The translations under genes and the position numbers were made by a program. A stretch of DNA of 64,000 nucleotides from Archaeoglobus sulfaticallidus PM70-1 (GTDB lineage Archaea; Halobacteriota; Archaeoglobi; Archaeoglobales; Archaeoglobaceae), in NCBI RefSeq assembly GCF_000385565.1, contig NC_021169.1, positions 1 to 64,000 on the forward strand, written 5' to 3'. Below the pieces are notes generated by a model. That model searched no databases. It was not told the DNA's origin and saw only the letters and a list, made by a program, of their open reading frames with translations. This document shows positions 1-64,000 of the stretch, in pieces (positions within the stretch are counted from its first letter, which is position 1; every line of letters begins with the position of its first letter).

Positions 1-1068
1 TTACGAGGAGTAGAGGTCCCCCTCCACAGGCTGACAGGGCCGTCCCAGCCCCCGTGAGAGTATTCTACATGCTGAGATGCAGTCTCTTAACGGGTCATCA
101 AACGACAGACCTTCAGAAGTCCCCTTGGGGCTCACCCTAACCACTCTCCTACCAGCTCTTTCAGCCTTGTAGGAGAGCAGCTGGATGAACTTGCCCCAAG
201 AGGCATCTAATATACGTTGAGCAAGCGTTTTACCTGCTCTAACCATGTTTTGAATTCGTAGATCTTCGACGGCTATGACATCGTAGTTATCGACGTAAAA
301 ACGAGAAAGCTTATGTAAGAAGTCGTTGCGTTGATTGACAAGCTTCTCGTAAGCTTTTGCTAACTTGATTCTGCATTTTTCCCAGTTCTTTGAACCCTTT
401 TGCTTCCTTGATAAATCCCTCTGAAGCCTTTTTATCCTCTTTAGTGTTTTCTCATAGAAGCAAGGATTCTCTACTTGTCTTCCATCGGTGTCTGCGAGGA
501 AGTACCTTACTCCAACGTCTATTCCTACAACTTTGCCAGTTGGTGCTAGAGGCTTGGCCCCAACTTCTGCCTGAACTATTGCAAACCACTTTCCAGATTT
601 CGTTCTCTTGATTATTACACCCTTGACCTTGCCTTCAATGCAACGGTGAATCCTAATCGGAATTTCGCCAACCTTTGACAGGATTAGTTTCTTCCTCTCA
701 AAGTCTATCTTGAATCCCGACTGGTTGAAGTTTAGGGTTTTGAAGGAGTTTCCTGTCTTATACCTTAGCCATCCAACCTTCTTTCCGTTTTCCCTTAGTT
801 TAGCCAACGCTTTTATGTTTGCCCATAGCTGATAGTTCACCATCTGCAGGACTTTGGAGTAGACCTTGTTCAAACTGGGGTTTTCTTCCTTGAGCTTTAC
901 GATGAGAGCTTGAGTATCCGTTTGCTTTATCTTTCTTCCTTCTTTCTTTGCTTTGTTGACTTCTTCAAGTAAGCGGTTGTAAAGCCATCTGCATATTTCG
1001 AGTTGTTCATTCAGTTTAGCTTGAATCGCTTTTGAAGGGTATATGCGGAATTTGTAGCTAATCAGCAT
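1..1068 (-). CDS. tnpB: IS605-type TnpB, RuvC-like nuclease lacking its zinc finger
   Basis: RNA-guided nuclease family protein of IS200/IS605 elements. The RuvC residues are readable: D184 (GIDVGV), E268 (VIAVEDLRI) and D329 (PLRDCISACRIL). The CxxC...CxxC zinc finger that normally lies between the GTS motif (316-318) and the last catalytic Asp is absent; the protein runs from GTSEGLSFDDP straight into RDC. It is 355 residues and ends soon after the GLGRP motif. The ATG abuts the TGA of the upstream tnpA, so the two are one transcription unit. The element's right end lies beyond base 1. Family assignment is firm; whether this variant is active is unknown. Confidence 0.9.
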   Translation of the reverse strand: MLISYKFRIYPSKAIQAKLNEQLEICRWLYNRLLEEVNKAKKEGRKIKQTDTQALIVKLKEENPSLNKVYSKVLQMVNYQLWANIKALAKLRENGKKVGWLRYKTGNSFKTLNFNQSGFKIDFERKKLILSKVGEIPIRIHRCIEGKVKGVIIKRTKSGKWFAIVQAEVGAKPLAPTGKVVGIDVGVRYFLADTDGRQVENPCFYEKTLKRIKRLQRDLSRKQKGSKNWEKCRIKLAKAYEKLVNQRNDFLHKLSRFYVDNYDVIAVEDLRIQNMVRAGKTLAQRILDASWGKFIQLLSYKAERAGRRVVRVSPKGTSEGLSFDDPLRDCISACRILSRGLGRPCQPVEGDLYSS

Positions 1069-1473
1069 TCACTCACCCTGCGATTCCACGTATCTTTTCA
1101 GAACATCCAAAGTTACCTGCCCACTGGTTGCCAAGAAGTATGAAGGTGACCAGAAAACGTTCTTCCACAGCTTCTTCTTTACCTCTGGAAAATTTCGCCT
1201 TATTTCTCTTGAAGTTATTGTTTTCAGAGCGTTGATGTACTTGGGAATGTTCAGTGTTGGCTTTGCTTTGAAGAGGATGTGAACGTGATCGACATCGCAT
1301 TCTATGGCAAGAACTTCAACCTCAAACGTTTCTGAGATTTCGTGAATTTTCTGTTTTAGGAAGTCTATAATTCTATCATTTGTAAATACTTTCCTGCGAT
1401 ATTTTACTACGAAGATGAGGTGATAGTGAAGAGAGTAGACAGAGTGAGCATCTCTGTCGAGTTTGTATTTCAT
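1069..1473 (-). CDS. tnpA: IS200/IS605 Y1 transposase TnpA
   Basis: Single-strand HUH transposase of 134 residues, the usual length for the family. The HUH motif is H63-V64-H65 (DVDHVHILF) and the catalytic tyrosine is Y128 (LKRYVESQ). It excises and inserts the element as ssDNA. Its TGA is immediately followed by the ATG of tnpB on the same strand, the ordered arrangement of one IS605 subtype; the second element of this window has divergent genes instead. The protein looks intact. Confidence 0.95.
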   Translation of the reverse strand: MKYKLDRDAHSVYSLHYHLIFVVKYRRKVFTNDRIIDFLKQKIHEISETFEVEVLAIECDVDHVHILFKAKPTLNIPKYINALKTITSREIRRNFPEVKKKLWKNVFWSPSYFLATSGQVTLDVLKRYVESQGE

Positions 1474-1739
1474 AGTTTTTAGTTTTTTGCTAAAACTATA
1501 TAAAATTTACCTCCAGCCTCCCCCTCCCGCCTCCCCTGCTGTATCCTCTCGCTTGCGCAAGGGGACTTAGCAGCAACAGAAAGTTAAAAGATTTTACACG
1601 TCTACTACCGAAACTACTATTACGGAGATGAGAATGATATTTTATGCTACACAGCTATTCCGTCAGTTCTGTTTAAAGAATGGAATAAATGTGGCGAAGC
1701 TTTAATCTTGACGGATTTTCTCATAATTACTACACCTCC

Positions 1740-2102
1740 TTATTTATTTTCGGATCTCTCCAACTCCTCCATCATCTTCAGCAGAACCTCTTTAAGCTCA
1801 GGAAGCTGTCTCTTTACAATCACCCAGACAACTTCAAGATCTACCGCAAAATAACCGTGAATCACAACATTTCTCAGCCCTACAACTCTTTTCCACGGTA
1901 TTTCTCCATATTTTGAGCGAAGGTCTTCAGGGATGTTTTTTGCAGCTTCTCCTATGATTTCAAGATTTCTTAAAACTGCATCAACAACCATATCTTCTCT
2001 CATAAAATCCTCTAAATCTTCAATCGAGGATGTGTACCGTTCAATCTTCTCAATTGCTTCCAGCATATCCTGAACAAACAGCTCTGGAGTTCGTTTAGAC
2101 AT
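1740..2102 (-). CDS. hepT: HepT-like HEPN ribonuclease toxin
   Basis: DUF86/HepT-type HEPN protein of about 120 residues. The Rx4HxY ribonuclease signature is visible near the C-terminal third (RNVVIHGY). In known pairs HepT cleaves RNA and is neutralised by MntA, which AMPylates the tyrosine. The chosen ATG has GGAGG six to seven bases upstream; a TTG two codons earlier would place that site too close. It overlaps the end of the upstream nucleotidyltransferase by 8 bases, as expected of a toxin-antitoxin pair. Confidence 0.88.
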   Translation of the reverse strand: MSKRTPELFVQDMLEAIEKIERYTSSIEDLEDFMREDMVVDAVLRNLEIIGEAAKNIPEDLRSKYGEIPWKRVVGLRNVVIHGYFAVDLEVVWVIVKRQLPELKEVLLKMMEELERSENK

Positions 2103-2391
2103 AAACAACCTCCCTTTCTATGGATTTCCACAACAATGGCTTTCTCATCGCAGCATTTTTCGTCACAACATCAACCCTAACCCCAAGCAGTTCTTCAAGA
2201 AATTCCTTCAAATCTACTATTTCCCAGCCTACAGGTTCGGAAAATTCAACTATGATGTCAATATCGCTTGTCTCCTTTTGCTCCCCCCTCGTTACAGAAC
2301 CAAATACGCCTATACTTTTAACTTTAAACCTCTCTTTCAGAATTCTATCGTTCTCCTTCAGTATCTGGATTACCTCCTCGAGGTTTTTCAT
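2095..2391 (-). CDS. mntA: MntA-like nucleotidyltransferase antitoxin
   Basis: Minimal nucleotidyltransferase of about 98 residues. It has the GSx10DxD signature (GSVTRGEQKETSDIDIIVEF), which binds ATP and metal for AMP transfer to the partner HepT. The start MKNLEEV fits the family's usual N-terminus; an in-frame ATG at 2418 preceded by GGGGGAAAGG is a real alternative and would add nine residues. It lies directly upstream of and overlaps hepT, so the two are probably co-translated. Confidence 0.87.
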   Translation of the reverse strand: MKNLEEVIQILKENDRILKERFKVKSIGVFGSVTRGEQKETSDIDIIVEFSEPVGWEIVDLKEFLEELLGVRVDVVTKNAAMRKPLLWKSIEREVVYV

Positions 2392-2571
2392 AACTTTATT
2401 TGATTCCCTTCCATACATTACCTTTCCCCCGTTATGGCAGAAACAATAGTTCCCGCAACATGTCCACATACTTGGAAGAGATTTGGTGAAAAACTATATC
2501 ATGTTTTCCAAATTTTTAGCCACAAGATTTGGATTAGATGAAACAGGAAAAGTGAATCACCCCTCGCTCGC

Positions 2572-2678
2572 GAGGCTGTCCAGCAATTCAAATTTGTGAG
2601 AAAAAAGAGGTCGCTCAGGCCTGCAATTTAAAAATAAACGGGATGAATTATTATTCTCAGTAATTGTCGGACAGCCTC
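2572..2678. mobile_element. 107-bp MITE, copy 1
   Basis: Bounded by GAGGCTGTCC and GGACAGCCTC. The inverted repeats extend to about 17 bp with two mismatches (GAGGCTGTCCAGCAATT against GAGGCTGTCCGACAATT). The interior contains no gene and is nearly the same as at 3782-3888 and 61049-61155. This is the structure of a non-autonomous DNA transposon. Confidence 0.75.
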
Positions 2679-2680
2679 TT

Positions 2681-2765
2681 TCAGCGGGGAGCTTTCTTAG
2701 CTTTCTTAGCGACTTTTTGTAATAGATCAACCATACTGAATCTCCTGAACTTGCTGGATATTACT
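2681..2765 (-). pseudogene. Transposase N-terminal scrap
   Basis: The minus strand has ATG at 2734 followed by 17 codons (MVDLLQKVAKKAKKAPR) and a TGA exactly at the MITE edge. The upstream sequence (AGGAGATTCAGTATGGTTGAT) is also found in the repeats at 49310 and 52930. It looks like the start of an IS transposase gene. The IS family is not recognised. Confidence 0.4.
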
Positions 2766-2785
2766 GAATGATATTTTCAGAGTTC

Positions 2786-2810
2786 AGAAAGTTAAATCTT
2801 AAATATATCT
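2786..2810 (+). promoter_or_regulatory. Promoter of vapBC, probably leaderless
   Basis: A purine-rich BRE-like stretch (GAAAGTTAAA) precedes a TATA-like TTAAATATATCT at about 2799-2810. Its centre is about 25 bases before the vapB ATG, so transcription should start at or next to the start codon. No Shine-Dalgarno sequence is visible. Confidence 0.5.
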
Positions 2811-2828
2811 ATATCAATACACAAAATT

Positions 2829-3047
2829 ATGGCAAAAACAATAGCCGTGTCAGATGATGTTTACGAGATGCTCTCAAAGACGAAGATGAAAGGTGAATCT
2901 TTCAGCGATGTGATCAAAAGACTGCTGAAAAGGCAGAAGATAAGTGATATTCCGAAGATACTCGATGATAGCGAGGCAGACAAAATCAAGGAGCTTATTG
3001 AGAGGCAGAAAGAGGTTGATCTGGCAAGGCTTAAGGGGTTGCTGTAA
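2829..3047 (+). CDS. vapB: VapB-type antitoxin
   Basis: 72-residue protein of the archaeal DUF217/VapB antitoxin type. The N-terminal half (IAVSDDVYEMLSKTKMKGESFSDVI) has the ribbon-helix-helix pattern used for DNA binding and autoregulation. The charged C-terminal tail would wrap the toxin. Its TAA overlaps the toxin ATG (TAATG), so the toxin is translationally coupled. Confidence 0.9.
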   Translation: MAKTIAVSDDVYEMLSKTKMKGESFSDVIKRLLKRQKISDIPKILDDSEADKIKELIERQKEVDLARLKGLL

Positions 3048-3436
3048 TGTGGCTCTTCGACACCTCTTTTGTTATAGACCTCTTCAAACACGACAAAAAG
3101 GCGTTGAAGAAGGCTGAAGAGACTGATTCCTCACCATCAATTAAAGCCATCTCGGTTGTAACCGCACATGAAGTGCTGAGGGGCTTACACTACATAGGAG
3201 ACGAGGAGAAGTTAAAGCTTGGCGAAGCTTCGCTATCAAGATTCGAGATTATACCCTACACCTATGAAATAGCAAAGAGGGCAGCAGAAATCGACGCTTC
3301 TCTCATAAAGAAGGGTGAAATGCTACCATTCCCTGATGTTGTTATTGCCGCTACAGCCATAACCTACGATTTAAGTCTCGTAACCAGAGAGGATCATTTT
3401 AAAAGAATTGAGGGGCTTGAAGTTGAAGAGTATTAG
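3047..3436 (+). CDS. vapC: VapC PIN-domain ribonuclease toxin
   Basis: PIN-domain RNase of 129 residues with the acidic metal-binding residues in the usual places: D5 (LFDTSFVIDL), E42 (TAHEVLRG), D97 (PFPDVVIAA) and D116 (TREDHFKR). VapC proteins cleave tRNA or rRNA and are held inactive by VapB. It is the second gene of the operon, starting one base inside the vapB stop codon. It appears intact. Confidence 0.92.
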   Translation: MWLFDTSFVIDLFKHDKKALKKAEETDSSPSIKAISVVTAHEVLRGLHYIGDEEKLKLGEASLSRFEIIPYTYEIAKRAAEIDASLIKKGEMLPFPDVVIAATAITYDLSLVTREDHFKRIEGLEVEEY

Positions 3437-3444
3437 GTGATTTT

Positions 3445-3714
3445 ATGAGGAAAGAGCTAGTCTAGACCGAAGAACCAATGGTTAAAAAACTTGAAAGCTT
3501 CGGCTGGAAGTTCATTCCCTCGGATAAACTGATCGAAGATTATTCCGAGCCCCTGATAACCTCCATCCTGAAATCAGCCATCAGGAGATTAAACAGCGTG
3601 AATGATGAAGAGGTTATAAAGTTCCTCAAAACGAGGTTTTTCGATGTTGAAGGATGCAAGGCCATCCTTGAAGCACTAGGTGTTCGTAGAGAGACAGAGA
3701 AACAGAGGCCATAA
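3445..3714 (+). pseudogene. Relic of type I restriction subunit HsdR, N-terminus
   Basis: The reading frame starts MRKELV, meets a TAG at 3463-3465, and continues EEPMVKKLESFGWKFIPSDKL to FFDVEGCKAILEAL. This resembles the first 80 or so residues of type I restriction endonuclease R subunits. The rest of the roughly 1000-residue protein is missing; the frame ends in unrelated residues before the MITE copy at 3782. It is both nonsense-mutated and truncated. Confidence 0.65.
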
Positions 3715-3781
3715 ATATCAATCAAATCAAAGATCAAAACCACAATTTATCTTCCCGTTGCTTGCAAGGGCCCTTCCAAAA

Positions 3782-3888
3782 GTGGCTGCCCAGCAAGTCA
3801 AATTTGCGTGAAAAAGGAGCTCGCTCAGGCTTGCAATTTAAAAATAAACGGGATGAATTATTATTCCCAGTAATTGCTGGACAGCTTC
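3782..3888. mobile_element. MITE, copy 2 (diverged)
   Basis: Same element as at 2572-2678, in the same orientation, with changes in both ends (GTGGCTGCCCAGCAAG at left, GGACAGCTTC at right). The interior is nearly unchanged. It lies just outside the IS605 element that begins about 40 bases downstream. Confidence 0.7.
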
Positions 3889-3952
3889 GCAAAGGCGGGG
3901 TGATTCACCCATCGGATAGGACAGTAGTCTTCTTTCGGCAAGCTGTGAACTA

Positions 3953-3972
3953 CCACCGTCTAAAGACGGTGG
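3953..3972. repeat. Right-end hairpin of IS605 element
   Basis: Perfect palindrome CCACCGTCTAAAGACGGTGG, with 8-bp stems and a 4-base loop. It overlaps the 3' end of tnpB. Such hairpins are recognised by TnpA and lie within the omega-RNA scaffold region in this family. Confidence 0.75.
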
Positions 3973-5138
3973 CTTCTCCCCTCGCACGCTGAATCGCTAA
4001 CAAGTACGCTGTATACTGGGGGAGTTTCGGGCTGGTTCACATCAGCCCTGCTCCTCAGCATATAGCCGAGGAGCCTGTTACCTATATTCACACTACCGTT
4101 TAAATCTCGATTGTACTCCAACCCACAGTCTTTGCATTTGAACATCCTCTTTCTGACAACAGTGTTCGTTGAACCACATCTCCAGCATTGCTTTGATGTC
4201 CACGCCTCATTTACAATAGCTACTGGTATCCCAGCCCACAGGGCTTTGTAAAGCAACATGTGCTTTACTTTAAACGATGGCATTGTGTGTACCTTGCGGT
4301 TGTTCTTCCTGCATCTTGGTTTGCCCTTGATGTGGGGTTTTCTTACGTTCTTGAGATCACCAAAGACAATGATTGGTTCGAAACCCTGTTGTTTGAGTTC
4401 AATAGCTCTGTCCACGATTGAACGGGTTGCTTTGTGCAGAACGTCTGCCACCTTTCTCGACTCCTTGTTACCTAATTGCTTAATCCATTTCACAGCATGC
4501 TTTATCTTCTTTCTCCCCACCGACTTCCTAACCCAGTTGTAGTGTGTCCTTATTGCTCTTATTTCTTTACCTAAGAATTTCACATTCCTTCTCTGCATTC
4601 CAAAACCCCACAGCTCCACAGAAGCTATGGGGTTTGCTTCTCCTATGTCGATTGCTATAACCACGGTGCGTTCGTTAACTGTAAATGAAGGAGGAATATA
4701 CAAAACGCAATCAGAAGTTTCAACTTTGACGAAGCCAATTTCCCTTTGAATGGTTAGATGTAAGTAGAACTCACCATTCCTTCTAAACAACTTTGATTCG
4801 CAGATTTCGACATCTTCGGGAATGTCCCGATGTGGCTTTATGGCAACCCATATCCCACCCCTTCTACCAGCAACAGGGATGCGAGCCCAGTACTTGGCAA
4901 TTTTTGTGTTCTTGCGTTCAACTTTAATCAAATCCTTGCGTATGCTCAAGGGATACTCCTTGTCGGGTTTAACTTTCTTGTAGTAACGCTTTGCCTGTTG
5001 CTTATTTGCAGAATAGAGCTTAACAGAGTTATCACCCTGAAGGAACTTCTGAAGGTTTTCGTATTCCTGTGTAAGCAGTTCACGCTTAACCCTGGTGAGG
5101 TGAACGACCTTGCACTTGATGACCTTCTGTACCTTCAC
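3960..5138 (-). CDS. tnpB: IS605-type TnpB with zinc finger, altered RuvC-II motif
   Basis: TnpB-family nuclease of 392 residues. D164 (AIDIGEANP) and D345 (YNRDLNGSVNIG) are the first and third RuvC acidic residues. A four-cysteine zinc finger is present (C318, C321, C335, C338). The second catalytic position, normally Glu in a VEDL motif, reads VFGDLKNVR, with Gly260 before Asp261. The start is GTG with TATAGGTG just upstream. It is divergent from tnpA over a 48-bp region with two copies of a palindrome. Confidence 0.92.
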   Translation of the reverse strand: MKVQKVIKCKVVHLTRVKRELLTQEYENLQKFLQGDNSVKLYSANKQQAKRYYKKVKPDKEYPLSIRKDLIKVERKNTKIAKYWARIPVAGRRGGIWVAIKPHRDIPEDVEICESKLFRRNGEFYLHLTIQREIGFVKVETSDCVLYIPPSFTVNERTVVIAIDIGEANPIASVELWGFGMQRRNVKFLGKEIRAIRTHYNWVRKSVGRKKIKHAVKWIKQLGNKESRKVADVLHKATRSIVDRAIELKQQGFEPIIVFGDLKNVRKPHIKGKPRCRKNNRKVHTMPSFKVKHMLLYKALWAGIPVAIVNEAWTSKQCWRCGSTNTVVRKRMFKCKDCGLEYNRDLNGSVNIGNRLLGYMLRSRADVNQPETPPVYSVLVSDSACEGRSHRL

Positions 5139-5186
5139 ACCTATAGGTAGAAAGATTTAAGTATTTAAAATTTGCTACCTATAGGT
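5139..5186. promoter_or_regulatory. Shared tnpB/tnpA control region with twin palindromes
   Basis: The gap between the divergent starts holds two identical 11-bp copies of ACCTATAGGTA (5139-5149 and 5176-5186), each containing a 10-bp palindrome and each abutting one start codon. The copies also supply an AGGT ribosome binding core to each gene. The A+T-rich stretch between them could hold both TATA boxes. Confidence 0.5.
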
Positions 5187-5609
5187 ATGGGAAGAAAGAG
5201 TTCAGCAGTATACGAGATTAACTACCACATCGTGTGGTGTCCGAAGTACAGAAAGCCAGTACTGGTTGATGAGGTTAGGGAGTTTCTGGAGGAGCAGATT
5301 AAAACAATAGCGGAAACCAAGGGTTGGGAGATTATTGAGCTTGAAGTCATGCCTGACCACATTCACCTCTTCATCTCTGCTCCGCCTTTTGAAGCTCCAA
5401 CGAACATAGTCAAGATTCTGAAAGGGGTGACTGCGAAAAGATTGTTTGAGAAATTTCCTGAACTAAGGGAGAAAGAGCTCTGGGGTGGCCATATATGGTC
5501 GCCAAGCTACTACGTTGGTACAGCAGGACATGTTTCGGCAGAAACCATTAAAAAGTACATTGAAGGAGTGAAAAATCGTGGTAGAAGCCGCAATTCATCC
5601 ACCGGTTAA
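5187..5609 (+). CDS. tnpA: IS200/IS605 Y1 transposase TnpA
   Basis: HUH transposase of about 140 residues: H58-I59-H60 (MPDHIHLF) and Y124 (TIKKYIEGV). It begins MGRKSSAVYEINYHIVW; an in-frame TTG 15 bases upstream lies before the palindrome and is less likely. The C-terminus runs past the left-end hairpin into the residues NSSTG. It is distinct from the TnpA at 1069-1473. It should mobilise this element and any deletion derivatives. Confidence 0.94.
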   Translation: MGRKSSAVYEINYHIVWCPKYRKPVLVDEVREFLEEQIKTIAETKGWEIIELEVMPDHIHLFISAPPFEAPTNIVKILKGVTAKRLFEKFPELREKELWGGHIWSPSYYVGTAGHVSAETIKKYIEGVKNRGRSRNSSTG

Positions 5610-5618
5610 AATCGGTGG
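5599..5618. repeat. Left-end hairpin of IS605 element
   Basis: Imperfect palindrome CCACCGGTTAAAATCGGTGG, overlapping the tnpA stop codon region. Its stem matches the hairpin at 3953-3972. It is the expected TnpA binding site at the tnpA-proximal end. Confidence 0.7.
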
Positions 5619-5654
5619 TCTTCTTGCGGCAAAATCCTATAAAAAATAAAAAAG

Positions 5655-6503
5655 CTAATATGCGTATATCTTTCCGTAAGGTCTTTTAGATACAGGAATC
5701 AGCTTGAGGAAGTTGCCTTCCATAATTTTCTCCTTGTCCCTGTTGAAGTACTCACAGTACTTCCCGACATGCTCCTCGACGAACTTCCAGTCCTCTTTCT
5801 CCATCTCAACTATTCCTACTTCCTTCCCGAGCTGGTACTTCTCAACCTTGCCCCTCAGATATATAACCCCGCCATGCATTCCGGTGCCTATATAGTATGC
5901 CTTGTGCTTTTCTCCCTCCTTCAGCGTTAGACCGAGCAGGATAACTCTCCCTCCTGCCATGTACTCTCCAAAGAAGTCCTGAGATGTTCCGCCTATAACT
6001 AAAACGGGAACTTTGTTTATGTACTCCTTCATGTGGATTGCTGTTCGGTAACCAACATTGTCCCTAATATATATCTTCCCTCCTCTCATCGACATTGCAA
6101 CAACATCTCCAGCCCTTCCATGAATAATTATCTCTCCATCGTCCATCGTGTTGCCAACACCATCCTGAGCATTTCCATGAACGATTATTCTGTGACCATC
6201 CAGAAATGCCCCGAGATCGTTTCCGGGTGTTCCCTCAATGTGTATCTCAAGCTTTGGAGCGGGACTTGGAAGGTGCAGCCTTGTGCCTATGTACCTCTGC
6301 CCCACAGTATTTATAACACGAACCTTCTTTACTCCATTCAGGGCAGCATACCTGAGCAGATCATTAACTTCCTTGTGTTTGAGCTCCTTGGCGTCGATAA
6401 CAGCCTCCTCACCCTCAATCTGGATGTACTTCAGTATCTTTTCAAGGGGTCTAACTCCCTCAAGGAACATATCCCTTAAAGAGAACTTGGCTATCGAAAC
6501 CAT
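5655..6503 (-). CDS. Glutamate synthase, GXGXG-domain subunit
   Basis: Corresponds to the C-terminal beta-helix (GXGXG) domain of bacterial GltB, encoded here as its own protein of about 282 residues. Repeated G-x-x-G strands are visible (DGHRIIVHGNAQDGVGNTM, DGEIIIHGRAGDVVAMSM, GGKIYIRDNVGYR). In GltB this domain is structural and helps form the ammonia tunnel. The ATG at 6503 has GGTGGT upstream; the reading frame extends 22 codons further but overlaps the previous gene. It is the last gene of the operon. Confidence 0.9.
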   Translation of the reverse strand: MVSIAKFSLRDMFLEGVRPLEKILKYIQIEGEEAVIDAKELKHKEVNDLLRYAALNGVKKVRVINTVGQRYIGTRLHLPSPAPKLEIHIEGTPGNDLGAFLDGHRIIVHGNAQDGVGNTMDDGEIIIHGRAGDVVAMSMRGGKIYIRDNVGYRTAIHMKEYINKVPVLVIGGTSQDFFGEYMAGGRVILLGLTLKEGEKHKAYYIGTGMHGGVIYLRGKVEKYQLGKEVGIVEMEKEDWKFVEEHVGKYCEYFNRDKEKIMEGNFLKLIPVSKRPYGKIYAY

Positions 6504-6513
6504 AATACCACCT

Positions 6514-8043
6514 CTACTCTCCTGCACCCTTAACTCCGAGCACCCTGAGTTCCCATTCCTCCAGTCCAACTCCTCTCAGATGATCCCTGTTGCCTCTAAC
6601 GCTCTCAATGGCGTTTATTCCCATACCTCCGAGCATCTCCTTGATCTCATTGCTCCAGCCCTTCAGGAGGTTGTACAGCCTCCTGCTCGCAATCTCCGGA
6701 TTTAGCCTCTTTGTGAGGTATGGATCCTGCGTGCATATACCCCATGCACACTTTCCTGTGTAGCATTTCTGACATAATGTGCATCCCATCGCTATGAGCG
6801 CTGGAGTTCCGATGTACACAGCATCTGCTCCAAGCGCGATTGCCTTCAGCACATCCGCACTGTTTCTGAATCCTCCAGCGACAAGTATCGACGCTTTGTG
6901 CCTGATTCCTTCCTCTCTCAGCCTCTGATCTACCGAGGCTAAAGCCAGCTCTATCGGAATTCCGACATTATCTCTTATTATCTTGGGTGCAGCACCTGTA
7001 CCACCTCTGAGCCCGTCAATCGCTACTATGTCCGCTCCAGCCCTGACTATTCCGGATGCTATTGCAGCAACATTGTGCACGGCTGCGATCTTAACGCTTA
7101 CGGGCTTTTCATAGTTGGTTGCCTCCTTCAGCGCATAGATCAGCATCGAGAGATCCTCTATCGAATAGATATCATGCTGTGGGGCGGGTGAGAGAGCATC
7201 AGTCCCTTCGGGAATCATCCTCGTCTCGGATATTCTTATGCTGACTTTCTCCCCCGGCAGATGGCCTCCTATTCCCGGCTTCGCACCCTGACCTATCTTG
7301 ATCTCAACCACGGCAGAGACATTCAGGTAATCGGGATCCACACCAAACCTCCCGCTCGCTACCTGTACTATAGCATTTCCACCATATTCCTCTCTCAAAC
7401 TCTTTGGCAAACCACCCTCTCCGGTGTTGAAGAGGGTTCCGAATTCCTTGGATGCCATTGCCAGAGATTTGAACGCGTTGTAGCTTATAGCTCCATATGA
7501 CATCGCCGAGAAGACTATTGGCGTCTCGAGCATAACATTCGGATGCAGTTCGGTTGCGATCTCAACATCCTCATAGTCCTCGCTGTACTTTATCTCCAGT
7601 CCATCAGGCTTTCTTCCGAGGAAAGTTCTGAGCTCCATTGGCTCTCTCAATGGATCTATCGATGGATTTGTAACCTGAGAGGCGTTAAGCACGAGATGAT
7701 CCCAGTATATTCTATAAGGCTTATCGTTACCACTTCCGGTTAGAATAACTCCTCCGGTTTCAGCCTGCTTCTTCAAATCCTGGATTCTCTCTCTCGTCCA
7801 GTTGGCGTTGGGGCGGTATGTGGAGGGATGGGGTCTGACAGTAAGGGCATTTGTTGGGCAGAAAACAACACACCTCTGGCACCCAACACAAACATACTCA
7901 TCGTGAAACATCCTATCCAGTTCGGGATCATACCTGTGCCCTTCCTGAGAGCACTGCCTCTCACAGACCCTGCATCTTATACATCTCTCATCATCTCTTT
8001 CTATGATGAATTCGGGAAGCATGTAAGTTTTCATTTCCATCAT
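6514..8043 (-). CDS. gltB: Glutamate synthase, FMN-binding central subunit with ferredoxin domain
   Basis: 509-residue archaeal-type glutamate synthase large-domain protein. An N-terminal 2x[4Fe-4S] ferredoxin module (CIRCRVCERQC and CVGCQRCVVFC, about residues 21-62) precedes the FMN (beta/alpha)8 barrel. The barrel has the family motifs SAMSYGAIS, GEGG, GQGAKPGIGGHLPG and GLRGGTGAAP. A cysteine cluster after it (GCTLCQKCYTGKCAWGIC) would bind the Fe-S centre near FMN. It reductively transfers ammonia to 2-oxoglutarate, giving glutamate. The glutaminase and GXGXG functions are in the flanking genes. Confidence 0.95.
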   Translation of the reverse strand: MMEMKTYMLPEFIIERDDERCIRCRVCERQCSQEGHRYDPELDRMFHDEYVCVGCQRCVVFCPTNALTVRPHPSTYRPNANWTRERIQDLKKQAETGGVILTGSGNDKPYRIYWDHLVLNASQVTNPSIDPLREPMELRTFLGRKPDGLEIKYSEDYEDVEIATELHPNVMLETPIVFSAMSYGAISYNAFKSLAMASKEFGTLFNTGEGGLPKSLREEYGGNAIVQVASGRFGVDPDYLNVSAVVEIKIGQGAKPGIGGHLPGEKVSIRISETRMIPEGTDALSPAPQHDIYSIEDLSMLIYALKEATNYEKPVSVKIAAVHNVAAIASGIVRAGADIVAIDGLRGGTGAAPKIIRDNVGIPIELALASVDQRLREEGIRHKASILVAGGFRNSADVLKAIALGADAVYIGTPALIAMGCTLCQKCYTGKCAWGICTQDPYLTKRLNPEIASRRLYNLLKGWSNEIKEMLGGMGINAIESVRGNRDHLRGVGLEEWELRVLGVKGAGE

Positions 8044-8050
8044 ATCACCC

Positions 8051-9187
8051 TCAAATCGACTCCTTAAGGCTCTTCAGATGATCCTTCCTGTTCAGCCTGA
8101 CAACAACCGGCTCTCCACCTCTCGGCGTCCAGACCATGTCGAGATCAGGAGATACAGCCCTGATACCTGCTTCCTCAGATGAAAGGAAGACGAAGTCGCC
8201 TTTGGCTCCAGCAGTGATTGGCCTGAGCCTTATTCTGTCGGTTATGCCGAACATCTCTCCATGGTGAGCCACGATAACGGTAAAAGGCCCGTTGATCAGC
8301 AGAGGAGCGTAAACCATCCTGAGGGTTGTGTACAGCTTCTTCTTTTTCTCCTCCATGTGCTCTATCTGATCCCACATCGGTGCTGCGAAAATTTTCGAAA
8401 CTATCTCTATAGGCAATCCCTGCCTCCTCATAAGCAAATCAACAGCATACGCCATAACCTCTGTGTCTGTAAAGAGCGTACAGTAGTATCCGAACATCTC
8501 CAGATACCTTCTGTTGGTTCCGTATGATGAGATCTCCCCGTTGTGCACCACAGTCCAGTCGAGAATGCTGAATGGGTGTGCTCCACCCCACCATCCGGGT
8601 GTGTTGGTCGGGAATCTGCTGTGGGCTGTCCACATGTAGCCCTTGTAAAGCTCGTCGAGCATGAAGAAGTCAGCAACATCCTCTGGGAATCCAACTCCCT
8701 TGAACACACCCATGTCCTTTCCGGATGAGAAAACATAAGCATCCTCTATCCGGGTATTGATGTGCATAACTTTCTCGACAACAAAATCATCATCGCTCAG
8801 CTTTTCTTCGGTATTTTTGGGAGCTACAAAATATCTCCACACCAGAGGTGGATAGGATACATCAGCAGATGGGTTTGTGGGAATCTCCTCATCGTGAACG
8901 ATATCGAAGTTTTTAGAGAGGAATTCATCAACCTTCTTCTTTGCATCGAGGTTTCCATCCTGATACATTATGTGAAGGGCGTAATAGTCCTTGTATTCGG
9001 GATAGATGCCATAAACAGCAAATCCACCGCCAAGACCGTTTCCTCTGGCTTTCATGTTAGATATTGCCTTTATCGCCATTTCTCCTCCAAACCTCTCGCC
9101 CTTGATGTTCATAACACCGAACAGTCCACATGCTTCGATGTCCTTGTTCGGGAGGTACCTCTCACACCTGTTTATCTCAAACCTCAT
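8051..9187 (-). CDS. Glutamate synthase, glutamine amidotransferase subunit
   Basis: Class II (Ntn) glutaminase domain as a separate protein of 378 residues. The catalytic cysteine is probably C20 in the motif EACGLFGV, which needs removal of the first 19 residues to free its amino group. Family motifs follow: HSRFPTN, WTVVHNGEIS and TDTEVMAY. It releases ammonia from glutamine for the FMN subunit. It ends 7 bases before the next gene. Confidence 0.92.
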   Translation of the reverse strand: MRFEINRCERYLPNKDIEACGLFGVMNIKGERFGGEMAIKAISNMKARGNGLGGGFAVYGIYPEYKDYYALHIMYQDGNLDAKKKVDEFLSKNFDIVHDEEIPTNPSADVSYPPLVWRYFVAPKNTEEKLSDDDFVVEKVMHINTRIEDAYVFSSGKDMGVFKGVGFPEDVADFFMLDELYKGYMWTAHSRFPTNTPGWWGGAHPFSILDWTVVHNGEISSYGTNRRYLEMFGYYCTLFTDTEVMAYAVDLLMRRQGLPIEIVSKIFAAPMWDQIEHMEEKKKKLYTTLRMVYAPLLINGPFTVIVAHHGEMFGITDRIRLRPITAGAKGDFVFLSSEEAGIRAVSPDLDMVWTPRGGEPVVVRLNRKDHLKSLKESI

Positions 9188-9196
9188 GCTTTCACC

Positions 9197-10495
9197 TCAT
9201 ATTATTCCGAGAACCACATCATCCTTCAGCAAATCCCATCTGATATGCTCTGGAAGCTTTGTGTATCCGAAGTCGTAGTCGAGGAGTCTTTCCTTGAACT
9301 CCGTGACATCTATCTTCCTCTTCATCAGGTTGAGGTATATTCCTGCCCTGTCAACCTTTCCCACAAGCACTATTCCCTTTATAAGCCCATCTTTGATTGC
9401 AATCCTTCTGTAAACCTTCCTTTCCGGATCAAATCTGATCAGAACCTCGTAGCCTTCCTTCTCCGCGATTTCATCCGTTATGTTGAGTCCGGCATTTATT
9501 ATGTAAACATCGAAGAAGTGCATCGCGTTCATGGATGTGCCCTCAAACTCCGCACTCCCTCCAGCGATGTTCAGCCCGGCAACTCTTCCGCCATAATAAG
9601 CGTTGGGCCAGAGGGGCAGGAGTCTTCTGTCATCGATCATGAAGTCATAGACTTCTGCACAGTCACCGCACGCATAGACATCTTTGGCCGAGGTTTCCAT
9701 CTTCCTGTTGACAACTATGCCACGATTAACCTCGATTTCACTATCTCTCACAAGATCTATATTCGGCACGACACCGACCGCAACAATCATGAGATCGCAT
9801 TCAATCTCCCTGCCATCTGTGAGCGTTACGCTGTAAACCCTGTTGTTGCTGGAGTTCACCTTCTTTATTGTCAGGCCTGTGTGGATGCTGACTCCATGCT
9901 CATCAAAAACCCTCTGGACTATCTCCGATGTTCTCTCGTCAACCACCGGGGCAAGAACCCTGTCTGCAAGTTCGATTACATGCACCTCCAAGCCCTTCTC
10001 CGCCAGAACCTCGGCAGCCATCAGCCCGATAACTCCTCCTCCAAGGATTACAGCCTTTTTTGCATCCTCAAGTTCCTTTTCGATGCCAAGGGCATCGTCC
10101 ATCGTTACAAAGGAGAAGGCGTTCTCCAGTTTGGGATCAAAACCCTCCATTTGCGGGATGAATGGCTTTCCACCGGTGGCTATGAGAAGCTTGCCATACT
10201 CTATTTCCTCACCAGAATCGAGTATTACCTTCTTCTCGCTGACATTTATCGAAACTGCCCTCTTTCCGAGTATCGGCGTTACATCCATTTTCTCATAAAA
10301 GTCGGGTGGTCTGTAGTACATCTTCTCCCTGCTTATCCTCCCGGAGAGGTAGTAGGGGATCAGCGCCTTTGAATATGTGTGGTACTCCTCCTCAGATATG
10401 ACCGCAATCGTCAAGTCCCTGTTTCTGCTCCTTATAGCCTCTATGCAACCTATACCACCGGCAGAATTTCCTATGACCACAACATCGAACTTCAT
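9197..10495 (-). CDS. FAD/NAD(P)-dependent pyridine nucleotide-disulfide oxidoreductase
   Basis: 432-residue flavoprotein of the NADH oxidase / nitrite reductase NirB / rubredoxin reductase type. It has an FAD dinucleotide motif at the N-terminus (VVVIGNSAGGIGCIEAI), an NAD(P) motif (AVILGGGVIGLMAAEVLAEKG, about 147-167) and the second FAD motif (VYACGDCAEV). No active-site CxxxxC disulfide is seen. In this operon it is a good candidate to pass electrons from NAD(P)H through the adjacent ferredoxin to glutamate synthase, replacing bacterial GltD. That role is inferred. Confidence 0.88.
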   Translation of the reverse strand: MKFDVVVIGNSAGGIGCIEAIRSRNRDLTIAVISEEEYHTYSKALIPYYLSGRISREKMYYRPPDFYEKMDVTPILGKRAVSINVSEKKVILDSGEEIEYGKLLIATGGKPFIPQMEGFDPKLENAFSFVTMDDALGIEKELEDAKKAVILGGGVIGLMAAEVLAEKGLEVHVIELADRVLAPVVDERTSEIVQRVFDEHGVSIHTGLTIKKVNSSNNRVYSVTLTDGREIECDLMIVAVGVVPNIDLVRDSEIEVNRGIVVNRKMETSAKDVYACGDCAEVYDFMIDDRRLLPLWPNAYYGGRVAGLNIAGGSAEFEGTSMNAMHFFDVYIINAGLNITDEIAEKEGYEVLIRFDPERKVYRRIAIKDGLIKGIVLVGKVDRAGIYLNLMKRKIDVTEFKERLLDYDFGYTKLPEHIRWDLLKDDVVLGII

Positions 10496-10944
10496 TCTTC
10501 CCCTCCGGATATGTAAACCAGCGCATTATTGGGACACATCTTAACGCATGTGGGGAACTCAAGCCCCTCACACAGATCACATTTAACGATCTTCTTCTCC
10601 TCAAAATCTATCACAATGCTGCCATAAGGACAGGCCATCACACAGCTCAAGCATCCAACACACTTGCTTTCATCGTGCAAAACCTTTCCTGTTTCTGTAT
10701 CCTTATACAGAGCACCGCTGATACAGGCGAAAACACAGTTAGGCTCATCACAATGTCTGCACTGGATGGCAAAGCACTCGGGCAGATTTTCATCAACAAC
10801 TATTCTCGGCACAGGTTTCTTTTTCTCATACTTAAAGGCCTTCAGTATATCCCTCGTTCTTGAGTGTGCAACTGCACACCATATCTCACAGAGGTGGCAG
10901 CCAATACATACCTCTGGCTTTGCAACGACCTTTGGCAAACTCAT
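10492..10944 (-). CDS. Polyferredoxin-like 4Fe-4S electron carrier
   Basis: About 150 residues with four cysteine clusters (CIGCHLCEIWC, CRHCDEPNCVFAC, CVGCLSCVMAC, CDLCEGLEFPTC), the pattern of HycB/DmsB-like electron-transfer subunits with up to four [4Fe-4S] centres. It is first in the operon and its end overlaps the oxidoreductase by 4 bases. ATG 10944 is chosen; GGAGG lies only one or two bases upstream, so the TTG two codons later (MPKVVAKPEV) is a serious alternative. Probably the electron donor to the glutamate synthase subunits. Confidence 0.9.
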   Translation of the reverse strand: MSLPKVVAKPEVCIGCHLCEIWCAVAHSRTRDILKAFKYEKKKPVPRIVVDENLPECFAIQCRHCDEPNCVFACISGALYKDTETGKVLHDESKCVGCLSCVMACPYGSIVIDFEEKKIVKCDLCEGLEFPTCVKMCPNNALVYISGGEE

Positions 10945-10985
10945 CCCTCCTCGAAATCGCTCCAACTACCACAAAAATAACAGGG

Positions 10986-11001
10986 TTTTAAGTAACTTTC
11001 G
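10986..11001 (-). promoter_or_regulatory. Promoter of the glutamate synthase operon
   Basis: The minus strand reads CGAAAGTTACTTAAAA, a textbook archaeal BRE plus TATA box. Transcription should start about 25 bases downstream, near 10965, leaving a short leader before the ferredoxin gene. Confidence 0.65.
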
Positions 11002-11159
11002 AAATTTAATATCGTGACATTACAAGACATACTTATGCGTTTAAGCTAGTTGAAGTATATAAATATTATGGGTTTGGTATTTAGGAATCTATAATCAGTA
11101 TCCCTATTACCTAAAAATTAAACATAATTTAAAATTAAAAAACTAAATAAGCAAGGCTC

Positions 11160-11376
11160 AAAGTTATACTGTGGATCTCCTTCCTCCATTAAAAAGGGGC
11201 ATCCTTCCAGCACGGTGTTTAGCCCTAGAGGGTGTTCAAAGGCCTTTCCAGCCTTATCATCCACACTTCGGGCCACCCACGCTCCTGTCAATTCAGGAGC
11301 CGCAGGTCAAGCCTTGGCTATACTACAACGGGGGAGTCATATCCTTACGGGCTGTATCTCGCGGAAGTCGCGGGGA
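11160..11376 (-). pseudogene. G+C-rich remnant, probably an IS605 right end / TnpB tail
   Basis: A G+C-rich block between A+T-rich DNA and the end of the Lrp gene. On the minus strand one frame reads QERGWPEVWMIRLERPL, which resembles the conserved GLGxPEV tail of TnpB proteins, with stops on both sides. It contains a short inverted repeat (CTCCTGTCAATTCAGGAG, 11282-11299). No complete gene is visible. It may be an orphan omega-RNA-type right end. The assignment is tentative. Confidence 0.4.
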
Positions 11377-11874
11377 TTAGCCCTTATAGTTTCCTAAAAT
11401 CCTGGATCTTCTATGATCTTTATGCGTTTTTCCACTTATGAAAGAATTGAATCTGTCTATCCTTATCCCTTTTTTGTTGAGCCACGCCTGAAACTTGCCC
11501 GTCTCGTTTATGGCCTCTTCCAAGCCACGAAATCGAACTATTATGCAGAGGTTGTACTCGCTGCCGATGATCTCGAAAACATTTTCGACATAATCGAGTT
11601 TTTTCAAATGCTCGATGAGTGTTTCCATACCCTCCCTATCGTTGTGTATGCCGAGCAAAACAACACCCATGTAGTCCATCCCTATCTTCGCATAGTCAAC
11701 CTTCCAGACTCCTTTTTTTACCTCTTTGATGTATCCATGAGATTCAAGAAGCTTCATTCTATTGTACACAGTCTTCGTCGAGACATTAAGGTCATAAGCA
11801 ATCTCATCCTGTGTTTTTGAGTTTAAAATTCCCTCGATTATCTTGACATTTAACTCGTCCTCAATCAGATTCAT
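11377..11874 (-). CDS. Lrp/AsnC-family transcriptional regulator
   Basis: 165-residue regulator with an N-terminal winged helix (about 1-60, TQDEIAYDLNVSTKTVYNRMKLLESHGYI) and a C-terminal RAM-like ligand domain (about 65-140, VVLLGIHNDREGMETLIEHL). Feast/famine regulators often respond to amino acids. Its position between the glutamate synthase operon and the aminomutase suggests it controls one of them. This is inference from position only. Confidence 0.9.
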   Translation of the reverse strand: MNLIEDELNVKIIEGILNSKTQDEIAYDLNVSTKTVYNRMKLLESHGYIKEVKKGVWKVDYAKIGMDYMGVVLLGIHNDREGMETLIEHLKKLDYVENVFEIIGSEYNLCIIVRFRGLEEAINETGKFQAWLNKKGIRIDRFNSFISGKTHKDHRRSRILGNYKG

Positions 11875-11925
11875 GTTTCAGTATTCCAGAAAAAAACTAT
11901 ATTAAATTTGTCTATAAACTAGCAA

Positions 11926-13029
11926 CTATTCCTCAAAATCGTCAAGCCATGCAGCAGTCTTGCTGACCTTTTTTCTGAACATCTTTCCGAGGTTGGAGGG
12001 GTCTTTGGCCTGATGGTATTTGAAGTACATGTAACCGTCCATAACCCCAATAATCTCAATCTTACCAGTAACATGAGACATTATGTATCTTATTCTCTTC
12101 GTGTGCCCGTTCAGATATTTCTTCGCTTCCTCCACAATCCAGTAGCCGTCATAGAGCGGAACCTGAAAGTGGCTCTTCACCCTCTTTACAGGTCTGCACT
12201 GGAATATGTAGTAAGGGATCACACCAATTCTGTTTATTACGTTCATCAGCTCTGCCAGAACCTTTCCTGAGTCGTTAACACCCTTAAGCAAAACCGTCTG
12301 GTTGCTGATTATAGTGTTAGCCTTTATCAGGGCATCTACAGCTCTCGTGGATTTATCAGTTATCTCCCTTGGATGATTGAACTGGGTTACGATGTAAACC
12401 CTCCTGTCCCTGGTTGAGTATTTCTGAAGAACCTCAGGCAGCTCCGGATCCATGAGTATTCTGTCAGGGAAGGTTACCGGAGTTCTCGTGCCGAACCTGA
12501 CGAAATCCACATGCGGAATATCGGTTAGCTTGTACAGAAACTCCTCGATTACCTCCGTTGGAAGCAGGAACGGATCCCCGCCACTGACAAGAACATTGTT
12601 TATCTCCTTATGCTCCCTAATGTACTCAACCGCACCGTCCAGTCGTTCTATTGTCTCTTTAGTTGGAATGCCCACAAGCCTTTTCCTGAAGCAGTGCCTG
12701 CAGTACATCGCACATGCGTTTGTTGCGAGAATCAACGCTGTCTGGGCATACTTATGCTGCAAGCCCGGTAGCTTCGTGTTCTGACTCTCACCACTTGTAT
12801 CATATTCTCCAGCGAGGTCGAGCTCCTTTACGGATGGAACTGCCATCTTCCTGATGGGGTCATCGGGATCGTTTGGATCTATCAGTGAGAGATAGTATCT
12901 AGATATTGACATCGGATGAGCCTGAATCACCTCCTCCAGCCTCTCCTTCTCTTCTGGAGAGAGGGGGATGTATTTTTCGAGTTCCTCAATCTCGGTAATG
13001 TTCTGTCTGAGTTCTTCTACCCATGTCAC
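11926..13029 (-). CDS. KamA-family radical SAM 2,3-aminomutase
   Basis: 367-residue radical SAM, PLP-dependent aminomutase. The cluster motif is CAMYCRHCFRKR (CxxxCxxC). It moves an alpha-amino group to the beta position, giving a beta-amino acid, often an osmolyte. The residues that grip the lysine side chain in Clostridium lysine 2,3-aminomutase (Asp293 in a QCD motif and Asp330) appear replaced here: the first is Arg (YYIFQCRPVKR) and the second falls in IMSHVTGK. This argues against lysine and fits glutamate- or arginine-type relatives. The glutamate synthase neighbours favour beta-glutamate. Family is firm; substrate is not. Confidence 0.88.
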   Translation of the reverse strand: MTWVEELRQNITEIEELEKYIPLSPEEKERLEEVIQAHPMSISRYYLSLIDPNDPDDPIRKMAVPSVKELDLAGEYDTSGESQNTKLPGLQHKYAQTALILATNACAMYCRHCFRKRLVGIPTKETIERLDGAVEYIREHKEINNVLVSGGDPFLLPTEVIEEFLYKLTDIPHVDFVRFGTRTPVTFPDRILMDPELPEVLQKYSTRDRRVYIVTQFNHPREITDKSTRAVDALIKANTIISNQTVLLKGVNDSGKVLAELMNVINRIGVIPYYIFQCRPVKRVKSHFQVPLYDGYWIVEEAKKYLNGHTKRIRYIMSHVTGKIEIIGVMDGYMYFKYHQAKDPSNLGKMFRKKVSKTAAWLDDFEE

Positions 13030-13363
13030 TTTATCACCTCCATAAAAGCAGGGAATTCCTTTTAAACCGAATTATCCCTATCTCGGCCTTTTTTTATAAA
13101 ATTCGCCTTACTTTTACTTGAATGTTACTAAAAAGATATATAAAATCTTCGATTGTCAAACAGGAGCAAGCGGTTATTCATCGGTTAATTTGATTTTATT
13201 GCTTGTTCGAATTCCGAAAGATTTTCGATCGCTTGCAGGTTTTTCATGTTTTAAGGAGTAAAAGTGCTGAATAATACCTGATACAGGAATTGCATTACTG
13301 TTTGAATACCAATAAATCGAAAAAGCTAAATATTAAAATTATAACCTTTTATATGGTGAAATA
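13030..13363. promoter_or_regulatory. Divergent intergenic region with acyl-CoA dehydrogenase promoter
   Basis: No gene is seen. For the plus-strand gene, CGAAAAAGCTAAATATTAAA (13318-13337) forms a BRE/TATA pair and GGTGA (13355-13359) the ribosome binding site. For the minus-strand aminomutase, an A+T-rich TATA-like tract lies near 13090-13145. Confidence 0.5.
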
Positions 13364-14515
13364 ATGGACTTCTCGTTCAATGAGGAGCATAGGATGTTGA
13401 GGGATGCGGTAAGAGAGTTCGCCGAGAAGGAAATAATGCCTTATGGCAGGGAATATGATGAGAAAGCAGAATATCCATGGGAGATTTTCAGAAGGGCTGC
13501 CAAACTTGGATTTGTTGGGGCTGACATTCCGGAAGAGTATGGCGGGGCGGGAATGGATTTCATATCGATACCCATTATCTGCATGGAGCTTACGAGAGCG
13601 GACAGCGGGATAGGATCGGCAATAGCAGCCTCAACTCTCGGATGCCCGATGGTGAAGTACTTCGGAACTGAGGAGCAGAAGGAGAGGTATTTGAGGGCTG
13701 TTGCTGAGGGAAAAACAACATCTGCAATAGCCATCACCGAGCCCGATGCTGGAAGTGATGTTAACAGCATAAAAACCAGGGCGGAGAAGGTTGAAGGGGG
13801 ATACATCCTCAACGGCTCCAAGACATTCATAACCAACGGGGGCATATCAGACTGGGTGGTGGTTATAGCGAGAACAGACTTAAACGCCAAGCCTGCATAC
13901 AAGGGCTTTTCTGCACTTGTTGTTGAGAAATCGATGGAAGGGTTTGAGACAAAGCCGATAAAGAAAATGGGTCTGAACTGCCATGATACCTCCGAGCTGT
14001 ACTTCAGGAATGTTTTTATCCCGCAGGAAAATCTCGTTGGAACAGAGAACTTTGGATTCTACCAGCTAATGCGATTCTTCAACGAGAGCAGGATTCTCGT
14101 TGGTGCCATCCAGCTTGGAATTGCCATAGGTGCCTACGAAAGAGCCTTGCAGTACGCAAAGGAGAGAAAAGCCTTTGGCAAGCCCCTCATAGAGCATCAG
14201 GCAATCCAGTTCAAGTTAGCAGATATGTTCACGGCAATAGAGTCGGCTAAGCTGTTAATTTTCAAGGCTGCATATCTGGTTGACAAGGGTGAGCCAAATC
14301 CTGCATTAAGCAGTGCTGCGAAGCTGTACGCGAGTGAGACTGCGATAAAGGTTACCTATGAGGCTGTTCAGGTGTTTGGTGGGTATGGGTTCAGCAAGGA
14401 GTACGATGTTGAGAGGTACTACAGGGATGCAAGAGTGGGTACGATTTATGAGGGGACGAGCGAGATACAGAGGCTGATAATCGGAAGGTTTCTTGCTGGA
14501 AAGTTAGGGTTTTAG
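13364..14515 (+). CDS. Acyl-CoA dehydrogenase
   Basis: FAD-dependent acyl-CoA dehydrogenase of 383 residues, the full family length. Signature one is AIAITEPDAGSD (about 123-134) and signature two is QVFGGYGFSKEYDVERYYRDAR. The glutamate of the IYEGTSEIQ motif near residue 366 is the likely catalytic base. It introduces a trans-2,3 double bond in acyl-CoA during beta-oxidation and needs ETF or an equivalent acceptor, which is not in the window. It is a single-gene transcription unit. Confidence 0.95.
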   Translation: MDFSFNEEHRMLRDAVREFAEKEIMPYGREYDEKAEYPWEIFRRAAKLGFVGADIPEEYGGAGMDFISIPIICMELTRADSGIGSAIAASTLGCPMVKYFGTEEQKERYLRAVAEGKTTSAIAITEPDAGSDVNSIKTRAEKVEGGYILNGSKTFITNGGISDWVVVIARTDLNAKPAYKGFSALVVEKSMEGFETKPIKKMGLNCHDTSELYFRNVFIPQENLVGTENFGFYQLMRFFNESRILVGAIQLGIAIGAYERALQYAKERKAFGKPLIEHQAIQFKLADMFTAIESAKLLIFKAAYLVDKGEPNPALSSAAKLYASETAIKVTYEAVQVFGGYGFSKEYDVERYYRDARVGTIYEGTSEIQRLIIGRFLAGKLGF

Positions 14516-14883
14516 CCTTTAATTTTCAACAGGGGCTTTACAGCTTTACAAAAAATTTTTCTGGATTTTCAGTAGTGTTAACTGGTGCTGGAGAGTTTGT
14601 CACCCATTTGCAGCCCGCAGGGTTTTATTTTTCGATCAAAAATATGTACCAACAAAGTTAAATATCATAAAAAAGTCTTTCCTAAATCGAAAAGCATGTG
14701 CTGAGGGGGGCAGAAAGATCACCATACCACCATATTACCAACCCATAAAAAACAAAAAGAGGATCAACTCGAAAAAATTATATATCTCGCATTTAGTTTT
14801 ACAATAAAAATAGCAGTAGTAAATAATCATTATTGGATCTAAATATCCCACATCTTAAACATAACTGAAAGAGGTTGAACCGG
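14516..14883. other. Intergenic region without a gene
   Basis: A+T-rich with a G-run near 14704. A TATA-like AAAATTATATATCTC near 14773-14787 and GAGGT at 14871-14875 could serve the next gene. Confidence 0.4.
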
Positions 14884-15249
14884 ATGCCTTGTGTCCATGA
14901 GTCAAACAAAAAGGACTGGATGAAGACGCAGAACGGCATTATAAAACTCCATCCTTACTGCAACAAATGTGGATCAGTCGGAAACATTTCCTCCGACAGG
15001 GGTAAAAAGATAGGCTATTTTTTGATTGCCCTGTCAAGACTGAGAAAAATTCTGAAGGATAGGGGATACAAGGTATCCGAGGCTCAGATAAGGCTGATTG
15101 CAAAGGAGCTATCCAGTATAGAGGATTTTGACGATACCTGGTGGATAACCTTCTCAAGGCAGAAGGAGATTTTCATTTCAGTTGTCAGGAAGTACATCCG
15201 GGTTTCCACAGACCTTCTGGAGTCTGTGCTGAATAGTGAGTGGAGGTAA
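14884..15249 (+). CDS. Conserved archaeal hypothetical protein with CxxC knuckle
   Basis: 121-residue protein of unknown function. A short N-terminal part holds a CNKCG pair (about residues 26-30) followed by the motif SSDRGKKIGYF. The rest is alpha-helical, including WWITFSRQKEIFISVVRKYI. I recall similar small proteins in euryarchaea but assign no function. ATG 14884 is chosen because GAGGT lies eight bases before it; the in-frame TTG at 14875 touches that site. It stands alone on the plus strand. Confidence 0.7.
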   Translation: MPCVHESNKKDWMKTQNGIIKLHPYCNKCGSVGNISSDRGKKIGYFLIALSRLRKILKDRGYKVSEAQIRLIAKELSSIEDFDDTWWITFSRQKEIFISVVRKYIRVSTDLLESVLNSEWR

Positions 15250-15299
15250 CAAAGCAGAATGTAACAAAGGTAGGAACAAAGCGGAATAATTAATCAGAT

Positions 15300-15454
15300 C
15301 AACAAAAAATAAAGGGCCTGTCCAGCAGAGACCGAGCCGACAGGCGATGAGGAGGGCTGGATAGGCGTAGTTGGGGCTATTGACTTCAGCTTTGACAGCA
15401 GAGGTCGGCTCCATCAACATCAAAAAAGACTTTTTTTGAGAGACTGTAAATAAG
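15300..15454. other. Unassigned segment, possible mobile-element debris
   Basis: Begins GGGCCTGTCCAGCA, which resembles the MITE end (GGCTGTCCAGCAATT), then runs into G+C-rich sequence with no convincing frame. It directly precedes a decayed gene and may mark an old insertion. I see no second end. Confidence 0.25.
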
Positions 15455-15731
15455 GTGAAAAAAGAACTGAGAATCATCAAAGGTGTTCATGATGCTGGTT
15501 ATCCCCGTTTCTTCTGGGCTTAGCTGAATCACTTAAAATAGAGAGTTCTTTGCAGATGGCATTACTCTGAATGACGTGCAGGCTGTCGAAGTGCCTGTTG
15601 AAGATCTGGAGGATAAGATAAATGCTTTAATCGAGCTTGTAAAAAGAAAAAAGCCGGATAATGCCGAATTTGAGGCAATAAAGGTTGAGGATTATGATGG
15701 AGGTGTAATGAAGACCGAATCTTATTATTGA
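15455..15731 (+). pseudogene. Decayed paralogue of the acylphosphatase-like gene downstream
   Basis: In broken frames the sequence encodes KGVHDAGYPRFF and later DGITLNDVQAVEVPVEDLEDKINALIELVKRKKPDNAEFEAIKVEDYDG. These match TGKVHNAGYRLFL and DGEKEQIEEFLEFIKSNKPENAVVEKIQVEEY of the intact gene at 15849. In-frame stops and a lost start make it nonfunctional. It lacks the coiled-coil half. Confidence 0.65.
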
Positions 15732-15848
15732 TATATCCGGAATAATACTAAACGATGCTTGCGGCGTAATCTATCTTAAAATATAATATTACAGATCTCA
15801 AAAAATCCTACCCAAAATTATTTTTAATTGGCTGAGGTGAATATTGTA

Positions 15849-16469
15849 ATGGCGGTTAAGATAACGATAACTGGCAAAGTTCACAATGCTGGCTATCGCT
15901 TGTTCCTTCTTGAGGAAGCAGATTATTTGTTCATTCCATATTTTGATGCAAGAAATGTTAAAATTAACGGGAGAGAAGCTTTAGTTGTTTTGGTTGATGG
16001 CGAAAAGGAGCAGATCGAAGAATTTCTGGAATTCATCAAATCAAACAAACCAGAGAATGCTGTGGTTGAAAAAATTCAGGTTGAAGAATATACTGGGAGA
16101 GTTAGAGATATTGAGAGGTTTAGGAGCAGCTTTAATACTGCTCAGCTGTCCAAGATCGTCCAGGTTGGCTTGAAGATGCTAGAAAAGCAGGATTCGATGT
16201 TGCAGAAGCAGGATATGATGCTCGAGAGACAGGATATGATGCTTGAGAAGCAGGACTCGATGTTGAAGAAACAGGATGAAACAATAAAGGAGATCAGAGG
16301 TACAAGAGAAGATCTGAAGAGTGAGATCAGAGAAGTAAATAAGAGTGTCAAGGAAGCTTCGTCAAAAATAGATAAAACAAATGAGCTGCTTGAGAATAGG
16401 TTTGAGAGGCTTGAAGAGGAAATTGAGAAGATAAAGAAAGCTTTGATTAAAGCAGGAATTGAACTGTGA
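15849..16469 (+). CDS. Acylphosphatase-like domain fused to a heptad-repeat coiled coil
   Basis: 206-residue protein of unknown function. Residues 1-85 have the acylphosphatase-like pattern (ITITGKVHNAGYRLFLLEEA, then the IEEFLEFIKSNKPENA helix). The Arg of the classical VQGVxFR motif is not clearly in place, so catalysis is doubtful. From about 105 to 145 there are five tandem seven-residue units of the form KQDxMLx, followed by more coiled coil to the end. It probably oligomerises. ATG 15849 is preceded by GAGGTGA; a TTG 21 bases upstream lies before that site. Confidence 0.7.
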   Translation: MAVKITITGKVHNAGYRLFLLEEADYLFIPYFDARNVKINGREALVVLVDGEKEQIEEFLEFIKSNKPENAVVEKIQVEEYTGRVRDIERFRSSFNTAQLSKIVQVGLKMLEKQDSMLQKQDMMLERQDMMLEKQDSMLKKQDETIKEIRGTREDLKSEIREVNKSVKEASSKIDKTNELLENRFERLEEEIEKIKKALIKAGIEL

Positions 16470-16569
16470 ACGATAGCATTTGTTTACGATGCAGTTATCA
16501 TCGATTAAGAAGATGGGAAAGGACTTGGAAGAAAATATCAGAAGAAGTCAATGAATTAAGGTGGGAATA

Positions 16570-16683
16570 TTGACTGCTCAATTCTCAAAAGATGAACTTG
16601 AGGAGCTAATCGAAAAAAGCTTAAAAGAAGTTTTGTTGAAGGCCTTTATGGAAGAAAGTGAGGAGATATGGAGAAAAAAATAA
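16570..16683 (+). CDS. Small acidic helical protein upstream of DUF2283 gene
   Basis: 37-codon frame (TTG start, or GTG 16561 in frame) encoding MTAQFSKDELEELIEKSLKE and on to EEIWRKK. It is predicted to be entirely alpha-helical. Its last 16 bases overlap the start of the DUF2283 gene, suggesting translational coupling. The pairing resembles a small antitoxin-type operon. No function is assigned. Confidence 0.45.
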   Translation: MTAQFSKDELEELIEKSLKEVLLKAFMEESEEIWRKK

Positions 16684-16883
16684 TTTTAGTTCACAACAAG
16701 GAGATGGAAACTCTTGACATATGGTTTGATGATCCTCAGGAAGAATACGTTTGTGAGGAAGTGGGGGAGGAGATAATCCTAAAAAAGAGCAAGGAAGGGA
16801 AAGTAATAGGAATAGAAGTTCTTTACTTTACCGGGAAAGATATACCATTGGAGTTTAAGGCTATTGCTAAATCCAAAGTTTGA
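16668..16883 (+). CDS. DUF2283 family small protein
   Basis: 71 residues with the DUF2283 pattern: a short strand-rich domain with LDIWFDDP near the start and a long beta hairpin ending ILKKSKEGKVIGIEVLYF. Function is unknown; such genes often sit in toxin-antitoxin-like operons. It overlaps the 37-codon gene upstream. An ATG overlaps its stop codon (TGATG), leading into another short frame. Confidence 0.75.
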   Translation: MEKKIILVHNKEMETLDIWFDDPQEEYVCEEVGEEIILKKSKEGKVIGIEVLYFTGKDIPLEFKAIAKSKV

Positions 16884-17017
16884 TGAATAGAGTGGGACAA
16901 CGCACCATACTAAGGTTTACACTCATCCACACCACAGACACCGATGTTGAGAATTTAATGCGGGATTTACCGAAATTGCTGGACTATATCGACAAGTTCA
17001 TTTCAGAACACAGCTAA
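16883..17017 (+). CDS. Short uncharacterised frame, possibly a gene fragment
   Basis: 44 codons starting with an ATG that overlaps the DUF2283 stop, ending LMRDLPKLLDYIDKFISEHS. The segment RFTLIHTTDTDVENL faintly resembles the C-terminal tail of class V aminotransferases. It may therefore be a gene remnant rather than a functional small protein. Confidence 0.3.
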   Translation: MNRVGQRTILRFTLIHTTDTDVENLMRDLPKLLDYIDKFISEHS

Positions 17018-17301
17018 CGGAATGATCACATGTTTAGTCGGGCGTTAGAAAATCTGCGTTTTATCAAGAATGCTAAAATTATGATGAAGCCTATAATTTC
17101 TGAGATGTTACGATTAAGGGTAAGAGAATTGATAGCGGAAGAAGAAAGCTTGGAGCTTTCATTGGTTACAATGTTAAGACGGGAATTAACGTTTCTATAT
17201 ATCCCGGTGTAAAAATTGGGAGTGATAGCTGGGTTGAAGCAGAAATTTTGGTTAAGAGAGAAGTTGAAAAAGGAAGTTTCGTTAAGAACCGGTTCTTCTG
17301 A
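17018..17301 (+). pseudogene. Remnant of GlmU-like sugar-phosphate nucleotidylyltransferase, C-terminus
   Basis: In frame near 17150-17301 the plus strand encodes GRRKLGAFIGYNVKTGINVS, then IYPGVKIGSDSWVEAEILVKREVEKGSFVKNRFF. This is the left-handed beta-helix acyltransferase tail of archaeal bifunctional GlmU-like enzymes. The nucleotidyltransferase half is missing and the upstream part is out of frame. Confidence 0.6.
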
Positions 17302-17345
17302 GCGAGACGAAAATCATATCAATAAAATGAACGATAGTTTTTTAA

Positions 17346-17363
17346 GTTGAACGATCGTTCAAC
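17346..17363. promoter_or_regulatory. Perfect 18-bp palindrome, probable operator
   Basis: GTTGAACGATCGTTCAAC is self-complementary and ends 7 bases before the ATG of the winged-helix/NTase gene. A degenerate half (ATGAACGATAGTTTTT) lies about 15 bases upstream at 17328-17343. The gene product carries a DNA-binding domain, so autorepression is the simplest reading. Confidence 0.6.
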
Positions 17364-17370
17364 ATATTAT

Positions 17371-17916
17371 ATGATCCAAGAATTTAGAAAATTTGTTGGA
17401 TTCAAAGTGCTTGAATATTTCATCACTCATCAATCTGCAGAGGTGCACCTTAAAGAGCTGTCAAGGAGGCTGAAAATAAGTCCTGGAAGTGCAAAAACTT
17501 ACTGTGACATCTTTGAGAGAGATTGTATATTGCGTGTTAAGAGAAAAGGCAATCTTAAACTCTTCACACTTAATAACGATGATTTTGCCGTAAGGGAATT
17601 GAAAAAAGCTTATTACGCAACCTTACTAAAGGAACTTGGCATTGAAAAAATAGCAGAGAACTGCATATCCCTTGCAATCTACGGTAGCTTTGCTTCAGGA
17701 AACTTTGATGAGATGAGCGATTTAGACATCCTGATTATAGGCGAAGAAGAGGATGTAAATAGAGATTTAATTCTTGAACTTCAGGAAAAACTGGGAAGAG
17801 AAATACAGCTCACGGTTTTACCGTATTACAGATGGGAGAAGATGAAAAAAGAGGGCAATAAATTTGCTGAAAGTGTTCTTAGAAACTACATTCTCATAAA
17901 AGGTGCGGAGCTATGA
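17371..17916 (+). CDS. Winged-helix plus nucleotidyltransferase protein (MNT-type antitoxin)
   Basis: 181 residues in two domains. Residues 1-70 are a winged helix (FKVLEYFITHQSAEVHLKEL, LKISPGSAKTYCDIF). Residues 95-180 are a minimal nucleotidyltransferase with GSFASG at 105-110 and D117-x-D119. Such proteins pair with HEPN partners. The next gene, a HEPN, starts in an ATGA overlap. The ATG at 17371 follows the 18-bp palindrome; a TTG at 17347 lies inside it. Confidence 0.85.
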   Translation: MIQEFRKFVGFKVLEYFITHQSAEVHLKELSRRLKISPGSAKTYCDIFERDCILRVKRKGNLKLFTLNNDDFAVRELKKAYYATLLKELGIEKIAENCISLAIYGSFASGNFDEMSDLDILIIGEEEDVNRDLILELQEKLGREIQLTVLPYYRWEKMKKEGNKFAESVLRNYILIKGAEL

Positions 17917-18334
17917 AATTTCAGGAATGCCTGGATAAGGGGCTGATAAAAAGAGATTCCAAGGCTGTTGAAAGCTGAAAACGCTGAAAATAGCAGAGAG
18001 ATTTCTGAAATCTGCAAGAAAGAATATTGAAATCGAAGAATACGAAATGGCTGAAATCGCAGCGTATAACAGTGCATTTCACTCAGCGAGAGCTTTGCTT
18101 TTTGCGAAAGGTTACGTGGAAAGAAGTCATTATTGTCTTGGCCTTGCACTGAAGTATTTGTATAAGGAAAGGGATAAAATTCTTGAATTAATTAATACCT
18201 TCGACAAAATTAGACTTTCAAGACACAACATACAGTACGGTGGTTTACTTGTGAGCAGAGAAGAAGCAGAATTTGTCGTCGGGTTTGCAGAGGAATTCCT
18301 GAGAGTAGCTAGAGAGGAACTTGGAATCGTTTAG
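17913..18334 (+). pseudogene. HEPN-domain gene broken by a frameshift
   Basis: The first frame reads MKFQECLDKGLIKRDSKAVES and stops. The neighbouring frame then continues LKTLKIAERFLKSARKNIEI to the end near EELGIV. Together they make a normal HEPN protein of about 140 residues, with AAYNSAFHSARALLFAKGY and the terminal RHNIQYGG region. The shift lies near 17970. Its ATG overlaps the NTase stop. Its last 162 bases are duplicated at 19370-19531. It may be a real mutation or a sequence error. Confidence 0.65.
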
Positions 18335-18476
18335 CTTGTGGAAATTACTCTCTCTTTTAAGAATATCAAGATTATAACAATGCCAATAACCTCTGAAATG
18401 AAGATGTGGGAAAGGGAAGGTGTGTATTCTGATATAATCCTCTCGATATACTCGTAAAAGCTTGAATGTTCTTTAG
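18173..18476. repeat. 304-bp direct repeat, copy 1
   Basis: Identical, base for base as read, to 19370-19673. It contains the 3' end of the HEPN gene and the 3' end of the membrane-hydrolase gene. The bases just after it (about 18512-18590) are also similar to 20007-20078, so this copy is the longer locus with an internal deletion. Confidence 0.9.
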
Positions 18477-18655
18477 TCAAACAACTTCAATTCCAATCTG
18501 AAGAGCAAACATAAAGTCAGTTTGTAGTGTTATATAACCTTTTAATTTACTCATAAAAATAATCTAAGATAAAAATAATCTGTATGTGGGCTGAATTATG
18601 CCTGTACCGTTTCAAAAAACTTAAATTATCAGCAGTACAAATTGATTAGAGAAGA

Positions 18656-18967
18656 ATGATCGCTGATTACCTGTTGGAGATATCCAGAAAAATTAAGGAA
18701 AGATTTGGTGACAAGGTGGAGAGAATTGTCCTGTTTGGTTCATACGCGAGAGGAGATTACAGTGCAGAGAGCGACATCGACATCCTCGTAGTGGTAAGAG
18801 ACGATAGTATTGAAAACGACATTAGAAAAGTGATTTATTCGTTTATTCCTATAGCCAAAAGATTAATTTCGGTCAAAATACTTAGAATCGACAGGTATAC
18901 AAAGATGAAAGAAATGAATCTATCATTTATTCGATCCGTAGAGAGGGAAGGGATAGTAATTGGATGA
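18656..18967 (+). CDS. Minimal nucleotidyltransferase (MntA-like)
   Basis: 103 residues, with GSYARGDYSAESDIDILVVV as the complete GSx10DxD nucleotidyltransferase motif. No extra DNA-binding domain. It is followed, with an 8-base overlap, by a HEPN gene, making a second complete NTase/HEPN module inside the duplicated segment. It probably acts as the antitoxin by adding AMP to the HEPN partner. Confidence 0.88.
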   Translation: MIADYLLEISRKIKERFGDKVERIVLFGSYARGDYSAESDIDILVVVRDDSIENDIRKVIYSFIPIAKRLISVKILRIDRYTKMKEMNLSFIRSVEREGIVIG

Positions 18968-19331
18968 AATAACACTTAGAATTAAAAAAGCTGAGAAACT
19001 TCTCAGAGATGCTGAAAGTGAACTCAAAATGGGTATGTATGAACGATGCTGTAGCACAGCTTACTATGCAATGTTCCACGCATCTAAAGCCATGATTTTG
19101 AGTGTAGGTGAAGACTCCAGAACCCACAGGGGAACAATATTCCTGATCTGGAAAAACAAGGAGAAACTGGGACTCAATGAGGAGGATTGCATTAGACTCA
19201 GCAAGGCCTTTGATTTGAGGGAGGAAAGTGATTACGGAATTTTTCAGGAGATTTCAGAAGAGACGGCTACAGATATTCTCAAAGATGCAAGGGAATTCGT
19301 AAAAAAGGCAAAAGAATTTTTGATTAGCTGA
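18960..19331 (+). CDS. HEPN-domain protein
   Basis: 123-residue HEPN protein paired with the preceding nucleotidyltransferase. It shows the family's helix pattern (AEKLLRDAESELKMGMYERC, CSTAYYAMFHASKAMILS) and LREESDYGIF near the C-terminus. The canonical Rx4-6H is not obvious; DLREESDYG occupies that place. The start is TTG, because the only nearby ATG is out of frame. It appears intact, unlike the HEPN gene at 17913. Confidence 0.85.
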   Translation: MDEITLRIKKAEKLLRDAESELKMGMYERCCSTAYYAMFHASKAMILSVGEDSRTHRGTIFLIWKNKEKLGLNEEDCIRLSKAFDLREESDYGIFQEISEETATDILKDAREFVKKAKEFLIS

Positions 19332-19369
19332 TGTGTGCTGGTACAGAATTTGTTGTTAAGTAACAGGAA

Positions 19370-19673
19370 GATAAAATTCTTGAATTAATTAATACCTTCG
19401 ACAAAATTAGACTTTCAAGACACAACATACAGTACGGTGGTTTACTTGTGAGCAGAGAAGAAGCAGAATTTGTCGTCGGGTTTGCAGAGGAATTCCTGAG
19501 AGTAGCTAGAGAGGAACTTGGAATCGTTTAGCTTGTGGAAATTACTCTCTCTTTTAAGAATATCAAGATTATAACAATGCCAATAACCTCTGAAATGAAG
19601 ATGTGGGAAAGGGAAGGTGTGTATTCTGATATAATCCTCTCGATATACTCGTAAAAGCTTGAATGTTCTTTAG
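19370..19673. repeat. 304-bp direct repeat, copy 2
   Basis: Second copy of 18173-18476. Here it runs uninterrupted into the rest of the membrane-hydrolase gene. The intact NTase/HEPN pair lies between the copies. Confidence 0.9.
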
Positions 19674-20001
19674 CAGGAAAGTCGCCTAAAAGAGGCCAGA
19701 AGAATGTTTCTGGTTCGTTCCATAACTCATCTTCAATTAAATGGAGAAAAGATGCAAAGGATAAAAACAGGGATTTTCTGTATTTTAAGCCAATCAGGAG
19801 GAGAATGAGAATGAACAGCAGAGTATGTCCAAAAACTCTGCCGTTGTTTAATGGTAGCAGAATCATTCCCAATGGCTTATCTATTATGTCCGGAAGTAAT
19901 GAACCTATGAATATCAGCCTGTAGTCCATCTAACTTTTGAACCTGGTTTCAAGTAAGTAGGCAATTCCGAGTGTAATTCCAATGTGTCCAAAAAGTAACA
20001 T
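19528..20001 (-). pseudogene. DUF457-type membrane metal-dependent hydrolase with in-frame stop
   Basis: From ATG 20001 the minus strand encodes MLLFGHIGITLGIAYLLETR, then a TAG (19930-19932), then in the same frame MDYRLIFIGSLLPDIIDKPL and a membrane protein to residue about 155. The first part carries the GHIGIT motif typical of the YdjM/DUF457 family, so the stop breaks a once-complete gene. An ATG directly follows the stop, so a truncated 133-residue product could still be made. The 3' end is duplicated at 18335-18476. Confidence 0.65.
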
Positions 20002-20091
20002 TGAGTAAAGTCAGTTTGTAGTGTTATATAATCTTACTTTAATTTAATTTAGATTAGAAATAATTTAAGATAAAAATTGAAAGGTGGAAAA

Positions 20092-21186
20092 ATGAAGATT
20101 GCAATGGTGACAGCTTTCTGGGGGCCAGCATACCCGACTGGCTCCGGGATTTATGCTTATGAGGTTGCGAGGCGTTTAGCAGATCAGGGAAATGAAGTGC
20201 ATGTTTACACTTCCAGCGTTGGTAATTTTGATAAAGTTGAATATCCGGATAATTTTCATATTCATGTTTTACGGGCGTATACTGTGGTTTGGAACATGAA
20301 CCCATTTGCAAATGTTTTCACCAAGTTATTGAGCAAGGATTTTGATATTGTTCATGTCCATTCCTACATCTTTTTCATGTCAAATATGACAGCTTTAGCA
20401 AGGATTTTCAAGAATTTTAAGTATGTCTTACATTTTCATGGTGGTTTAAATTATTCTGAAGCTAAGAAATTTCATCCATGGAGAACATGGGCGAAAGAGA
20501 ACATATATGACAAAACGCTTGGGTTGCTTACGGTAAAAATTGCTGATAAGGTATTGAGTGTAGCAAAAAGCGACATTCCAATAATAAAGAGAAAGTTTGG
20601 TGTTGATGCAGAATGGATACCAAATTGTGTCTGCACAGAAAAGTTCAGCTATTCTGAAAACGATTCGAGAGTTGTAACTTATGTTGGAAAGCTTGAAAAG
20701 TGGAAGGGTGCTGAGTTACTTAAAGATGTCTTCAAAACTATTCATAATGAACTAGAGGATGTGAAATTCATGGTTGTTGGGGATGGAAGTCTTGCTGAAA
20801 AACTGAAGAATTCTAACTTACCAATAAAGCTCATGGGACACGTCCCCCACGACAAAATGCCAGACATATATCACAAAACTGCAGTTTCAGTTTTACCATC
20901 ATATATGGAAGGATTGCCTACGATTTGTATGGAGTCTTTAGCATGTGGAGTTCCAGTTGTTGCCACTGATGTTGGAGACACAAGGGAGATAGTGACAGAT
21001 GGAAAAACTGGATTTCTCGTTAAACCAGGAGATGCTAAGGCTATGGCATCTAAAGTGATCGAATTGCTTGAAGATGATGATTTGAGAAAGACAATGGGAA
21101 GGGAAGGAAGAAGACATGTTGAGGAGAATTTTAGTTATGACGTGATTGTCGAAAGAGTGTATGAAGTGTATAGTTCGCTTATATGA
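20092..21186 (+). CDS. Glycosyltransferase family 4
   Basis: 364-residue GT-B retaining glycosyltransferase, first gene of the surface-polysaccharide locus. The N-terminal domain has the glycine-rich donor loop (PTGSGIYAYEVARRLADQG). The C-terminal domain has YVGKLEKWKGAELL and the EX7E-type motif (PSYMEGLPTICMESLACG). The sugar donor and acceptor cannot be read from sequence. ATG 20092 follows AAAGGTGG; a TTG 15 bases upstream precedes that site. Confidence 0.92.
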   Translation: MKIAMVTAFWGPAYPTGSGIYAYEVARRLADQGNEVHVYTSSVGNFDKVEYPDNFHIHVLRAYTVVWNMNPFANVFTKLLSKDFDIVHVHSYIFFMSNMTALARIFKNFKYVLHFHGGLNYSEAKKFHPWRTWAKENIYDKTLGLLTVKIADKVLSVAKSDIPIIKRKFGVDAEWIPNCVCTEKFSYSENDSRVVTYVGKLEKWKGAELLKDVFKTIHNELEDVKFMVVGDGSLAEKLKNSNLPIKLMGHVPHDKMPDIYHKTAVSVLPSYMEGLPTICMESLACGVPVVATDVGDTREIVTDGKTGFLVKPGDAKAMASKVIELLEDDDLRKTMGREGRRHVEENFSYDVIVERVYEVYSSLI

Positions 21187-21241
21187 ATATTTTGGATACA
21201 TCTTGTTCTTGAGATAAATATATTGTATGTGAGGTAAGAGA

Positions 21242-22321
21242 ATGATAGCAATAGTTCTTGGCACTCGTCCAGAAATAATCAAAATGAGCCCTGTGGTTAG
21301 GGAATGTGAGAAAAGAGGACTAGATTACTTCGTTTTGCATACAGGTCAGCATTATTCCTACGAAATGGACAGGATATTCTTTGAAGAATTGGAGTTGCCT
21401 CGACCAAAATACAACTTAGATGTTGGTTCTGGAACTCATGCAGAACAAACTGGTAAAATCATGATTGGAGTTGAGAAGATCCTGATGCAAGAAAAACCTA
21501 AAATCGTTTTAGTGCAGGGAGATACAAACACGGTCTTGGCAGGAGCTTTAGCTGCTGCTAAGCTACATATTAAAGCTGGACATGTCGAAGCTGGACTCAG
21601 ATCATATGACAAAAGAATGCCAGAAGAAATCAACAGAGTTTTAACAGATCATATTTCAGATTTCCTCTTTGCCCCAACGGAAGTGGCTAAGCAAAATTTG
21701 ATAAGGGAGAGCATAAGCGAGAACAGTATATTTGTCACTGGAAACACGATTGTTGATGCAGTTTATCAGAACTTAGAGATTGCTAAAAAGAAAGTAAGCG
21801 TGCTAAAGGAACTTAATTTAAAGCCTAAGGAGTACTTTCTGGTAACCACACACAGACAAGAAAATGTAGATGTTAGAGAAAGAATAAAGGGAATTATAAG
21901 AGGATTAGAATTAATCCATAATGAATTTGCTATTCCTGTAATATTTCCAATACATCCGAGAACTCAGAAAAGAATAGAAGAATTTGGGTTTAATTTAAAT
22001 GGAGTTACACTCATAAATCCTTTAGGTTTTCTTGAGTTTTTGCAGTTAGAGGCTAATGCAAAATTGGTTTTAACTGATTCTGGTGGTGTGCAGGAGGAAA
22101 CATGTGTATTGGGAGTCCCTTGTGTAACCCTAAGGGATAATACGGAGAGACCAGAGACTTTAGAGGTTGGATCAAATGTTTTAGCCGGAACAAAACCAGA
22201 AAGAATTTTAGGAGGAGTCAAGTTAATGCTCAACAAAAGGAACAATTGGAAAAACCCATTTGGCGATGGTAAGGCTGGAGAGAGGATAATAAATGCAATA
22301 ATGAGTGAGGTGGGCACTTAA
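21242..22321 (+). CDS. wecB: UDP-N-acetylglucosamine 2-epimerase
   Basis: Non-hydrolysing epimerase of 359 residues converting UDP-GlcNAc to UDP-ManNAc. Landmarks: GTRPEIIKM at the N-terminus, QGDTNT, HVEAGLRS, the PEEINR segment and THRQENV. The C-terminal UDP-binding part has TDSGGVQEE. In archaea it supplies ManNAc or ManNAcA units for N-glycans and surface polymers. No UDP-ManNAc dehydrogenase (WecC) is in the window. The stop is one base from the next start. Confidence 0.94.
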   Translation: MIAIVLGTRPEIIKMSPVVRECEKRGLDYFVLHTGQHYSYEMDRIFFEELELPRPKYNLDVGSGTHAEQTGKIMIGVEKILMQEKPKIVLVQGDTNTVLAGALAAAKLHIKAGHVEAGLRSYDKRMPEEINRVLTDHISDFLFAPTEVAKQNLIRESISENSIFVTGNTIVDAVYQNLEIAKKKVSVLKELNLKPKEYFLVTTHRQENVDVRERIKGIIRGLELIHNEFAIPVIFPIHPRTQKRIEEFGFNLNGVTLINPLGFLEFLQLEANAKLVLTDSGGVQEETCVLGVPCVTLRDNTERPETLEVGSNVLAGTKPERILGGVKLMLNKRNNWKNPFGDGKAGERIINAIMSEVGT

Positions 22322-22322
22322 A

Positions 22323-24482
22323 ATGAAGCAGGTTGTATTAGATTTTAGTACTGGTGAGATAAAGTTGGTAAACGTTCCTACACCATTAGTGCGTCCTAGA
22401 CGAGTCCTTGTAAAGAACGTCATTTCAGTAGTTAGTATAGGCACAGAAAAAAATATGATTGATTTTGCTAGAAAAAATACAATCTCCAAGGCGTTATCCC
22501 GACCGGATCTAACAAAACAAGTTTTGGATTTTGCAAAGTCCGAAGGTTGGATAGAAGCATACAAGCAAGCTAAAAGGCGATTAGCTTCTCCAGAACCTTT
22601 AGGTTATAGCTCCGCTGGTATAGTTATAGACGTTGGGAATTCTGATGCTGAATTTAGAAAGGGAGACAGAGTTGCTTGCACAGGTAGCGGATTTGCATCA
22701 CATGCAGAGATTATTTCAGTTCCATATAACCTATGTGTGAAGATCCCTGAGAACGTTAGTTTCGACCATGCCTCCTTTGCAGGGGTAGGGGCAATTGCCG
22801 TACATGCTATCAGACTGGCATCATTACAACCGGGAGAAAATGTATGCATAATCGGATTGGGTCTTTTGGGATTGCTGGCTGTCCAGATTGCAAAAGCATC
22901 TGGGTATAACGTTTTGGGAGTAGATGTATCTGAACCTAAGCTAAAATTAGCAAAGGAACTAGGAGCAGACGAAGTCTCTAATACCAAGGATGCCATAAAA
23001 GTCTCAAGGATATTCTCAGACGGTTATGGCATGGATGCTGTGATTATATTTGCATCCACAAAAAGCGATGAGCCAATTGAGTTGGCATCAGAAATAGCAA
23101 GAGAGCGAGGTAAAATCGTTGTTCCAGGACTTGTTGGATTAGATATCCCCAGAGAAGTTTTTTACAAGAAGGAATTGGAACTTGTAGTTTCTAGATCCTT
23201 CGGACCAGGTGTTTATGACCCTTTTTATGAGTTGAAAGGAGTTGATTACCCTTACCCGTATGTCCGCTGGACTGTTAAAAGAAACATGAAGTATTTCTTA
23301 GAACTTGTTAGTGAAGGGAAGATAGATCTAGACAAAATTATAACTCACAGATTTAAGATAGACGAAGCAGAGAAAGCTTATGAAGAGCTGTTGAAAGGTA
23401 CAAATGCAATTGGAGTATTATTCTATTATGACTATCTAGAGGGAGAACCAAAGGCTGAAATTATAAAAGTGAAAACAAAGAAAAAGAAAGATTATAAAAA
23501 AGACAAGATAAATGTCGGGTTAATAGGTGCCGGAAACTTCGCTAAAGGTACAATACTACCAATTATCAAGAAAATACCATACGTTAATTTAGTTGGTGTT
23601 GCCACCGCAACTGGCACGTCTGCAGAGTATATGGCCAGAAAATTCGATTTTGATTACTGTACGACCAATTATATGAAAATACTGGAGGACCCCAATATAG
23701 ACTGTGTAGTTATTGCGACGAGGCATGATCTCCACGCAAGGATATCGTCTGAAGCACTTGAACATGATAAAGACGTGTTTGTAGAGAAACCGATGGCGTT
23801 AACATCCAAAGAGCTAAAGAGGGTAATTGAAGCATACAATAGTTCGGATGGTAAGATTATGGTCGGATTTAACAGACGATTCTCACCTCTTTGCATGAAA
23901 GCTAAAGAGACCATAGGTTGTAAAGAGCCGCTTGCATTGAATATTAGAGTAAATGCAGGCAAGTTACCATCTGACAGTTGGGTCTATGATCCTGCAGAAG
24001 GAGGTGGTAGAATTCTAGGAGAAGTCTGCCATTTCGTAGATCTAGCCATATATTTCACAGAATCATCGCCCAAATATGTATATGCACAAGCCATAGATGC
24101 TCCACACTATTCAGCAGATGACAATGTTTTAGTAAACATCTCTTTTGAGAATGGATCTATAGCATCTATATTGTATGTTTCAAATGGAGATCGTGCATTT
24201 TCAAGGGAAAGAGTTGAAATATTTGGTAATAATGCTGTAGCCGTTATTGATAACTTCAAATCATTAGTTGTCTCAAAAGATGGTAAAAAGAAGAAAATGA
24301 AAAACTGGTTTGGAGTTGATAGAGGACATAAGTCAGAATTTGAAATATTCTTTTCATCGATAAAAGGAGGTAAAGATATACCAGTAAAATTTGAGGAGTA
24401 CGTACATACAACGATTACAACATTCAAAATACTGAAGTCGTTAAAAGAGGGTCAGCCAATTAAAATTGAGGTGGATATATGA
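22323..24482 (+). CDS. Bi-domain oxidoreductase: MDR dehydrogenase fused to Gfo/Idh/MocA
   Basis: 719-residue fusion. Residues 1-380 are a medium-chain dehydrogenase/reductase (GSGFASHAEI, NAD motif IIGLGLLGLLAVQIA). Residues 390-719 are a Gfo/Idh/MocA oxidoreductase (VGLIGAGNFAKGTILP, VEKPMAL). A linker of charged KTKKKKDYKKDK joins them. Such fusions occur in polysaccharide clusters and are thought to oxidise or reduce nucleotide sugars. The substrate is not known. The last 4 bases overlap the next glycosyltransferase. Confidence 0.9.
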   Translation: MKQVVLDFSTGEIKLVNVPTPLVRPRRVLVKNVISVVSIGTEKNMIDFARKNTISKALSRPDLTKQVLDFAKSEGWIEAYKQAKRRLASPEPLGYSSAGIVIDVGNSDAEFRKGDRVACTGSGFASHAEIISVPYNLCVKIPENVSFDHASFAGVGAIAVHAIRLASLQPGENVCIIGLGLLGLLAVQIAKASGYNVLGVDVSEPKLKLAKELGADEVSNTKDAIKVSRIFSDGYGMDAVIIFASTKSDEPIELASEIARERGKIVVPGLVGLDIPREVFYKKELELVVSRSFGPGVYDPFYELKGVDYPYPYVRWTVKRNMKYFLELVSEGKIDLDKIITHRFKIDEAEKAYEELLKGTNAIGVLFYYDYLEGEPKAEIIKVKTKKKKDYKKDKINVGLIGAGNFAKGTILPIIKKIPYVNLVGVATATGTSAEYMARKFDFDYCTTNYMKILEDPNIDCVVIATRHDLHARISSEALEHDKDVFVEKPMALTSKELKRVIEAYNSSDGKIMVGFNRRFSPLCMKAKETIGCKEPLALNIRVNAGKLPSDSWVYDPAEGGGRILGEVCHFVDLAIYFTESSPKYVYAQAIDAPHYSADDNVLVNISFENGSIASILYVSNGDRAFSRERVEIFGNNAVAVIDNFKSLVVSKDGKKKKMKNWFGVDRGHKSEFEIFFSSIKGGKDIPVKFEEYVHTTITTFKILKSLKEGQPIKIEVDI

Positions 24483-25717
24483 ACATAACACTGCTTGTAA
24501 TGTATTTTCCCCCAGAGATTGGTAGTGCCTCTCACTTGTTTTATGAGTTTGCGGAGGAGTTGACGAAGAGAGGTCATAAGGTAACAGTTGTAACAACTTT
24601 TCCCAGAGAATACAATCTCAACAAAGACGAGTTACATCTGATGTCAAAGTACAAACGGAAAGCATTCCTTAGAGAAAAAATAGATGGCATAAATGTCATA
24701 AGAGTGCGTAGCTTGCAAGCACCAAGAGATTCTCCAATTTTACGAGGATTAGAGCACTTTTTTGTCCCACTTTCTGTAACTCTTGGTGGTTTGTTTGCCA
24801 AATCAGATGTAATCGTGGTGTACTCACCCCCATTGCCTTTAGGATTAGCAGGATGGGTTTTAAGCAAGATAAAAAGAGTACCGTTAATAGTCAATATTCA
24901 AGATTTATACCCACAAGCTGCCATAGATTTGGGGCTACTCAAAAATCCAATACTTATTGAGATATTTAGAGTTATTGAAAAGTTAGTATATGAGCTATCT
25001 GATCATATTACCGTACATTCCGAAGGAAATAAACAACACATAGCAGAGAAAGTTCCAGAAGAAAAAATTACAGTAATACCGAACTGGCATAACAGTGATA
25101 TTAAGGTATCAGATAGGTATAACGAATTCAGAAAGAAGTTAGGTATAATTGATAAATTCGTAGTAACCTATGCTGGGATAATGTCGTACTCTCAAGATAT
25201 TGAAACTATCGTTGATGCGGCAGCCTTACTTAAAGACAAAAAAGATATAGTGTTTCTTTTGGTTGGCGATGGTCCTCAAAAAGGAGATATCGAAAGAAAG
25301 GTAGAGTTGTTAGGATTAGATAATGTATTAATGCTACCATTTCAACCCAAGGAGAAATATTCAATGCTTTTAGCAGCCTCAGATGTATGTTTAGTTACAC
25401 TGGATGCAAATAGAGTAAAAACACCAGTAGTTCCAAGGAAATTAAACGACATAATGGCGGCTGGAAGAGCTGTTATTGCCAACGTTCCTTTAGATGGAGA
25501 TGTACCAAAAATAGTAAGAGAGGCAGAATGCGGGTATTGTATAGAGCCAAAAAATCCAGAAAATCTTGTAGAAGCTATCTTGGAGCTATATAACAATCCA
25601 CACTTGGTGGAAAAATTCGGCAGAAATGGAGCAGAATATGCAAGAAATAACTTTGCCATAGGTGTTTGCTGTTCAAAATATGAAAAATTGTTTGAATCTC
25701 TGAGAAAATTTAAATAA
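24479..25717 (+). CDS. Glycosyltransferase family 4 (WbuB-like)
   Basis: 412-residue GT-B glycosyltransferase resembling WbuB and related aminosugar transferases of O-antigen clusters. The N-terminal part has YFPPEIGSASHLFYEFAEEL and the conserved YSPPLPLGLAGW; the C-terminal part has VGDGPQKGDIERK and the PRKLNDIMAAGRAVIA stretch. It starts inside the stop codon of the oxidoreductase (ATGA), so the two are coupled. The acceptor is unknown. Confidence 0.9.
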   Translation: MNITLLVMYFPPEIGSASHLFYEFAEELTKRGHKVTVVTTFPREYNLNKDELHLMSKYKRKAFLREKIDGINVIRVRSLQAPRDSPILRGLEHFFVPLSVTLGGLFAKSDVIVVYSPPLPLGLAGWVLSKIKRVPLIVNIQDLYPQAAIDLGLLKNPILIEIFRVIEKLVYELSDHITVHSEGNKQHIAEKVPEEKITVIPNWHNSDIKVSDRYNEFRKKLGIIDKFVVTYAGIMSYSQDIETIVDAAALLKDKKDIVFLLVGDGPQKGDIERKVELLGLDNVLMLPFQPKEKYSMLLAASDVCLVTLDANRVKTPVVPRKLNDIMAAGRAVIANVPLDGDVPKIVREAECGYCIEPKNPENLVEAILELYNNPHLVEKFGRNGAEYARNNFAIGVCCSKYEKLFESLRKFK

Positions 25718-25748
25718 TAGTCATAAAAAATTTGAAAGTGGTGATAAA

Positions 25749-26747
25749 ATGTCAGAAATGTTTGAAGAATATGAAGGGGCAACAGTTTTGGTGACCGGTG
25801 GAGCTGGTTGCATTGGGAGCAATCTGTGTAAGGTTTTGAGTGAGCTTGGAGCTAAAAAAGTGATTATACTGGACGATCTGTCAGCTTCATACAAATGGAA
25901 CATTCCGGTTGCAGACAACATTGAATTTGTTCAAGGTAACATACTTGATGAGGAAAAGCTAAAGCAAGTCTTTTACGAAAAGCCAGATTACGTCTTCCAT
26001 TTAGCTGCACACTTCGCAAATCAGAACTCTGTTGAACATCCTGAAACAGACTTAATGGTAAACGGACTTGGCACATTGAAGATTTTAGAATACTGCAGAC
26101 TTACCGATGTATCCAGAGTCGTTTACGCTTCATCTGGGTGTTCAGTTTATGGTGCTCAAGCGCCATTGCCGTTGAAAGAAGATTTTGTTTCGCTCGATTT
26201 GGATACCCCTTATCAAATACACAAACTGCTGGGTGAACTGTACTGCAACTATTTCTACAACCTGTATGAGCTACAAGTAGCCAGAGCGAGATACTTCAAT
26301 GTATATGGGCCGGGTGAAGTTCCTGGGAGGTACAGAAATGTTATACCAAACTTCATGTACTGGGCTTTGAATGGTATGCCTCTGCCAATAACAGGAACTG
26401 GTGAAGAAACGAGAGATTTCACTTACGTGTCTGATATCGTAGATGGCACATTGAGATGTGGCGTGGTTAAAAAAGCAGTAGGTGAAGCATTTAACCTTGC
26501 ATCTGAAACTGAAACAAAGATTATAGACTTGGCAAACTGGATAAACGAGCTGACAGGAAACAAGGCAGGAATAGTATTTAAGGAGAGAAGGAGCTGGGAT
26601 AGATCAATAAGAAGGAAAGCATCGATTAAAAAAGCAAAGGAGATGCTTGGATATGAACCAAAAGTAGACATCAAAAGTGGGTTGAAGAAGACACTCGAAT
26701 GGTTTAAGGCAAATTGGGAGAATATTAAGCAGAGTGCTGAATTTTGA
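25749..26747 (+). CDS. NAD-dependent nucleotide-sugar epimerase/dehydratase
   Basis: Extended short-chain dehydrogenase of 332 residues. The Rossmann motif is TGGAGCIGSNLC. The active-site YQIHK (Y-x3-K) follows the SSGCSVYG serine region. ARYFNVYGPGE is typical of UDP-hexose 4-epimerases and related enzymes. It probably interconverts or dehydrates an NDP-sugar for the neighbouring transferases. Which sugar is uncertain. Confidence 0.88.
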   Translation: MSEMFEEYEGATVLVTGGAGCIGSNLCKVLSELGAKKVIILDDLSASYKWNIPVADNIEFVQGNILDEEKLKQVFYEKPDYVFHLAAHFANQNSVEHPETDLMVNGLGTLKILEYCRLTDVSRVVYASSGCSVYGAQAPLPLKEDFVSLDLDTPYQIHKLLGELYCNYFYNLYELQVARARYFNVYGPGEVPGRYRNVIPNFMYWALNGMPLPITGTGEETRDFTYVSDIVDGTLRCGVVKKAVGEAFNLASETETKIIDLANWINELTGNKAGIVFKERRSWDRSIRRKASIKKAKEMLGYEPKVDIKSGLKKTLEWFKANWENIKQSAEF

Positions 26748-26752
26748 TTACG

Positions 26753-27931
26753 ATGAAAATTCTTCAAGTTATCCCTTATTTTGTGCCAGCTTGGGGATAT
26801 GGGGGTCCAGTAAGAGTGGCTTATGAGTTATCTAAAAGGTTAGTGGAAAAAGGACATGAAGTAACGGTATATACAACTGATACCTTGAGCAAAGATTCAA
26901 GAGTCAACAAAAAAGTGCAAGAAATAGATGGTATTAGAGTTCAATATTTCCCGAATTTGAGTAATAAGCTCGCGTGGAACCATAACATATTTCTTTCCCC
27001 AAGTATGATTTCTATAGTAAAAAAGAGGATTCAAAATTTTGATATCATCCACATGCATGAATATCGCACTTTTCAAAATATCGTTGTTTATAATTATGCT
27101 AAAAAATATGGTGTCCCCTATGTTTTGCAAGCCCACGGCTCACTACCAAGAATGATTGCAAAACAAAATCTCAAAAAATTATTTGATTTTACTTGGGGAT
27201 ATAAGATACTGAATGATGCCTCAAAAGTGATTGCCGTCTCTAAAGCTGAAGTAAAGCAGTACAAACACATGGGCATTAGCAAAAACAAAATTGTAACAAT
27301 CCCTAATGGCTTGGATGTAGATAAATTTAAAGTTCTCCCAGAGAATAGAAAATTTAAGGAGAAATTTCATATCAATAAACGTATAATTTTATTTTTAGGT
27401 CGCATTCATAAAAGGAAGGGCATAGATTTTCTAATTAAATCTTTCTTTAGGTTAAATATAGAAAAGAAGGATGTTGTTCTAGTTATTGCCGGTCCAGATG
27501 ATGGACATAAAGATAAATTAATTGAACTTGTAAACAGATTAAAAATTAGCAACAGCGTTTATTTTGTTGGATACTTGGATGATAATCTAAGTGCATATGT
27601 AGATGCAGAAGTCTTAGTCTATCCTTCTATACATGAAATATTCGGATTAGTTCCCTTTGAAGCAATAATGTGTGGAACGCCAGTAATAGCTACGGATGAC
27701 TGTGGATGTGGAGAGATTATAAAAGAAACTAACTGCGGTTTTTTAGTGAGATACGGGAATGAAAATGATTTGAAAGAGAAAATAAAAATATTGCTAGAGA
27801 AGCCAGAAATTGGAGAGAAAATGGTTAAAAAGGGAAAAAGATACATAGTTGAAAATCTAGCTTGGAATAAGGTAGCGAAAAAAATGGAAAAAGTTTATGA
27901 GAGTTGTATTATCAGCTTGCATAATAGTTAA
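26753..27931 (+). CDS. Glycosyltransferase family 4
   Basis: 392-residue GT-B enzyme. The N-terminal WGYGGPVRVAYELSKRLVEKG is the acceptor-side glycine loop. FLGRIHKRKGIDFLIKSF opens the C-terminal domain, and YPSIHEIFGLVPFEAIMCG carries the EX7E motif. The ATG at 26753 lies 6 bases after the epimerase stop; an in-frame TTG (26744) overlaps that stop. It belongs to the run of tandem transferases. Confidence 0.92.
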   Translation: MKILQVIPYFVPAWGYGGPVRVAYELSKRLVEKGHEVTVYTTDTLSKDSRVNKKVQEIDGIRVQYFPNLSNKLAWNHNIFLSPSMISIVKKRIQNFDIIHMHEYRTFQNIVVYNYAKKYGVPYVLQAHGSLPRMIAKQNLKKLFDFTWGYKILNDASKVIAVSKAEVKQYKHMGISKNKIVTIPNGLDVDKFKVLPENRKFKEKFHINKRIILFLGRIHKRKGIDFLIKSFFRLNIEKKDVVLVIAGPDDGHKDKLIELVNRLKISNSVYFVGYLDDNLSAYVDAEVLVYPSIHEIFGLVPFEAIMCGTPVIATDDCGCGEIIKETNCGFLVRYGNENDLKEKIKILLEKPEIGEKMVKKGKRYIVENLAWNKVAKKMEKVYESCIISLHNS

Positions 27932-27958
27932 GTTCCTATTGTTAGGGGAGATTGTAAT

Positions 27959-28966
27959 ATGAAAGTATGTCTCATAGGTGATTTCTCAAGTAATCTAGAT
28001 GAGGGGTTTAAAAATATTGCACAATATTTAGCCAAAGAATTATCCAAATACGATGATCTCGATATACTCAAGGCCAATATTAAAGAGATTAAAACGTTAA
28101 AATTCTGGAAGAAAATAAAAATGTTTCATCCAACAATAGTTCACTATATACCTGGACCAACTTATAGAAGTTTTTTGTTTGTGAATTTCCTTCTATATTA
28201 CCTGAATTATAGAGATCACTCTAATCCCAAAATCATTATGTCTACACCCTATCCAAAAGATATTAACCGGTTTATTAAATCACTTCCACGCAAACCAGAT
28301 TTAATATTAGCTCAATCCAATACATCAAAAAGGATGTTTAAGTCTCTTGGTCTTAAAACAATATACGTTCCCAATGGTGTAGATTTCGAGAAATTTAAAC
28401 CGGTGCCAAGCCATCTTAAGAAAAAATTAAGAGTTAGATATAATATAGATGAGGAGAAATTTACTATTCTACATGTGGGACACCTGACGAAAAAAAGAAA
28501 TCTTAAAATACTAGGCGAATTGGCTCGTATGGGAAATCAAGTAATTATCGTTTCCAGTGAATATCTTAAAGTTGAAAAAAATATTATACAAACCCTTCAA
28601 AAAACGGGATGCATTATATTTAGAGGATATTTTGAACATATAGAGGAGTTTTATCAAATGTCTGATTGTTATATTTTCCCAGTACTGGAAGGTGATACAA
28701 TTCTTTTCCCCCTTTCTGTAATAGAGGCCATGGCTTGCAATCTTCCAGTGTTAACTAGAAAATTCGATGGATTAAGCATTTTTAATGAAGGTGAGGGGCT
28801 AATATTTGTTGAAAAAGAAACAGAAATAATTCAAGGAGTTGAGAAAATTAAAAAAAATGGAGATATAAGAATTGCTACACGACGTAAGGTCACACCCTAT
28901 TCTTGGAAAAATATTGCTCAAAGGCTTAGGGAAATTTACTATAAACTAGTGGAGGAGACCATATGA
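27959..28966 (+). CDS. Glycosyltransferase family 4, short form
   Basis: 335-residue GT-B-like protein, shorter than its neighbours because the N-terminal acceptor domain is compact. The C-terminal half has VPNGVDFEKFKPV, HVGHLTKKRNLKIL and FPVLEGDTILFPLSVIEAMA, where EX7E is stretched or altered (EGDTILFPLSVIE). The donor site is otherwise recognisable. Its stop overlaps the next gene's ATG (ATGA). Confidence 0.85.
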   Translation: MKVCLIGDFSSNLDEGFKNIAQYLAKELSKYDDLDILKANIKEIKTLKFWKKIKMFHPTIVHYIPGPTYRSFLFVNFLLYYLNYRDHSNPKIIMSTPYPKDINRFIKSLPRKPDLILAQSNTSKRMFKSLGLKTIYVPNGVDFEKFKPVPSHLKKKLRVRYNIDEEKFTILHVGHLTKKRNLKILGELARMGNQVIIVSSEYLKVEKNIIQTLQKTGCIIFRGYFEHIEEFYQMSDCYIFPVLEGDTILFPLSVIEAMACNLPVLTRKFDGLSIFNEGEGLIFVEKETEIIQGVEKIKKNGDIRIATRRKVTPYSWKNIAQRLREIYYKLVEETI

Positions 28967-29625
28967 CTGGAAAGAGGGGGGGATTTTTTATTTGTTTTAC
29001 GGGAATCGATGGTACAGGAAAAACTACTCTTGCAAAATTATTAGTAACATCTTTAAGAGAGAAAGGTATTGACGCTCACTATGTATATGCTAGGCTCGTC
29101 CCTCGAATCTCTAAACCAGTTATGACGATCGGTAGATTTCTCTTCCTTCGAAATAAAGATATCTCTAAAAATTACACTGAATACCTTCATTCAAAAAAAA
29201 GATTGTTAAGATGTCAAATAGTTTCTAAGATATACACTCTGATCTTACTATGTGATTATATTATCCAAGTAATATTAAAGATTAAAATTCCGTTGATGTT
29301 TGGAAAAAATATTGTCTGTGATCGATACATATATGATACTATAATTACCGATATTGCTATAGATATGAATTACTCGGAGGAATATATTTTAGATTTGCTT
29401 AAAAAGTGTTTTTTATTAATTCCAGAACCTGATTTTGTATTCCTGATAGATGCGCCTGAAGAAATTGCCTATAGTCGAAAAGATGATGTACCCTCAATAG
29501 AATATCTTAAAGCTCGAAGACAGATTTATTTAAAAATAGGGAAAAAATGTTGTATGTTTGTCCTAGATGGTACGAAAAATATAAAAGAATTACTATCTGA
29601 ACTAGAATCGGAGGTTTTTCCATGA
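28963..29625 (+). CDS. Thymidylate kinase-like P-loop kinase
   Basis: 220-residue P-loop protein with Walker A GIDGTGKTTL (residues 15-24), a central CDRYIYDT (DRY-type motif of dTMP kinases) and FLIDAPEEIAYSRK. It resembles thymidylate kinase. Its place among glycosyltransferases, coupled by ATGA overlaps to genes on both sides, suggests a phosphorylation role in polysaccharide assembly rather than dTTP synthesis. That role is inference. Confidence 0.82.
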   Translation: MTGKRGGFFICFTGIDGTGKTTLAKLLVTSLREKGIDAHYVYARLVPRISKPVMTIGRFLFLRNKDISKNYTEYLHSKKRLLRCQIVSKIYTLILLCDYIIQVILKIKIPLMFGKNIVCDRYIYDTIITDIAIDMNYSEEYILDLLKKCFLLIPEPDFVFLIDAPEEIAYSRKDDVPSIEYLKARRQIYLKIGKKCCMFVLDGTKNIKELLSELESEVFP

Positions 29626-30686
29626 ATTTAACAGGAAAACTCCTTAAGTTTATAGGCTCACCGTTTACCCAAGACTGTAAAGAGAATTATATTCCGGATG
29701 CATATGAGTTCGCTCAAAAGAATAAGATTGGATTATTCTATTTAGAAAAACTTAAAGAATGTGGAAAGTTAAGTGAGTCGGATCCACTTTACAAAGAAAA
29801 TATTGTAAGATATATGGAGACATTAAAGACTGTTATAAGGATTTCTAAGGTTTTAAACGAACTTACTGAAGAATATGTTATATTTAAGTTTTTCAAACCT
29901 TTCCCACATACTCCTAGTGACGTAGATGTACTGTTTTTTTGCTCTGAAAATAAATATAGGTGGATAATTGAGCAACTACTTAATAGAGGTTATTATAAAA
30001 TTGGTGAGGCACCAAATCAAGTAGTTGTATACGATCTTAGAGGAGGGTACGAAAATATAGATAAACGTACAGTCGGTGGTAAACAGGGTGGTAAGTATTA
30101 TATAGATCTTTATAAAGAAGTAAGTGCAAGTTATATTATTTATTTAGATAAAGATAAATTAAAAAATTACGTCACCGAAATAAGAATAGAAAACGAAAAA
30201 GTTAAAGTGCTCAAACCAGAAGCTGAGTTAGCTGTAGTACTCACACACTCCATAATACCAGAGCTGTTGTTTACCCTAGCAGATTATTATACCACTTTGT
30301 ATTACCTAAAAAATATGAATAGAAAGGAAATTAGCAGTTTTACTAGCATTTTTAGGGAAAACAACATACTAACTGCTGCACAAGCTTCATTAAGTATAAT
30401 TAAAAGACTGCATCAAGAATTTTGCGGATTTGTCCCAGAAAAAATTGAAATGGTCGTCAATGAGTTAGGAGAAAATGAATCCGAAATAAATAACCTTGTT
30501 AAAAATAATTTTACAATGCCATATCATTACAAAACATCAACATTGATAAGAGTTTTATTCGAAAGAATGAAAAATTCTACAGGCCGTAAGAGCATCATGA
30601 AGCAAATAATTTACATGTCTAACCCAAGACTTGCGAATTGGGTCATTAAAAATATAATTTGGAGAAAGACGAGAGAAACTTATTAA
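29622..30686 (+). CDS. Nucleotidyltransferase-fold family protein (NTP_transf_5-like)
   Basis: 354 residues. The part around 90-110 has PHTPSDVDVLFFC, the SDxD metal-binding motif of nucleotidyltransferase-fold proteins related to the NTP_transf_5 family; such proteins often occur in capsule and polysaccharide loci. A helical C-terminal half follows. Function is unknown. It overlaps the kinase-like gene by 4 bases, so the two may form a two-step unit. It is the last gene before a 425-bp gap. Confidence 0.65.
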   Translation: MNLTGKLLKFIGSPFTQDCKENYIPDAYEFAQKNKIGLFYLEKLKECGKLSESDPLYKENIVRYMETLKTVIRISKVLNELTEEYVIFKFFKPFPHTPSDVDVLFFCSENKYRWIIEQLLNRGYYKIGEAPNQVVVYDLRGGYENIDKRTVGGKQGGKYYIDLYKEVSASYIIYLDKDKLKNYVTEIRIENEKVKVLKPEAELAVVLTHSIIPELLFTLADYYTTLYYLKNMNRKEISSFTSIFRENNILTAAQASLSIIKRLHQEFCGFVPEKIEMVVNELGENESEINNLVKNNFTMPYHYKTSTLIRVLFERMKNSTGRKSIMKQIIYMSNPRLANWVIKNIIWRKTRETY

Positions 30687-31111
30687 TTATTTAAAAATGG
30701 CAATGAAGATAGATATTTTCTCTTTTTGCATTTAAAAATTATACAAAAAGTCAAGAATTCTTGAGTAGAAAGAATTAGTGTGTTCTTTTTTAATAGAATT
30801 AATAATGCTTTCATATTCAATAGTAATAATTCTAAACAGAGAAATTTAAAAAGCATATACGTGAACATTGTCAAGATAAACATCTCCAATAACTTAAAAT
30901 GCAAAAGATCCAGCTTTGTATAGAAGCGACTGTAGCATAGCTAGAAAGAGCTTGTATGCATGCACTACATGCTAAAGAGAGGTATACAACCAAGGTAAGT
31001 TTTATCAACATACTCAACCAAAAACCCATGTAAAATTATTTTGAGGGATATCACAATCAATAACAAAGATTATAAAGTGTAATCCTAAAGTTAAGATAAG
31101 AGGTGTTATAA
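30687..31111. other. A+T-rich intergenic region with gmd promoter
   Basis: No gene is seen. Near the right end, a TATA-like GATTATAAAG lies around 31067-31076 and GAGGTG about 10 bases before the gmd ATG. This probably starts a new transcript. Confidence 0.4.
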
Positions 31112-32224
31112 ATGAAAACGGCCTTAATTACGGGAGTAACTGGTCAAGATGGTTCCTATTTGGTAGAGTTCCTTCTTAATAAAAACTACAAAGTGTATGG
31201 AGTGATAAGAAGGGCTAGCTCGTTTAATACAAGCAGAATAGACCACATAATAGAATTTCATAGCCCTGAGAAGTTTGATTGGTTTAGAGGAGACATGACA
31301 GATGAAACCTCTCTGATTAAAATACTTGAAAAAATTCAACCTGATGAAATCTACAATCTTGCTGCTCAAAGTCACGTACAAGTGAGTTTTGAAGTACCTG
31401 TATATACTTTTGACGTAGTAGCCACAGGAACCTTAAGACTTCTTGAAGCTGTGAAGAACTTAGGACTTGATATTAAGATATACCAAGCAAGTAGTAGTGA
31501 AATGTTTGGTTCATCTCCCCCTCCTCAAAACGAAGAAACACCCTTTAACCCTAAAAGTCCATACGCAATTGCAAAAGTTGCTGCGTATCACCTCTGTGTA
31601 AATTACAGAGAGGCCTATGGAATGTGGATAGCGAATGGAATACTCTTCAACCATGAAAGCCCTCGTAGAGGTGAAACTTTCGTTACGAGAAAAATAACAA
31701 GGGCTGTTTCAAGGATAGCTTTTGGGGTTCAGGATAAACTAGTTTTGGGTTACCTAGATGCAAAAAGAGATTGGGGGTATGCACCTGAATACGTGAAAGC
31801 GATGTGGCTAATGCTCCAACAAGATGAACCAGATGACTACGTAATAGCTACAGGAGAAGCACACTCAGTTAGAAAGTTCGTGGAGGAGGCCTTCAAGCAT
31901 ATAGGAGTTATAATAGAGTGGAGGGGAGAAGGCATAGAGGAGAAAGGTGTCGTTGCGGAGATTATGGATAGCGAGTTCAAAGATAGCATGAAAATAAAAC
32001 CAGGAGATATCGTAGTTGAGGTATCCAAACGGTATTTCCGCCCAGCTGAGGCTGAATTCTTACTTGGTGATAGCACAAAGGCACGGAAAAAGCTTGGATG
32101 GGAACCTAAAGTGAAATTCAAAGAATTGGTTAAAATTATGGTTGAAGCTGACATTAGAAGGACAAGGCTGCTTTTGGAAGGAACTAAGAAACATAATGAG
32201 GAGTGGAGGGAATATATAATATAA
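31112..32224 (+). CDS. gmd: GDP-mannose 4,6-dehydratase
   Basis: 370-residue short-chain dehydrogenase converting GDP-D-mannose to GDP-4-keto-6-deoxy-D-mannose. Landmarks: NAD motif [11 protein letters not shown] (residues 7-17), SSSEMFG (127-133), active-site YAIAK (Y151, K155), and [16 protein letters not shown], which is diagnostic for Gmd. The product can go to fucose, rhamnose or perosamine; the next genes include an epimerase and a DegT aminotransferase. A decayed Gmd tail lies at 48730-48870. Confidence 0.95.
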
Positions 32225-32243
32225 TGAAATAGAGGGGTGTATA

Positions 32244-33179
32244 ATGGTTAAAGTGGCAGTTGCTGGGGGATTTGGGTTTTTAGGTAGCAATATAGTGAAA
32301 GTGCTAAAAAAGAAAAACTATGAGGTAGTCCCTTTCAGCCGTAGGTCTGGAATAGATATAAGAGATTGGAAGACTTTAATAAGTTTCTTAAAAAATGTCG
32401 AACCGGAGATAGTAATAAATTCTGCCGCACATGTAGGAGGAATAGCCTATAACGCCTTAAAACCTGTTGAAATTTACGAAGACAACTTAATGATGGGATT
32501 TAATCTTCTAAGAGCGTCTTTTGAAGTTGGAGTAAAAAAATTCGTAAACATAATGCCAAACTGCACATATCCCGGAGTTGCAGAGATATATAGAGAGGAT
32601 AAATGGTGGGATGGTCCTATGCACGAAACAGTTTTAACTTATGGTATGCCACGAAAAGCTCTTTGGGTTCATGCTTGGGCTCTTAAAGAAAAATATGGCT
32701 TCAATTCAATACATCTTGTTTTACCAAATTTATATGGACCAGGTGACCACTTTGACCCAATACGCTCCCACGCACTTGGGGCTCTAATTAAAAAGATAGT
32801 CGATGCAAAATTTGAAGGAAAAAAGATCGTTGAAATTTGGGGTACAGGAAACCCTGTTAGAGAATGGGGGTATGTAGAAGATGCTGCAGAGGGCATAGTT
32901 TTAGCGATGGAAATGTATAATGACGTCGAAATCATGAATATCGGAGAAGGTAAAGGATACACTATAAGGGAAATTGCTTATATGATAAAAGATGCTGCAA
33001 ACTGGGATGGTGAATTCATTTTCGATAGGTCAAAACCAGACGGAGCTCCAAAGAAAATTTTAGATATACGTAAGATGAAAAGAATTCTAGGCTGGCAACC
33101 TAAAACAAATATCCGAGAAGGCATTAAGAAGACTGTGGAGTGGTACATTAAAAAAACTTGGAAGCAATCATTAAAGTAA
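32244..33179 (+). CDS. NAD-dependent epimerase, GDP-fucose synthase-like
   Basis: 311-residue enzyme next to gmd. It has the Rossmann motif AGGFGFLGSNIV, AAHVGGIAYN (near the GDP-L-fucose synthase pattern) and PNLYGPGDHFDP. The active-site tyrosine motif reads Y133-GMP-R137-K138, so the usual Lys four residues after Tyr is Arg with Lys next to it. It may epimerise and reduce the Gmd product or act on another sugar. GGGGTG precedes the start. Confidence 0.82.
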   Translation: MVKVAVAGGFGFLGSNIVKVLKKKNYEVVPFSRRSGIDIRDWKTLISFLKNVEPEIVINSAAHVGGIAYNALKPVEIYEDNLMMGFNLLRASFEVGVKKFVNIMPNCTYPGVAEIYREDKWWDGPMHETVLTYGMPRKALWVHAWALKEKYGFNSIHLVLPNLYGPGDHFDPIRSHALGALIKKIVDAKFEGKKIVEIWGTGNPVREWGYVEDAAEGIVLAMEMYNDVEIMNIGEGKGYTIREIAYMIKDAANWDGEFIFDRSKPDGAPKKILDIRKMKRILGWQPKTNIREGIKKTVEWYIKKTWKQSLK

Positions 33180-33193
33180 GGGGGTGTTTAGAA

Positions 33194-33616
33194 TTGAAGA
33201 TTAATGTATTAGAGAGAGATGGTACAAGATATGCTATCTATATACCGTCAGATGCTTGGAAAAAAGGACTTAATTTTTACTCTGATGAGAAAGATTTCGT
33301 TCAGGTAGGTATATGGGGGTACGATAAAGGTAAATTTTTACAACCACATATTCATAATGAGGTCAAAAGAGAAGTTACTCGCACTCAAGAAGTTATTTTC
33401 TTAAGAAAAGGAAAAATAAAAGCATATATATTTGACAAAAACGAAAATTTAATAGAAACACTAGAACTTAAAGAAGGAGATATTTTAATTTTATTAGATG
33501 GCGGGCATGGATATAAAATCCTAGAGGATAATACATTTGTTCTTGAAGTTAAAAATGGTCCTTATTTTGGTCCAGAGGTTGATAGAAAGAGAATAAAAAT
33601 GGAAAAATTTAAATAA
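33194..33616 (+). CDS. Cupin-fold protein of polysaccharide clusters
   Basis: About 140 residues forming a single cupin barrel. It has QPHIHNEVKREVTRTQEVIFL (cupin motif 1, metal-binding histidines) and GDILILLDGGHGYKI (motif 2). Such proteins accompany nucleotide-sugar genes as epimerases, isomerases or sugar-binding regulators; the exact role here is unknown. TTG 33194 is chosen because GGGGTG lies eight bases before it; the same frame is open to a TTG inside the previous gene. Confidence 0.75.
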   Translation: MKINVLERDGTRYAIYIPSDAWKKGLNFYSDEKDFVQVGIWGYDKGKFLQPHIHNEVKREVTRTQEVIFLRKGKIKAYIFDKNENLIETLELKEGDILILLDGGHGYKILEDNTFVLEVKNGPYFGPEVDRKRIKMEKFK

Positions 33617-33632
33617 CTATGAGGTGACAAGA

Positions 33633-34727
33633 ATGGAGTTCATTCCACAAGTAGAGCCATATATAAGTAAAGGGGAAATAAAAGCAGTTGTTGAATACTT
33701 GAAGTCAGGAGGTTGGCTTACTGAATTTAAAAAAACTGAGGAATTCGAGGAAAGAATCTGTGAACTTCTTAATATTGACTATGCAGTAGTTGTAACGAGT
33801 GGGACTGCCGCATTGTATTTATCTCTTTTAGCGTGTGGTATTAGCAAGGGAGATAAAGTTATAGTCCCAAATTTTACTATGATAGCTACCCCTAACGCTG
33901 TAAAGTGGACTGGTGCAGATGTTATTTTGGTAGATATTGAAAAAGATACTTTGTGTCTTGACATTAAAAAAATTGAAAAAATAGATAGAAGTGTAAAGGC
34001 ATTAATATATGTGTCTCTAAATGGTAGAAGTGGAAATATGGACAAAGTAGTAAAATTCTGTTATGAAAACGACATCATATTAATTGAAGACTCGTGTCAA
34101 GCATTTATGTCAACATGGAACAACAAGTACCTCGGAACGTTTGGAATCATTGGAGTGTATTCCCTTACGCCCCATAAACTAATAACAACAGGACAAGGTG
34201 GCATAATAGTAACAAACGATGAGAGCATATACAAAAAAATAAAAAAACTAAAGGATTTTTGTCGTGTAAAACCAGGAGTAGACCTGCATGAAGATATAGG
34301 GTATAACTTTAAATTTACAGATCTCCAAGCAGTCATAGGTTTAGAACAGTTAAAATCGATAAAATGGAGAGTCAAAAGAAAAAAGGAAATATACAAGTTT
34401 TACTACAACAGTTTAAAAAATGTGGAGGAAATAAAGTTCATTCCAACAGATTTGAATCAAACTGTCCCTTGGTTTATAGACATATTAGTTGAGGAAAGTA
34501 TACGAGATGAGTTAATAAACTACCTTAAAACAAAAAACATAGGCTCAAGACCTTTCTACCCTGCTATAAATACTCAAAAACCATATAAGGTATATAAAGG
34601 ACATTTCGACATTTCAAATACAATTTCTAAGCAGGGGTTGTGGTTACCTTCTTCACTGGGATTAAAGTATGAGGAATTAGACTACATAGTTAATAACGTG
34701 AGAAATTTCTTTAGTCACAGACACTAA
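33633..34727 (+). CDS. DegT/DnrJ/EryC1/StrS aminotransferase
   Basis: 364-residue PLP-dependent sugar aminotransferase. The internal aldimine lysine is K182 (SLTPHKLITTGQGG); VTSGTAALYLSL is the phosphate-binding region and IEDSCQA carries the cofactor Asp. With gmd upstream it could aminate GDP-4-keto-6-deoxymannose to GDP-perosamine; this is inference. ATG 33633 is preceded by GAGGTGA. A broken relative of its C-terminus is at 45969-46190. Confidence 0.9.
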   Translation: MEFIPQVEPYISKGEIKAVVEYLKSGGWLTEFKKTEEFEERICELLNIDYAVVVTSGTAALYLSLLACGISKGDKVIVPNFTMIATPNAVKWTGADVILVDIEKDTLCLDIKKIEKIDRSVKALIYVSLNGRSGNMDKVVKFCYENDIILIEDSCQAFMSTWNNKYLGTFGIIGVYSLTPHKLITTGQGGIIVTNDESIYKKIKKLKDFCRVKPGVDLHEDIGYNFKFTDLQAVIGLEQLKSIKWRVKRKKEIYKFYYNSLKNVEEIKFIPTDLNQTVPWFIDILVEESIRDELINYLKTKNIGSRPFYPAINTQKPYKVYKGHFDISNTISKQGLWLPSSLGLKYEELDYIVNNVRNFFSHRH

Positions 34728-34858
34728 AGCTTAGATTTAGGAAGAAGAAAGTTATACAGAAATAATAAAAGTTGTGAGATAAAGAAATATTTGTATTACC
34801 CAAAAACTTAAAGGAGTAGTCATTAAGAACAAAAAGGAATTAGGAGGGATCTTCGTAA

Positions 34859-35983
34859 GTGAAAATTTTAATCGGTACGGATAGAGTATTATATGGGTCC
34901 GGAATAGGAAGGGTTGTTGAAGAAATGGCAAGATGTTTATACGAAAAAGGATATGATGTTAAAATTGTTTGTGGTAAATGTAATATAAAATCCAAAGTAC
35001 CAGTTATATTATGTAAGTATAATGAAACATTATATCAGACAAATATTTTAGACATAATAAAAACAATTAAAAGAGAAGAGCCCGATATATTTCATTCGCA
35101 TTATTATCCGATGGATGTTTGTGGTGCTTTTATAAATTCCTCAAAAACAAAGCATATAATGCATTCACATGGTGTAAACCATCAATCCTGGCGATTAAGT
35201 TGGAAAAATCCTTTATCTCTAGTCCGTGCGGATATCGGTGAATTTTTAGGACTCCACTTTTCTGAAAAAATAATATGTGTGAGCAACTATATGAAAAATG
35301 CGCTTATAAGAAAACACAGAATAGAAAAGAGCAAGATTGAAGTCGTCTACAATGGCGTTAATCTACAGAAGTTCAATCTTTCCATAAAGGGGGATGAAAT
35401 TAGAGAAAGATATGGAATTAATCATGATGATATTGTATTACTTTGTGTGTCTGCACTAACACCTAGAAAAGGGCAAGACCTTTTAATTGATTGTATGAGA
35501 ATAGTTACAAAGAAAATACAAAACATTAAATTACTATTAGTCGGTTCAGTTGGGAAGACAACGATCCAATATAAACAGATTTTGAGATATATGGTACGTA
35601 ATGCTGGCTTGGAGAAATATGTTATATTTTGTGGTCATATTCCTGACGAGGAGTTGCCTAAATATTATGCTGCATCTGATATTTATGTATCGGCATCAAC
35701 ATGGGAGAGTTTCGGATTGCCTTTTGTCGAAGCTATGGCTTGTGGAAGACCTGCAATTGGATTCGACAAAACAGCGATCTCTGAGCTAATTATCGATGGT
35801 TATAATGGGTACAAAGTTAAATACCCCGATATCAATGAATTAGCCATAAAGATAATCCATCTCGCAAACGACGTTGAAAAAAGAAAAATATTCGGCTTGA
35901 ATGGAAGAAAATTCGTTGAAAAAAACTTTGATGTTAGAAGAAACATAAAGAAGATAATCAGAATTTATTCTCAATTGTTATAA
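34859..35983 (+). CDS. Glycosyltransferase family 4
   Basis: 374-residue GT-B glycosyltransferase. YGSGIGRVVEEMARCLYEKG is the N-terminal glycine loop, SALTPRKGQDLLIDCM opens the donor domain, and ASTWESFGLPFVEAMACGRP holds the EX7E motif. It starts with GTG behind a strong AGGAGGGAT site. The 131 bases before it hold no gene. Confidence 0.92.
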   Translation: MKILIGTDRVLYGSGIGRVVEEMARCLYEKGYDVKIVCGKCNIKSKVPVILCKYNETLYQTNILDIIKTIKREEPDIFHSHYYPMDVCGAFINSSKTKHIMHSHGVNHQSWRLSWKNPLSLVRADIGEFLGLHFSEKIICVSNYMKNALIRKHRIEKSKIEVVYNGVNLQKFNLSIKGDEIRERYGINHDDIVLLCVSALTPRKGQDLLIDCMRIVTKKIQNIKLLLVGSVGKTTIQYKQILRYMVRNAGLEKYVIFCGHIPDEELPKYYAASDIYVSASTWESFGLPFVEAMACGRPAIGFDKTAISELIIDGYNGYKVKYPDINELAIKIIHLANDVEKRKIFGLNGRKFVEKNFDVRRNIKKIIRIYSQLL

Positions 35984-36002
35984 GTTTGGGGGGACTGATT
36001 AA

Positions 36003-38117
36003 ATGATATCTAAAAATTTACCGCAAGAGATTAGAGGTCAAAATCTTTTAAAATTAATCTTAGCCATTCAATTACTCCTTTGGCTGGTAATCGCATTTGA
36101 TGTTCCCATCCTCAGGCAGATTATAGGTTTTGTTTACCTCACTTTTATTCCAGGATTTCTTGTGGTAAAAATCCTAAAGCTAGACGAGCTGACTTTTAAC
36201 GAGAAACTTTTTTTAAGTGCCGGGTTGAGCTTAGCAGTAGTTATGTTTTCAGTTTGGTTAATAAACTTTCTCTTGCCATTATTTGACGTTCTAAGTCCAA
36301 TATCGGTTCAACCTCTTGTTATTACTATCAGTACTATTGTTTTAATATTATTGATGGTTTGTTATTATAAGAGGGTAGGAAATTTGACGTTACCCAATAT
36401 AAATACTAGTAGTTTACATTTTCCTTCAACTTTATTCTTGGCTTTTCTTCCTGTATTAAGCGCTTTAGGCGCATTTTTGGTTAATTTCTATAACTTCAAT
36501 CTTTTTTTACTTTTGTTAATTTTCCTTATTGCCCTAACTGCTCTCTTCGTCTCCCTTGACAAACTTGTTCCAATCGAACTTTACTCTCTCGCTATAATTA
36601 GTGCTAGCATAGCACTTCTGTTTCATCGCTCACTTATATCTACACATGTAACAGGCGCTGACATTCAACTCGAATATTACTTCGTTAACCAAGTCATGAA
36701 AAATTCTTTTTGGGATTCAACAATTTCAGACGACATTAATTCGTGTTTAAGTATAGTCTTATTGATACCCACATATTCATATATTTTGCATATGGATGTG
36801 GTGTGGGTATTCAAGATCATTTATCCACTCATTTTTTCACTCGTACCATTAGTCATGTTTGAAACGTGTCGAAAGGTAATTGGCGAGCAGAAAGCTTTCT
36901 TCTCTGCTTTTTTGTTTATATCTATGCTTGCCTTCTATGGAGAAATGCCTGGGCTTGCAAGACAACAAATAGCAGAACTATTCTTGGTCTTAATTATATT
37001 TGTATTTGCAGAATATCAAAAGTTCCGTATAAAAGCAAAGAAAATATTGCTCATAATCTTCAGCTTTGGGTTACTCATTTCGCACTACGGGTTGACATAC
37101 TATTACATGTTCCTTTCTTCACTAGCCATCGTCATATTACATATACTGCGAAAGAAGAGTCAGTTACTAAATCATAGATACCTAATATTATATCTAATTT
37201 CAGTTTTGGCTTGGTATAAGCACACCGGAAACTCTAGTGCATTTAATACCCTTACTAAACTAGCAAATCACATTTTATCAAATCTTATTAGCACTTTTTG
37301 GCAATTAGAAACGAGAGAAGCTACAATAGTTCTAATGCGAAAGGAATTGACATTGTTACATACGATAACCAAATATTTAAATATCATGACTCAGTTCTTT
37401 ATCTTTATTGGTATAAATCAACTATTGGTAAAAAGAAAAAAAAGAGAATTTAGTGCAGAACATATTGCCTTTTTTATCTCAACTGTTATATGGATGATAG
37501 CTCTTCTAATTATACCGTATTTCATGCAGTTAGCCTACCATCAATCTAGGTCATACCAGATAATACTCCTTACTTTAGCACCAGTAAGTATCATAGGTTG
37601 CGAAGCTGTTTTCAACTGGATAGTAAGTTCTACCAAAAAACTTAAAAAATTCAAAGAGTTTAGTACAGATGACATAACAATCAAAATAATATCTCTCTTC
37701 CTAGCGATATACCTATTGTTTAACAGTGGATTTGTCTACGAACTGGCTGATGACCCTTACCCAACAATCTCCTTTAACAATACAATAGAGTATGCACGTT
37801 TTAGTGGGCAACAAGACAGGGCTGCCATTTGGATATTAAAGAACATGGATAATTCTCAGACCATATATACAGACCCCATGACTAAATACTTATTTCTCCG
37901 CTACTTACCGGGATTTATTGCTGTTTGGGTTTTAGATGAATCTAAGCAAATACAAGTAACAAAAGGTTACATATACCTAAGAACCAATAAAAACAAAACA
38001 CCAATATACTGTTCATCAAATAGAATGGAATACGTATATCTAAAGGAATTAGAACTTACCAATCAATTTGAGGTAGTCTATAAAAATAATGATGCCCAGA
38101 TCTTACTGGTACGCTAA
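36003..38117 (+). CDS. Large multispanning membrane protein, DUF2206-like
   Basis: 704 residues. The first 520 or so contain about a dozen hydrophobic segments (for example LLKLILAIQLLLWLVIAF, IIGFVYLTFIPGFLVVKIL, FIALFLVSLDKLV-type stretches); the C-terminal 130 residues are soluble. It resembles archaeal DUF2206/DUF1616 proteins found beside glycosyltransferases. A polytopic GT-C-like or polymerase role is plausible but unproven. Its stop overlaps the stop of the convergent GT2 gene by 4 bases. Confidence 0.75.
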   Translation: MISKNLPQEIRGQNLLKLILAIQLLLWLVIAFDVPILRQIIGFVYLTFIPGFLVVKILKLDELTFNEKLFLSAGLSLAVVMFSVWLINFLLPLFDVLSPISVQPLVITISTIVLILLMVCYYKRVGNLTLPNINTSSLHFPSTLFLAFLPVLSALGAFLVNFYNFNLFLLLLIFLIALTALFVSLDKLVPIELYSLAIISASIALLFHRSLISTHVTGADIQLEYYFVNQVMKNSFWDSTISDDINSCLSIVLLIPTYSYILHMDVVWVFKIIYPLIFSLVPLVMFETCRKVIGEQKAFFSAFLFISMLAFYGEMPGLARQQIAELFLVLIIFVFAEYQKFRIKAKKILLIIFSFGLLISHYGLTYYYMFLSSLAIVILHILRKKSQLLNHRYLILYLISVLAWYKHTGNSSAFNTLTKLANHILSNLISTFWQLETREATIVLMRKELTLLHTITKYLNIMTQFFIFIGINQLLVKRKKREFSAEHIAFFISTVIWMIALLIIPYFMQLAYHQSRSYQIILLTLAPVSIIGCEAVFNWIVSSTKKLKKFKEFSTDDITIKIISLFLAIYLLFNSGFVYELADDPYPTISFNNTIEYARFSGQQDRAAIWILKNMDNSQTIYTDPMTKYLFLRYLPGFIAVWVLDESKQIQVTKGYIYLRTNKNKTPIYCSSNRMEYVYLKELELTNQFEVVYKNNDAQILLVR

Positions 38118-39040
38118 GATTTGCGCTGGAGAAATGGGATTTTTTTACGATCTAAGTATAAGGGGTTGTGCTGCCAACTCTTTAATAGTAGCACTGCAAA
38201 GTATTTGAGTAAGACAAGGGGCAAAAAATAAAAAGGACAGTGTCTTAGGTAATATTTAATAGTGGCATTAAAGTTCATTGGCGATCGCATATCTTTTGTT
38301 AAATAAATAAAGGTAGATCGGAAAGAAGAAGTTTTTGGTAATTTTTTCCTAATGGTAGAATCAACTTTATGCCACACTTGGCTTTTGGGTTGATATATTA
38401 TTGAGTACCCTCTTTTATATGCTCTATAGGTAAAATCTATGTCTGCCTTAAATTGTGGGAAGTTTTTATAGTCCATAAGCCCCATTTCTTTAAATATAGT
38501 AACATCAATTAAAGCCCCTACAAGAGTACTACATTTAACATATCGTTCAGTTTGGTACTGTCCCTTATCAATCTCCCCATGACCAATTGGGACGTATTCA
38601 CCCTTAAACCAGTTGATATCAGCTCCAGCTTCCCAGATTTTGTTCGGATGATCATAATATAGAACTTTCGAAACAATTATAGAGCGAGGATTCCTTAGTG
38701 CAGTTTCTACTAAGGCTGACATAAAACCACTATCTACCACACAGTCGTTATCAATCAGCAGTACATAATCTGCACAAATTTCGAGGGCTTTTTCAATTCC
38801 CAAATTAACAGCTCTTGACCACCACAAATTGCCGTCTCCTTTCAGCAAAATTACCTCAGGATAGGCCGTCTTTATCATCTCTTCAGTTCCATCTGTAGAA
38901 CCATCATCTACTATTATTATTTTGTAATTTGGGTAAGTCACGCTTTTTAGTGATTCGAGAAATTCTGCTGTATCTTCTTTATTGTTGTGTACTGGAACTA
39001 CTACCGCTACAAGTGGATACTGGTAATTAGTTTTGCTCAT
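38114..39040 (-). CDS. Glycosyltransferase family 2
   Basis: 308-residue GT-A inverting transferase. VVVPVHNNKEDTAEFLESL opens the nucleotide-binding domain, VDDGSTDGTEE follows, and LIDNDCVV supplies the DxD-type metal motif. GNLWWSRAVNLGIEKAL is typical of rhamnosyl- or GlcNAc-transferases such as WbbL. A hydrophobic stretch near residue 280 (YFLPLVLLKYFAVLLL) may sit on the membrane. It is the most distal gene of the minus-strand arm. Confidence 0.92.
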   Translation of the reverse strand: MSKTNYQYPLVAVVVPVHNNKEDTAEFLESLKSVTYPNYKIIIVDDGSTDGTEEMIKTAYPEVILLKGDGNLWWSRAVNLGIEKALEICADYVLLIDNDCVVDSGFMSALVETALRNPRSIIVSKVLYYDHPNKIWEAGADINWFKGEYVPIGHGEIDKGQYQTERYVKCSTLVGALIDVTIFKEMGLMDYKNFPQFKADIDFTYRAYKRGYSIIYQPKSQVWHKVDSTIRKKLPKTSSFRSTFIYLTKDMRSPMNFNATIKYYLRHCPFYFLPLVLLKYFAVLLLKSWQHNPLYLDRKKIPFLQRKS

Positions 39041-39500
39041 TTATTTACCCCCTAGAGAAGCAACTATTAAAGCTAAACATTCCACATCCCACTTGCCTCT
39101 TGATGTTTGGAATATCTTTAGCTTTGCATCAGATGGCCTACCATAAATTTCTGATAGTCTTCTGATGGTAGTATTCCCATCAAAATATTCTCTCACAATT
39201 TCTTGGCACTTTTTAGAGGGTGATGAATCTTTAAGCATTTCAGAGATGTATTTCTTAGTACCCCACAGAACTCTAAGTATCTTTCCACCTTTTCACTGTC
39301 TGTCGAGTAACAATCATGAGCCACTCATCTTTAAGCATCTTTATACTAACTCCTAAATAAGTTTTGACAATGGAAATAGCCATATAGCATCCCGAAATAA
39401 CTTCACTCCTCAAACAACCACCTCCTGTACCCTTTCAAGGGTATGAATTCTCTAAAAAAGTCCCAGCCTTCTTCCCATGATACTCTGCCCCCGCTTTAAT
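39041..39500 (-). pseudogene. Decayed sequence including a DegT scrap
   Basis: Near 39445-39500 the minus strand encodes GAEYHGKKAGTF, matching the aminotransferase at 44785 (GAEYHGKKVGTFGDV). Below it lies a broken frame: MLKDEWLMIVTRQTVKRWKD, then shifted, GGKILRVLWGTKKYISEMLKD and a 65-residue tail ending VASLGGK that abuts the GT2 start. I do not recognise this second protein. It reads as a remnant rather than a working gene. Confidence 0.45.
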
Positions 39501-39684
39501 AAACGGCATTGATTATTTAAGCTAAACTTGGAGTATCTTTCTATAAAGTAGTTTTATCTTTGCTCCGTTGATGTTTGAAAAGTTTATTTACATGACCTCA
39601 CTGCCAGCCAATTTTGTACAGCCCATTTACTACCACTTGTTGGTTATGTTTAGTATTTTGTTCAATTATTAGAAATTTTATGAT

Positions 39685-40837
39685 TTATCCATAATACTTA
39701 CTAAATAATTTGTCATATATTTTTATTAGGTGATCCACTACAACTTTCCAATCATAATAACGCCTTGCAACCCTACGACAATTATGGTATGGAGTGGGAT
39801 CCTCAAGTATCCCAGCAATACATTTTGCTACATCTTCCGGACTCTGTGGAATCTTCCCCACTTTTTCAACATCATCTTGAGGAAAATGTCGTAGACTCGG
39901 ACTAACAACTGGTGTGTTGCAAGCTAATGCTTCTATAGGTGCCATACCTATTCCCCCAGGAGCAACAACATTTTCTTCGAATGATGCTGTTACAAAGACA
40001 TCGGCAGCGTTATAATAAGGAACTAATTGTTCTTGTGGAATGACGGGTATTATCCTCGCTCCGGCAGCTCTTGCGTCCTTTATGAGTGGATCATTTTGAT
40101 GGTACCCAATCATAATCAGTTCAACATCATACTTCTTTTTTAATGTCTTAAACGCTTGTATGATTATATCTGCGCCTTTTAACTTATAAAGTCTACCAAC
40201 ATATAATATTACTTTCTTTTGCGAAGGGAGCCTAACGATCTCTTTAGCTCTTTCTTTGTTTAACGGTTTAAACCTATCGAAGTCAACGCCAACAATTGTT
40301 AACTGTAAGTCTATTCGCTTATCATCGCCTAATATGCGAGAGAAATATTCTTTTTCTGCTTGAGTATCTACAAGAAGGCAATCCACATTTTTAAAAGCTA
40401 TCCTTGCCAACAAATCTATTCTGTCAATCAGGCGCATTAACGGATTGTAACGTCCACCATGTGATGTTATCACGAGTGGCATATTCTTAGAGAGACAGGC
40501 AATGGGCTTATACATAAAGAGAAAAGGATTGTGTAGATGGATCAAAGCTTCTTTTGTTTTTTATCTCTTTTAACAAGGGTAGAGAAATCTCAAATTCTTT
40601 CAAACCTCTAAAGGGTATATAGAATGAAGGGAATACCTTGTGAACTATTCCATTCTTTTGACACACTTGAACTTTCTTAAAAGTTCTTTCTGGCTGCCAA
40701 CATTCTATTTCATATTTTTTTGTTTGTCTAATGATTTGTTTAGCGGTTACGATGTGCCATTCATCCTCAAAAGATGTGACGTCGATATTCAATGCAAGCT
40801 TGGATAATGAATAACCCATTATTTGTATTACTTTCAT
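39685..40837 (-). pseudogene. Glycosyltransferase family 4 gene split by a frameshift
   Basis: The N-terminal frame (MKVIQIMGYSLSKLALNIDV, to LLKEIKNKR) and the C-terminal frame (LIHLHNPFLFMYKPIACLSK, to FSKYYG) fit one GT4 protein of about 383 residues. They are joined by removing one A from the A6 run near 40557-40562 (EIKTKEALIHLHNPF). The second half keeps YVGRLYKLKGADI and FEENVVAPGGIGMAPIEAL. It could be a mutation, a programmed shift or a homopolymer sequencing error. Confidence 0.75.
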
Positions 40838-40853
40838 ATCAATACCCCAATGG

Positions 40854-42313
40854 TTAGATTTTGTCAAAAGATCTCAGTCTCTTTATTTTCTCTTTAATTT
40901 TTGCTTTTTCAAACTTTTTGTTTTCAATATGTTCTACCCATTTGGATAATGTGTCTCTGAGCTCCATAGCGATCTCATAGTCATTTTCAATAATATTGTT
41001 TTCTTCTTCCGGGTCTTCTTTTAAGTTATATAATTCTTCAAAGCCACCATGCACAATGCCGCAACTTCTGCATACAACACTTTTTTCTGATAACGCTTGA
41101 ATGTATTTATATTTGTCTGTTCTAATTGCTCGTTTATATTGATAAAAAGTTTCTTCAGCACAAATGAATGAATGCAATTGTTTAATCTCATTGCGTAATA
41201 AAGGTAGCAAACTCCTTCCATCAAAGTCATATCCTTCAGTAGGTATATCTAAAATATCTAGAATGGTTGGAACCAAATCAAAGTGTTGAACAAAACTTTT
41301 TATTTTTTATGCTCTCCAATCTCAGGATATAAAAAAATAAGAGGTATATGAATATTGACATCATATAAACCATGATGGTCTACAAAAATGCCATGTTCAA
41401 ATAAGCTTTCACCATGATCTGCAGTCAATATGATGAATGTATCGTCTAATATCTTCTTTTTTTCAAGGTGCTCTATTAATCTTCCTATCTCATGGTCTAC
41501 AAAGTATATAGCCTCATCATATCTGGCTATAAAGTCAGAAACAGTTTTAATCTCTCTGCTTACTATGTGTCTTAAGAGACCCTCCTTTACTGATGGTAAG
41601 GTGGTTGGGTATGTAATTTGATTGAGTATCTCCTCTTCACTTTGAATATTATCGTCGATGCTAAATTTCCCAATATACTCTTTAGGAGGATTGTATTGGT
41701 GAACATCCCAATAATGAATAAATAGAAAGAATTTTTTACCTAAATTTTGATCTATAAACCTTATAGCCTTATTGGTAAGAATTTTAGCGTCATCATAAAT
41801 GACAGGCTCGCTTTCCCCTCTTATCTTCAAGTATAAAACTTTCAAAAATTTATAGATCGGAGAAGGAAATTTACTTGCTGTTCTTTTTATTCGTTTAATT
41901 ATACCTCCTACTGCTGCTGATGACCCAGATGGACCAATGTAAAAATCATATCCTCTTTTGTGCCATCTACCAAGTATATCAAATGCACATGTAACATATC
42001 CATAAGACTTTAAAATTTCAGGTAGGAAATATGTACCACTTTCTTTAAGCTTATTTATTTCACTTTTTTGAACTAATGTTCCATGATGAATGATTCCATG
42101 CGAGAGAATATACTTTCCCGAGAAAATGGTAGTAATGGATGGATCAGTAGTATTAGTACATGAATACGCATTTTCGAATAATATTCCTTTTTTAGCAATG
42201 TTGTCTATATTTGGACTTGTTAATTTTGAATAACCATAGCAAGATAAATTCCTAGCCCTAAGAGCATCAATAACTATAAATATTATATTCGGCCTCACAA
42301 TATCATCCTTCAT
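40854..42313 (-). pseudogene. Alkaline phosphatase superfamily (sulfatase-like) gene split by a frameshift
   Basis: Frame one covers about 338 residues (PNIIFIVIDALRARNLSCYG, TADHGESLFEHG) and ends in HKK-TAA. Frame two resumes KSFVQHFDLVPTILDILDIP and runs to the C-terminus. One extra A in the run near 41300-41310 would join them. The formylglycine motif CxPSR is absent: the nucleophile position is T56 (TTDPSITT). It is therefore unlikely to be a classical sulfatase and may act on phosphate esters or be a phospho-transferase on glycans. Confidence 0.7.
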
Positions 42314-42355
42314 ACTTAAACCTCTCACATTATAGAAATATCTCGAATTGACAAA

Positions 42356-43276
42356 TTACATCATACATAACTCGGCAACTTCTAAAACCTTTAATCCATC
42401 TTCCCCACTTACTGGAACTGGTTTATCCTTAATAATAGATTCCACAAAGGCGGATAACTCTAGTTTTAGTGGCTCATCGTATGGAACTTTAAGCTCTTTT
42501 ACAATGTAAGAGTCATCTCCATGTCTTACGTATTCGCGTACTTTTTGTTCAATCAACCACCCCCTTATAAATTTATCAGCAGTTGCAATACTTATCTCTC
42601 TAACCTTAAAAGGTGTTAACCAGTTCACATTTATGTTTACCAACACACCATTTTCCATTTTAAGCATTATTAGAGCTGTATCTTCTTTGTTATATAGAGA
42701 GCTCGATATAAAGGAATATATCTCTACAGGTTCAGATTCGGTAAGATACCTTGCCAAATCTATATCATGGGTCGCTAAATCGAGGACAACACCTACATCT
42801 TTTATTCTTGGTGGTAAGGGTCCAACCCTAACTGTGCTTATTGATATTACATCGGCATGCGCTATCCTCTCTTTTATCACTTCTACCACTGGGTTGAATC
42901 GCTCAACATGTCCAACCATAAGCTTTACACTTCTCTTCTTAGCTGCTTCAATTATTTCTAAAGCGCTCTTTACGCTATCTGCTATTGGTTTCTCTACAAG
43001 GACATTTACTCCAGCGTTTATCGCATCTAAAGCTACTTTCCCGTGAAAGGTAGTTGGAACTGCTATACTCACGGCATCTATGCGTGAATTGAGCAACTCT
43101 TTGTAACTCATGAAGGCCCTCGTTCCGTATAATCTTGAGACTTCTTCAACCCTTTCTTTATCCACGTCAGCTATGCCAACGAGCTCGCAACCTAGCTCTT
43201 TGTATACTCTTACATGGTTTTTTCCCATTACACCTACTCCAATTACTCCAACTCTTATGTTTTCGAGACCTCTCAT
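42356..43276 (-). CDS. Gfo/Idh/MocA dehydrogenase, GnnA-like
   Basis: 306-residue NAD(P)-dependent sugar dehydrogenase. The Rossmann motif is VGVIGVGVMGKNHV (about 9-22); EKP is at 95-97, GHVERFNP at 122-129 and the catalytic-type motif DLATHDID at 166-173. Last gene of a four-gene coupled operon with an LpxA-like acyltransferase and a sugar aminotransferase. By analogy with bacterial GnnA it may oxidise UDP-GlcNAc at C3. WlbA-type dehydrogenases of UDP-GlcNAcA are the alternative. Confidence 0.88.
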   Translation of the reverse strand: MRGLENIRVGVIGVGVMGKNHVRVYKELGCELVGIADVDKERVEEVSRLYGTRAFMSYKELLNSRIDAVSIAVPTTFHGKVALDAINAGVNVLVEKPIADSVKSALEIIEAAKKRSVKLMVGHVERFNPVVEVIKERIAHADVISISTVRVGPLPPRIKDVGVVLDLATHDIDLARYLTESEPVEIYSFISSSLYNKEDTALIMLKMENGVLVNINVNWLTPFKVREISIATADKFIRGWLIEQKVREYVRHGDDSYIVKELKVPYDEPLKLELSAFVESIIKDKPVPVSGEDGLKVLEVAELCMM

Positions 43277-44040
43277 GATATATCAACCTCAGCAATTTTC
43301 CTATTAGAGTTTCTCGTATTCAAAAAGTCAATAAGGTGTTTTTTAACCCTTAGGCTAGTAATTTTATCTATATCTAGAAATTCCTTGTAGTACTTTTTAA
43401 TTTCCTCGATCTCGCTTGTGTTAAATCCTGCCCTTTCTAGTCCAACTTCATTTATCTTATAACATATGAAGTTTTTATATACTACAAATGGCGGAACATC
43501 TTTAACAACTATTGATCCCATTCCTATCATTGAGTAAGCTCCCAGCGTGGTGTATTGATGTATGCACGTATTTAAACCAGTTATAACATTATCCTTAATG
43601 GTGCTGTGACCACCAATTTGGGTATTATTTGATAGAGTAACATTGTTACCTAGTATAACGTCGTGACCTAAGTGCACGTATGCTAAGAGGAAGCAATTAT
43701 CGCCTATGACAGTCTCACCTTCTGTGGGAAGATGTACAGTGACGAACTCTCGGATGATATTATTATTTCCTATTACAATTTTACCTGTTTCTGGTAGTTT
43801 ACTTGAATAGAAATCTCTATGCTGTGGAGGAGCACCTATGACGGTATATGGTCCTATTACATTATTACCTCCTATTTCCACTTCTCCCACGATCATGCAT
43901 CCTGGCAGAATGAGTGTGGAGCTCTTGATCTCCGCATCTTTGCATATTAAGCTCCCATTAACCCATTCTAAATCTTTAGAATCTATGTGAAACAACCTTC
44001 TGAGTGTATCGAGCACTTCAGGCCTTAATGTCCATCTCAT
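43273..44040 (-). CDS. LpxA-like UDP-sugar acyltransferase
   Basis: 255 residues, the full length of bacterial LpxA. Residues 1-195 are a left-handed beta-helix of hexapeptide repeats; 196-255 are the LpxA-type helical tail (EVGLERAGF). The active-site residues of E. coli LpxA line up: YVHLGHDV gives H123 and H126 (the latter matching catalytic H125), with GGHSTI H145, IHQYTT H161 and R203. N-acetyltransferases of the WlbB type are shorter and lack the tail. It should transfer an acyl group from an acyl carrier to a UDP-aminosugar. Starts and ends in ATGA overlaps. Confidence 0.88.
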   Translation of the reverse strand: MRWTLRPEVLDTLRRLFHIDSKDLEWVNGSLICKDAEIKSSTLILPGCMIVGEVEIGGNNVIGPYTVIGAPPQHRDFYSSKLPETGKIVIGNNNIIREFVTVHLPTEGETVIGDNCFLLAYVHLGHDVILGNNVTLSNNTQIGGHSTIKDNVITGLNTCIHQYTTLGAYSMIGMGSIVVKDVPPFVVYKNFICYKINEVGLERAGFNTSEIEEIKKYYKEFLDIDKITSLRVKKHLIDFLNTRNSNRKIAEVDIS

Positions 44041-44804
44041 ATATACCAGCCTCCATCTACGATGATGACTTGACCTGTTATATAGTTAGCATCATCAGAA
44101 GCTAAAAATACCACCACTTTTGAGATCTCATCTGGAGTTGCAAATCTGCCTAGTGGTATTCTTTCCAATATTTGCTTTTTTATTCTGTTTGGAATAGCTT
44201 TGAGCATACCAGTCTCTACAAATCCTGGAGCTACCGCATTAACCAATATTCCCTTTCTTGCGAGTTCTTTGGCTAAAGATTTGGTAAATCCAATTACACC
44301 TGCTTTTGATGCCGCATAATTCGTTTGACCAAAATTTCCTGCTAACCCAATAACTGAAGAGATATTTACAATTTTTCCACCCCCCTGTTTCTCCATGTAG
44401 GGTATTACAGCCTTAGTACAGTTGAAAACTCCAGTAAGATTTGTGTTGATTACATCGTCCCATTCTTCCTTTTCCATTTTTTTAATAGTTCTATCTCTGA
44501 TAATCCCTGCATTATTAACAAGTATATCTATCCTCCCAAGTTTCTTTATAACATGTTCTACCATATGTGCGACTTCATTAAAATTTTTTACATCTACTTG
44601 AATTGTTATAGCACGTCTGCCCATATCTTCTATCATATCTGCCACTTCTCTAGCTTTTTCTTTTTTTTCTAAATAGCTCACTACAACATCCGAACCCTCT
44701 CTCGCTAAAGATAGAGCTACTGCCCTTCCAATTCCTCTTGAACTCCCAGTAACCAATGCAACCTTTCCTCTTAACCTCAAGTTTTCACGCATGGCGTATA
44801 TCAT
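44037..44804 (-). CDS. fabG: FabG-like 3-oxoacyl reductase (SDR)
   Basis: 255-residue classical short-chain dehydrogenase. TGSSRGIGRAVA is the NADP(H) motif, NNAGI follows, then the catalytic Ser in NISSVIGLAG and YAASK. The C-terminal ITGQVIIVDGGWYI is typical of FabG. It would reduce 3-oxoacyl-ACP or -CoA to the (R)-3-hydroxyacyl form, the usual LpxA donor. GGAGGTGA touches the start; an ATG four codons later is possible. Coupled to lpxA by ATGA. Confidence 0.9.
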   Translation of the reverse strand: MIYAMRENLRLRGKVALVTGSSRGIGRAVALSLAREGSDVVVSYLEKKEKAREVADMIEDMGRRAITIQVDVKNFNEVAHMVEHVIKKLGRIDILVNNAGIIRDRTIKKMEKEEWDDVINTNLTGVFNCTKAVIPYMEKQGGGKIVNISSVIGLAGNFGQTNYAASKAGVIGFTKSLAKELARKGILVNAVAPGFVETGMLKAIPNRIKKQILERIPLGRFATPDEISKVVVFLASDDANYITGQVIIVDGGWYI

Positions 44805-45879
44805 TCACCTCCATCCATTCATTTATAACATCGCATACACGTTTTAGCTGTTCTTCGGTTAGAGTAGGGTGCATAGGTATTGATAAAACTTCTCCACAAG
44901 CCCTCTCTGCTTCAGGCAAACTGCGTCTGCAGAACCTCATAAATTTTGGCTGTCTATGAAGTGGAATTGGATAGTAGATTCCATACCCTATGTCATTCCT
45001 CTTCAGATGTTCGATTAGCCCCTCTCTATTTCTAACTCTTATCGTATAGAGATTAAATACATGCCTTACATTATTTGCAACAAAGGTTTTTCCCTTAATT
45101 TTTAAATTTTTATTATAATATTCCGCATTACTTATTCTCTTTTGAATAAAACCTTCAAGTTTTTCAAGTTGAACAATGCCGATAGCTGCTGCTATGTCTG
45201 TCATTCTATAATTATACCCAAGTATTTCATGAATGTATTTTACGCGCTGTCCATGATTTCTTATCATTCTTGCCCTTTCCGCTATTCTCTCGTCGTTTGT
45301 TACGATCATTCCTCCCTCACCAGTAGTTATACTCTTAGTTGGATAGAAGCTGAAGCAAGCAACATCTCCAAAAGTTCCAACCTTTTTCCCGTGATACTCC
45401 GCCCCTAAGGCCTGAGCACAATCTTCTATTACCCAGAGGTTATATTTTTCAGCAACATTTATAATTTTATTGATTTCACATGGTTGTCCATATAGATGAA
45501 CAGGTATGATTGCCTTCGTCCTTTCTGTTATCCTATGTTCTATCTGGCTTGGTTCAATATTGTAAGTCTTTGGATCTATATCTACGAAAACGGGTTTTGC
45601 ACCCTGCATTAAAATACAAGATGCTGTTGAAACGAAAGAGAAAGTTGTTGTTATGACTTCATCTCCCTTTCCAATTCCGAGAGAGGAGAGGGCTACATGT
45701 AGGGCAGAAGTCCCAGAATTTACTGCTATTGCATATTCGGTCCCAACATATTGGGCAAATTTCTCTTCAAATGTGGCTACTCGATCTCCTTGTGATAACC
45801 TGCCCGAACGTAAAACCTCTACTACCGCTTTTATTTCCTCTTCACCAATCACTGGTTGAGAAATTGGAATGTGTTTCAA
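44785..45879 (-). CDS. DegT/DnrJ/EryC1/StrS aminotransferase, GnnB-like
   Basis: About 364 residues, first gene of the cassette. NSGTSALHVALSSLGIG is the phosphate loop, IEDCAQALGAEYHG the cofactor Asp region and K182 (FYPTKSITTGEGG) the PLP lysine. It would aminate a keto-sugar; with the dehydrogenase and acyltransferase, a 3-keto-UDP-GlcNAc is the best guess (inference). TTG 45879 (MKHIPISQPVIGEEE) follows GGGGGG and matches the family start; ATG 45921 is the alternative. Overlaps fabG by 20 bases. Confidence 0.9.
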   Translation of the reverse strand: MKHIPISQPVIGEEEIKAVVEVLRSGRLSQGDRVATFEEKFAQYVGTEYAIAVNSGTSALHVALSSLGIGKGDEVITTTFSFVSTASCILMQGAKPVFVDIDPKTYNIEPSQIEHRITERTKAIIPVHLYGQPCEINKIINVAEKYNLWVIEDCAQALGAEYHGKKVGTFGDVACFSFYPTKSITTGEGGMIVTNDERIAERARMIRNHGQRVKYIHEILGYNYRMTDIAAAIGIVQLEKLEGFIQKRISNAEYYNKNLKIKGKTFVANNVRHVFNLYTIRVRNREGLIEHLKRNDIGYGIYYPIPLHRQPKFMRFCRRSLPEAERACGEVLSIPMHPTLTEEQLKRVCDVINEWMEVNDIRHA

Positions 45880-45968
45880 TTCATGTCCCCCCTTCTTTAA
45901 AGAAGTTTCTGATCTCTGCATACTCCTTCTATATCTTCATTATTTAAAAATAACGATGAAGATTACCA

Positions 45969-46190
45969 CTACCCCTTTCCGAAACATATTCTGCATTCGG
46001 GAAGTTCCCGTTTACCCATGAATAGAGCGGTTGTGTGAATCGTTGGGATAAAAAAGCTCGTTCCAACACCCCTCTTGTCCAGAAACGATGCCAATTTATC
46101 TCTCATCTTCCTTCCTTTTAGGACGAGAATGTCAATAAACCATGGTACAGTATCATTTAAGTTTGCGTCTATAAATTCTATTCTATCCAC
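45969..46190 (-). pseudogene. C-terminal fragment of a DegT aminotransferase
   Basis: Encodes IEFIDANLNDTVPWFIDILV and a following 50 residues, closely similar to IKFIPTDLNQTVPWFIDILV of the aminotransferase at 33633-34727. Everything upstream, including the PLP lysine, is missing, and the end diverges. It is debris of a lost paralogue. Confidence 0.7.
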
Positions 46191-46395
46191 TCTCTCTAAT
46201 AAGTCTATTTAGAATTTATACATCTCCTTCTTTCTTTTTACTCTCCAATCTAAATGACTCAGCCTTTATCGAGTAATTTCCATCTTAGGCATAACTTAGA
46301 GGAAAATTCTCTGAAATTTTATAGTAAACTTACTTCTTCTATTCTTCTGCGAAACATTATTGTTTTCTCTGTTTCCCCCGCCCACATTTCAAATC

Positions 46396-47775
46396 TCACA
46401 TTTCCAGTATAAATCTAACTTGTCTTGTCGTTACTACTAAAGCTGCGATTCCCGTTCCTATAAGCCATCCTATTCCCACACCTACTAGACCGATTCTGGT
46501 CATTAATAAGTAGCTCATAACAATAGTAGATGTAGCCATTATCACATATGTAACTAATACATTTCCTACTTTTCTCCTCACTCTCTCAACAGATACATAG
46601 GTTTCGATGATGCTAATTGGAACTGCTGAGATGATGAAAATTGATAGCAGTTTAAAGGCATTTTCAGAATATGCTCTCCCAAAGAGCAACAAGATTTTAT
46701 CACCAAAAAGGAAGATAAGAATTGACAGTGGAATAAGTAGAATAAACGAGAGCTTTATTGACCTAATAGCGTTGATGCGAAGTTTTTCGGGTACATTTGA
46801 ACCTTCTGCGAATAAGGATGTTGCTATTGCACATGGGACCGTAAATACCATCATTGATGCAGTAAATGCTATGGTAAAGTAAGCATTAGCCTCAGCTCCT
46901 AGTATACTTAATACCATTAGTGGTAAAATAAAGTTTGAGATTCCTCCAAAAATACCAGCAACATAATTTGCAAAAGAGTAGTGTAGCATGTCATTAATGA
47001 CCTTCTTTTTAATTGTAGGTAATGGAGAATAACCTGGAAGAATTATCCTTATGAGAACATTACCAAGTATAACTGCTAAGAGTAATGCCGAACCATAGGC
47101 TAAAAAGATGCCCAACACACCTAAAGAAATCAAAACTATAGCTAAAGGAATTTTTAGAACATTTGCTATTATCTGCTGCAAAAAGTTAAACTTGACAGAG
47201 CGAAATGCTATAAACACATACCTTTGCATAAAGAGAATTGAACCAATGATAGCAAAAAACGTAAAAAGTAGGGAAAAAACCATATTTTCCTTGAGGAATA
47301 ATAATTTTGGCATCCAGAGAGTAATACCAGAAATGAAAATTATTGATAACATCATTGAAATTAATCCTGACATGGTAAGACATGAGTTTATTGTTCCGTT
47401 TTTATCTTCATCTTCTGGTAAGAATCTTACCAAGCCTAAGTTAAAACCTAAAAGTGAAAAAGAGGAAAGCATTCCTACAGTGGAGATCAAAGCACTAGCT
47501 AAGCCTATCTCCGCTGGTGAATAAATCCTCGCTATCACAATCCAATAAATGAGGCCAAGTGATGCCGATACAACGCTTCCTGCCATTAAATAGTAGGCAT
47601 TTTCATAGAGAGGAGTACGTGCGTGCTCTCTAAGTTTTTCTTTAGAAGTGATAATTCTTGTTGTCTGTATAAACAAATCCCTAATGTGTAGAATAATCCT
47701 TTGAAGATTACTCTTAATGTTCCAGTGAGTTTCTTCTTTTCTTCCTACATCCTCCAGCCTCATATCATCTTTCAT
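46396..47775 (-). CDS. Oligosaccharide flippase (Wzx/MATE-like)
   Basis: 459-residue membrane protein of the polysaccharide transporter family. A charged N-terminus of about 60 residues precedes 12-14 hydrophobic segments, starting YLMAGSVVSASLGLIYWIVI with the typical ARIYSPAEIGLASALIS motif. It should flip lipid-linked glycan units across the membrane for export or attachment to S-layer proteins. It reads on the same strand as the LpxA cassette, with about 500 bases of debris between. Confidence 0.92.
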   Translation of the reverse strand: MKDDMRLEDVGRKEETHWNIKSNLQRIILHIRDLFIQTTRIITSKEKLREHARTPLYENAYYLMAGSVVSASLGLIYWIVIARIYSPAEIGLASALISTVGMLSSFSLLGFNLGLVRFLPEDEDKNGTINSCLTMSGLISMMLSIIFISGITLWMPKLLFLKENMVFSLLFTFFAIIGSILFMQRYVFIAFRSVKFNFLQQIIANVLKIPLAIVLISLGVLGIFLAYGSALLLAVILGNVLIRIILPGYSPLPTIKKKVINDMLHYSFANYVAGIFGGISNFILPLMVLSILGAEANAYFTIAFTASMMVFTVPCAIATSLFAEGSNVPEKLRINAIRSIKLSFILLIPLSILIFLFGDKILLLFGRAYSENAFKLLSIFIISAVPISIIETYVSVERVRRKVGNVLVTYVIMATSTIVMSYLLMTRIGLVGVGIGWLIGTGIAALVVTTRQVRFILEM

Positions 47776-47944
47776 GCTTCATCACATTTCTTGATCCTTT
47801 TCTATCTTTATAATTCTTCTAAATGAGGGCATAGTTATGTAATATAGTTTATACGAGGAGCAGTGAAAATCTCCATTCTTTAATTCTATCGATCTCAAGA
47901 TTTATCTTCTCAACCTTCATTGGATGACCTCTATTTTTTATATA

Positions 47945-48710
47945 TCCACTAAACTGTTTTTCTTATTCCTTCTTTTAAACTTGTCTGCGGTATCCAATTG
48001 AATATCTCCTTCATTTTTTCAACATTCATTATCTTGCATAGTGCTCATCTGGCTTTTTTGATGTATCTAAGATTACTTCTCCCTCATAATCCACTATCTT
48101 TTTTATCATTTTTGCTAATTCAAGAACGGATGTTCCTTTACCTACACCCATATTTATTGTTTGGTTTTATTGTAAATGGAATATAAAGTGCCCTCACTAA
48201 AGCTTCTGCTCCATCTTCCACATAACGCCATTCCCTTACAGGCTTGCTCTAAACTATAACACTTGGAAGATTTCTTCCCCTTGCCTCCACAAACTTCATT
48301 ATCAACGCACCCGATGCGTGAGAACGCTTTTCGTCAAAAATGGTCACCTAGACCATACATATTTGGTAAAATAAGATTAATCGTTTCAAAACAATATTGC
48401 TTGTAATATGCCCAACCCTGAGCTCAACTCGCTTTCCTTACGAATCCATAAACCAAAACAGATTCATGAAGCTGTCCATCCCACCACTCCTCTTCCCTGA
48501 ACTCCATTAAACGAGTAAGATTGGTATAATTTGAGATTGGATTAATAAACTTCTTTACCCTTGTCAACCTCGCAACTTCCATCAAATAAGTAGACATTAA
48601 GATGTTGTTATAAAATATTTTTCCAAGTCTCTCATAGCCATATAAAATTCCGCCAACTAACGCTGCACAGGTTTATCACAGCATCAAATCTTTCTGTTTT
48701 GAATGGCTCC
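47945..48710 (-). pseudogene. Decayed NAD-dependent epimerase (GDP-fucose synthase-like)
   Basis: Over many frames the minus strand encodes EPFKTERFDAVINL, YGFVRKASELR, FDEKRSHASGALIMKFVEARG, PVREWRYVEDGAEALVRALY and MKEIFNWIPQTSLKEGIRKT. These parallel the intact epimerase at 32244-33179 (YGMPRKALWVH, PVREWGYVEDAAEGIV, LGWQPKTNIREGIKKT). Several stops and shifts make it dead. Confidence 0.75.
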
Positions 48711-48729
48711 AAGGTTTGTTCAAAGTTTG

Positions 48730-48870
48730 CTCTTTAAATCTTATTTTTAGTTTTCCACCCCAGCCCTCTTCTTGGCTTTGCTTGGCATCTGCAATTAATG
48801 ATCTTAGTTCCACTAGTCTAAAGTACGTGGGATCTACTTTAACATATTCTCCCCCAATTTAAATTTTATT
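48730..48870 (-). pseudogene. Decayed C-terminal tail of a gmd gene
   Basis: One open stretch reads GEYVKVDPTYFRLVELRSLI and then ADAKQSQEEGWGGKLKIRFKEQ, matching the Gmd tail ([40 protein letters not shown]). It lies just upstream of the decayed epimerase, the same order as the working gmd/epimerase pair at 31112-33179. Confidence 0.65.
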
Positions 48871-49309
48871 GATAAGAACTAACCTGCCCACGTTCCCTAA
48901 TCATCTTGCGATTAGAATCAGCTTTCTTAGATTGTGTAAGTTTCTACGCTTAAAATACTCAACAGAATGAAGTTGGGGTGATAAGATTGACAGAAGTCAG
49001 GAACCCTTCTTTTTATTACATCTTCTATAACATAGATAAAACTGATTTGTTACCAGTATGAGCTATTTTCGCTGAAAATATGTTAAGGAATGAGTCTTGT
49101 CCCATGTACGCCAGAAAGAATTAAAGCTTCATAACAACTTCCAGGAAAATATCGCCTACCTGCGTCGGATCCTCCCATCACTGCTCAGTTCAGAGCCAAA
49201 GCCCCAAAATTTTCATTTTCACCACCTAATCTTTAATTAGATAATTAAAGATAATAAATGCTTAGATTGAAAATTTTTAGGTTTTATTATCTTGATATAA
49301 GTTGAAATA
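48871..49309. other. Region without a recognisable gene
   Basis: Low-complexity A+T-rich sequence. On the minus strand, starting near 49222, MKILGLWL and later DPTQVGDIFLEVVMKL suggest a badly decayed gene, possibly a glycosyltransferase, but stops are frequent. No function can be assigned. Confidence 0.3.
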
Positions 49310-49690
49310 CTAACCCCTTCTTTGATTCTTTTCTGAGCCTTCTTAAGCTTTCTATATAATACCATTCCATAAAACCAAAGATAGTAAAAACTGACCCCGA
49401 CCGGCTCCCTCATCGCCGAAGCTCGGTTTCAGCCAGCACCAGATTTAAACCGGTCAGGTAACATCCGGGAGCATCAGTCCTGATTTTTATTTTTATTAGC
49501 ATTTTTTACAGTAGCATAAAAATTTTGTGATTTCCTGTTTTGAATGGACTTGTGACTTGTGTAATCGATCTGACAACCAGCACCCTCGAAAGTGATGCTG
49601 TGCCTTTTCTGCAGTGATGGACCAACCATACTGAACTTGCTGGATTTTCCATTTTCTTTTTCGCGCATGATGTTTTTGTTTTTAATAGGT
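49310..49690. repeat. Repeat element, copy A
   Basis: Diverged copy of 52930-53260. It includes an inverted tract (CTGACCCCGACCGG, 49391-49404, against ACCGGTCAGG, 49449-49458) and, on the minus strand, SSKFSMVGPSLQKRHSI and NFYATVKNANKNKNQD. The same AGTATGGTTGAT start as the scrap at 2681-2765 shows it derives from an IS transposase. Similarity continues into the hydrolase gene to its left-reading side. Confidence 0.65.
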
Positions 49691-49875
49691 TTTTATTCTT
49701 AAGCGTAGTTGTTAACAGGCAAACCTACCTGAGATTGTTGCTAATATAGCGTCCATCTCCCTCCATTCACGATCAAGCCAACATACAGAATCTCTGTTCC
49801 CTAAATATCTTACTGTATAATTTTCTGAATTAATTAATAAGAGATAATACAACATATAATGTAATATTATAAACT

Positions 49876-50340
49876 TTAAGATGTTTTGTTTCGAGTAACA
49901 GCATAAACGATAACTGCCAGTACCACAAAAACCAGCGTTATCCTGTAGTCATCAACCTGTATCAACCCCAGCTGATATCCCCCCCAGCTAAACGGAAACA
50001 GCAAAAGCATTCCACCACTCACATGCTTAAGCAACAAATCAAGCATGTAATGAGTTGTGAACCCCAGAATTAACAGCAAAAATACAGTATACACCTCATA
50101 AAACAGCAGAGAAATCAAACCCGCAACAAGTAATGAGCCAGCAGGAGTATGCAGTGGAGCGATAAAATCCCATGCATGAACATCAATCAAATCAAAGATC
50201 AACCCTACCTTCACAGTATCTGGTACTAAGGAACCTACTATAACTATTGCCGTGTTTTCATTGCTAAATACCTTAAATCTAATCCCCAAAACTTTACATA
50301 AAATGTAAGCAAACAGAACGTGGGCTAACCAGTCAGGCAT
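49876..50340 (-). CDS. DUF457-type membrane-bound metal-dependent hydrolase
   Basis: 154-residue integral membrane protein. MPDWLAHVLFAYIL gives the N-terminal Asp/His pair, then VGSLVPDTVKVG, PLHTPAGSLLVAG and THYMLDLLLKHVSGG, the conserved metal-ligand motifs of the YdjM/LexA-regulated hydrolase family. Five or so membrane segments. ATG 50340 is preferred to upstream in-frame codons that overlap the preceding gene further. The substrate is unknown. A truncated paralogue is at 53340-53596. Confidence 0.8.
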   Translation of the reverse strand: MPDWLAHVLFAYILCKVLGIRFKVFSNENTAIVIVGSLVPDTVKVGLIFDLIDVHAWDFIAPLHTPAGSLLVAGLISLLFYEVYTVFLLLILGFTTHYMLDLLLKHVSGGMLLLFPFSWGGYQLGLIQVDDYRITLVFVVLAVIVYAVTRNKTS

Positions 50341-50776
50341 TTTTTCTTCTCCTAAATCTCTTTTGCCTGAAATCAAACCTCCAGTATTTGAAGAAAATGA
50401 AAACAACAATTGGTATAGCAATGACAGAACGAATAAAGATTGAATAGTAGGACCACTTTTTGTAGACTATGATCTTTTCCGGGATAATCTCGTCCTTCTG
50501 CAATAACCCTAGAACTTCAACCCTGTCTCCGTTCTCAACATCCAGGTCTGATAGGACTTTTACAGCCTTATTCTTGGGTCCATGCTCAATTAAAATATAA
50601 AATCCATCATAACTTTTATTGATAACGACTCCGTAGATAGAAACTTTTCCTTCAAAGCCTTCAATAATGTCTTCGTTGCCGGGATATTCTTTATGCAGCT
50701 CGTAGTATAGATAATAGTATGTGTTGAGCAACAGCAGAAGCGAAATGGTTACAGTGAATAAGATTAGCCTTTTCAT
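50333..50776 (-). CDS. Membrane-anchored small protein with OB-like domain
   Basis: 147 residues. MKRLILFTVTISLLLLLNTY is a signal anchor; residues 45-110 are strand-rich (GKVSIYGVVINKSYDGFYIL, DLDVENGDRVEVLGLLQ) as in OB-fold nucleic-acid or membrane proteins. A second membrane helix (SIFIRSVIAIPIVVFIFF) precedes a basic tail. Domain in the cytoplasm or outside cannot be told. It overlaps the hydrolase gene by 8 bases and starts next to the epimerase stop, so the three form an operon. Confidence 0.65.
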   Translation of the reverse strand: MKRLILFTVTISLLLLLNTYYYLYYELHKEYPGNEDIIEGFEGKVSIYGVVINKSYDGFYILIEHGPKNKAVKVLSDLDVENGDRVEVLGLLQKDEIIPEKIIVYKKWSYYSIFIRSVIAIPIVVFIFFKYWRFDFRQKRFRRRKNA

Positions 50777-50777
50777 A

Positions 50778-51665
50778 TTACCATTCCTCAAAGATTTCAT
50801 CTAAATCTCTTCTTAAATCAGTTTTCGGCTCAAATCCAAGCTTTCTGGCTTTTGATATATCTGCACATGACCTTCTTATATCTCCCGGTCTAGGCTTATC
50901 AAAAACCGGCCTACTGTTGATGCCAGCGATTTCCATGATAATTTCAGCAAGCTCCTGAATAGAAGTTTCCCTCCCAGTTCCAACATTATACGCTCCTCCA
51001 TTTACTCCTTTTTTAACAGCTATCTCTATAAAATCGACTACGTCCCTAACGTGGATAAAATCTCTCGTCTGATTCCCATCCCCATAAATTACTGGAGGAA
51101 GTTTCTGCTTAACTCTTGAAATGAATTTGGCTATTACGCCAGAGTAGGGATTGCTTGGATCCATTCTCGCTGAGAAAACATTGAATGGTCTGATTGTGAC
51201 AGTATGGATTCTGTCTGAGAAAACTCTACAGTAGTATTCACCAGTAAGCTTGCTAACTCCATAGGGAGAAATAGGATTCTTTGGATGTTCTTCATCAACT
51301 GGAACATACTGGGGATTTCCATAGACAGCGGCAGATGAGATATAAACGAATCTACTGACTTCAACGTCTGAACAGGCTTTTAAAAGGTTAATCGTAGAGA
51401 TTATGTTGTTTCCAGCATCATAAACAGGATTACTCCAGCTGTTCTCAACAGAAACCTGAGCTGCCAAATGAACAACAGCATCCATATCCCTAACAACCTT
51501 TCTCACAAACTCGCAATTCCTTAAATCACCCTGCAAAACCAAATCTCTCAGATCCTTAATCGGACAACGCCTTAAATCAACTCCAATAGCATCACAATTA
51601 TCTACAAACCTTTCCAGCACATATGAGCCGATTTGTCCTGATGCACCAGTAACGAGAATTTTCAT
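50778..51665 (-). CDS. NAD-dependent epimerase, UDP-glucose 4-epimerase-like
   Basis: 295-residue extended SDR. TGASGQIGSYVLERF is the NAD motif, the serine lies in SSAAVYGNP and the YGVSK (Y-x3-K) motif follows. RPFNVFSARMDPSNPYSG and GDGNQTRDFIHVRDVVD are typical of UDP-hexose 4-epimerases. It probably supplies UDP-galactose-type sugars for the locus. A gene for a membrane protein starts directly after its stop. Confidence 0.88.
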   Translation of the reverse strand: MKILVTGASGQIGSYVLERFVDNCDAIGVDLRRCPIKDLRDLVLQGDLRNCEFVRKVVRDMDAVVHLAAQVSVENSWSNPVYDAGNNIISTINLLKACSDVEVSRFVYISSAAVYGNPQYVPVDEEHPKNPISPYGVSKLTGEYYCRVFSDRIHTVTIRPFNVFSARMDPSNPYSGVIAKFISRVKQKLPPVIYGDGNQTRDFIHVRDVVDFIEIAVKKGVNGGAYNVGTGRETSIQELAEIIMEIAGINSRPVFDKPRPGDIRRSCADISKARKLGFEPKTDLRRDLDEIFEEW

Positions 51666-51708
51666 AATTTACACCAACTTAAAACAACCTCAAGATGTTC
51701 ATAATCTA

Positions 51709-52206
51709 TCACTTATGCGGTGGATAGAACCAGTCCCAGGGCTTGTTGCAGCGGGGATCATCTTTTCTTCCGTTTATGACCCTAGGCACAACTGTGGGAT
51801 CGTTCCAAGGTCTTCTGATTTCATCTGGGCTTTCGTGATCGTACAGTCTGTTAACGAAGTAAACAAGCATTGCTGGTTCACTTCCAACAGCTCTAAAGCC
51901 ATGCCAGTAGTGGCCTGGCACCCTCACCACCTGCAGGTTTTCGCCTGTTGAAACTATTTCGTTAGGCTCCTGAGTTTCATCATCGTATGCACATATCTTG
52001 ATGGCTCCCTTAATGCAGACGAAGTAATCAACCTGTCCCCTCTCATGTCTGTGCCATGCCCTTACAATGCCCGGGTAGGTGATGGAGAGGTTTGCCTGGA
52101 CTACCTCATCCTGGAATACATTCCAGTCCTCACGCATTATCTCGGTGAAGAATCCTCTTTCATCTGCAAATCTTTTTAAAGGCTTGACTAGTATTCCTTC
52201 CATCAC
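51709..52206 (-). CDS. rfbC: dTDP-4-dehydrorhamnose 3,5-epimerase-like protein
   Basis: 165-residue cupin of the RmlC family. It has FADERGFFTEIMRE at the N-terminus, RAWHRHERGQVDYFVCIKG with the catalytic histidine region, and VPGHYWHGFRAVG. RmlC converts dTDP-4-keto-6-deoxyglucose toward rhamnose. Here the neighbouring RmlA is truncated and no RmlB or RmlD is seen, so it may be an orphan or act on another sugar. Confidence 0.82.
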   Translation of the reverse strand: MMEGILVKPLKRFADERGFFTEIMREDWNVFQDEVVQANLSITYPGIVRAWHRHERGQVDYFVCIKGAIKICAYDDETQEPNEIVSTGENLQVVRVPGHYWHGFRAVGSEPAMLVYFVNRLYDHESPDEIRRPWNDPTVVPRVINGRKDDPRCNKPWDWFYPPHK

Positions 52207-52225
52207 TTCATCACCGCTTAAATTC

Positions 52226-52423
52226 CTAAAGTTTCAATATCTCTTTTGTATCTTTATTAGGCCCGATAATGATTCCTATGTCTTTAACACCGGCCTCTAT
52301 AACATCCTCAATGGCATAAAACAGCACAGGTTTATTCGCCACTGGAATTAACTGTTTTTGCTGAGAATATGTCAGAGGGCGAAGTCTTGTACCGTGTCCA
52401 CCGGATAAGATAAGCGCTTTCAT
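52226..52423 (-). pseudogene. Truncated glucose-1-phosphate thymidylyltransferase
   Basis: Encodes the first 65 residues of an RmlA/RfbA-type enzyme ([20 protein letters not shown], with the GGxGTRL pyrophosphorylase motif, then [20 protein letters not shown]), then stops at KEILKL. Family members are about 350 residues in archaea. The sugar-binding and catalytic Asp parts are gone. It is 19 bases upstream of rfbC. Confidence 0.8.
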
Positions 52424-52664
52424 AAACCAACCTCCAGTTATTATATCCCTTTTAATTGCTCCATAATTTATAAAATTTTTCGTTCATTACATTCTGATAT
52501 ATTGAAATTATCCTTTCTGTTCGAAAAAATAACAATCTTTGTTTTAAAGAAATGATCAAGATCCTAATTCCTGGCTTTACAGGGATTTTACCAAGTAATC
52601 AAAATTAGGTAGATTCTACCACTGTTTAGATTGTTTGGTTCTTATTACTGCACAAATCCTGACA

Positions 52665-52806
52665 AGAACCAATCCACTGCCAGTACTTCCTTATCGGCTA
52701 CCAGATAGATCAGCTTTGTATCTAAACACATAAACTGTAACCGTTAAACAAAGCATCCCCAAACAAGCAGCAAACCCCATGGCGAAGATAAAGGAATCCG
52801 CAAAGT
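52665..52806 (-). pseudogene. C-terminal tail of an MFS transporter
   Basis: The minus strand encodes FADSFIFAMGFAACLGMLCL and on to VFRYKADLSGSR, then a stop. The DSFIFAMGFAACLG pattern resembles the last membrane helix of MFS drug exporters. A second, more broken copy lies at 55470-55615. The rest of 52424-52929 holds nothing recognisable. Confidence 0.4.
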
Positions 52807-52929
52807 GTCAAAAGGACGAAGCAGGAATGAAAATGCCAGCATAGACAAGCAAAACTTTGAAGTGGAAATCGCTATTTATCTATTTATTGGCCATATACTA
52901 GATGTAACTCCATTGTTTACCACCTCTCT

Positions 52930-53596
52930 CAACCAGACTCTTCTCTTGCTTTGCAATAACAATCCATTAAAAACCAGAAAGATAGTAAGAACTGTCCTGG
53001 AATCCCCTCATCGCCGAAGCTCGGTTTCAGCCAGCACAGGTTTAAACTGGTCAGGTAACATCCACCAGTCCTGATTTTTATTTTTATTAGCATTTTTTAC
53101 AATAGCATAAAAATTTTGTGATTCTTTTTGAATGAACTTGAGACTTGTGTAATCGATCTGACAACCAGCTGAAAGTAAAGCTGTGCCTTTTCTGCAGTGA
53201 TGGATCAACCATACTGAATCTCCTGAACTTGCTGGATTTTCCATTTTCTTTTTGCGTATGGTGCTCTTTTTTAATAGGTTTTGATTTTCAAGCGTAAGTT
53301 GTTGACAGGCAAACTTACCTGAGATAATATATCAACAGCCAACATACAGAATCTCTTCCCCCCAAATGTCTTACTGCCGTTTCTGGTTGCAGCACGAACA
53401 ACAACTGCCAGCACCACTAGCAGCCATCCTGCAATCATCACTCTGTACCACCCCCACGATTCCTCCCAGCTAAACGGAAACAGCAAAGGTATTCCACTGC
53501 TCACATGCTTTAGCAACAAATCAAGCATGTAATGAGTGGTAAAACCAAACACCAGCAGAAAACACCGTGAGATCATAAAACAGCAGAGAAATCAAA
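52930..53596. repeat. Repeat element copy B plus truncated hydrolase gene
   Basis: Paralogous to 49310-50124. The right-hand part (53340-53596, minus strand) encodes GFTTHYMLDLLLKHVSSGIP and LLFPFSWEES, a broken copy of the DUF457 hydrolase at 49876. The left part (52985-53260) matches the repeat, including the inverted tract and the transposase-like scrap (SAGCQIDYTSLKFIQKESQN). It is a duplicated segment that has decayed. Confidence 0.7.
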
Positions 53597-53670
53597 TCTT
53601 GTTTCTAAAAAATAGAATCTTCCATTTTTGACTAATTCTTTTAATCCTGTGCAAGCATCTCTCGCTTTGC

Positions 53671-54363
53671 TCACAGAGACTCGTTTGCTTCTTCTAAATA
53701 TTCTTTGAAGTGAACAAGCCCTTTCACAGTCCCAATCTGTTCCATCAGGACATCAATACGATCCAGTATCCCCGGGATTAAGATCCTGAGAGAGTTATCC
53801 ATGGAAAGCTGGTTTTTGAGCTCTTGGATTATTATCTCAAAATCCAATCCAGCTTCAACAAGCATCACTAAATCCTCAACATCCCTCACTCTTTCAATTG
53901 AAGTTATGGTTTTAAACAAGAAGATGTCTTCTTTTGAAACAAGATATATCTCAAAAAGCTCGTGAGATGAGAATTCTCCTGGAACCTCAGCCCTCGCAAC
54001 CATACCTTCGGATAAATACAGCTTGTTGAGAATCCTCTCCACGAAAACATCGAGACTAAATTTTTCCACTGGATGTTCATATCTGGCTGTCATTCCCAGG
54101 TCGTATTCCCATTGAGACCTATACACTCTCCTGTAGATTGGGAGTCGTGGTACCGGAGTTTCTAAAAGACTTTGCAGAAGGGTGAACTGTTCTCTGCCTA
54201 ACACCACAATGTCAATGTCCTTTGTTGCACTCTTCAGTCCTCTAAGAGCCAGATTCCCGCCACCAATCAGGTAAGCTCTCAGGGGCTCAGCACCAAGTAG
54301 CTTCGCCTTCTCTTCCAGCAGGTGGAGTTCGGACACAATCCTTTCTCTAGTTACTTTGTCCAT
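53671..54363 (-). CDS. Nucleotidyltransferase (AbiEii/DUF6036-like)
   Basis: 230 residues. The nucleotidyltransferase core is visible at 28-55 (AYLIGGGNLALRGLKSATKD then IDIVV), the GG...DxD pattern of AbiEii/MenT-like toxins, which transfer nucleotides to tRNA in known cases. A second acidic cluster is FSLDVFVERIL. It overlaps the upstream winged-helix gene by 13 bases. Together they look like a type IV-type or NTase toxin-antitoxin pair. Confidence 0.72.
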   Translation of the reverse strand: MDKVTRERIVSELHLLEEKAKLLGAEPLRAYLIGGGNLALRGLKSATKDIDIVVLGREQFTLLQSLLETPVPRLPIYRRVYRSQWEYDLGMTARYEHPVEKFSLDVFVERILNKLYLSEGMVARAEVPGEFSSHELFEIYLVSKEDIFLFKTITSIERVRDVEDLVMLVEAGLDFEIIIQELKNQLSMDNSLRILIPGILDRIDVLMEQIGTVKGLVHFKEYLEEANESL

Positions 54364-55292
54364 ATCTCTTCACCAAAATATGCCCTGAAAGTTTCCTCAA
54401 CTTCTTTTATGGATGGGTAGGGGTACCTTCCAGCCTCTTTACCCTCCAGAAGTCCCAGTAAATTCTTTACACTTACATCATATTTTTTACCCAGCTCAAA
54501 AAGCTTCCTTTCGCTTATTTTGTCCCTGTGCGCTAACAGGAGAACCGCTGAGTATAAAATTGTCCTTGGACTGAAATCAATGAGCAGTGCATGCGTTACT
54601 ATGTTCTCCAAAGAAAGCTCCTTCACTTTCTCAGAATAATAGTAGTGGTATTGTCCAGTTCCAATAAGATCCAATCCAAAATCGCCAAACCTTTCGACTC
54701 CAGTCAGATGAAAGTTTCCAGCCTTTTTTCCCCTATATTCTCTTGTCGACAAAATAAACTCTCCAACTCCACCCCACACTACAGCAGAATCCTGAGAAAA
54801 CTCTCTCGCTTTGATAGAATTTTGCAAATCACAGAATTCCTTAGCAAACTCATGAAATAATCTGTACCTCTCTATTAAGAAGTATTTTCTCTCTTTCTTT
54901 CTTTTCCCAAGTATGCCATAACTGGAGAGCCTGTCAACTATGTGGTAAAATGTGCTCCTAGAGAGATTGCTTCTTAAACAAATCTCATGAGCACCCAAAG
55001 GAGCTTTGAGGACGGCAAGAAGTGCAAGAGTTTTCCCGCTTAAAATTACCTCAAGAGGCATGTGGCTAAATTTATGGGTTAATCTCCTGAATAACTCTGC
55101 TGGCTTTGCATCACTTGGTGATACTCGTTTATGCTTTCCTTTTTTTCCTGTCTTCACCAAACCTTTCCTTTCAAGAGATGTAACTAGGGTGGAAGCTCTG
55201 TAAATGGATATGTCTAACTCCTTGGCTAACTGAGATATGGTTCTTTCTCTGCTGAGCTTTAAAAGTAATGTAACCTCCATTCTTGACAGCAT
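54351..55292 (-). CDS. Tandem winged-helix protein paired with the nucleotidyltransferase
   Basis: 313 residues. Residues 1-65 form one winged helix (RTISQLAKELDISIYRASTL VTSLERKG pattern); about 85-140 form a second (GAHEICLRSNLSRSTFYHIV). The rest is uncharacterised, with YRGKKAGNFHLTGVERFGDF. It probably regulates the operon and may be the antitoxin. ATG 55292 is used; a TTG five codons upstream is possible. The TATA-like AAAATATATAG near 55320-55330 fits a promoter on this strand only loosely. Confidence 0.7.
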   Translation of the reverse strand: MLSRMEVTLLLKLSRERTISQLAKELDISIYRASTLVTSLERKGLVKTGKKGKHKRVSPSDAKPAELFRRLTHKFSHMPLEVILSGKTLALLAVLKAPLGAHEICLRSNLSRSTFYHIVDRLSSYGILGKRKKERKYFLIERYRLFHEFAKEFCDLQNSIKAREFSQDSAVVWGGVGEFILSTREYRGKKAGNFHLTGVERFGDFGLDLIGTGQYHYYYSEKVKELSLENIVTHALLIDFSPRTILYSAVLLLAHRDKISERKLFELGKKYDVSVKNLLGLLEGKEAGRYPYPSIKEVEETFRAYFGEEIWTK

Positions 55293-55307
55293 AATTTCAC
55301 TGTCCAA

Positions 55308-55753
55308 AAATTGGCAAGTAAAATATATAGTACTTTTGGTTTTTTAGACATCTGCTCAAGCTGAAAGGTATACTACAACTCCACCATGTTAGCGAGTATT
55401 AAGTATGTGGTGGGTGGTAAAACAAACATTTGTTCAATGCCAGCTTCCGGCACTTCGTTTACAGTATTGCTTTGCACAAACACTTAAACTGTAACCGTCT
55501 AACGGGTTTCAGTAAACCCTGTAACCCTGTGTAAAAATATTGTAAAAATATTTATAAATTCAATATCCACCAGCAAAAAGCAACATACCCACAAAAACCA
55601 TGGCAAAAATAAAATGATTAATAATAAACTACCCAATTATGAAATTTGTATTTATACTTTTGACATTAAATGTCGTAGTATCATATTATTAAAGTTCGAC
55701 CAATAAATTTTTTTACTCTTTGTTCCCTTCAAATTCCAGGGTGGGGGATTCCT
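55308..55753. other. Intergenic region with an MFS-tail relic
   Basis: At 55470-55615 the minus strand encodes FIFAMVFVGMLLFAGGY and then runs into stops, with flanking bases (AAACTGTAACCGT) shared with 52733-52746. It is a second decayed copy of the relic at 52665-52806. Otherwise A+T-rich, with no gene seen. Confidence 0.35.
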
Positions 55754-56032
55754 ATGCACAAGGAAGAACTTGTATTTCTGCACTTAACGCTGTTTCACAT
55801 GAAGAGGTTCTTTGAAGAGGCAGGAATCGCAAACGGACATTTTGCATCATATGATAAGCTTGGCATTCAGCCTGTGCACATCCATAAAAGCAAGGCTGAG
55901 CACAAAAAAGCAATTCTGACACTCTGCAAAGGCATAACAGACATTTTTAAAGAATCTCAGCCGGAAGATGTCGTTAAAAACCCACGAGTGAGAGAGATGT
56001 TAGAGGTCGTCTGTAGTGTTGCACAGCATTAG
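55754..56032 (+). CDS. UPF0058 family protein
   Basis: 92-residue archaeal protein of unknown function. It matches the UPF0058 pattern: MHKEELVFLHLTLFHMKRFF, GIQPVHIHKSKAEHKKAILT, and LCKGITDIF. Histidines are clustered. It is all-helical. Its 3' end overlaps the convergent acetyltransferase gene by about 33 bases. Confidence 0.85.
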   Translation: MHKEELVFLHLTLFHMKRFFEEAGIANGHFASYDKLGIQPVHIHKSKAEHKKAILTLCKGITDIFKESQPEDVVKNPRVREMLEVVCSVAQH

Positions 56033-56437
56033 ATACGCATCCTCTCCGTCTCTGTAGTAGCTCGGGATTACATCGATAATCTTAAATCCCTTTTTTTTAT
56101 ACAATTTTTGTGCCCTCTCGTTTGAAACCCTGACCTCAAGATAAACTGATTTCTTCCCTCTTTCCCTACACCTTACCAGTGCCTTATCTAACAGTATTGT
56201 ACCTATCCCCATTCCCCTGAACTCCCTCTTCACGGCAAACGAGATTATTTTCGCTGATGAATCCATGTCCATTACCGCAATATACCCAACAACCCTCCCG
56301 CCTATATCTGCCACGAGCAGATCGTCACTGTGAGAGATGTAAACGAACAGATCGTATGACGGGTTAGCTGGCTGAAAAGCTTCTTTCTCTATTTCAAGCA
56401 TATCCTTCACATCTCTGCTAGTGTAACTCCTTATCAC
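56000..56437 (-). CDS. rimI: RimI-like protein N-terminal acetyltransferase
   Basis: GNAT-family enzyme of about 145 residues. VKREFRGMGIGTILLDKALV is the acetyl-CoA binding motif (R/QxxGxG/A) and YLEVRVSNERAQKLYKKKGF the C-terminal substrate part. Archaeal homologues acetylate N-termini of many proteins. GTG 56437 (MIRSYTSRDVKDM) is preferred because a TATA-like TATATATTA lies about 20 bases upstream; an upstream GTG at 56464 is in frame. Confidence 0.88.
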   Translation of the reverse strand: MIRSYTSRDVKDMLEIEKEAFQPANPSYDLFVYISHSDDLLVADIGGRVVGYIAVMDMDSSAKIISFAVKREFRGMGIGTILLDKALVRCRERGKKSVYLEVRVSNERAQKLYKKKGFKIIDVIPSYYRDGEDAYLMLCNTTDDL

Positions 56438-56483
56438 AACCGAAAGCACAGTAATATATAGCACAGAGAAGATATTTAACTAT

Positions 56484-56879
56484 ATGGTCTTCGATGGGCT
56501 CACAGCCTTCATCTCCAAAAACTACAGCGGGAAGGTGGTTGAGGTTTGCTGCGGGAACAGGTTTGATGTTGCACTTGAGCTTTCAAAAAGAGGTTTCAAC
56601 ATAGTCTGCGTGGATGTGAAAAGATTTGAACCGCCAGAGGGGGTTTCATTCGAGTGTGATGATATAAGAAATCCAAGAATCGAGATCTATGAAAACTCAA
56701 GTCTGATATACTCGATAAGACCGCCTTATGAACTGTATAAACACATAATCAGACTCTCCGACAGAGTTATGGCTGACTGCATAATAAAGCCACTGTATGG
56801 AGAGCATCCTGAGGGGTTGGAGCTTGTAAACCACCTGGGCGATTACTTTTACTTAAGGCAGTTGAAATCATTTGAGTAG
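56484..56879 (+). CDS. UPF0146 family protein
   Basis: 131-residue archaeal protein with a small methyltransferase-like Rossmann fold: VVEVCCGNRFDVALELSKRG, then VCVDVKRFEPP, FECDDIRNP and LIYSIRPPYEL. It matches UPF0146. It lacks a convincing substrate domain and has no known activity. It is divergent from the acetyltransferase gene, with only about 46 bases between. Confidence 0.85.
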   Translation: MVFDGLTAFISKNYSGKVVEVCCGNRFDVALELSKRGFNIVCVDVKRFEPPEGVSFECDDIRNPRIEIYENSSLIYSIRPPYELYKHIIRLSDRVMADCIIKPLYGEHPEGLELVNHLGDYFYLRQLKSFE

Positions 56880-56899
56880 AGAGAATCAACCAAAAAGAA

Positions 56900-57961
56900 T
56901 CAATCAAAAATTCTGCCGATCAGCCATTCCGAACTGAACTTCTCCAGATCATCGTAACTCTGTCCAGTCCCAACAAACAGCACGGGTTTGCCGGTTATGT
57001 AGCTTATGGATATAGCCGTTCCACCCTTTGGATCCGCATCCAGCTTTGTCAGAATGCTACCATCAATCCCCACGGCATCGTTGAACATCCTCGCTCTCTC
57101 TATCGCATCATTTCCGGCAAGGCTCTCATCGACGAATATCGTCAGTGCCGGTTTTGTAACCCTCTTTATCTTGCCAAGCTGATCTATGAGGTTCTTTTTC
57201 GTGTGCATCCTCCCTGCGGTATCTGAGAGGACTATGTCTATACCCTTGGCTTCAGCATGCTTTATCGCATCGAATATCACCGCTGCCGGATCGGCTCCAG
57301 TTTTGTGCTTTATTATCTTCACACCCAGATTCTTGGCATGCTCCTCCAGCTGTTCGATCGCTCCAGCCCTGAATGTGTCCCCGGCTGCCACCACAACCGA
57401 GTAGCCCTGACTCGTAAGCCTCTTCGCTATTTTCGCTATTGTGGTTGTCTTCCCAGTACCATTAACTCCAACAAATAGTATGTTCGCTGGCTTATCCACA
57501 TTCCTTACGAATTCATCAAAATCGAATCTGTTCCTGTCGAGTATATCCTTCAAAATGGATTTGAGCTCATCTATAACGATATCCGAAAGCTTCTGACCTA
57601 TTTTCTTTCTCCTTCCAACAAGGCTGTCCTTCAACTTCTGGGTAATCTCATCAACAACATCAAATGCAACATCACTCTCGAGCAGAATCATTTCGAGCTC
57701 GGATAGGATTCCCTCAAGCTTGCCCTCATCAATAATTACCTCTCTCTCAAAAACTACAGCCTTGATCTTATCTTTTAAGCTGACCTTCTCCTTTTTAGCC
57801 TCCTTTTCAACTTCTTTTCTCTTCTCCTCTACCACTTCAGCCTCAACTTTAGGCTCAGGCTTGGCCTCTCTGGCCTCAACCTGCCTAACCTCTTCCCGGG
57901 CTTCCTCCTCATCTACTTTCTTTCTAAAAATTTTCAGCTTTTCCTTGAGCTTTTTGAACAT
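56900..57961 (-). CDS. ftsY: Signal recognition particle receptor FtsY
   Basis: 353-residue SRP GTPase. The acidic, lysine-rich N-terminal 80 residues precede the N domain (IIDEGKLEGILSELEMILLE) and the G domain: GVNGTGKTTTIAKIA (G1), SDTAGRMHTKKNL (G3) and TKLDADPKGG (G4). It docks SRP-ribosome complexes at the membrane for protein insertion. It ends the conserved ribosomal/SRP operon; its start is 7 bases after the prefoldin stop. Confidence 0.97.
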   Translation of the reverse strand: MFKKLKEKLKIFRKKVDEEEAREEVRQVEAREAKPEPKVEAEVVEEKRKEVEKEAKKEKVSLKDKIKAVVFEREVIIDEGKLEGILSELEMILLESDVAFDVVDEITQKLKDSLVGRRKKIGQKLSDIVIDELKSILKDILDRNRFDFDEFVRNVDKPANILFVGVNGTGKTTTIAKIAKRLTSQGYSVVVAAGDTFRAGAIEQLEEHAKNLGVKIIKHKTGADPAAVIFDAIKHAEAKGIDIVLSDTAGRMHTKKNLIDQLGKIKRVTKPALTIFVDESLAGNDAIERARMFNDAVGIDGSILTKLDADPKGGTAISISYITGKPVLFVGTGQSYDDLEKFSSEWLIGRIFD

Positions 57962-57968
57962 ACCTGAA

Positions 57969-58403
57969 CTACTCCTTCAACTGGCTTGATAGTTCAGCAA
58001 TTTCCTTCTGCAACTGCCTTGCCTGAGAATAAACGCCCTCAAGAAGCTGAATATACCTGTCCTTTCCTTTCTGAATTGACTCCTTTCTCTTCTTAAGTAT
58101 ATCCAGAACCTCACTCACTTCTCTCTCGATTACCGCTCCAGCACCAACATCAACAAGCATCTTCTTCGAGTTCTTGATGTCAACATACGCAAACACTCCA
58201 GAACCAAGGTTGATCAGGGCATCAACATCGTCCTCCACTTTCTCAAAGTACTCGAGGGTCTCTATAGTTCTATCAATCTCAGCCTGAACAACATCAACCT
58301 CAAATATTTTCCTCTGGATTTCCTCCGCCTCACTCTGGAGTTGCTGCAGCAATGCCAGCTTCTGCTGGGCTTCCTGAGCTATTCTCTCCTCATCCTTGTC
58401 CAT
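57969..58403 (-). CDS. pfdA: Prefoldin alpha subunit
   Basis: About 144 residues: an N-terminal coiled coil (AQQKLALLQQLQSEAEEIQR), a central beta part (LINLGSGVFAYVDIKNSKKM LVDVGAGAVIE pattern) and a C-terminal coiled coil. Alpha prefoldin forms the hexamer with beta subunits that hands unfolded proteins to the thermosome. ATG 58403 is preceded by GGTGAG; GTG three codons earlier overlaps that site. Confidence 0.95.
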   Translation of the reverse strand: MDKDEERIAQEAQQKLALLQQLQSEAEEIQRKIFEVDVVQAEIDRTIETLEYFEKVEDDVDALINLGSGVFAYVDIKNSKKMLVDVGAGAVIEREVSEVLDILKKRKESIQKGKDRYIQLLEGVYSQARQLQKEIAELSSQLKE

Positions 58404-58429
58404 CAGCCTCACCCACTACATCTAAAAAA

Positions 58430-58612
58430 TTAATTTTCTTCAATCTTTCTGAGTTCCTCTATCTTTATAAGGTTTCTCTTAACCTTATGGTTGCTCCCGA
58501 TCAAAGACAGAACCTTTTCTCTTGCAAAATTCTCGTTATGAGCCTCAACAACCTTTCTGAACTTCGTCCAGATCTCACCATTCCTGAACTTCCCGCTCAC
58601 CTCAAACATCAT
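58430..58612 (-). CDS. rpl18a: 50S ribosomal protein LX (L18Ae/L20A)
   Basis: About 60 residues, the short archaeal form of eukaryotic L18a. FEVSGKFRNGEIWTKFRKVV is the diagnostic start, followed by EKVLSLIGSNHKVKR. It sits between aIF6 and prefoldin alpha as in many euryarchaea. ATG 58612 follows GGGGTGG at five bases; GTG at 58621 overlaps that site. Confidence 0.93.
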   Translation of the reverse strand: MMFEVSGKFRNGEIWTKFRKVVEAHNENFAREKVLSLIGSNHKVKRNLIKIEELRKIEEN

Positions 58613-58632
58613 CACAACCACCCCTTAAACAT

Positions 58633-59289
58633 CTAAATAAAGCCAAGAGCCTCCTCAACCACTCCAAGCTCGAATCCGGTTGTGTCTCTGCCGGCTATAT
58701 ATCCCTTCGTATTCGCCACCACTCCTGTCCCCACCATATCGCTTCCAAAGTTTATCGTCCCCTTCTCCACGGGTACCTTCAGAATATCAGAGAGCCTCTT
58801 CATCTCCCACTCGGTTGAGTTCGGATTCACGAGCGCTCCCTTGTTCGTCACACAAGCTGACATGCCAACTGTCTTTATACCGCCTATCGTGCCCACCAGA
58901 ATCTTTATTCCAAAAAAGTCTGATATCTCCTCAATCAACGCCCTGTCCAGTTCAGGGTGGACAATAGCTCCATAATCGTTGATGAGGATGTTGTTCCCCA
59001 GGCAGGTCATGTTCGTGTCCACAACCCTGACATCAATGTACCTGCTGATCTTTTCTATTTCCTTCTGCCTGACATGCCGGCATACCACTGCTCCTGTGGA
59101 GTTCATGGCCACCATCGCTCCAACCAGCTCAGATCCTGCGATTGTTGTTCTGATAGCCTTTACCTCAAGCTCCTCTTCAACGATTTGGATTACCTTCTCA
59201 TCCCTAACCCCGACAACGGCGTAATCCTCTGAGGCCCTGATATAGAGTCCCACAAGTGGAACGCCCTGAATCGAAAGCAGTTCAGACAT
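58633..59289 (-). CDS. eif6: Translation initiation factor aIF6
   Basis: 218-residue pentein-fold protein with five repeats. IRASEDYAVVG, CLGNNILINDYGAIVHPELD and GTGVVANTKGYIAGRDTTGF are typical. It binds the 50S subunit and prevents its joining to 30S. It lies in the standard place between L31e and LX. Confidence 0.97.
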   Translation of the reverse strand: MSELLSIQGVPLVGLYIRASEDYAVVGVRDEKVIQIVEEELEVKAIRTTIAGSELVGAMVAMNSTGAVVCRHVRQKEIEKISRYIDVRVVDTNMTCLGNNILINDYGAIVHPELDRALIEEISDFFGIKILVGTIGGIKTVGMSACVTNKGALVNPNSTEWEMKRLSDILKVPVEKGTINFGSDMVGTGVVANTKGYIAGRDTTGFELGVVEEALGFI

Positions 59290-59302
59290 CTGCTATCAAA
59301 AA

Positions 59303-59572
59303 TTAATCTGCGAGTTCAACCTCAACTATTCCATCATCGAACTTTACAGCCCTTATTCTGATCCTCGCCGGTGGCTTCTGAATACCCCTCTCCCATATCT
59401 TCTCGTTCAGCCTCGTATCGAACTTGATGTTGTCCGGCTCTGCTTTCATGTGCCTGCTGAGGAACTTCCTGAGGAACTTCATTGCCTTCTTCGCCCTGAG
59501 CCATCTTGGATATGGTTTAAGCTTCTGCCTGAGCCTTACAGAATAAACCCGTTCAAGAACTATCTTGGTCAT
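59303..59572 (-). CDS. rpl31e: 50S ribosomal protein L31e
   Basis: 89 residues, full family length. RVYSVRLRQKLKPYPRWLRA and AMKFLRKFLSRHMKAEPDNI are conserved L31e segments, followed by KFDTRLNEKIWERGIQKPPA. It starts 6 bases after the L39e stop. Confidence 0.97.
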   Translation of the reverse strand: MTKIVLERVYSVRLRQKLKPYPRWLRAKKAMKFLRKFLSRHMKAEPDNIKFDTRLNEKIWERGIQKPPARIRIRAVKFDDGIVEVELAD

Positions 59573-59578
59573 TTCACA

Positions 59579-59731
59579 TCACACCTTCAATTTTTTGCGT
59601 CTCCAGTGTCTCCTTTTCGGGCTGGAAAATACCCTCCTCTTCGTTTTCAAGGTTACCCACAAAGGTGCTCTCCTATTCTGCCTGTAAAACTTTGCAAGCC
59701 TGAACTTAACACCTACTGTCTTCTTTCCCAT
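59579..59731 (-). CDS. rpl39e: 50S ribosomal protein L39e
   Basis: 50 residues. The product begins [20 protein letters not shown] and continues [14 protein letters not shown]...[11 protein letters not shown], the highly basic L39e of the exit tunnel. It was located by translating the gap between L31e and the PDCD5-like gene; ATG is at 59731 and TGA at 59579. Confidence 0.95.
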
Positions 59732-59745
59732 TAAAACACCCCACT

Positions 59746-60081
59746 TTATTTTCTGATAATTTTTGTCTCCCTCTTCTTGGGCAGAGCCCTTTTCAGAATT
59801 TCTACGAGCATTTCATCTGTTATCTTCTGCCTCAACCTTCCAGTTTGAGCGAGAGCTATGAGCTGGTTCTCTATTGACTCGGATATTTCAGGATGAGCGA
59901 GCTTGATTCTTGCAAGCCTTTCACGGGCTTCGGGCTCAAGTATCGCCCTCAATATTGCCTTCTTCTGAGCCTGAATCTCACTCTGAAGCTCCTGCTGTCT
60001 CCTGAGTTCCTCAAGCTCCCTTTCCCTCTGTGCCTGAAGTTCCGCGAGCTTCCGCCTTCTTATCTCTTCAAGTTCATCCAT
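59746..60081 (-). CDS. PDCD5-related DNA-binding protein
   Basis: About 111 residues. The N-terminal third is an arginine/glutamate-rich helix ([20 protein letters not shown]); the core is the PDCD5-like three-helix bundle ([40 protein letters not shown]). Archaeal members bind double-stranded DNA in vitro. It is between S19e and L39e, the usual place. ATG 60081 follows a G7 stretch. Confidence 0.93.
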
Positions 60082-60098
60082 CAAAACCCCCCCGGAGA

Positions 60099-60548
60099 TC
60101 AGTACTTCTCCAGAGCGGGTATCTTCTCAACGAGCTTCTCTTTGAGTTCATTTGCAGATTTATCAAGGAAAGATCTGCCCTTGGGTGTAACGATCCTTCC
60201 TCCATCAACCTTTTCAACAAACCCCGCCTTTTCAAGCTGCTGAAGTGCTTTCCTTACGATTGAACCGCTGCCCTTTGCGAATCTCGGTGGCTTTGAGCCT
60301 CTTCTCTTCCTTCCCCCAAATACAGTCCTCAGTCTCTGAATACCAACCGGTCCATCGGTATAGACCCTTCTGAATATGGCTGCAGTCCTTAAGTACCACC
60401 AATTTGGCTGTTCCGGAGACCTCTGCTTGTGAACTCCTGTTTTAACGAAGTTTGCCCACTCTGGGGGTTTAAACTCCTCCATCTCCTCGAGCTTCTTTGC
60501 GACATACTCGATCAGTTCATTAGCTGGAACATCATATACAGTCGTCAT
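60099..60548 (-). CDS. rps19e: 30S ribosomal protein S19e
   Basis: 149 residues. [40 protein letters not shown] and [20 protein letters not shown] are conserved S19e blocks; [20 protein letters not shown] is the winged-helix part. It starts the ribosomal run, 16 bases after the CRM-domain gene, with GGAGGG before its ATG. Confidence 0.97.
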
Positions 60549-60564
60549 CTTAACCCTCCTGATT

Positions 60565-60807
60565 TTATTTTACGAAGGTTAGCACCATACCTCTTAGGCT
60601 AACGAGTCTGCCATTAATATTTTTCTCTACCTCTCTTGCGAGTTCCTTCCTGTCCCTGCCTGTGCTTTCTCTGAAACTCCTGAGTAGCTTGACCTTAACC
60701 ACTCCCCGCTTCTCAAGCTGGAAATTGATTTCCTTTATCACATTCTCCGTCAAACCGTTTTTCCCAATGTTTATCGTTGATATTCTCTCTGGCAGACTTT
60801 TCCTCAT
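60565..60807 (-). CDS. YhbY/CRM-domain RNA-binding protein
   Basis: 80-residue CRM-domain protein. [20 protein letters not shown] carries the GKxG loop (here IGKNGL) of the YhbY family, and the tail has [15 protein letters not shown]. Family members bind pre-50S RNA. It is first in the surviving operon; directly upstream lies mobile-element debris. Confidence 0.88.
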
Positions 60808-60849
60808 ATTACCCCTTCTTCAAACTTCATCCTGAATCGAGTGAACTAC

Positions 60850-61020
60850 CCCTTGCTCACACAAGGAGCTTCCTGCTTCCTCCACCGAACTTACCATCAT
60901 TGGTAGCTCTTTCAGCCGACCTAGGCAGAGGTTCGGTGTCCACAGGCGTAACTTCGGGCTGTCCCAGCCCTAGGCTACCTTGCGGTAGCGAAAGGAAGTA
61001 TAAAAGAGAGGATATAAATA
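60850..61020 (-). pseudogene. IS605 right end with TnpB tail
   Basis: On the minus strand, GLGQPEVTPVDTEPLPRSAE corresponds to the C-terminal tail of TnpB (GLGxPEVTPV). The rest of TnpB is absent. The DNA also shares CCACAGGC and CTGTCCCAGCCC with the tnpB 3' end at 24-55. A small hairpin (CTACCTTGCGGTAG, 60974-60987) is present. It is a solo right end, the part that encodes the omega-RNA scaffold in this family. Confidence 0.6.
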
Positions 61021-61048
61021 GCTTGCGGGCTCTCATCCCCTCCCTTTC

Positions 61049-61155
61049 GAGGCTGTCCGACAATTACTGAGAATAATAATTCATCCCGTTTATTTTTAAA
61101 TTGCAGGCCTGAGCGACCTCCTTTTTCACACAAATTTGAATTGCTGGACAGCCTC
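61049..61155. mobile_element. MITE, copy 3 (inverted)
   Basis: 107 bp from GAGGCTGTCC to GGACAGCCTC, the reverse complement of the copy at 2572-2678 with few differences. It lies between the IS605 right-end relic and the MFS gene. Confidence 0.75.
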
Positions 61156-61320
61156 TTTCGGAAGAGGACTTCCTGCCCGCATTTGTTAAAAAGTTTTGTG
61201 TTGTATGAGGCATAAGATTTTTCCCAGCTGAATGTTCTGGAAACATTGTGAGCCTCGAGATGCGAGTGAATGAGTCTGTGAGTTGAAACATCAGAGTGTT
61301 TTTGACATGAAACGATGAAA
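61156..61320 (-). pseudogene. Unrecognised coding remnant
   Basis: The minus strand has an open stretch reading VSCQKHSDVSTHRLIHSHLE and AHNVSRTFSWEKSYASYNTK, ending at the MITE. It has no start and overlaps the end of the MFS gene's flank. Composition suggests a transposase fragment, but no family is recognised. Confidence 0.3.
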
Positions 61321-62835
61321 TTAGTTTTCTTTAATCTTTTCGATATCTTCAATTTTGCCCGGGGCAAACTCAAATTGCTTGTTTGGGTTTATTTTAACAC
61401 CCAAGGAGCTCTGAAAAACATCCTGCGTTCTCATCTGAGCCATAAATTTTGCACTGAAACCATCCAGGACTGTAACTAGAGGTGTATGTGATATAACGCT
61501 AAGTACATCTTGATAAACTGCTTTTCTAATTTCTTCCTTAACAAGTTCCTCATCAACTGCATTGCTCTCCTCGAACTTCCTGAGAATCTTTACAGAAAGG
61601 ACGGATAGGAAAGCAGAAATCAGGAAAAGAAAGTCATATCCTGCAAGATGAATTGCTGGTATCTGGAGAAATCCAATTGTGGATTCAATATCTATTTTAA
61701 TACCAAAGTTTAGATATAGCAGGCCTGATGCTATGATACCTCCTGTAAGAGATCCGAGAGCTCCAAACAAAGATGATGCTACATTATTTGCTGCATAGTA
61801 AGATGCTGAATTTCCCTTTGGAGTTATTTTTGCGATCATGTTCATAACCGCAATGGGAGGGATGTTGGAGTAGAACCCATCTATGATGTAAATCAGGACC
61901 AGGATCATCGGTGTTAGTGGATGCCTTTCTGGCATTGTTGTAAATGTAAACAGAAGTGCTGCGAGAGAGAAAGATGAAAAAGATAAAATCGTTAGAGGTT
62001 TGTTACCGAACATGTCCATCATTTTACCGGAGATTCTCAAGAAATAAGTTGAGCTAAGCTGACTCACTGATGCGAGGGTTATTACAACCCATAAGGGATA
62101 ATTCAGTACGGATATTATGTAAACTGAAAAGAAAGGAGTGGACATCCCTGATGCAAACCTCCAGAGGGATAGAGAGGATGTCAGTCTAACAAAGTTAATG
62201 TTCTTGAAGGGTTCTCTCAGATTTCTCTTGCCTTTCGTCTCAACATCAACATCATCAATTCCAGTTATAAAATACAGACTTACAGCTCCAGCCAAAAATG
62301 CTGTCATGAAGAGCAGAATGAACGCTGGAGATCCGAGGTAGTTAAATAAGACTGCAAAGGATAAAACCGCGAATAGTGCGATGAACTTTCCATTCGCAAT
62401 TCTCTTTGAATATATCTTACCCCTCATGTTGTCCGGGATTAAATCTCTCATCCAAGAGCTCCATGGCAGGCTCGAAGCTTCTTTAAAGACTGTATATGCT
62501 GTGAAAAGTATTACTACAAGCGAAACCGAGTTATCAAAATCAATTGCAAGAGCTATAGCAATCAGCAAAAGGGAAATCCTTGAAAGGAGGTTATAGATTA
62601 AACATATCTTTTTTCTACTGTATTTTTCTGCAATGTAAACCGAAGGAATTTGAACGAGTTGGGAGAGATACGGAATTCCTGCAACAAATCCTATTAATAA
62701 AGGACTTGCTTTCATCAGTGCCAGATACGAGGATATAATCGGTACAGTAACCAGTGAGAACATTATCTGAGACGCTAATCCATCCCTCAGCAGATTTTTC
62801 AAGCTACGATCAATTTCAGGCTCTTCATTTTCCAT
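61321..62835 (-). CDS. MFS transporter
   Basis: 504-residue major facilitator with 12 hydrophobic segments. AEKYSRKKICLIYNLLSR is the loop 2-3 region and MRGKIYSKRIANGKFIAL the analogous region after helix 4. A hydrophilic C-terminal 80 residues is unusual for the family. Substrate unknown. It is monocistronic and flanked by IS debris on both sides, so it may be recently acquired. Confidence 0.85.
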   Translation of the reverse strand: MENEEPEIDRSLKNLLRDGLASQIMFSLVTVPIISSYLALMKASPLLIGFVAGIPYLSQLVQIPSVYIAEKYSRKKICLIYNLLSRISLLLIAIALAIDFDNSVSLVVILFTAYTVFKEASSLPWSSWMRDLIPDNMRGKIYSKRIANGKFIALFAVLSFAVLFNYLGSPAFILLFMTAFLAGAVSLYFITGIDDVDVETKGKRNLREPFKNINFVRLTSSLSLWRFASGMSTPFFSVYIISVLNYPLWVVITLASVSQLSSTYFLRISGKMMDMFGNKPLTILSFSSFSLAALLFTFTTMPERHPLTPMILVLIYIIDGFYSNIPPIAVMNMIAKITPKGNSASYYAANNVASSLFGALGSLTGGIIASGLLYLNFGIKIDIESTIGFLQIPAIHLAGYDFLFLISAFLSVLSVKILRKFEESNAVDEELVKEEIRKAVYQDVLSVISHTPLVTVLDGFSAKFMAQMRTQDVFQSSLGVKINPNKQFEFAPGKIEDIEKIKEN

Positions 62836-62959
62836 ATGGTGGTCACGAACACTGTGAAATAATTGTCCAGCATATAAACTTATCGGTAAGCAAGTGATGG
62901 GTGCTCTCAGTAAAGATTTGTATGTTAAATTAATTAAATTATAATATTTATACTAAAAA
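62836..62959. other. Short gap upstream of the MFS gene
   Basis: A+T-rich region that must hold the MFS promoter on the minus strand. No gene is seen. Confidence 0.3.
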
Positions 62960-63225
62960 AGCTATTTAAAGAATGCTTGGCTACGGGCTTCAGAAGGGAG
63001 AAGAAGCTTAAGCTCATGTGTTTTGAGAGAGTCCTCAAATACTGTGAGAACAAGCCAGAAGTTTGTGGATATGAGGCACTTGGGCTTCACAAAGACTAGA
63101 TACAGACATGAAACTTGGTTGAGGAATTGCGTAGAGAGATTCTTTTCCAGGCTTAAGGATAGCAAGATTCTGGAACAGATTTCCTTAGTTCTTGATTAGT
63201 TTCAGAGATTGAGAGCTTTATTGTG
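62960..63225 (+). pseudogene. Relic of an IS6-like DDE transposase, C-terminal part
   Basis: In shifting frames the plus strand encodes FERVLKYCENKPEV, then LGFTKTRYRHETWLRNCVER, FFSRLKDSKILEQI. The RNxVERFFSRLKDR pattern with its catalytic Glu is typical of IS6/IS240-type archaeal transposases. Stops and shifts follow. Confidence 0.6.
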
Positions 63226-63303
63226 TGTCCCCTTATACCAATTAAGCTTTAACTGATGCTATAGCACCAAAATTTTAATACTTAAGATTCATCGATAAGA
63301 GTA

Positions 63304-64000
63304 ATGCTCGAATCGGAAATTTGGGTGGAAAAATACAGGCCTAAAACGCTCGATGAGGTTGTTGGTCAGCATGCCATTGTTCAAAGGCTTAAGGGTTATG
63401 TTGAAAAGAGGAACATACCTCATTTACTCTTCGCCGGACCTCCCGGTACAGGAAAGACCGCTTCAGCAATAGCCCTGACAAGAGACCTGTTCGGAGAGAA
63501 CTGGAGAGATAATTTCATAGAGATGAATGCATCGGTTTCTAAGAGTACACCTGTTACGGTCAGAGTTAATGGTGCTGTTGAAAGGTTAACTTTCGAAGAT
63601 CTAGACAGGATGTACTTTAACGGCTGTGGCGATGATGTCGAGTACGCAGATGCCGGAGATCTGGAAGTTCTTACTGTTGATGAAAAATACAGGGTCAGAT
63701 GGGCGAGAGTATCCAAAATAATAAGACACAAAGCCAGAAAGATTCTCAGAGTTCGTGTAGAAGGTGGTGGAGTAATTGAACTGACTGGAAATCACGCAGT
63801 TATGTTGCTTGACAAAAACGGTAGCCTCGTCGCAAAGAAGGCAAGCGAAATAAAAGAAGGGGATTTCTTCATATCTTTCGTGTCAAAACTTGGTGGGTCT
63901 CTTAATAAGCTGTCATTTTCTGACTACCTGCCCCGATCCGTAACTTCGAGAGTTAGGGTTATAGATGAGCTGGAGGTTAACGAGCTTGTTTCATGGTCTT
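63304..64000 (+). CDS. rfcS: Replication factor C small subunit, N-terminus with intein
   Basis: The clamp-loader ATPase begins MLESEIWVEKYRPKTLDEVV. Walker A is GPPGTGKT at residues 45-52. After FIEMNA (residue 76) the protein, which should continue SDERGID, enters an intein. The gene runs beyond the window. RfcS loads PCNA onto DNA with RfcL. The promoter is probably the CCAAAATTTTAATACTTAAG region around 63270-63289. Confidence 0.93.
   Translation, partial: MLESEIWVEKYRPKTLDEVVGQHAIVQRLKGYVEKRNIPHLLFAGPPGTGKTASAIALTRDLFGENWRDNFIEMNASVSKSTPVTVRVNGAVERLTFEDLDRMYFNGCGDDVEYADAGDLEVLTVDEKYRVRWARVSKIIRHKARKILRVRVEGGGVIELTGNHAVMLLDKNGSLVAKKASEIKEGDFFISFVSKLGGSLNKLSFSDYLPRSVTSRVRVIDELEVNELVSWS
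63532..64000 (+). other. Intein N-terminal splicing domain in RfcS (partial)
   Basis: Residue 77 of the precursor is the probable intein Ser1 (block A, SVSKSTPVTVRVNG). Block B is VIELTGNHAVMLL, with the TxxH motif. The next hydrophobic segment (KKASEIKEGDFFISF) continues the Hint fold. The endonuclease region and the C-terminal junction lie beyond the window. Confidence 0.85.

Follow-up and report, generated by a model that had tools for sequence, protein, structure and literature searches.

A four-gene cassette of Archaeoglobus sulfaticallidus PM70-1 may direct the CoA-dependent synthesis of a 3-N-short-acyl UDP-GlcNAc for a surface glycan, with (R)-3-hydroxybutyryl as the most likely acyl group, a proposal that we hold with about even confidence. 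We infer its substrates, the order of its steps, the identity of the acyl group and the destination of the product. The Gfo/Idh and DegT proteins of the cassette resemble those of archaeal UDP-GlcNAc3NAc cassettes, in which the third enzyme is a WlbB-type acetyltransferase. In its position, we found an LpxA-like acyltransferase and a FabG-like SDR.

A four-gene cassette in a surface-glycan locus

The cassette lies in a 64,000-nucleotide stretch of the genome (hereafter the window) and consists of four intact ORFs on the minus strand, followed here by the flippase gene found upstream of them:

44785..45921, minus strand: DegT/DnrJ/EryC1 aminotransferase, 378 aa (Pfam PF01041, E=1.3e-138)
44037..44804, minus strand: FabG-like SDR, 255 aa (TIGR01830, 331 bits)
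43273..44040, minus strand: LpxA-like left-handed beta-helix acyltransferase, 255 aa (NF003657, 191 bits)
42356..43276, minus strand: Gfo/Idh dehydrogenase, 306 aa (NF040723, E=8e-101, 337 bits)
46396..47775, minus strand: Wzx/Polysacc_synt-type flippase (Pfam PF01943, E=2e-16)

In the order DegT, SDR, LpxA-like and Gfo/Idh, the genes overlap by 20, 4 and 4 bp. An earlier, sequence-only reading of this DNA had described four ORFs of these families in an overlapping operon, and both the coordinates and the Pfam/NCBIfam profiles agree with it. The flippase gene likely belongs to a separate transcription unit. The surroundings of the cassette correspond to a surface-glycan locus of low GC content, which encodes several further sugar-modifying enzymes.

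The same gene set was not found in a second genome, and the linkage is thus known from one genome. A search of the other 392 sampled genomes of the phylum (1e-15) turned up no relative of the LpxA-like protein, and nothing scored above 38 bits elsewhere in the class. Searches of plasmid and phage collections returned LpxA-like matches only, all below 60% identity.

Lineage of the Gfo/Idh and DegT proteins

The best family of the Gfo/Idh protein, far ahead of all others, is NF040723 (archaeal UDP-GlcNAc 3-dehydrogenase). Its score of 337 bits is below the cut-off of 450, as are those of other Archaeoglobaceae members (approximately 420-441 bits). It is 41-47% identical to members of archaeal cassettes and 29-37% identical to those of lipid A loci. 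Similarly, the DegT protein shares 51-56% identity with most DegTs from archaeal GlcNAc3NAc cassettes and 42-47% with the DegTs found in the GnnB position of lipid A loci; the latter cluster without it in the DegT tree. By these comparisons, the pair belongs to the archaeal UDP-GlcNAc3N(Ac) cassette lineage. Its grouping with archaeal GlcNAc3N cassettes led us to reject a lipid A GnnA/GnnB ancestry; the resemblance to GnnA/GnnB noted in the earlier reading thus does not extend to lineage. We propose that the Gfo/Idh protein is a putative UDP-GlcNAc 3-dehydrogenase, and we infer a GnnB-like role for the DegT protein, which would convert 3-keto to 3-amino UDP-GlcNAc.

Archaeal UDP-GlcNAc3NAc cassettes comprise an NF040723 dehydrogenase, a DegT protein and a WlbB-type acetyltransferase, usually together with a UDP-sugar 6-dehydrogenase. 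The present cassette shares with them the lineages of the Gfo/Idh and DegT proteins, whose genes are adjacent and co-directional, but it differs by having neither the WlbB-type acetyltransferase nor an adjacent 6-dehydrogenase. A genome-wide search with the WlbB-type acetyltransferase of archaeal cassettes yielded partial matches only, of at most 36 bits; as this enzyme is missing from the genome, the LpxA-like protein is the obvious candidate acylator.

An LpxA-like acyltransferase with a bulky acyl pocket

In Pfam/NCBIfam searches, the best profile models of the acyltransferase are those of LpxA, and it also matches LpxA among the PDB sequences (E=9e-37). Nevertheless, it falls below the LpxA equivalog cut-offs (184 bits vs 231 for TIGR01852 and 191 bits vs 226 for NF003657); for comparison, the lipid A LpxAs L003 and L007 score 321-384 bits on LpxA models. 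The catalytic and substrate histidines of E. coli LpxA (H122, H125, H144 and H160) are present as H123, H126, H145 and H161. The best fold match of its structure model (pLDDT 89.8) is LpxA, followed by the Pcryo_0615 (8e62) family, and the matches include 5dg3, a 3-hydroxydecanoyl product entry. A short N-terminal helix replaces the first beta-helix coil of LpxA, which is missing. The C-terminal helical tail is predicted to be present, with moderate confidence (pLDDT approximately 63-81), but shorter than that of LpxA. The protein had been described beforehand as a full-length LpxA-like enzyme with catalytic histidines and tail; the histidines and the tail are indeed there, but not the first coil or the full length of the tail.

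In two trees, the acyltransferase is placed outside the clade of lipid A LpxAs (43-44 sequences), with supports of 98/91 and 95/92. As constraining it to that clade was not rejected in an AU test (p=0.55), the tree does not fix its position. In both trees, it and the WlbB-type acetyltransferases of archaeal cassettes form separate clades, which rules out a WlbB/WbpD-type enzyme. Its profile log-odds score of +30 is on the side of the short-acyl sugar N-acyltransferases, although below all 18 Pcryo_0615-like enzymes (34 to 229); the lipid A LpxAs range from -244 to -116.

The residues of its acyl pocket, Leu/Asn/Met/Tyr at positions 155/156/173/187 (E. coli numbering), are as in sugar N-acyltransferases. 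Position 155 is Gly or Ala in 43/43 lipid A LpxAs and bulky in 18/18 sugar N-acyltransferases. We take the open acyl groove of LpxA to be characterized by a small residue at 155 and usually a Gly at 173, in place of which the acyltransferase has Leu and Met. The pocket thus matches those of short-acyl sugar N-acyltransferases such as Pcryo_0615 and speaks against a long fatty acid. Met-173 as the sole argument on chain length was dropped as weak because the LpxA of Pseudomonas aeruginosa, a C10 enzyme, also has Met there in our alignment; the case for chain length rests on position 155. An assignment as LpxA was rejected on score and pocket, and the tree position agrees with this without being decisive. 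We propose that the protein is a 3-N-acyltransferase that would act on UDP-GlcNAc3N. The predicted route, in which the Gfo/Idh and DegT proteins generate UDP-GlcNAc3N for N-acylation by an enzyme of the LpxA superfamily, had already been put forward from the sequence and is supported by our comparisons.

Nothing in the sequence distinguishes acetyl from 3-hydroxybutyryl as the transferred group. The main alternative, which we consider less probable than our proposal, is that the same pathway yields UDP-GlcNAc3NAc, with the LpxA-like protein acting as a Pcryo_0615-type N-acetyltransferase with acetyl-CoA as donor and the SDR serving another step or another sugar. Pcryo_0615 (PDB 8e62), an LpxA-like enzyme that carries out N-acetylation in a pathway to a 2,3-diacetamido sugar, shares with the LpxA-like protein the fold, a 3-amino sugar pathway, a bulky residue at 155 and Met at 173. 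The profile score also falls on the Pcryo_0615 side, and acetyl transfer by a WlbB-type enzyme is the norm in archaeal cassettes. However, Pcryo_0615 is the shorter protein (189 aa) and has neither H122 nor R204, whereas the acyltransferase retains H122, Q73 and R204 of LpxA, and an LpxA-like helical tail. Acetylation would moreover leave the FabG-like SDR without a role: its gene is tied into the operon by the 20-bp and 4-bp overlaps, yet it would not be needed for acetyl transfer, which we count in favour of a hydroxyacyl group. The sequence-only reading had taken a grouping with acetyltransferases as evidence against itself. We found no such grouping with WlbB, but a position toward the Pcryo_0615 N-acetyltransferase group, with the AU test (p=0.55) leaving room for the alternative placement.

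The FabG-like SDR and the acyl donor

The SDR exceeds the TIGR01830 (FabG) cut-off (331.1 vs 297.75 bits) and scores 298.6 bits on TIGR01829 (acetoacetyl-CoA reductase), for which the cut-off is 302.1. With FabG and PhaB enzymes it has 46-53% identity and the catalytic Ser/Tyr/Lys residues in common, and it is the only FabG-like SDR encoded in the genome. It differs from FabG by having Gly and Lys in place of R129 and R172, which we take to be the ACP-docking arginines of the E. coli enzyme; both are Arg in B. velezensis FabG, whereas PhaB has Glu and Ser at these positions. In a related genome, the genes of a thiolase and a ChsH2-type zinc-ribbon protein precede that of a similar SDR (46% identity), an arrangement that we count in favour of our proposal.

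A genome-wide family search revealed no ACP (PF00550), LpxC (PF03331) or LpxB (PF02684), which extends to the whole genome the absence of LpxC and ACP genes first noted for the window. The genome encodes thiolases and 3-hydroxyacyl-CoA dehydrogenases. We count the lack of ACP, the presence of these enzymes and the replacement of the two arginines in favour of a CoA-dependent reaction, and we propose that the SDR is an R-specific 3-oxoacyl-CoA reductase that would supply the acyl donor.

The substrate of the SDR could also be a sugar. SDRs are common in sugar-nucleotide clusters, and with several sugar-modifying enzymes in the locus, this one might be the reductase or epimerase partner of a cassette that makes a different 3-acylamino sugar. 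We regard this as doubtful, given its score above the FabG equivalog cut-off and its identity to FabG and PhaB; the sugar-type SDRs encoded near the cassette belong to the extended epimerase family.

The bacterial GnnA/GnnB/LpxA lipid A branch runs through three reactions of the same types, with enzymes of the same gene families; the gene order LpxA-Gfo/Idh-DegT occurs at loci L005, L007, L010 and L011, in Geobacter among others. A lipid-A-like outcome, in which UDP-GlcNAc3N would receive a long (R)-3-hydroxyacyl chain to give a fatty-acylated sugar in an archaeon, draws on LpxA being the top sequence and fold match, on the retained histidines and tail, on the AU test and on the Met of the P. 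aeruginosa enzyme, but it is very unlikely in view of the LpxA cut-offs, the two trees, the log-odds score, the bulky pocket (Leu-155 in 0/43 lipid A LpxAs), the missing ACP, LpxC and LpxB, and a Gfo/Idh and DegT pair of another lineage. The fatty-acylated product of the sequence-only reading is thus not supported, and we consider it just as improbable, in more general terms, that an LpxA homologue loads a UDP-amino sugar with a 3-hydroxyacyl chain, perhaps of medium or long fatty length, and that a fatty-acylated sugar thereby enters an archaeal glycan or lipid.

Proposed pathway and significance

In the short-chain pathway that we favour, the Gfo/Idh protein would oxidize UDP-GlcNAc at C3, and the DegT protein would transaminate the product to UDP-GlcNAc3N. 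From acetoacetyl-CoA or a different 3-oxoacyl-CoA of short chain, the SDR would form the (R)-3-hydroxyacyl-CoA by reduction, and the LpxA-like enzyme would N-acylate the new C3 amine from the CoA thioester. This route would end in a UDP-GlcNAc derivative whose C3 amino group bears a short acyl group and which is destined for a surface glycan. If the SDR reduces acetoacetyl-CoA to form the acyl donor, the most likely substituent would thus be (R)-3-hydroxybutyryl.

(R)-3-hydroxybutanoyl groups on 3-amino sugars are already known (PMC4869667), and in Acinetobacter, the exchange of psaD/E for psaG/H turns the acetyl group of an amino sugar into 3-hydroxybutanoyl (PMC6586298). The E. coli O103 gene at the position where a 3-hydroxybutanoyl transferase has been reported carries the annotation of a GNAT-family protein rather than that of a hexapeptide enzyme, and this precedent therefore applies by analogy.

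If our proposal is correct, the cassette would represent an archaeal 3-N-(3-hydroxyacyl) amino sugar pathway; we know of no description of such a pathway in archaea. It would then also be a sugar cassette that has had its acyl module exchanged as a unit, an LpxA-like enzyme and a reductase taking the place of the WlbB-type acetyltransferase. The acyltransferase would offer a testable intermediate between lipid A LpxAs and short-acyl sugar N-acyltransferases in a host devoid of ACP, and it may thus bear on how LpxA changed its acyl donor and chain length.

The cassette and its genomic setting

The cassette consists of four minus-strand genes, whose families are those that the sequence-only reading had assigned:

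45921-44785, minus strand, DegT aminotransferase, ORF intact
44804-44037, minus strand, FabG-like short-chain dehydrogenase/reductase (SDR), ORF intact
44040-43273, minus strand, LpxA-like acyltransferase, ORF intact
43276-42356, minus strand, Gfo/Idh dehydrogenase, ORF intact

Successive ORFs overlap by 20 bp (DegT/SDR), 4 bp (SDR/LpxA-like) and 4 bp (LpxA-like/Gfo/Idh), and a Wzx-type flippase gene lies immediately upstream of the cassette. The surrounding region (~16-55 kb of the window) is a surface-glycan locus, with genes for many glycosyltransferases, a UDP-GlcNAc 2-epimerase, epimerases/dehydratases, a second DegT protein and a sulfatase-like protein. It is contained in a low-GC island (16000-55000) whose GC content is 31-40%, compared with 43.24% for the whole A. 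sulfaticallidus PM70-1 genome (PMC3703591), a single contig of 2,076,931 bp; within the island, the coding strand changes near 36-38 kb. The second DegT aminotransferase (33624-34724, plus strand) is closest to LegC/PseC-type models, with scores under their cut-offs. The sulfatase-like gene (40854-42328, minus strand) is broken into ORFs 41300-42328 and 40854-41276 in different frames, possibly by a homopolymer error in this 454-sequenced genome or by a real frameshift; the adjoining GT4 glycosyltransferase gene (39685-40867, minus strand) is likewise broken into two ORFs, which overlap in different frames.

Among the 393 phylum genomes sampled, the cassette was found in A. sulfaticallidus only. 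It is present in 1 of 59 genomes of the class, in the rest of which there were just three matches, of at most 38 bits and WlbB-type size, and five congeners lack the LpxA-like gene.

Affiliation of the cassette proteins

LpxA is the best match of the LpxA-like acyltransferase (ACYLTRANSFERASE) in both sequence and fold, and all four LpxA histidines are present. The protein scores under both LpxA cut-offs; lipid A LpxAs of related loci score 321-384. Two carefully built trees each unite all lipid A LpxAs to its exclusion (support 98/91 and 95/92). The second tree places it at the base (99/88) of a group that includes Pcryo_0615 (PDB 8e62), an N-acetyltransferase of a 2,3-diacetamido sugar pathway, along with proteins of 3-amino-6-deoxysugar-like loci, a SAR11 protein and viral relatives. 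This placement is tentative, since an AU test did not reject grouping it with the lipid A LpxAs (p=0.55). Across 152 columns, a score from two profiles set lipid A LpxAs against N-acyltransferases; among the latter, only Pcryo_0615 has its biochemical role given (in the PDB title), the others being assigned by similarity and context. The acyltransferase scored +30, at the edge of the N-acyltransferase group (+34 to +229 for left-out members) and well clear of the lipid A LpxAs (-244 to -116 when left out). Its groove residues, Leu 155, Asn 156, Met 173 and Tyr 187 (E. coli LpxA numbering), are all of N-acyltransferase type. In LpxA structures, positions 155 and 173 line the acyl groove, and position 155 is Gly or Ala in 43/43 lipid A LpxAs.

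Short hexapeptide proteins 46-54% identical to Pcryo_0615 are encoded on 14 viral contigs of IMG/VR (L121-L134); this similarity suggests phage-borne sugar N-acyltransferases. A SAR11 (Pelagibacteraceae) protein of 198 residues (L048, 7998-8594) is LpxA-like, is not encoded in a lipid A operon, and shares the motifs 'IREF.TVHLPT' and 'YSMIGMG' with the acyltransferase of the window.

For the Gfo/Idh protein, the top family is NF040723 (archaeal UDP-GlcNAc 3-dehydrogenase), at 337 bits, under the cut-off of 450. This family is present in 89/295 phylum genomes (threshold 1e-60), in many of which it is encoded beside DegT, a UDP-sugar 6-dehydrogenase and a hexapeptide acetyltransferase of WlbB type (~210-240 aa). 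The Gfo/Idh protein shares 41-47% identity with these archaeal cassette members and 29-37% with its counterparts in lipid A loci; for the DegT protein, the corresponding values are mostly 51-56%, versus 42-47%. Quick trees unite the lipid A Gfo/Idhs in a starred clade (98) and the lipid A DegTs in a non-starred one (94), neither of which includes the window protein; the nearest rows to the window Gfo/Idh are archaeal cassette members.

Acyl donor and proposed pathway

The lack of LpxC and ACP genes noted for the window extends to the whole genome: a genome-wide family search that detected its positive controls found no ACP, LpxC or LpxB. The cassette SDR, the sole FabG-like SDR in the genome, clears the FabG cut-off and falls just short of that for acetoacetyl-CoA reductase. 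At the positions of the two ACP-docking arginines of FabG, R129 and R172, it has Gly and Lys, respectively. The genome encodes thiolases and 3-hydroxyacyl-CoA dehydrogenases, so 3-oxoacyl-CoAs are available. Because the family to which these dehydrogenases belong is (S)-specific, the LpxA-like enzyme would need an (R)-specific reductase. In another Archaeoglobaceae genome (L112, 2-2268), genes for a thiolase and a ChsH2-type zinc-ribbon protein are directly followed by one for a FabG-like SDR 46% identical to that of the cassette, possibly a 3-hydroxyacyl-CoA-forming unit.

We infer the substrates of every step as follows. The Gfo/Idh enzyme would oxidize UDP-GlcNAc to its 3-keto form, which the DegT enzyme would convert to UDP-GlcNAc3N; the SDR would reduce acetoacetyl-CoA to (R)-3-hydroxybutyryl-CoA, and the LpxA-like enzyme would N-acylate UDP-GlcNAc3N at C3 from a CoA donor. 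The usual WlbB-type acetyltransferase was not found in the genome, and the LpxA-like protein and the SDR thus appear as its replacement. In Acinetobacter capsule loci, a two-gene replacement is reported to switch acetyl to 3-hydroxybutanoyl (PMC6586298), and 3-amino sugars with (R)-3-hydroxybutanoyl are known from the O antigens of Hafnia and E. coli (PMC4869667). Of the initial proposal of a lipid A-type entry yielding a fatty-acylated sugar, the route to an N-acylated 3-amino UDP-GlcNAc is supported, and lipid-A-like fatty-acylation by the cassette is unlikely. The cassette is a newly seen variant of a known archaeal cassette.
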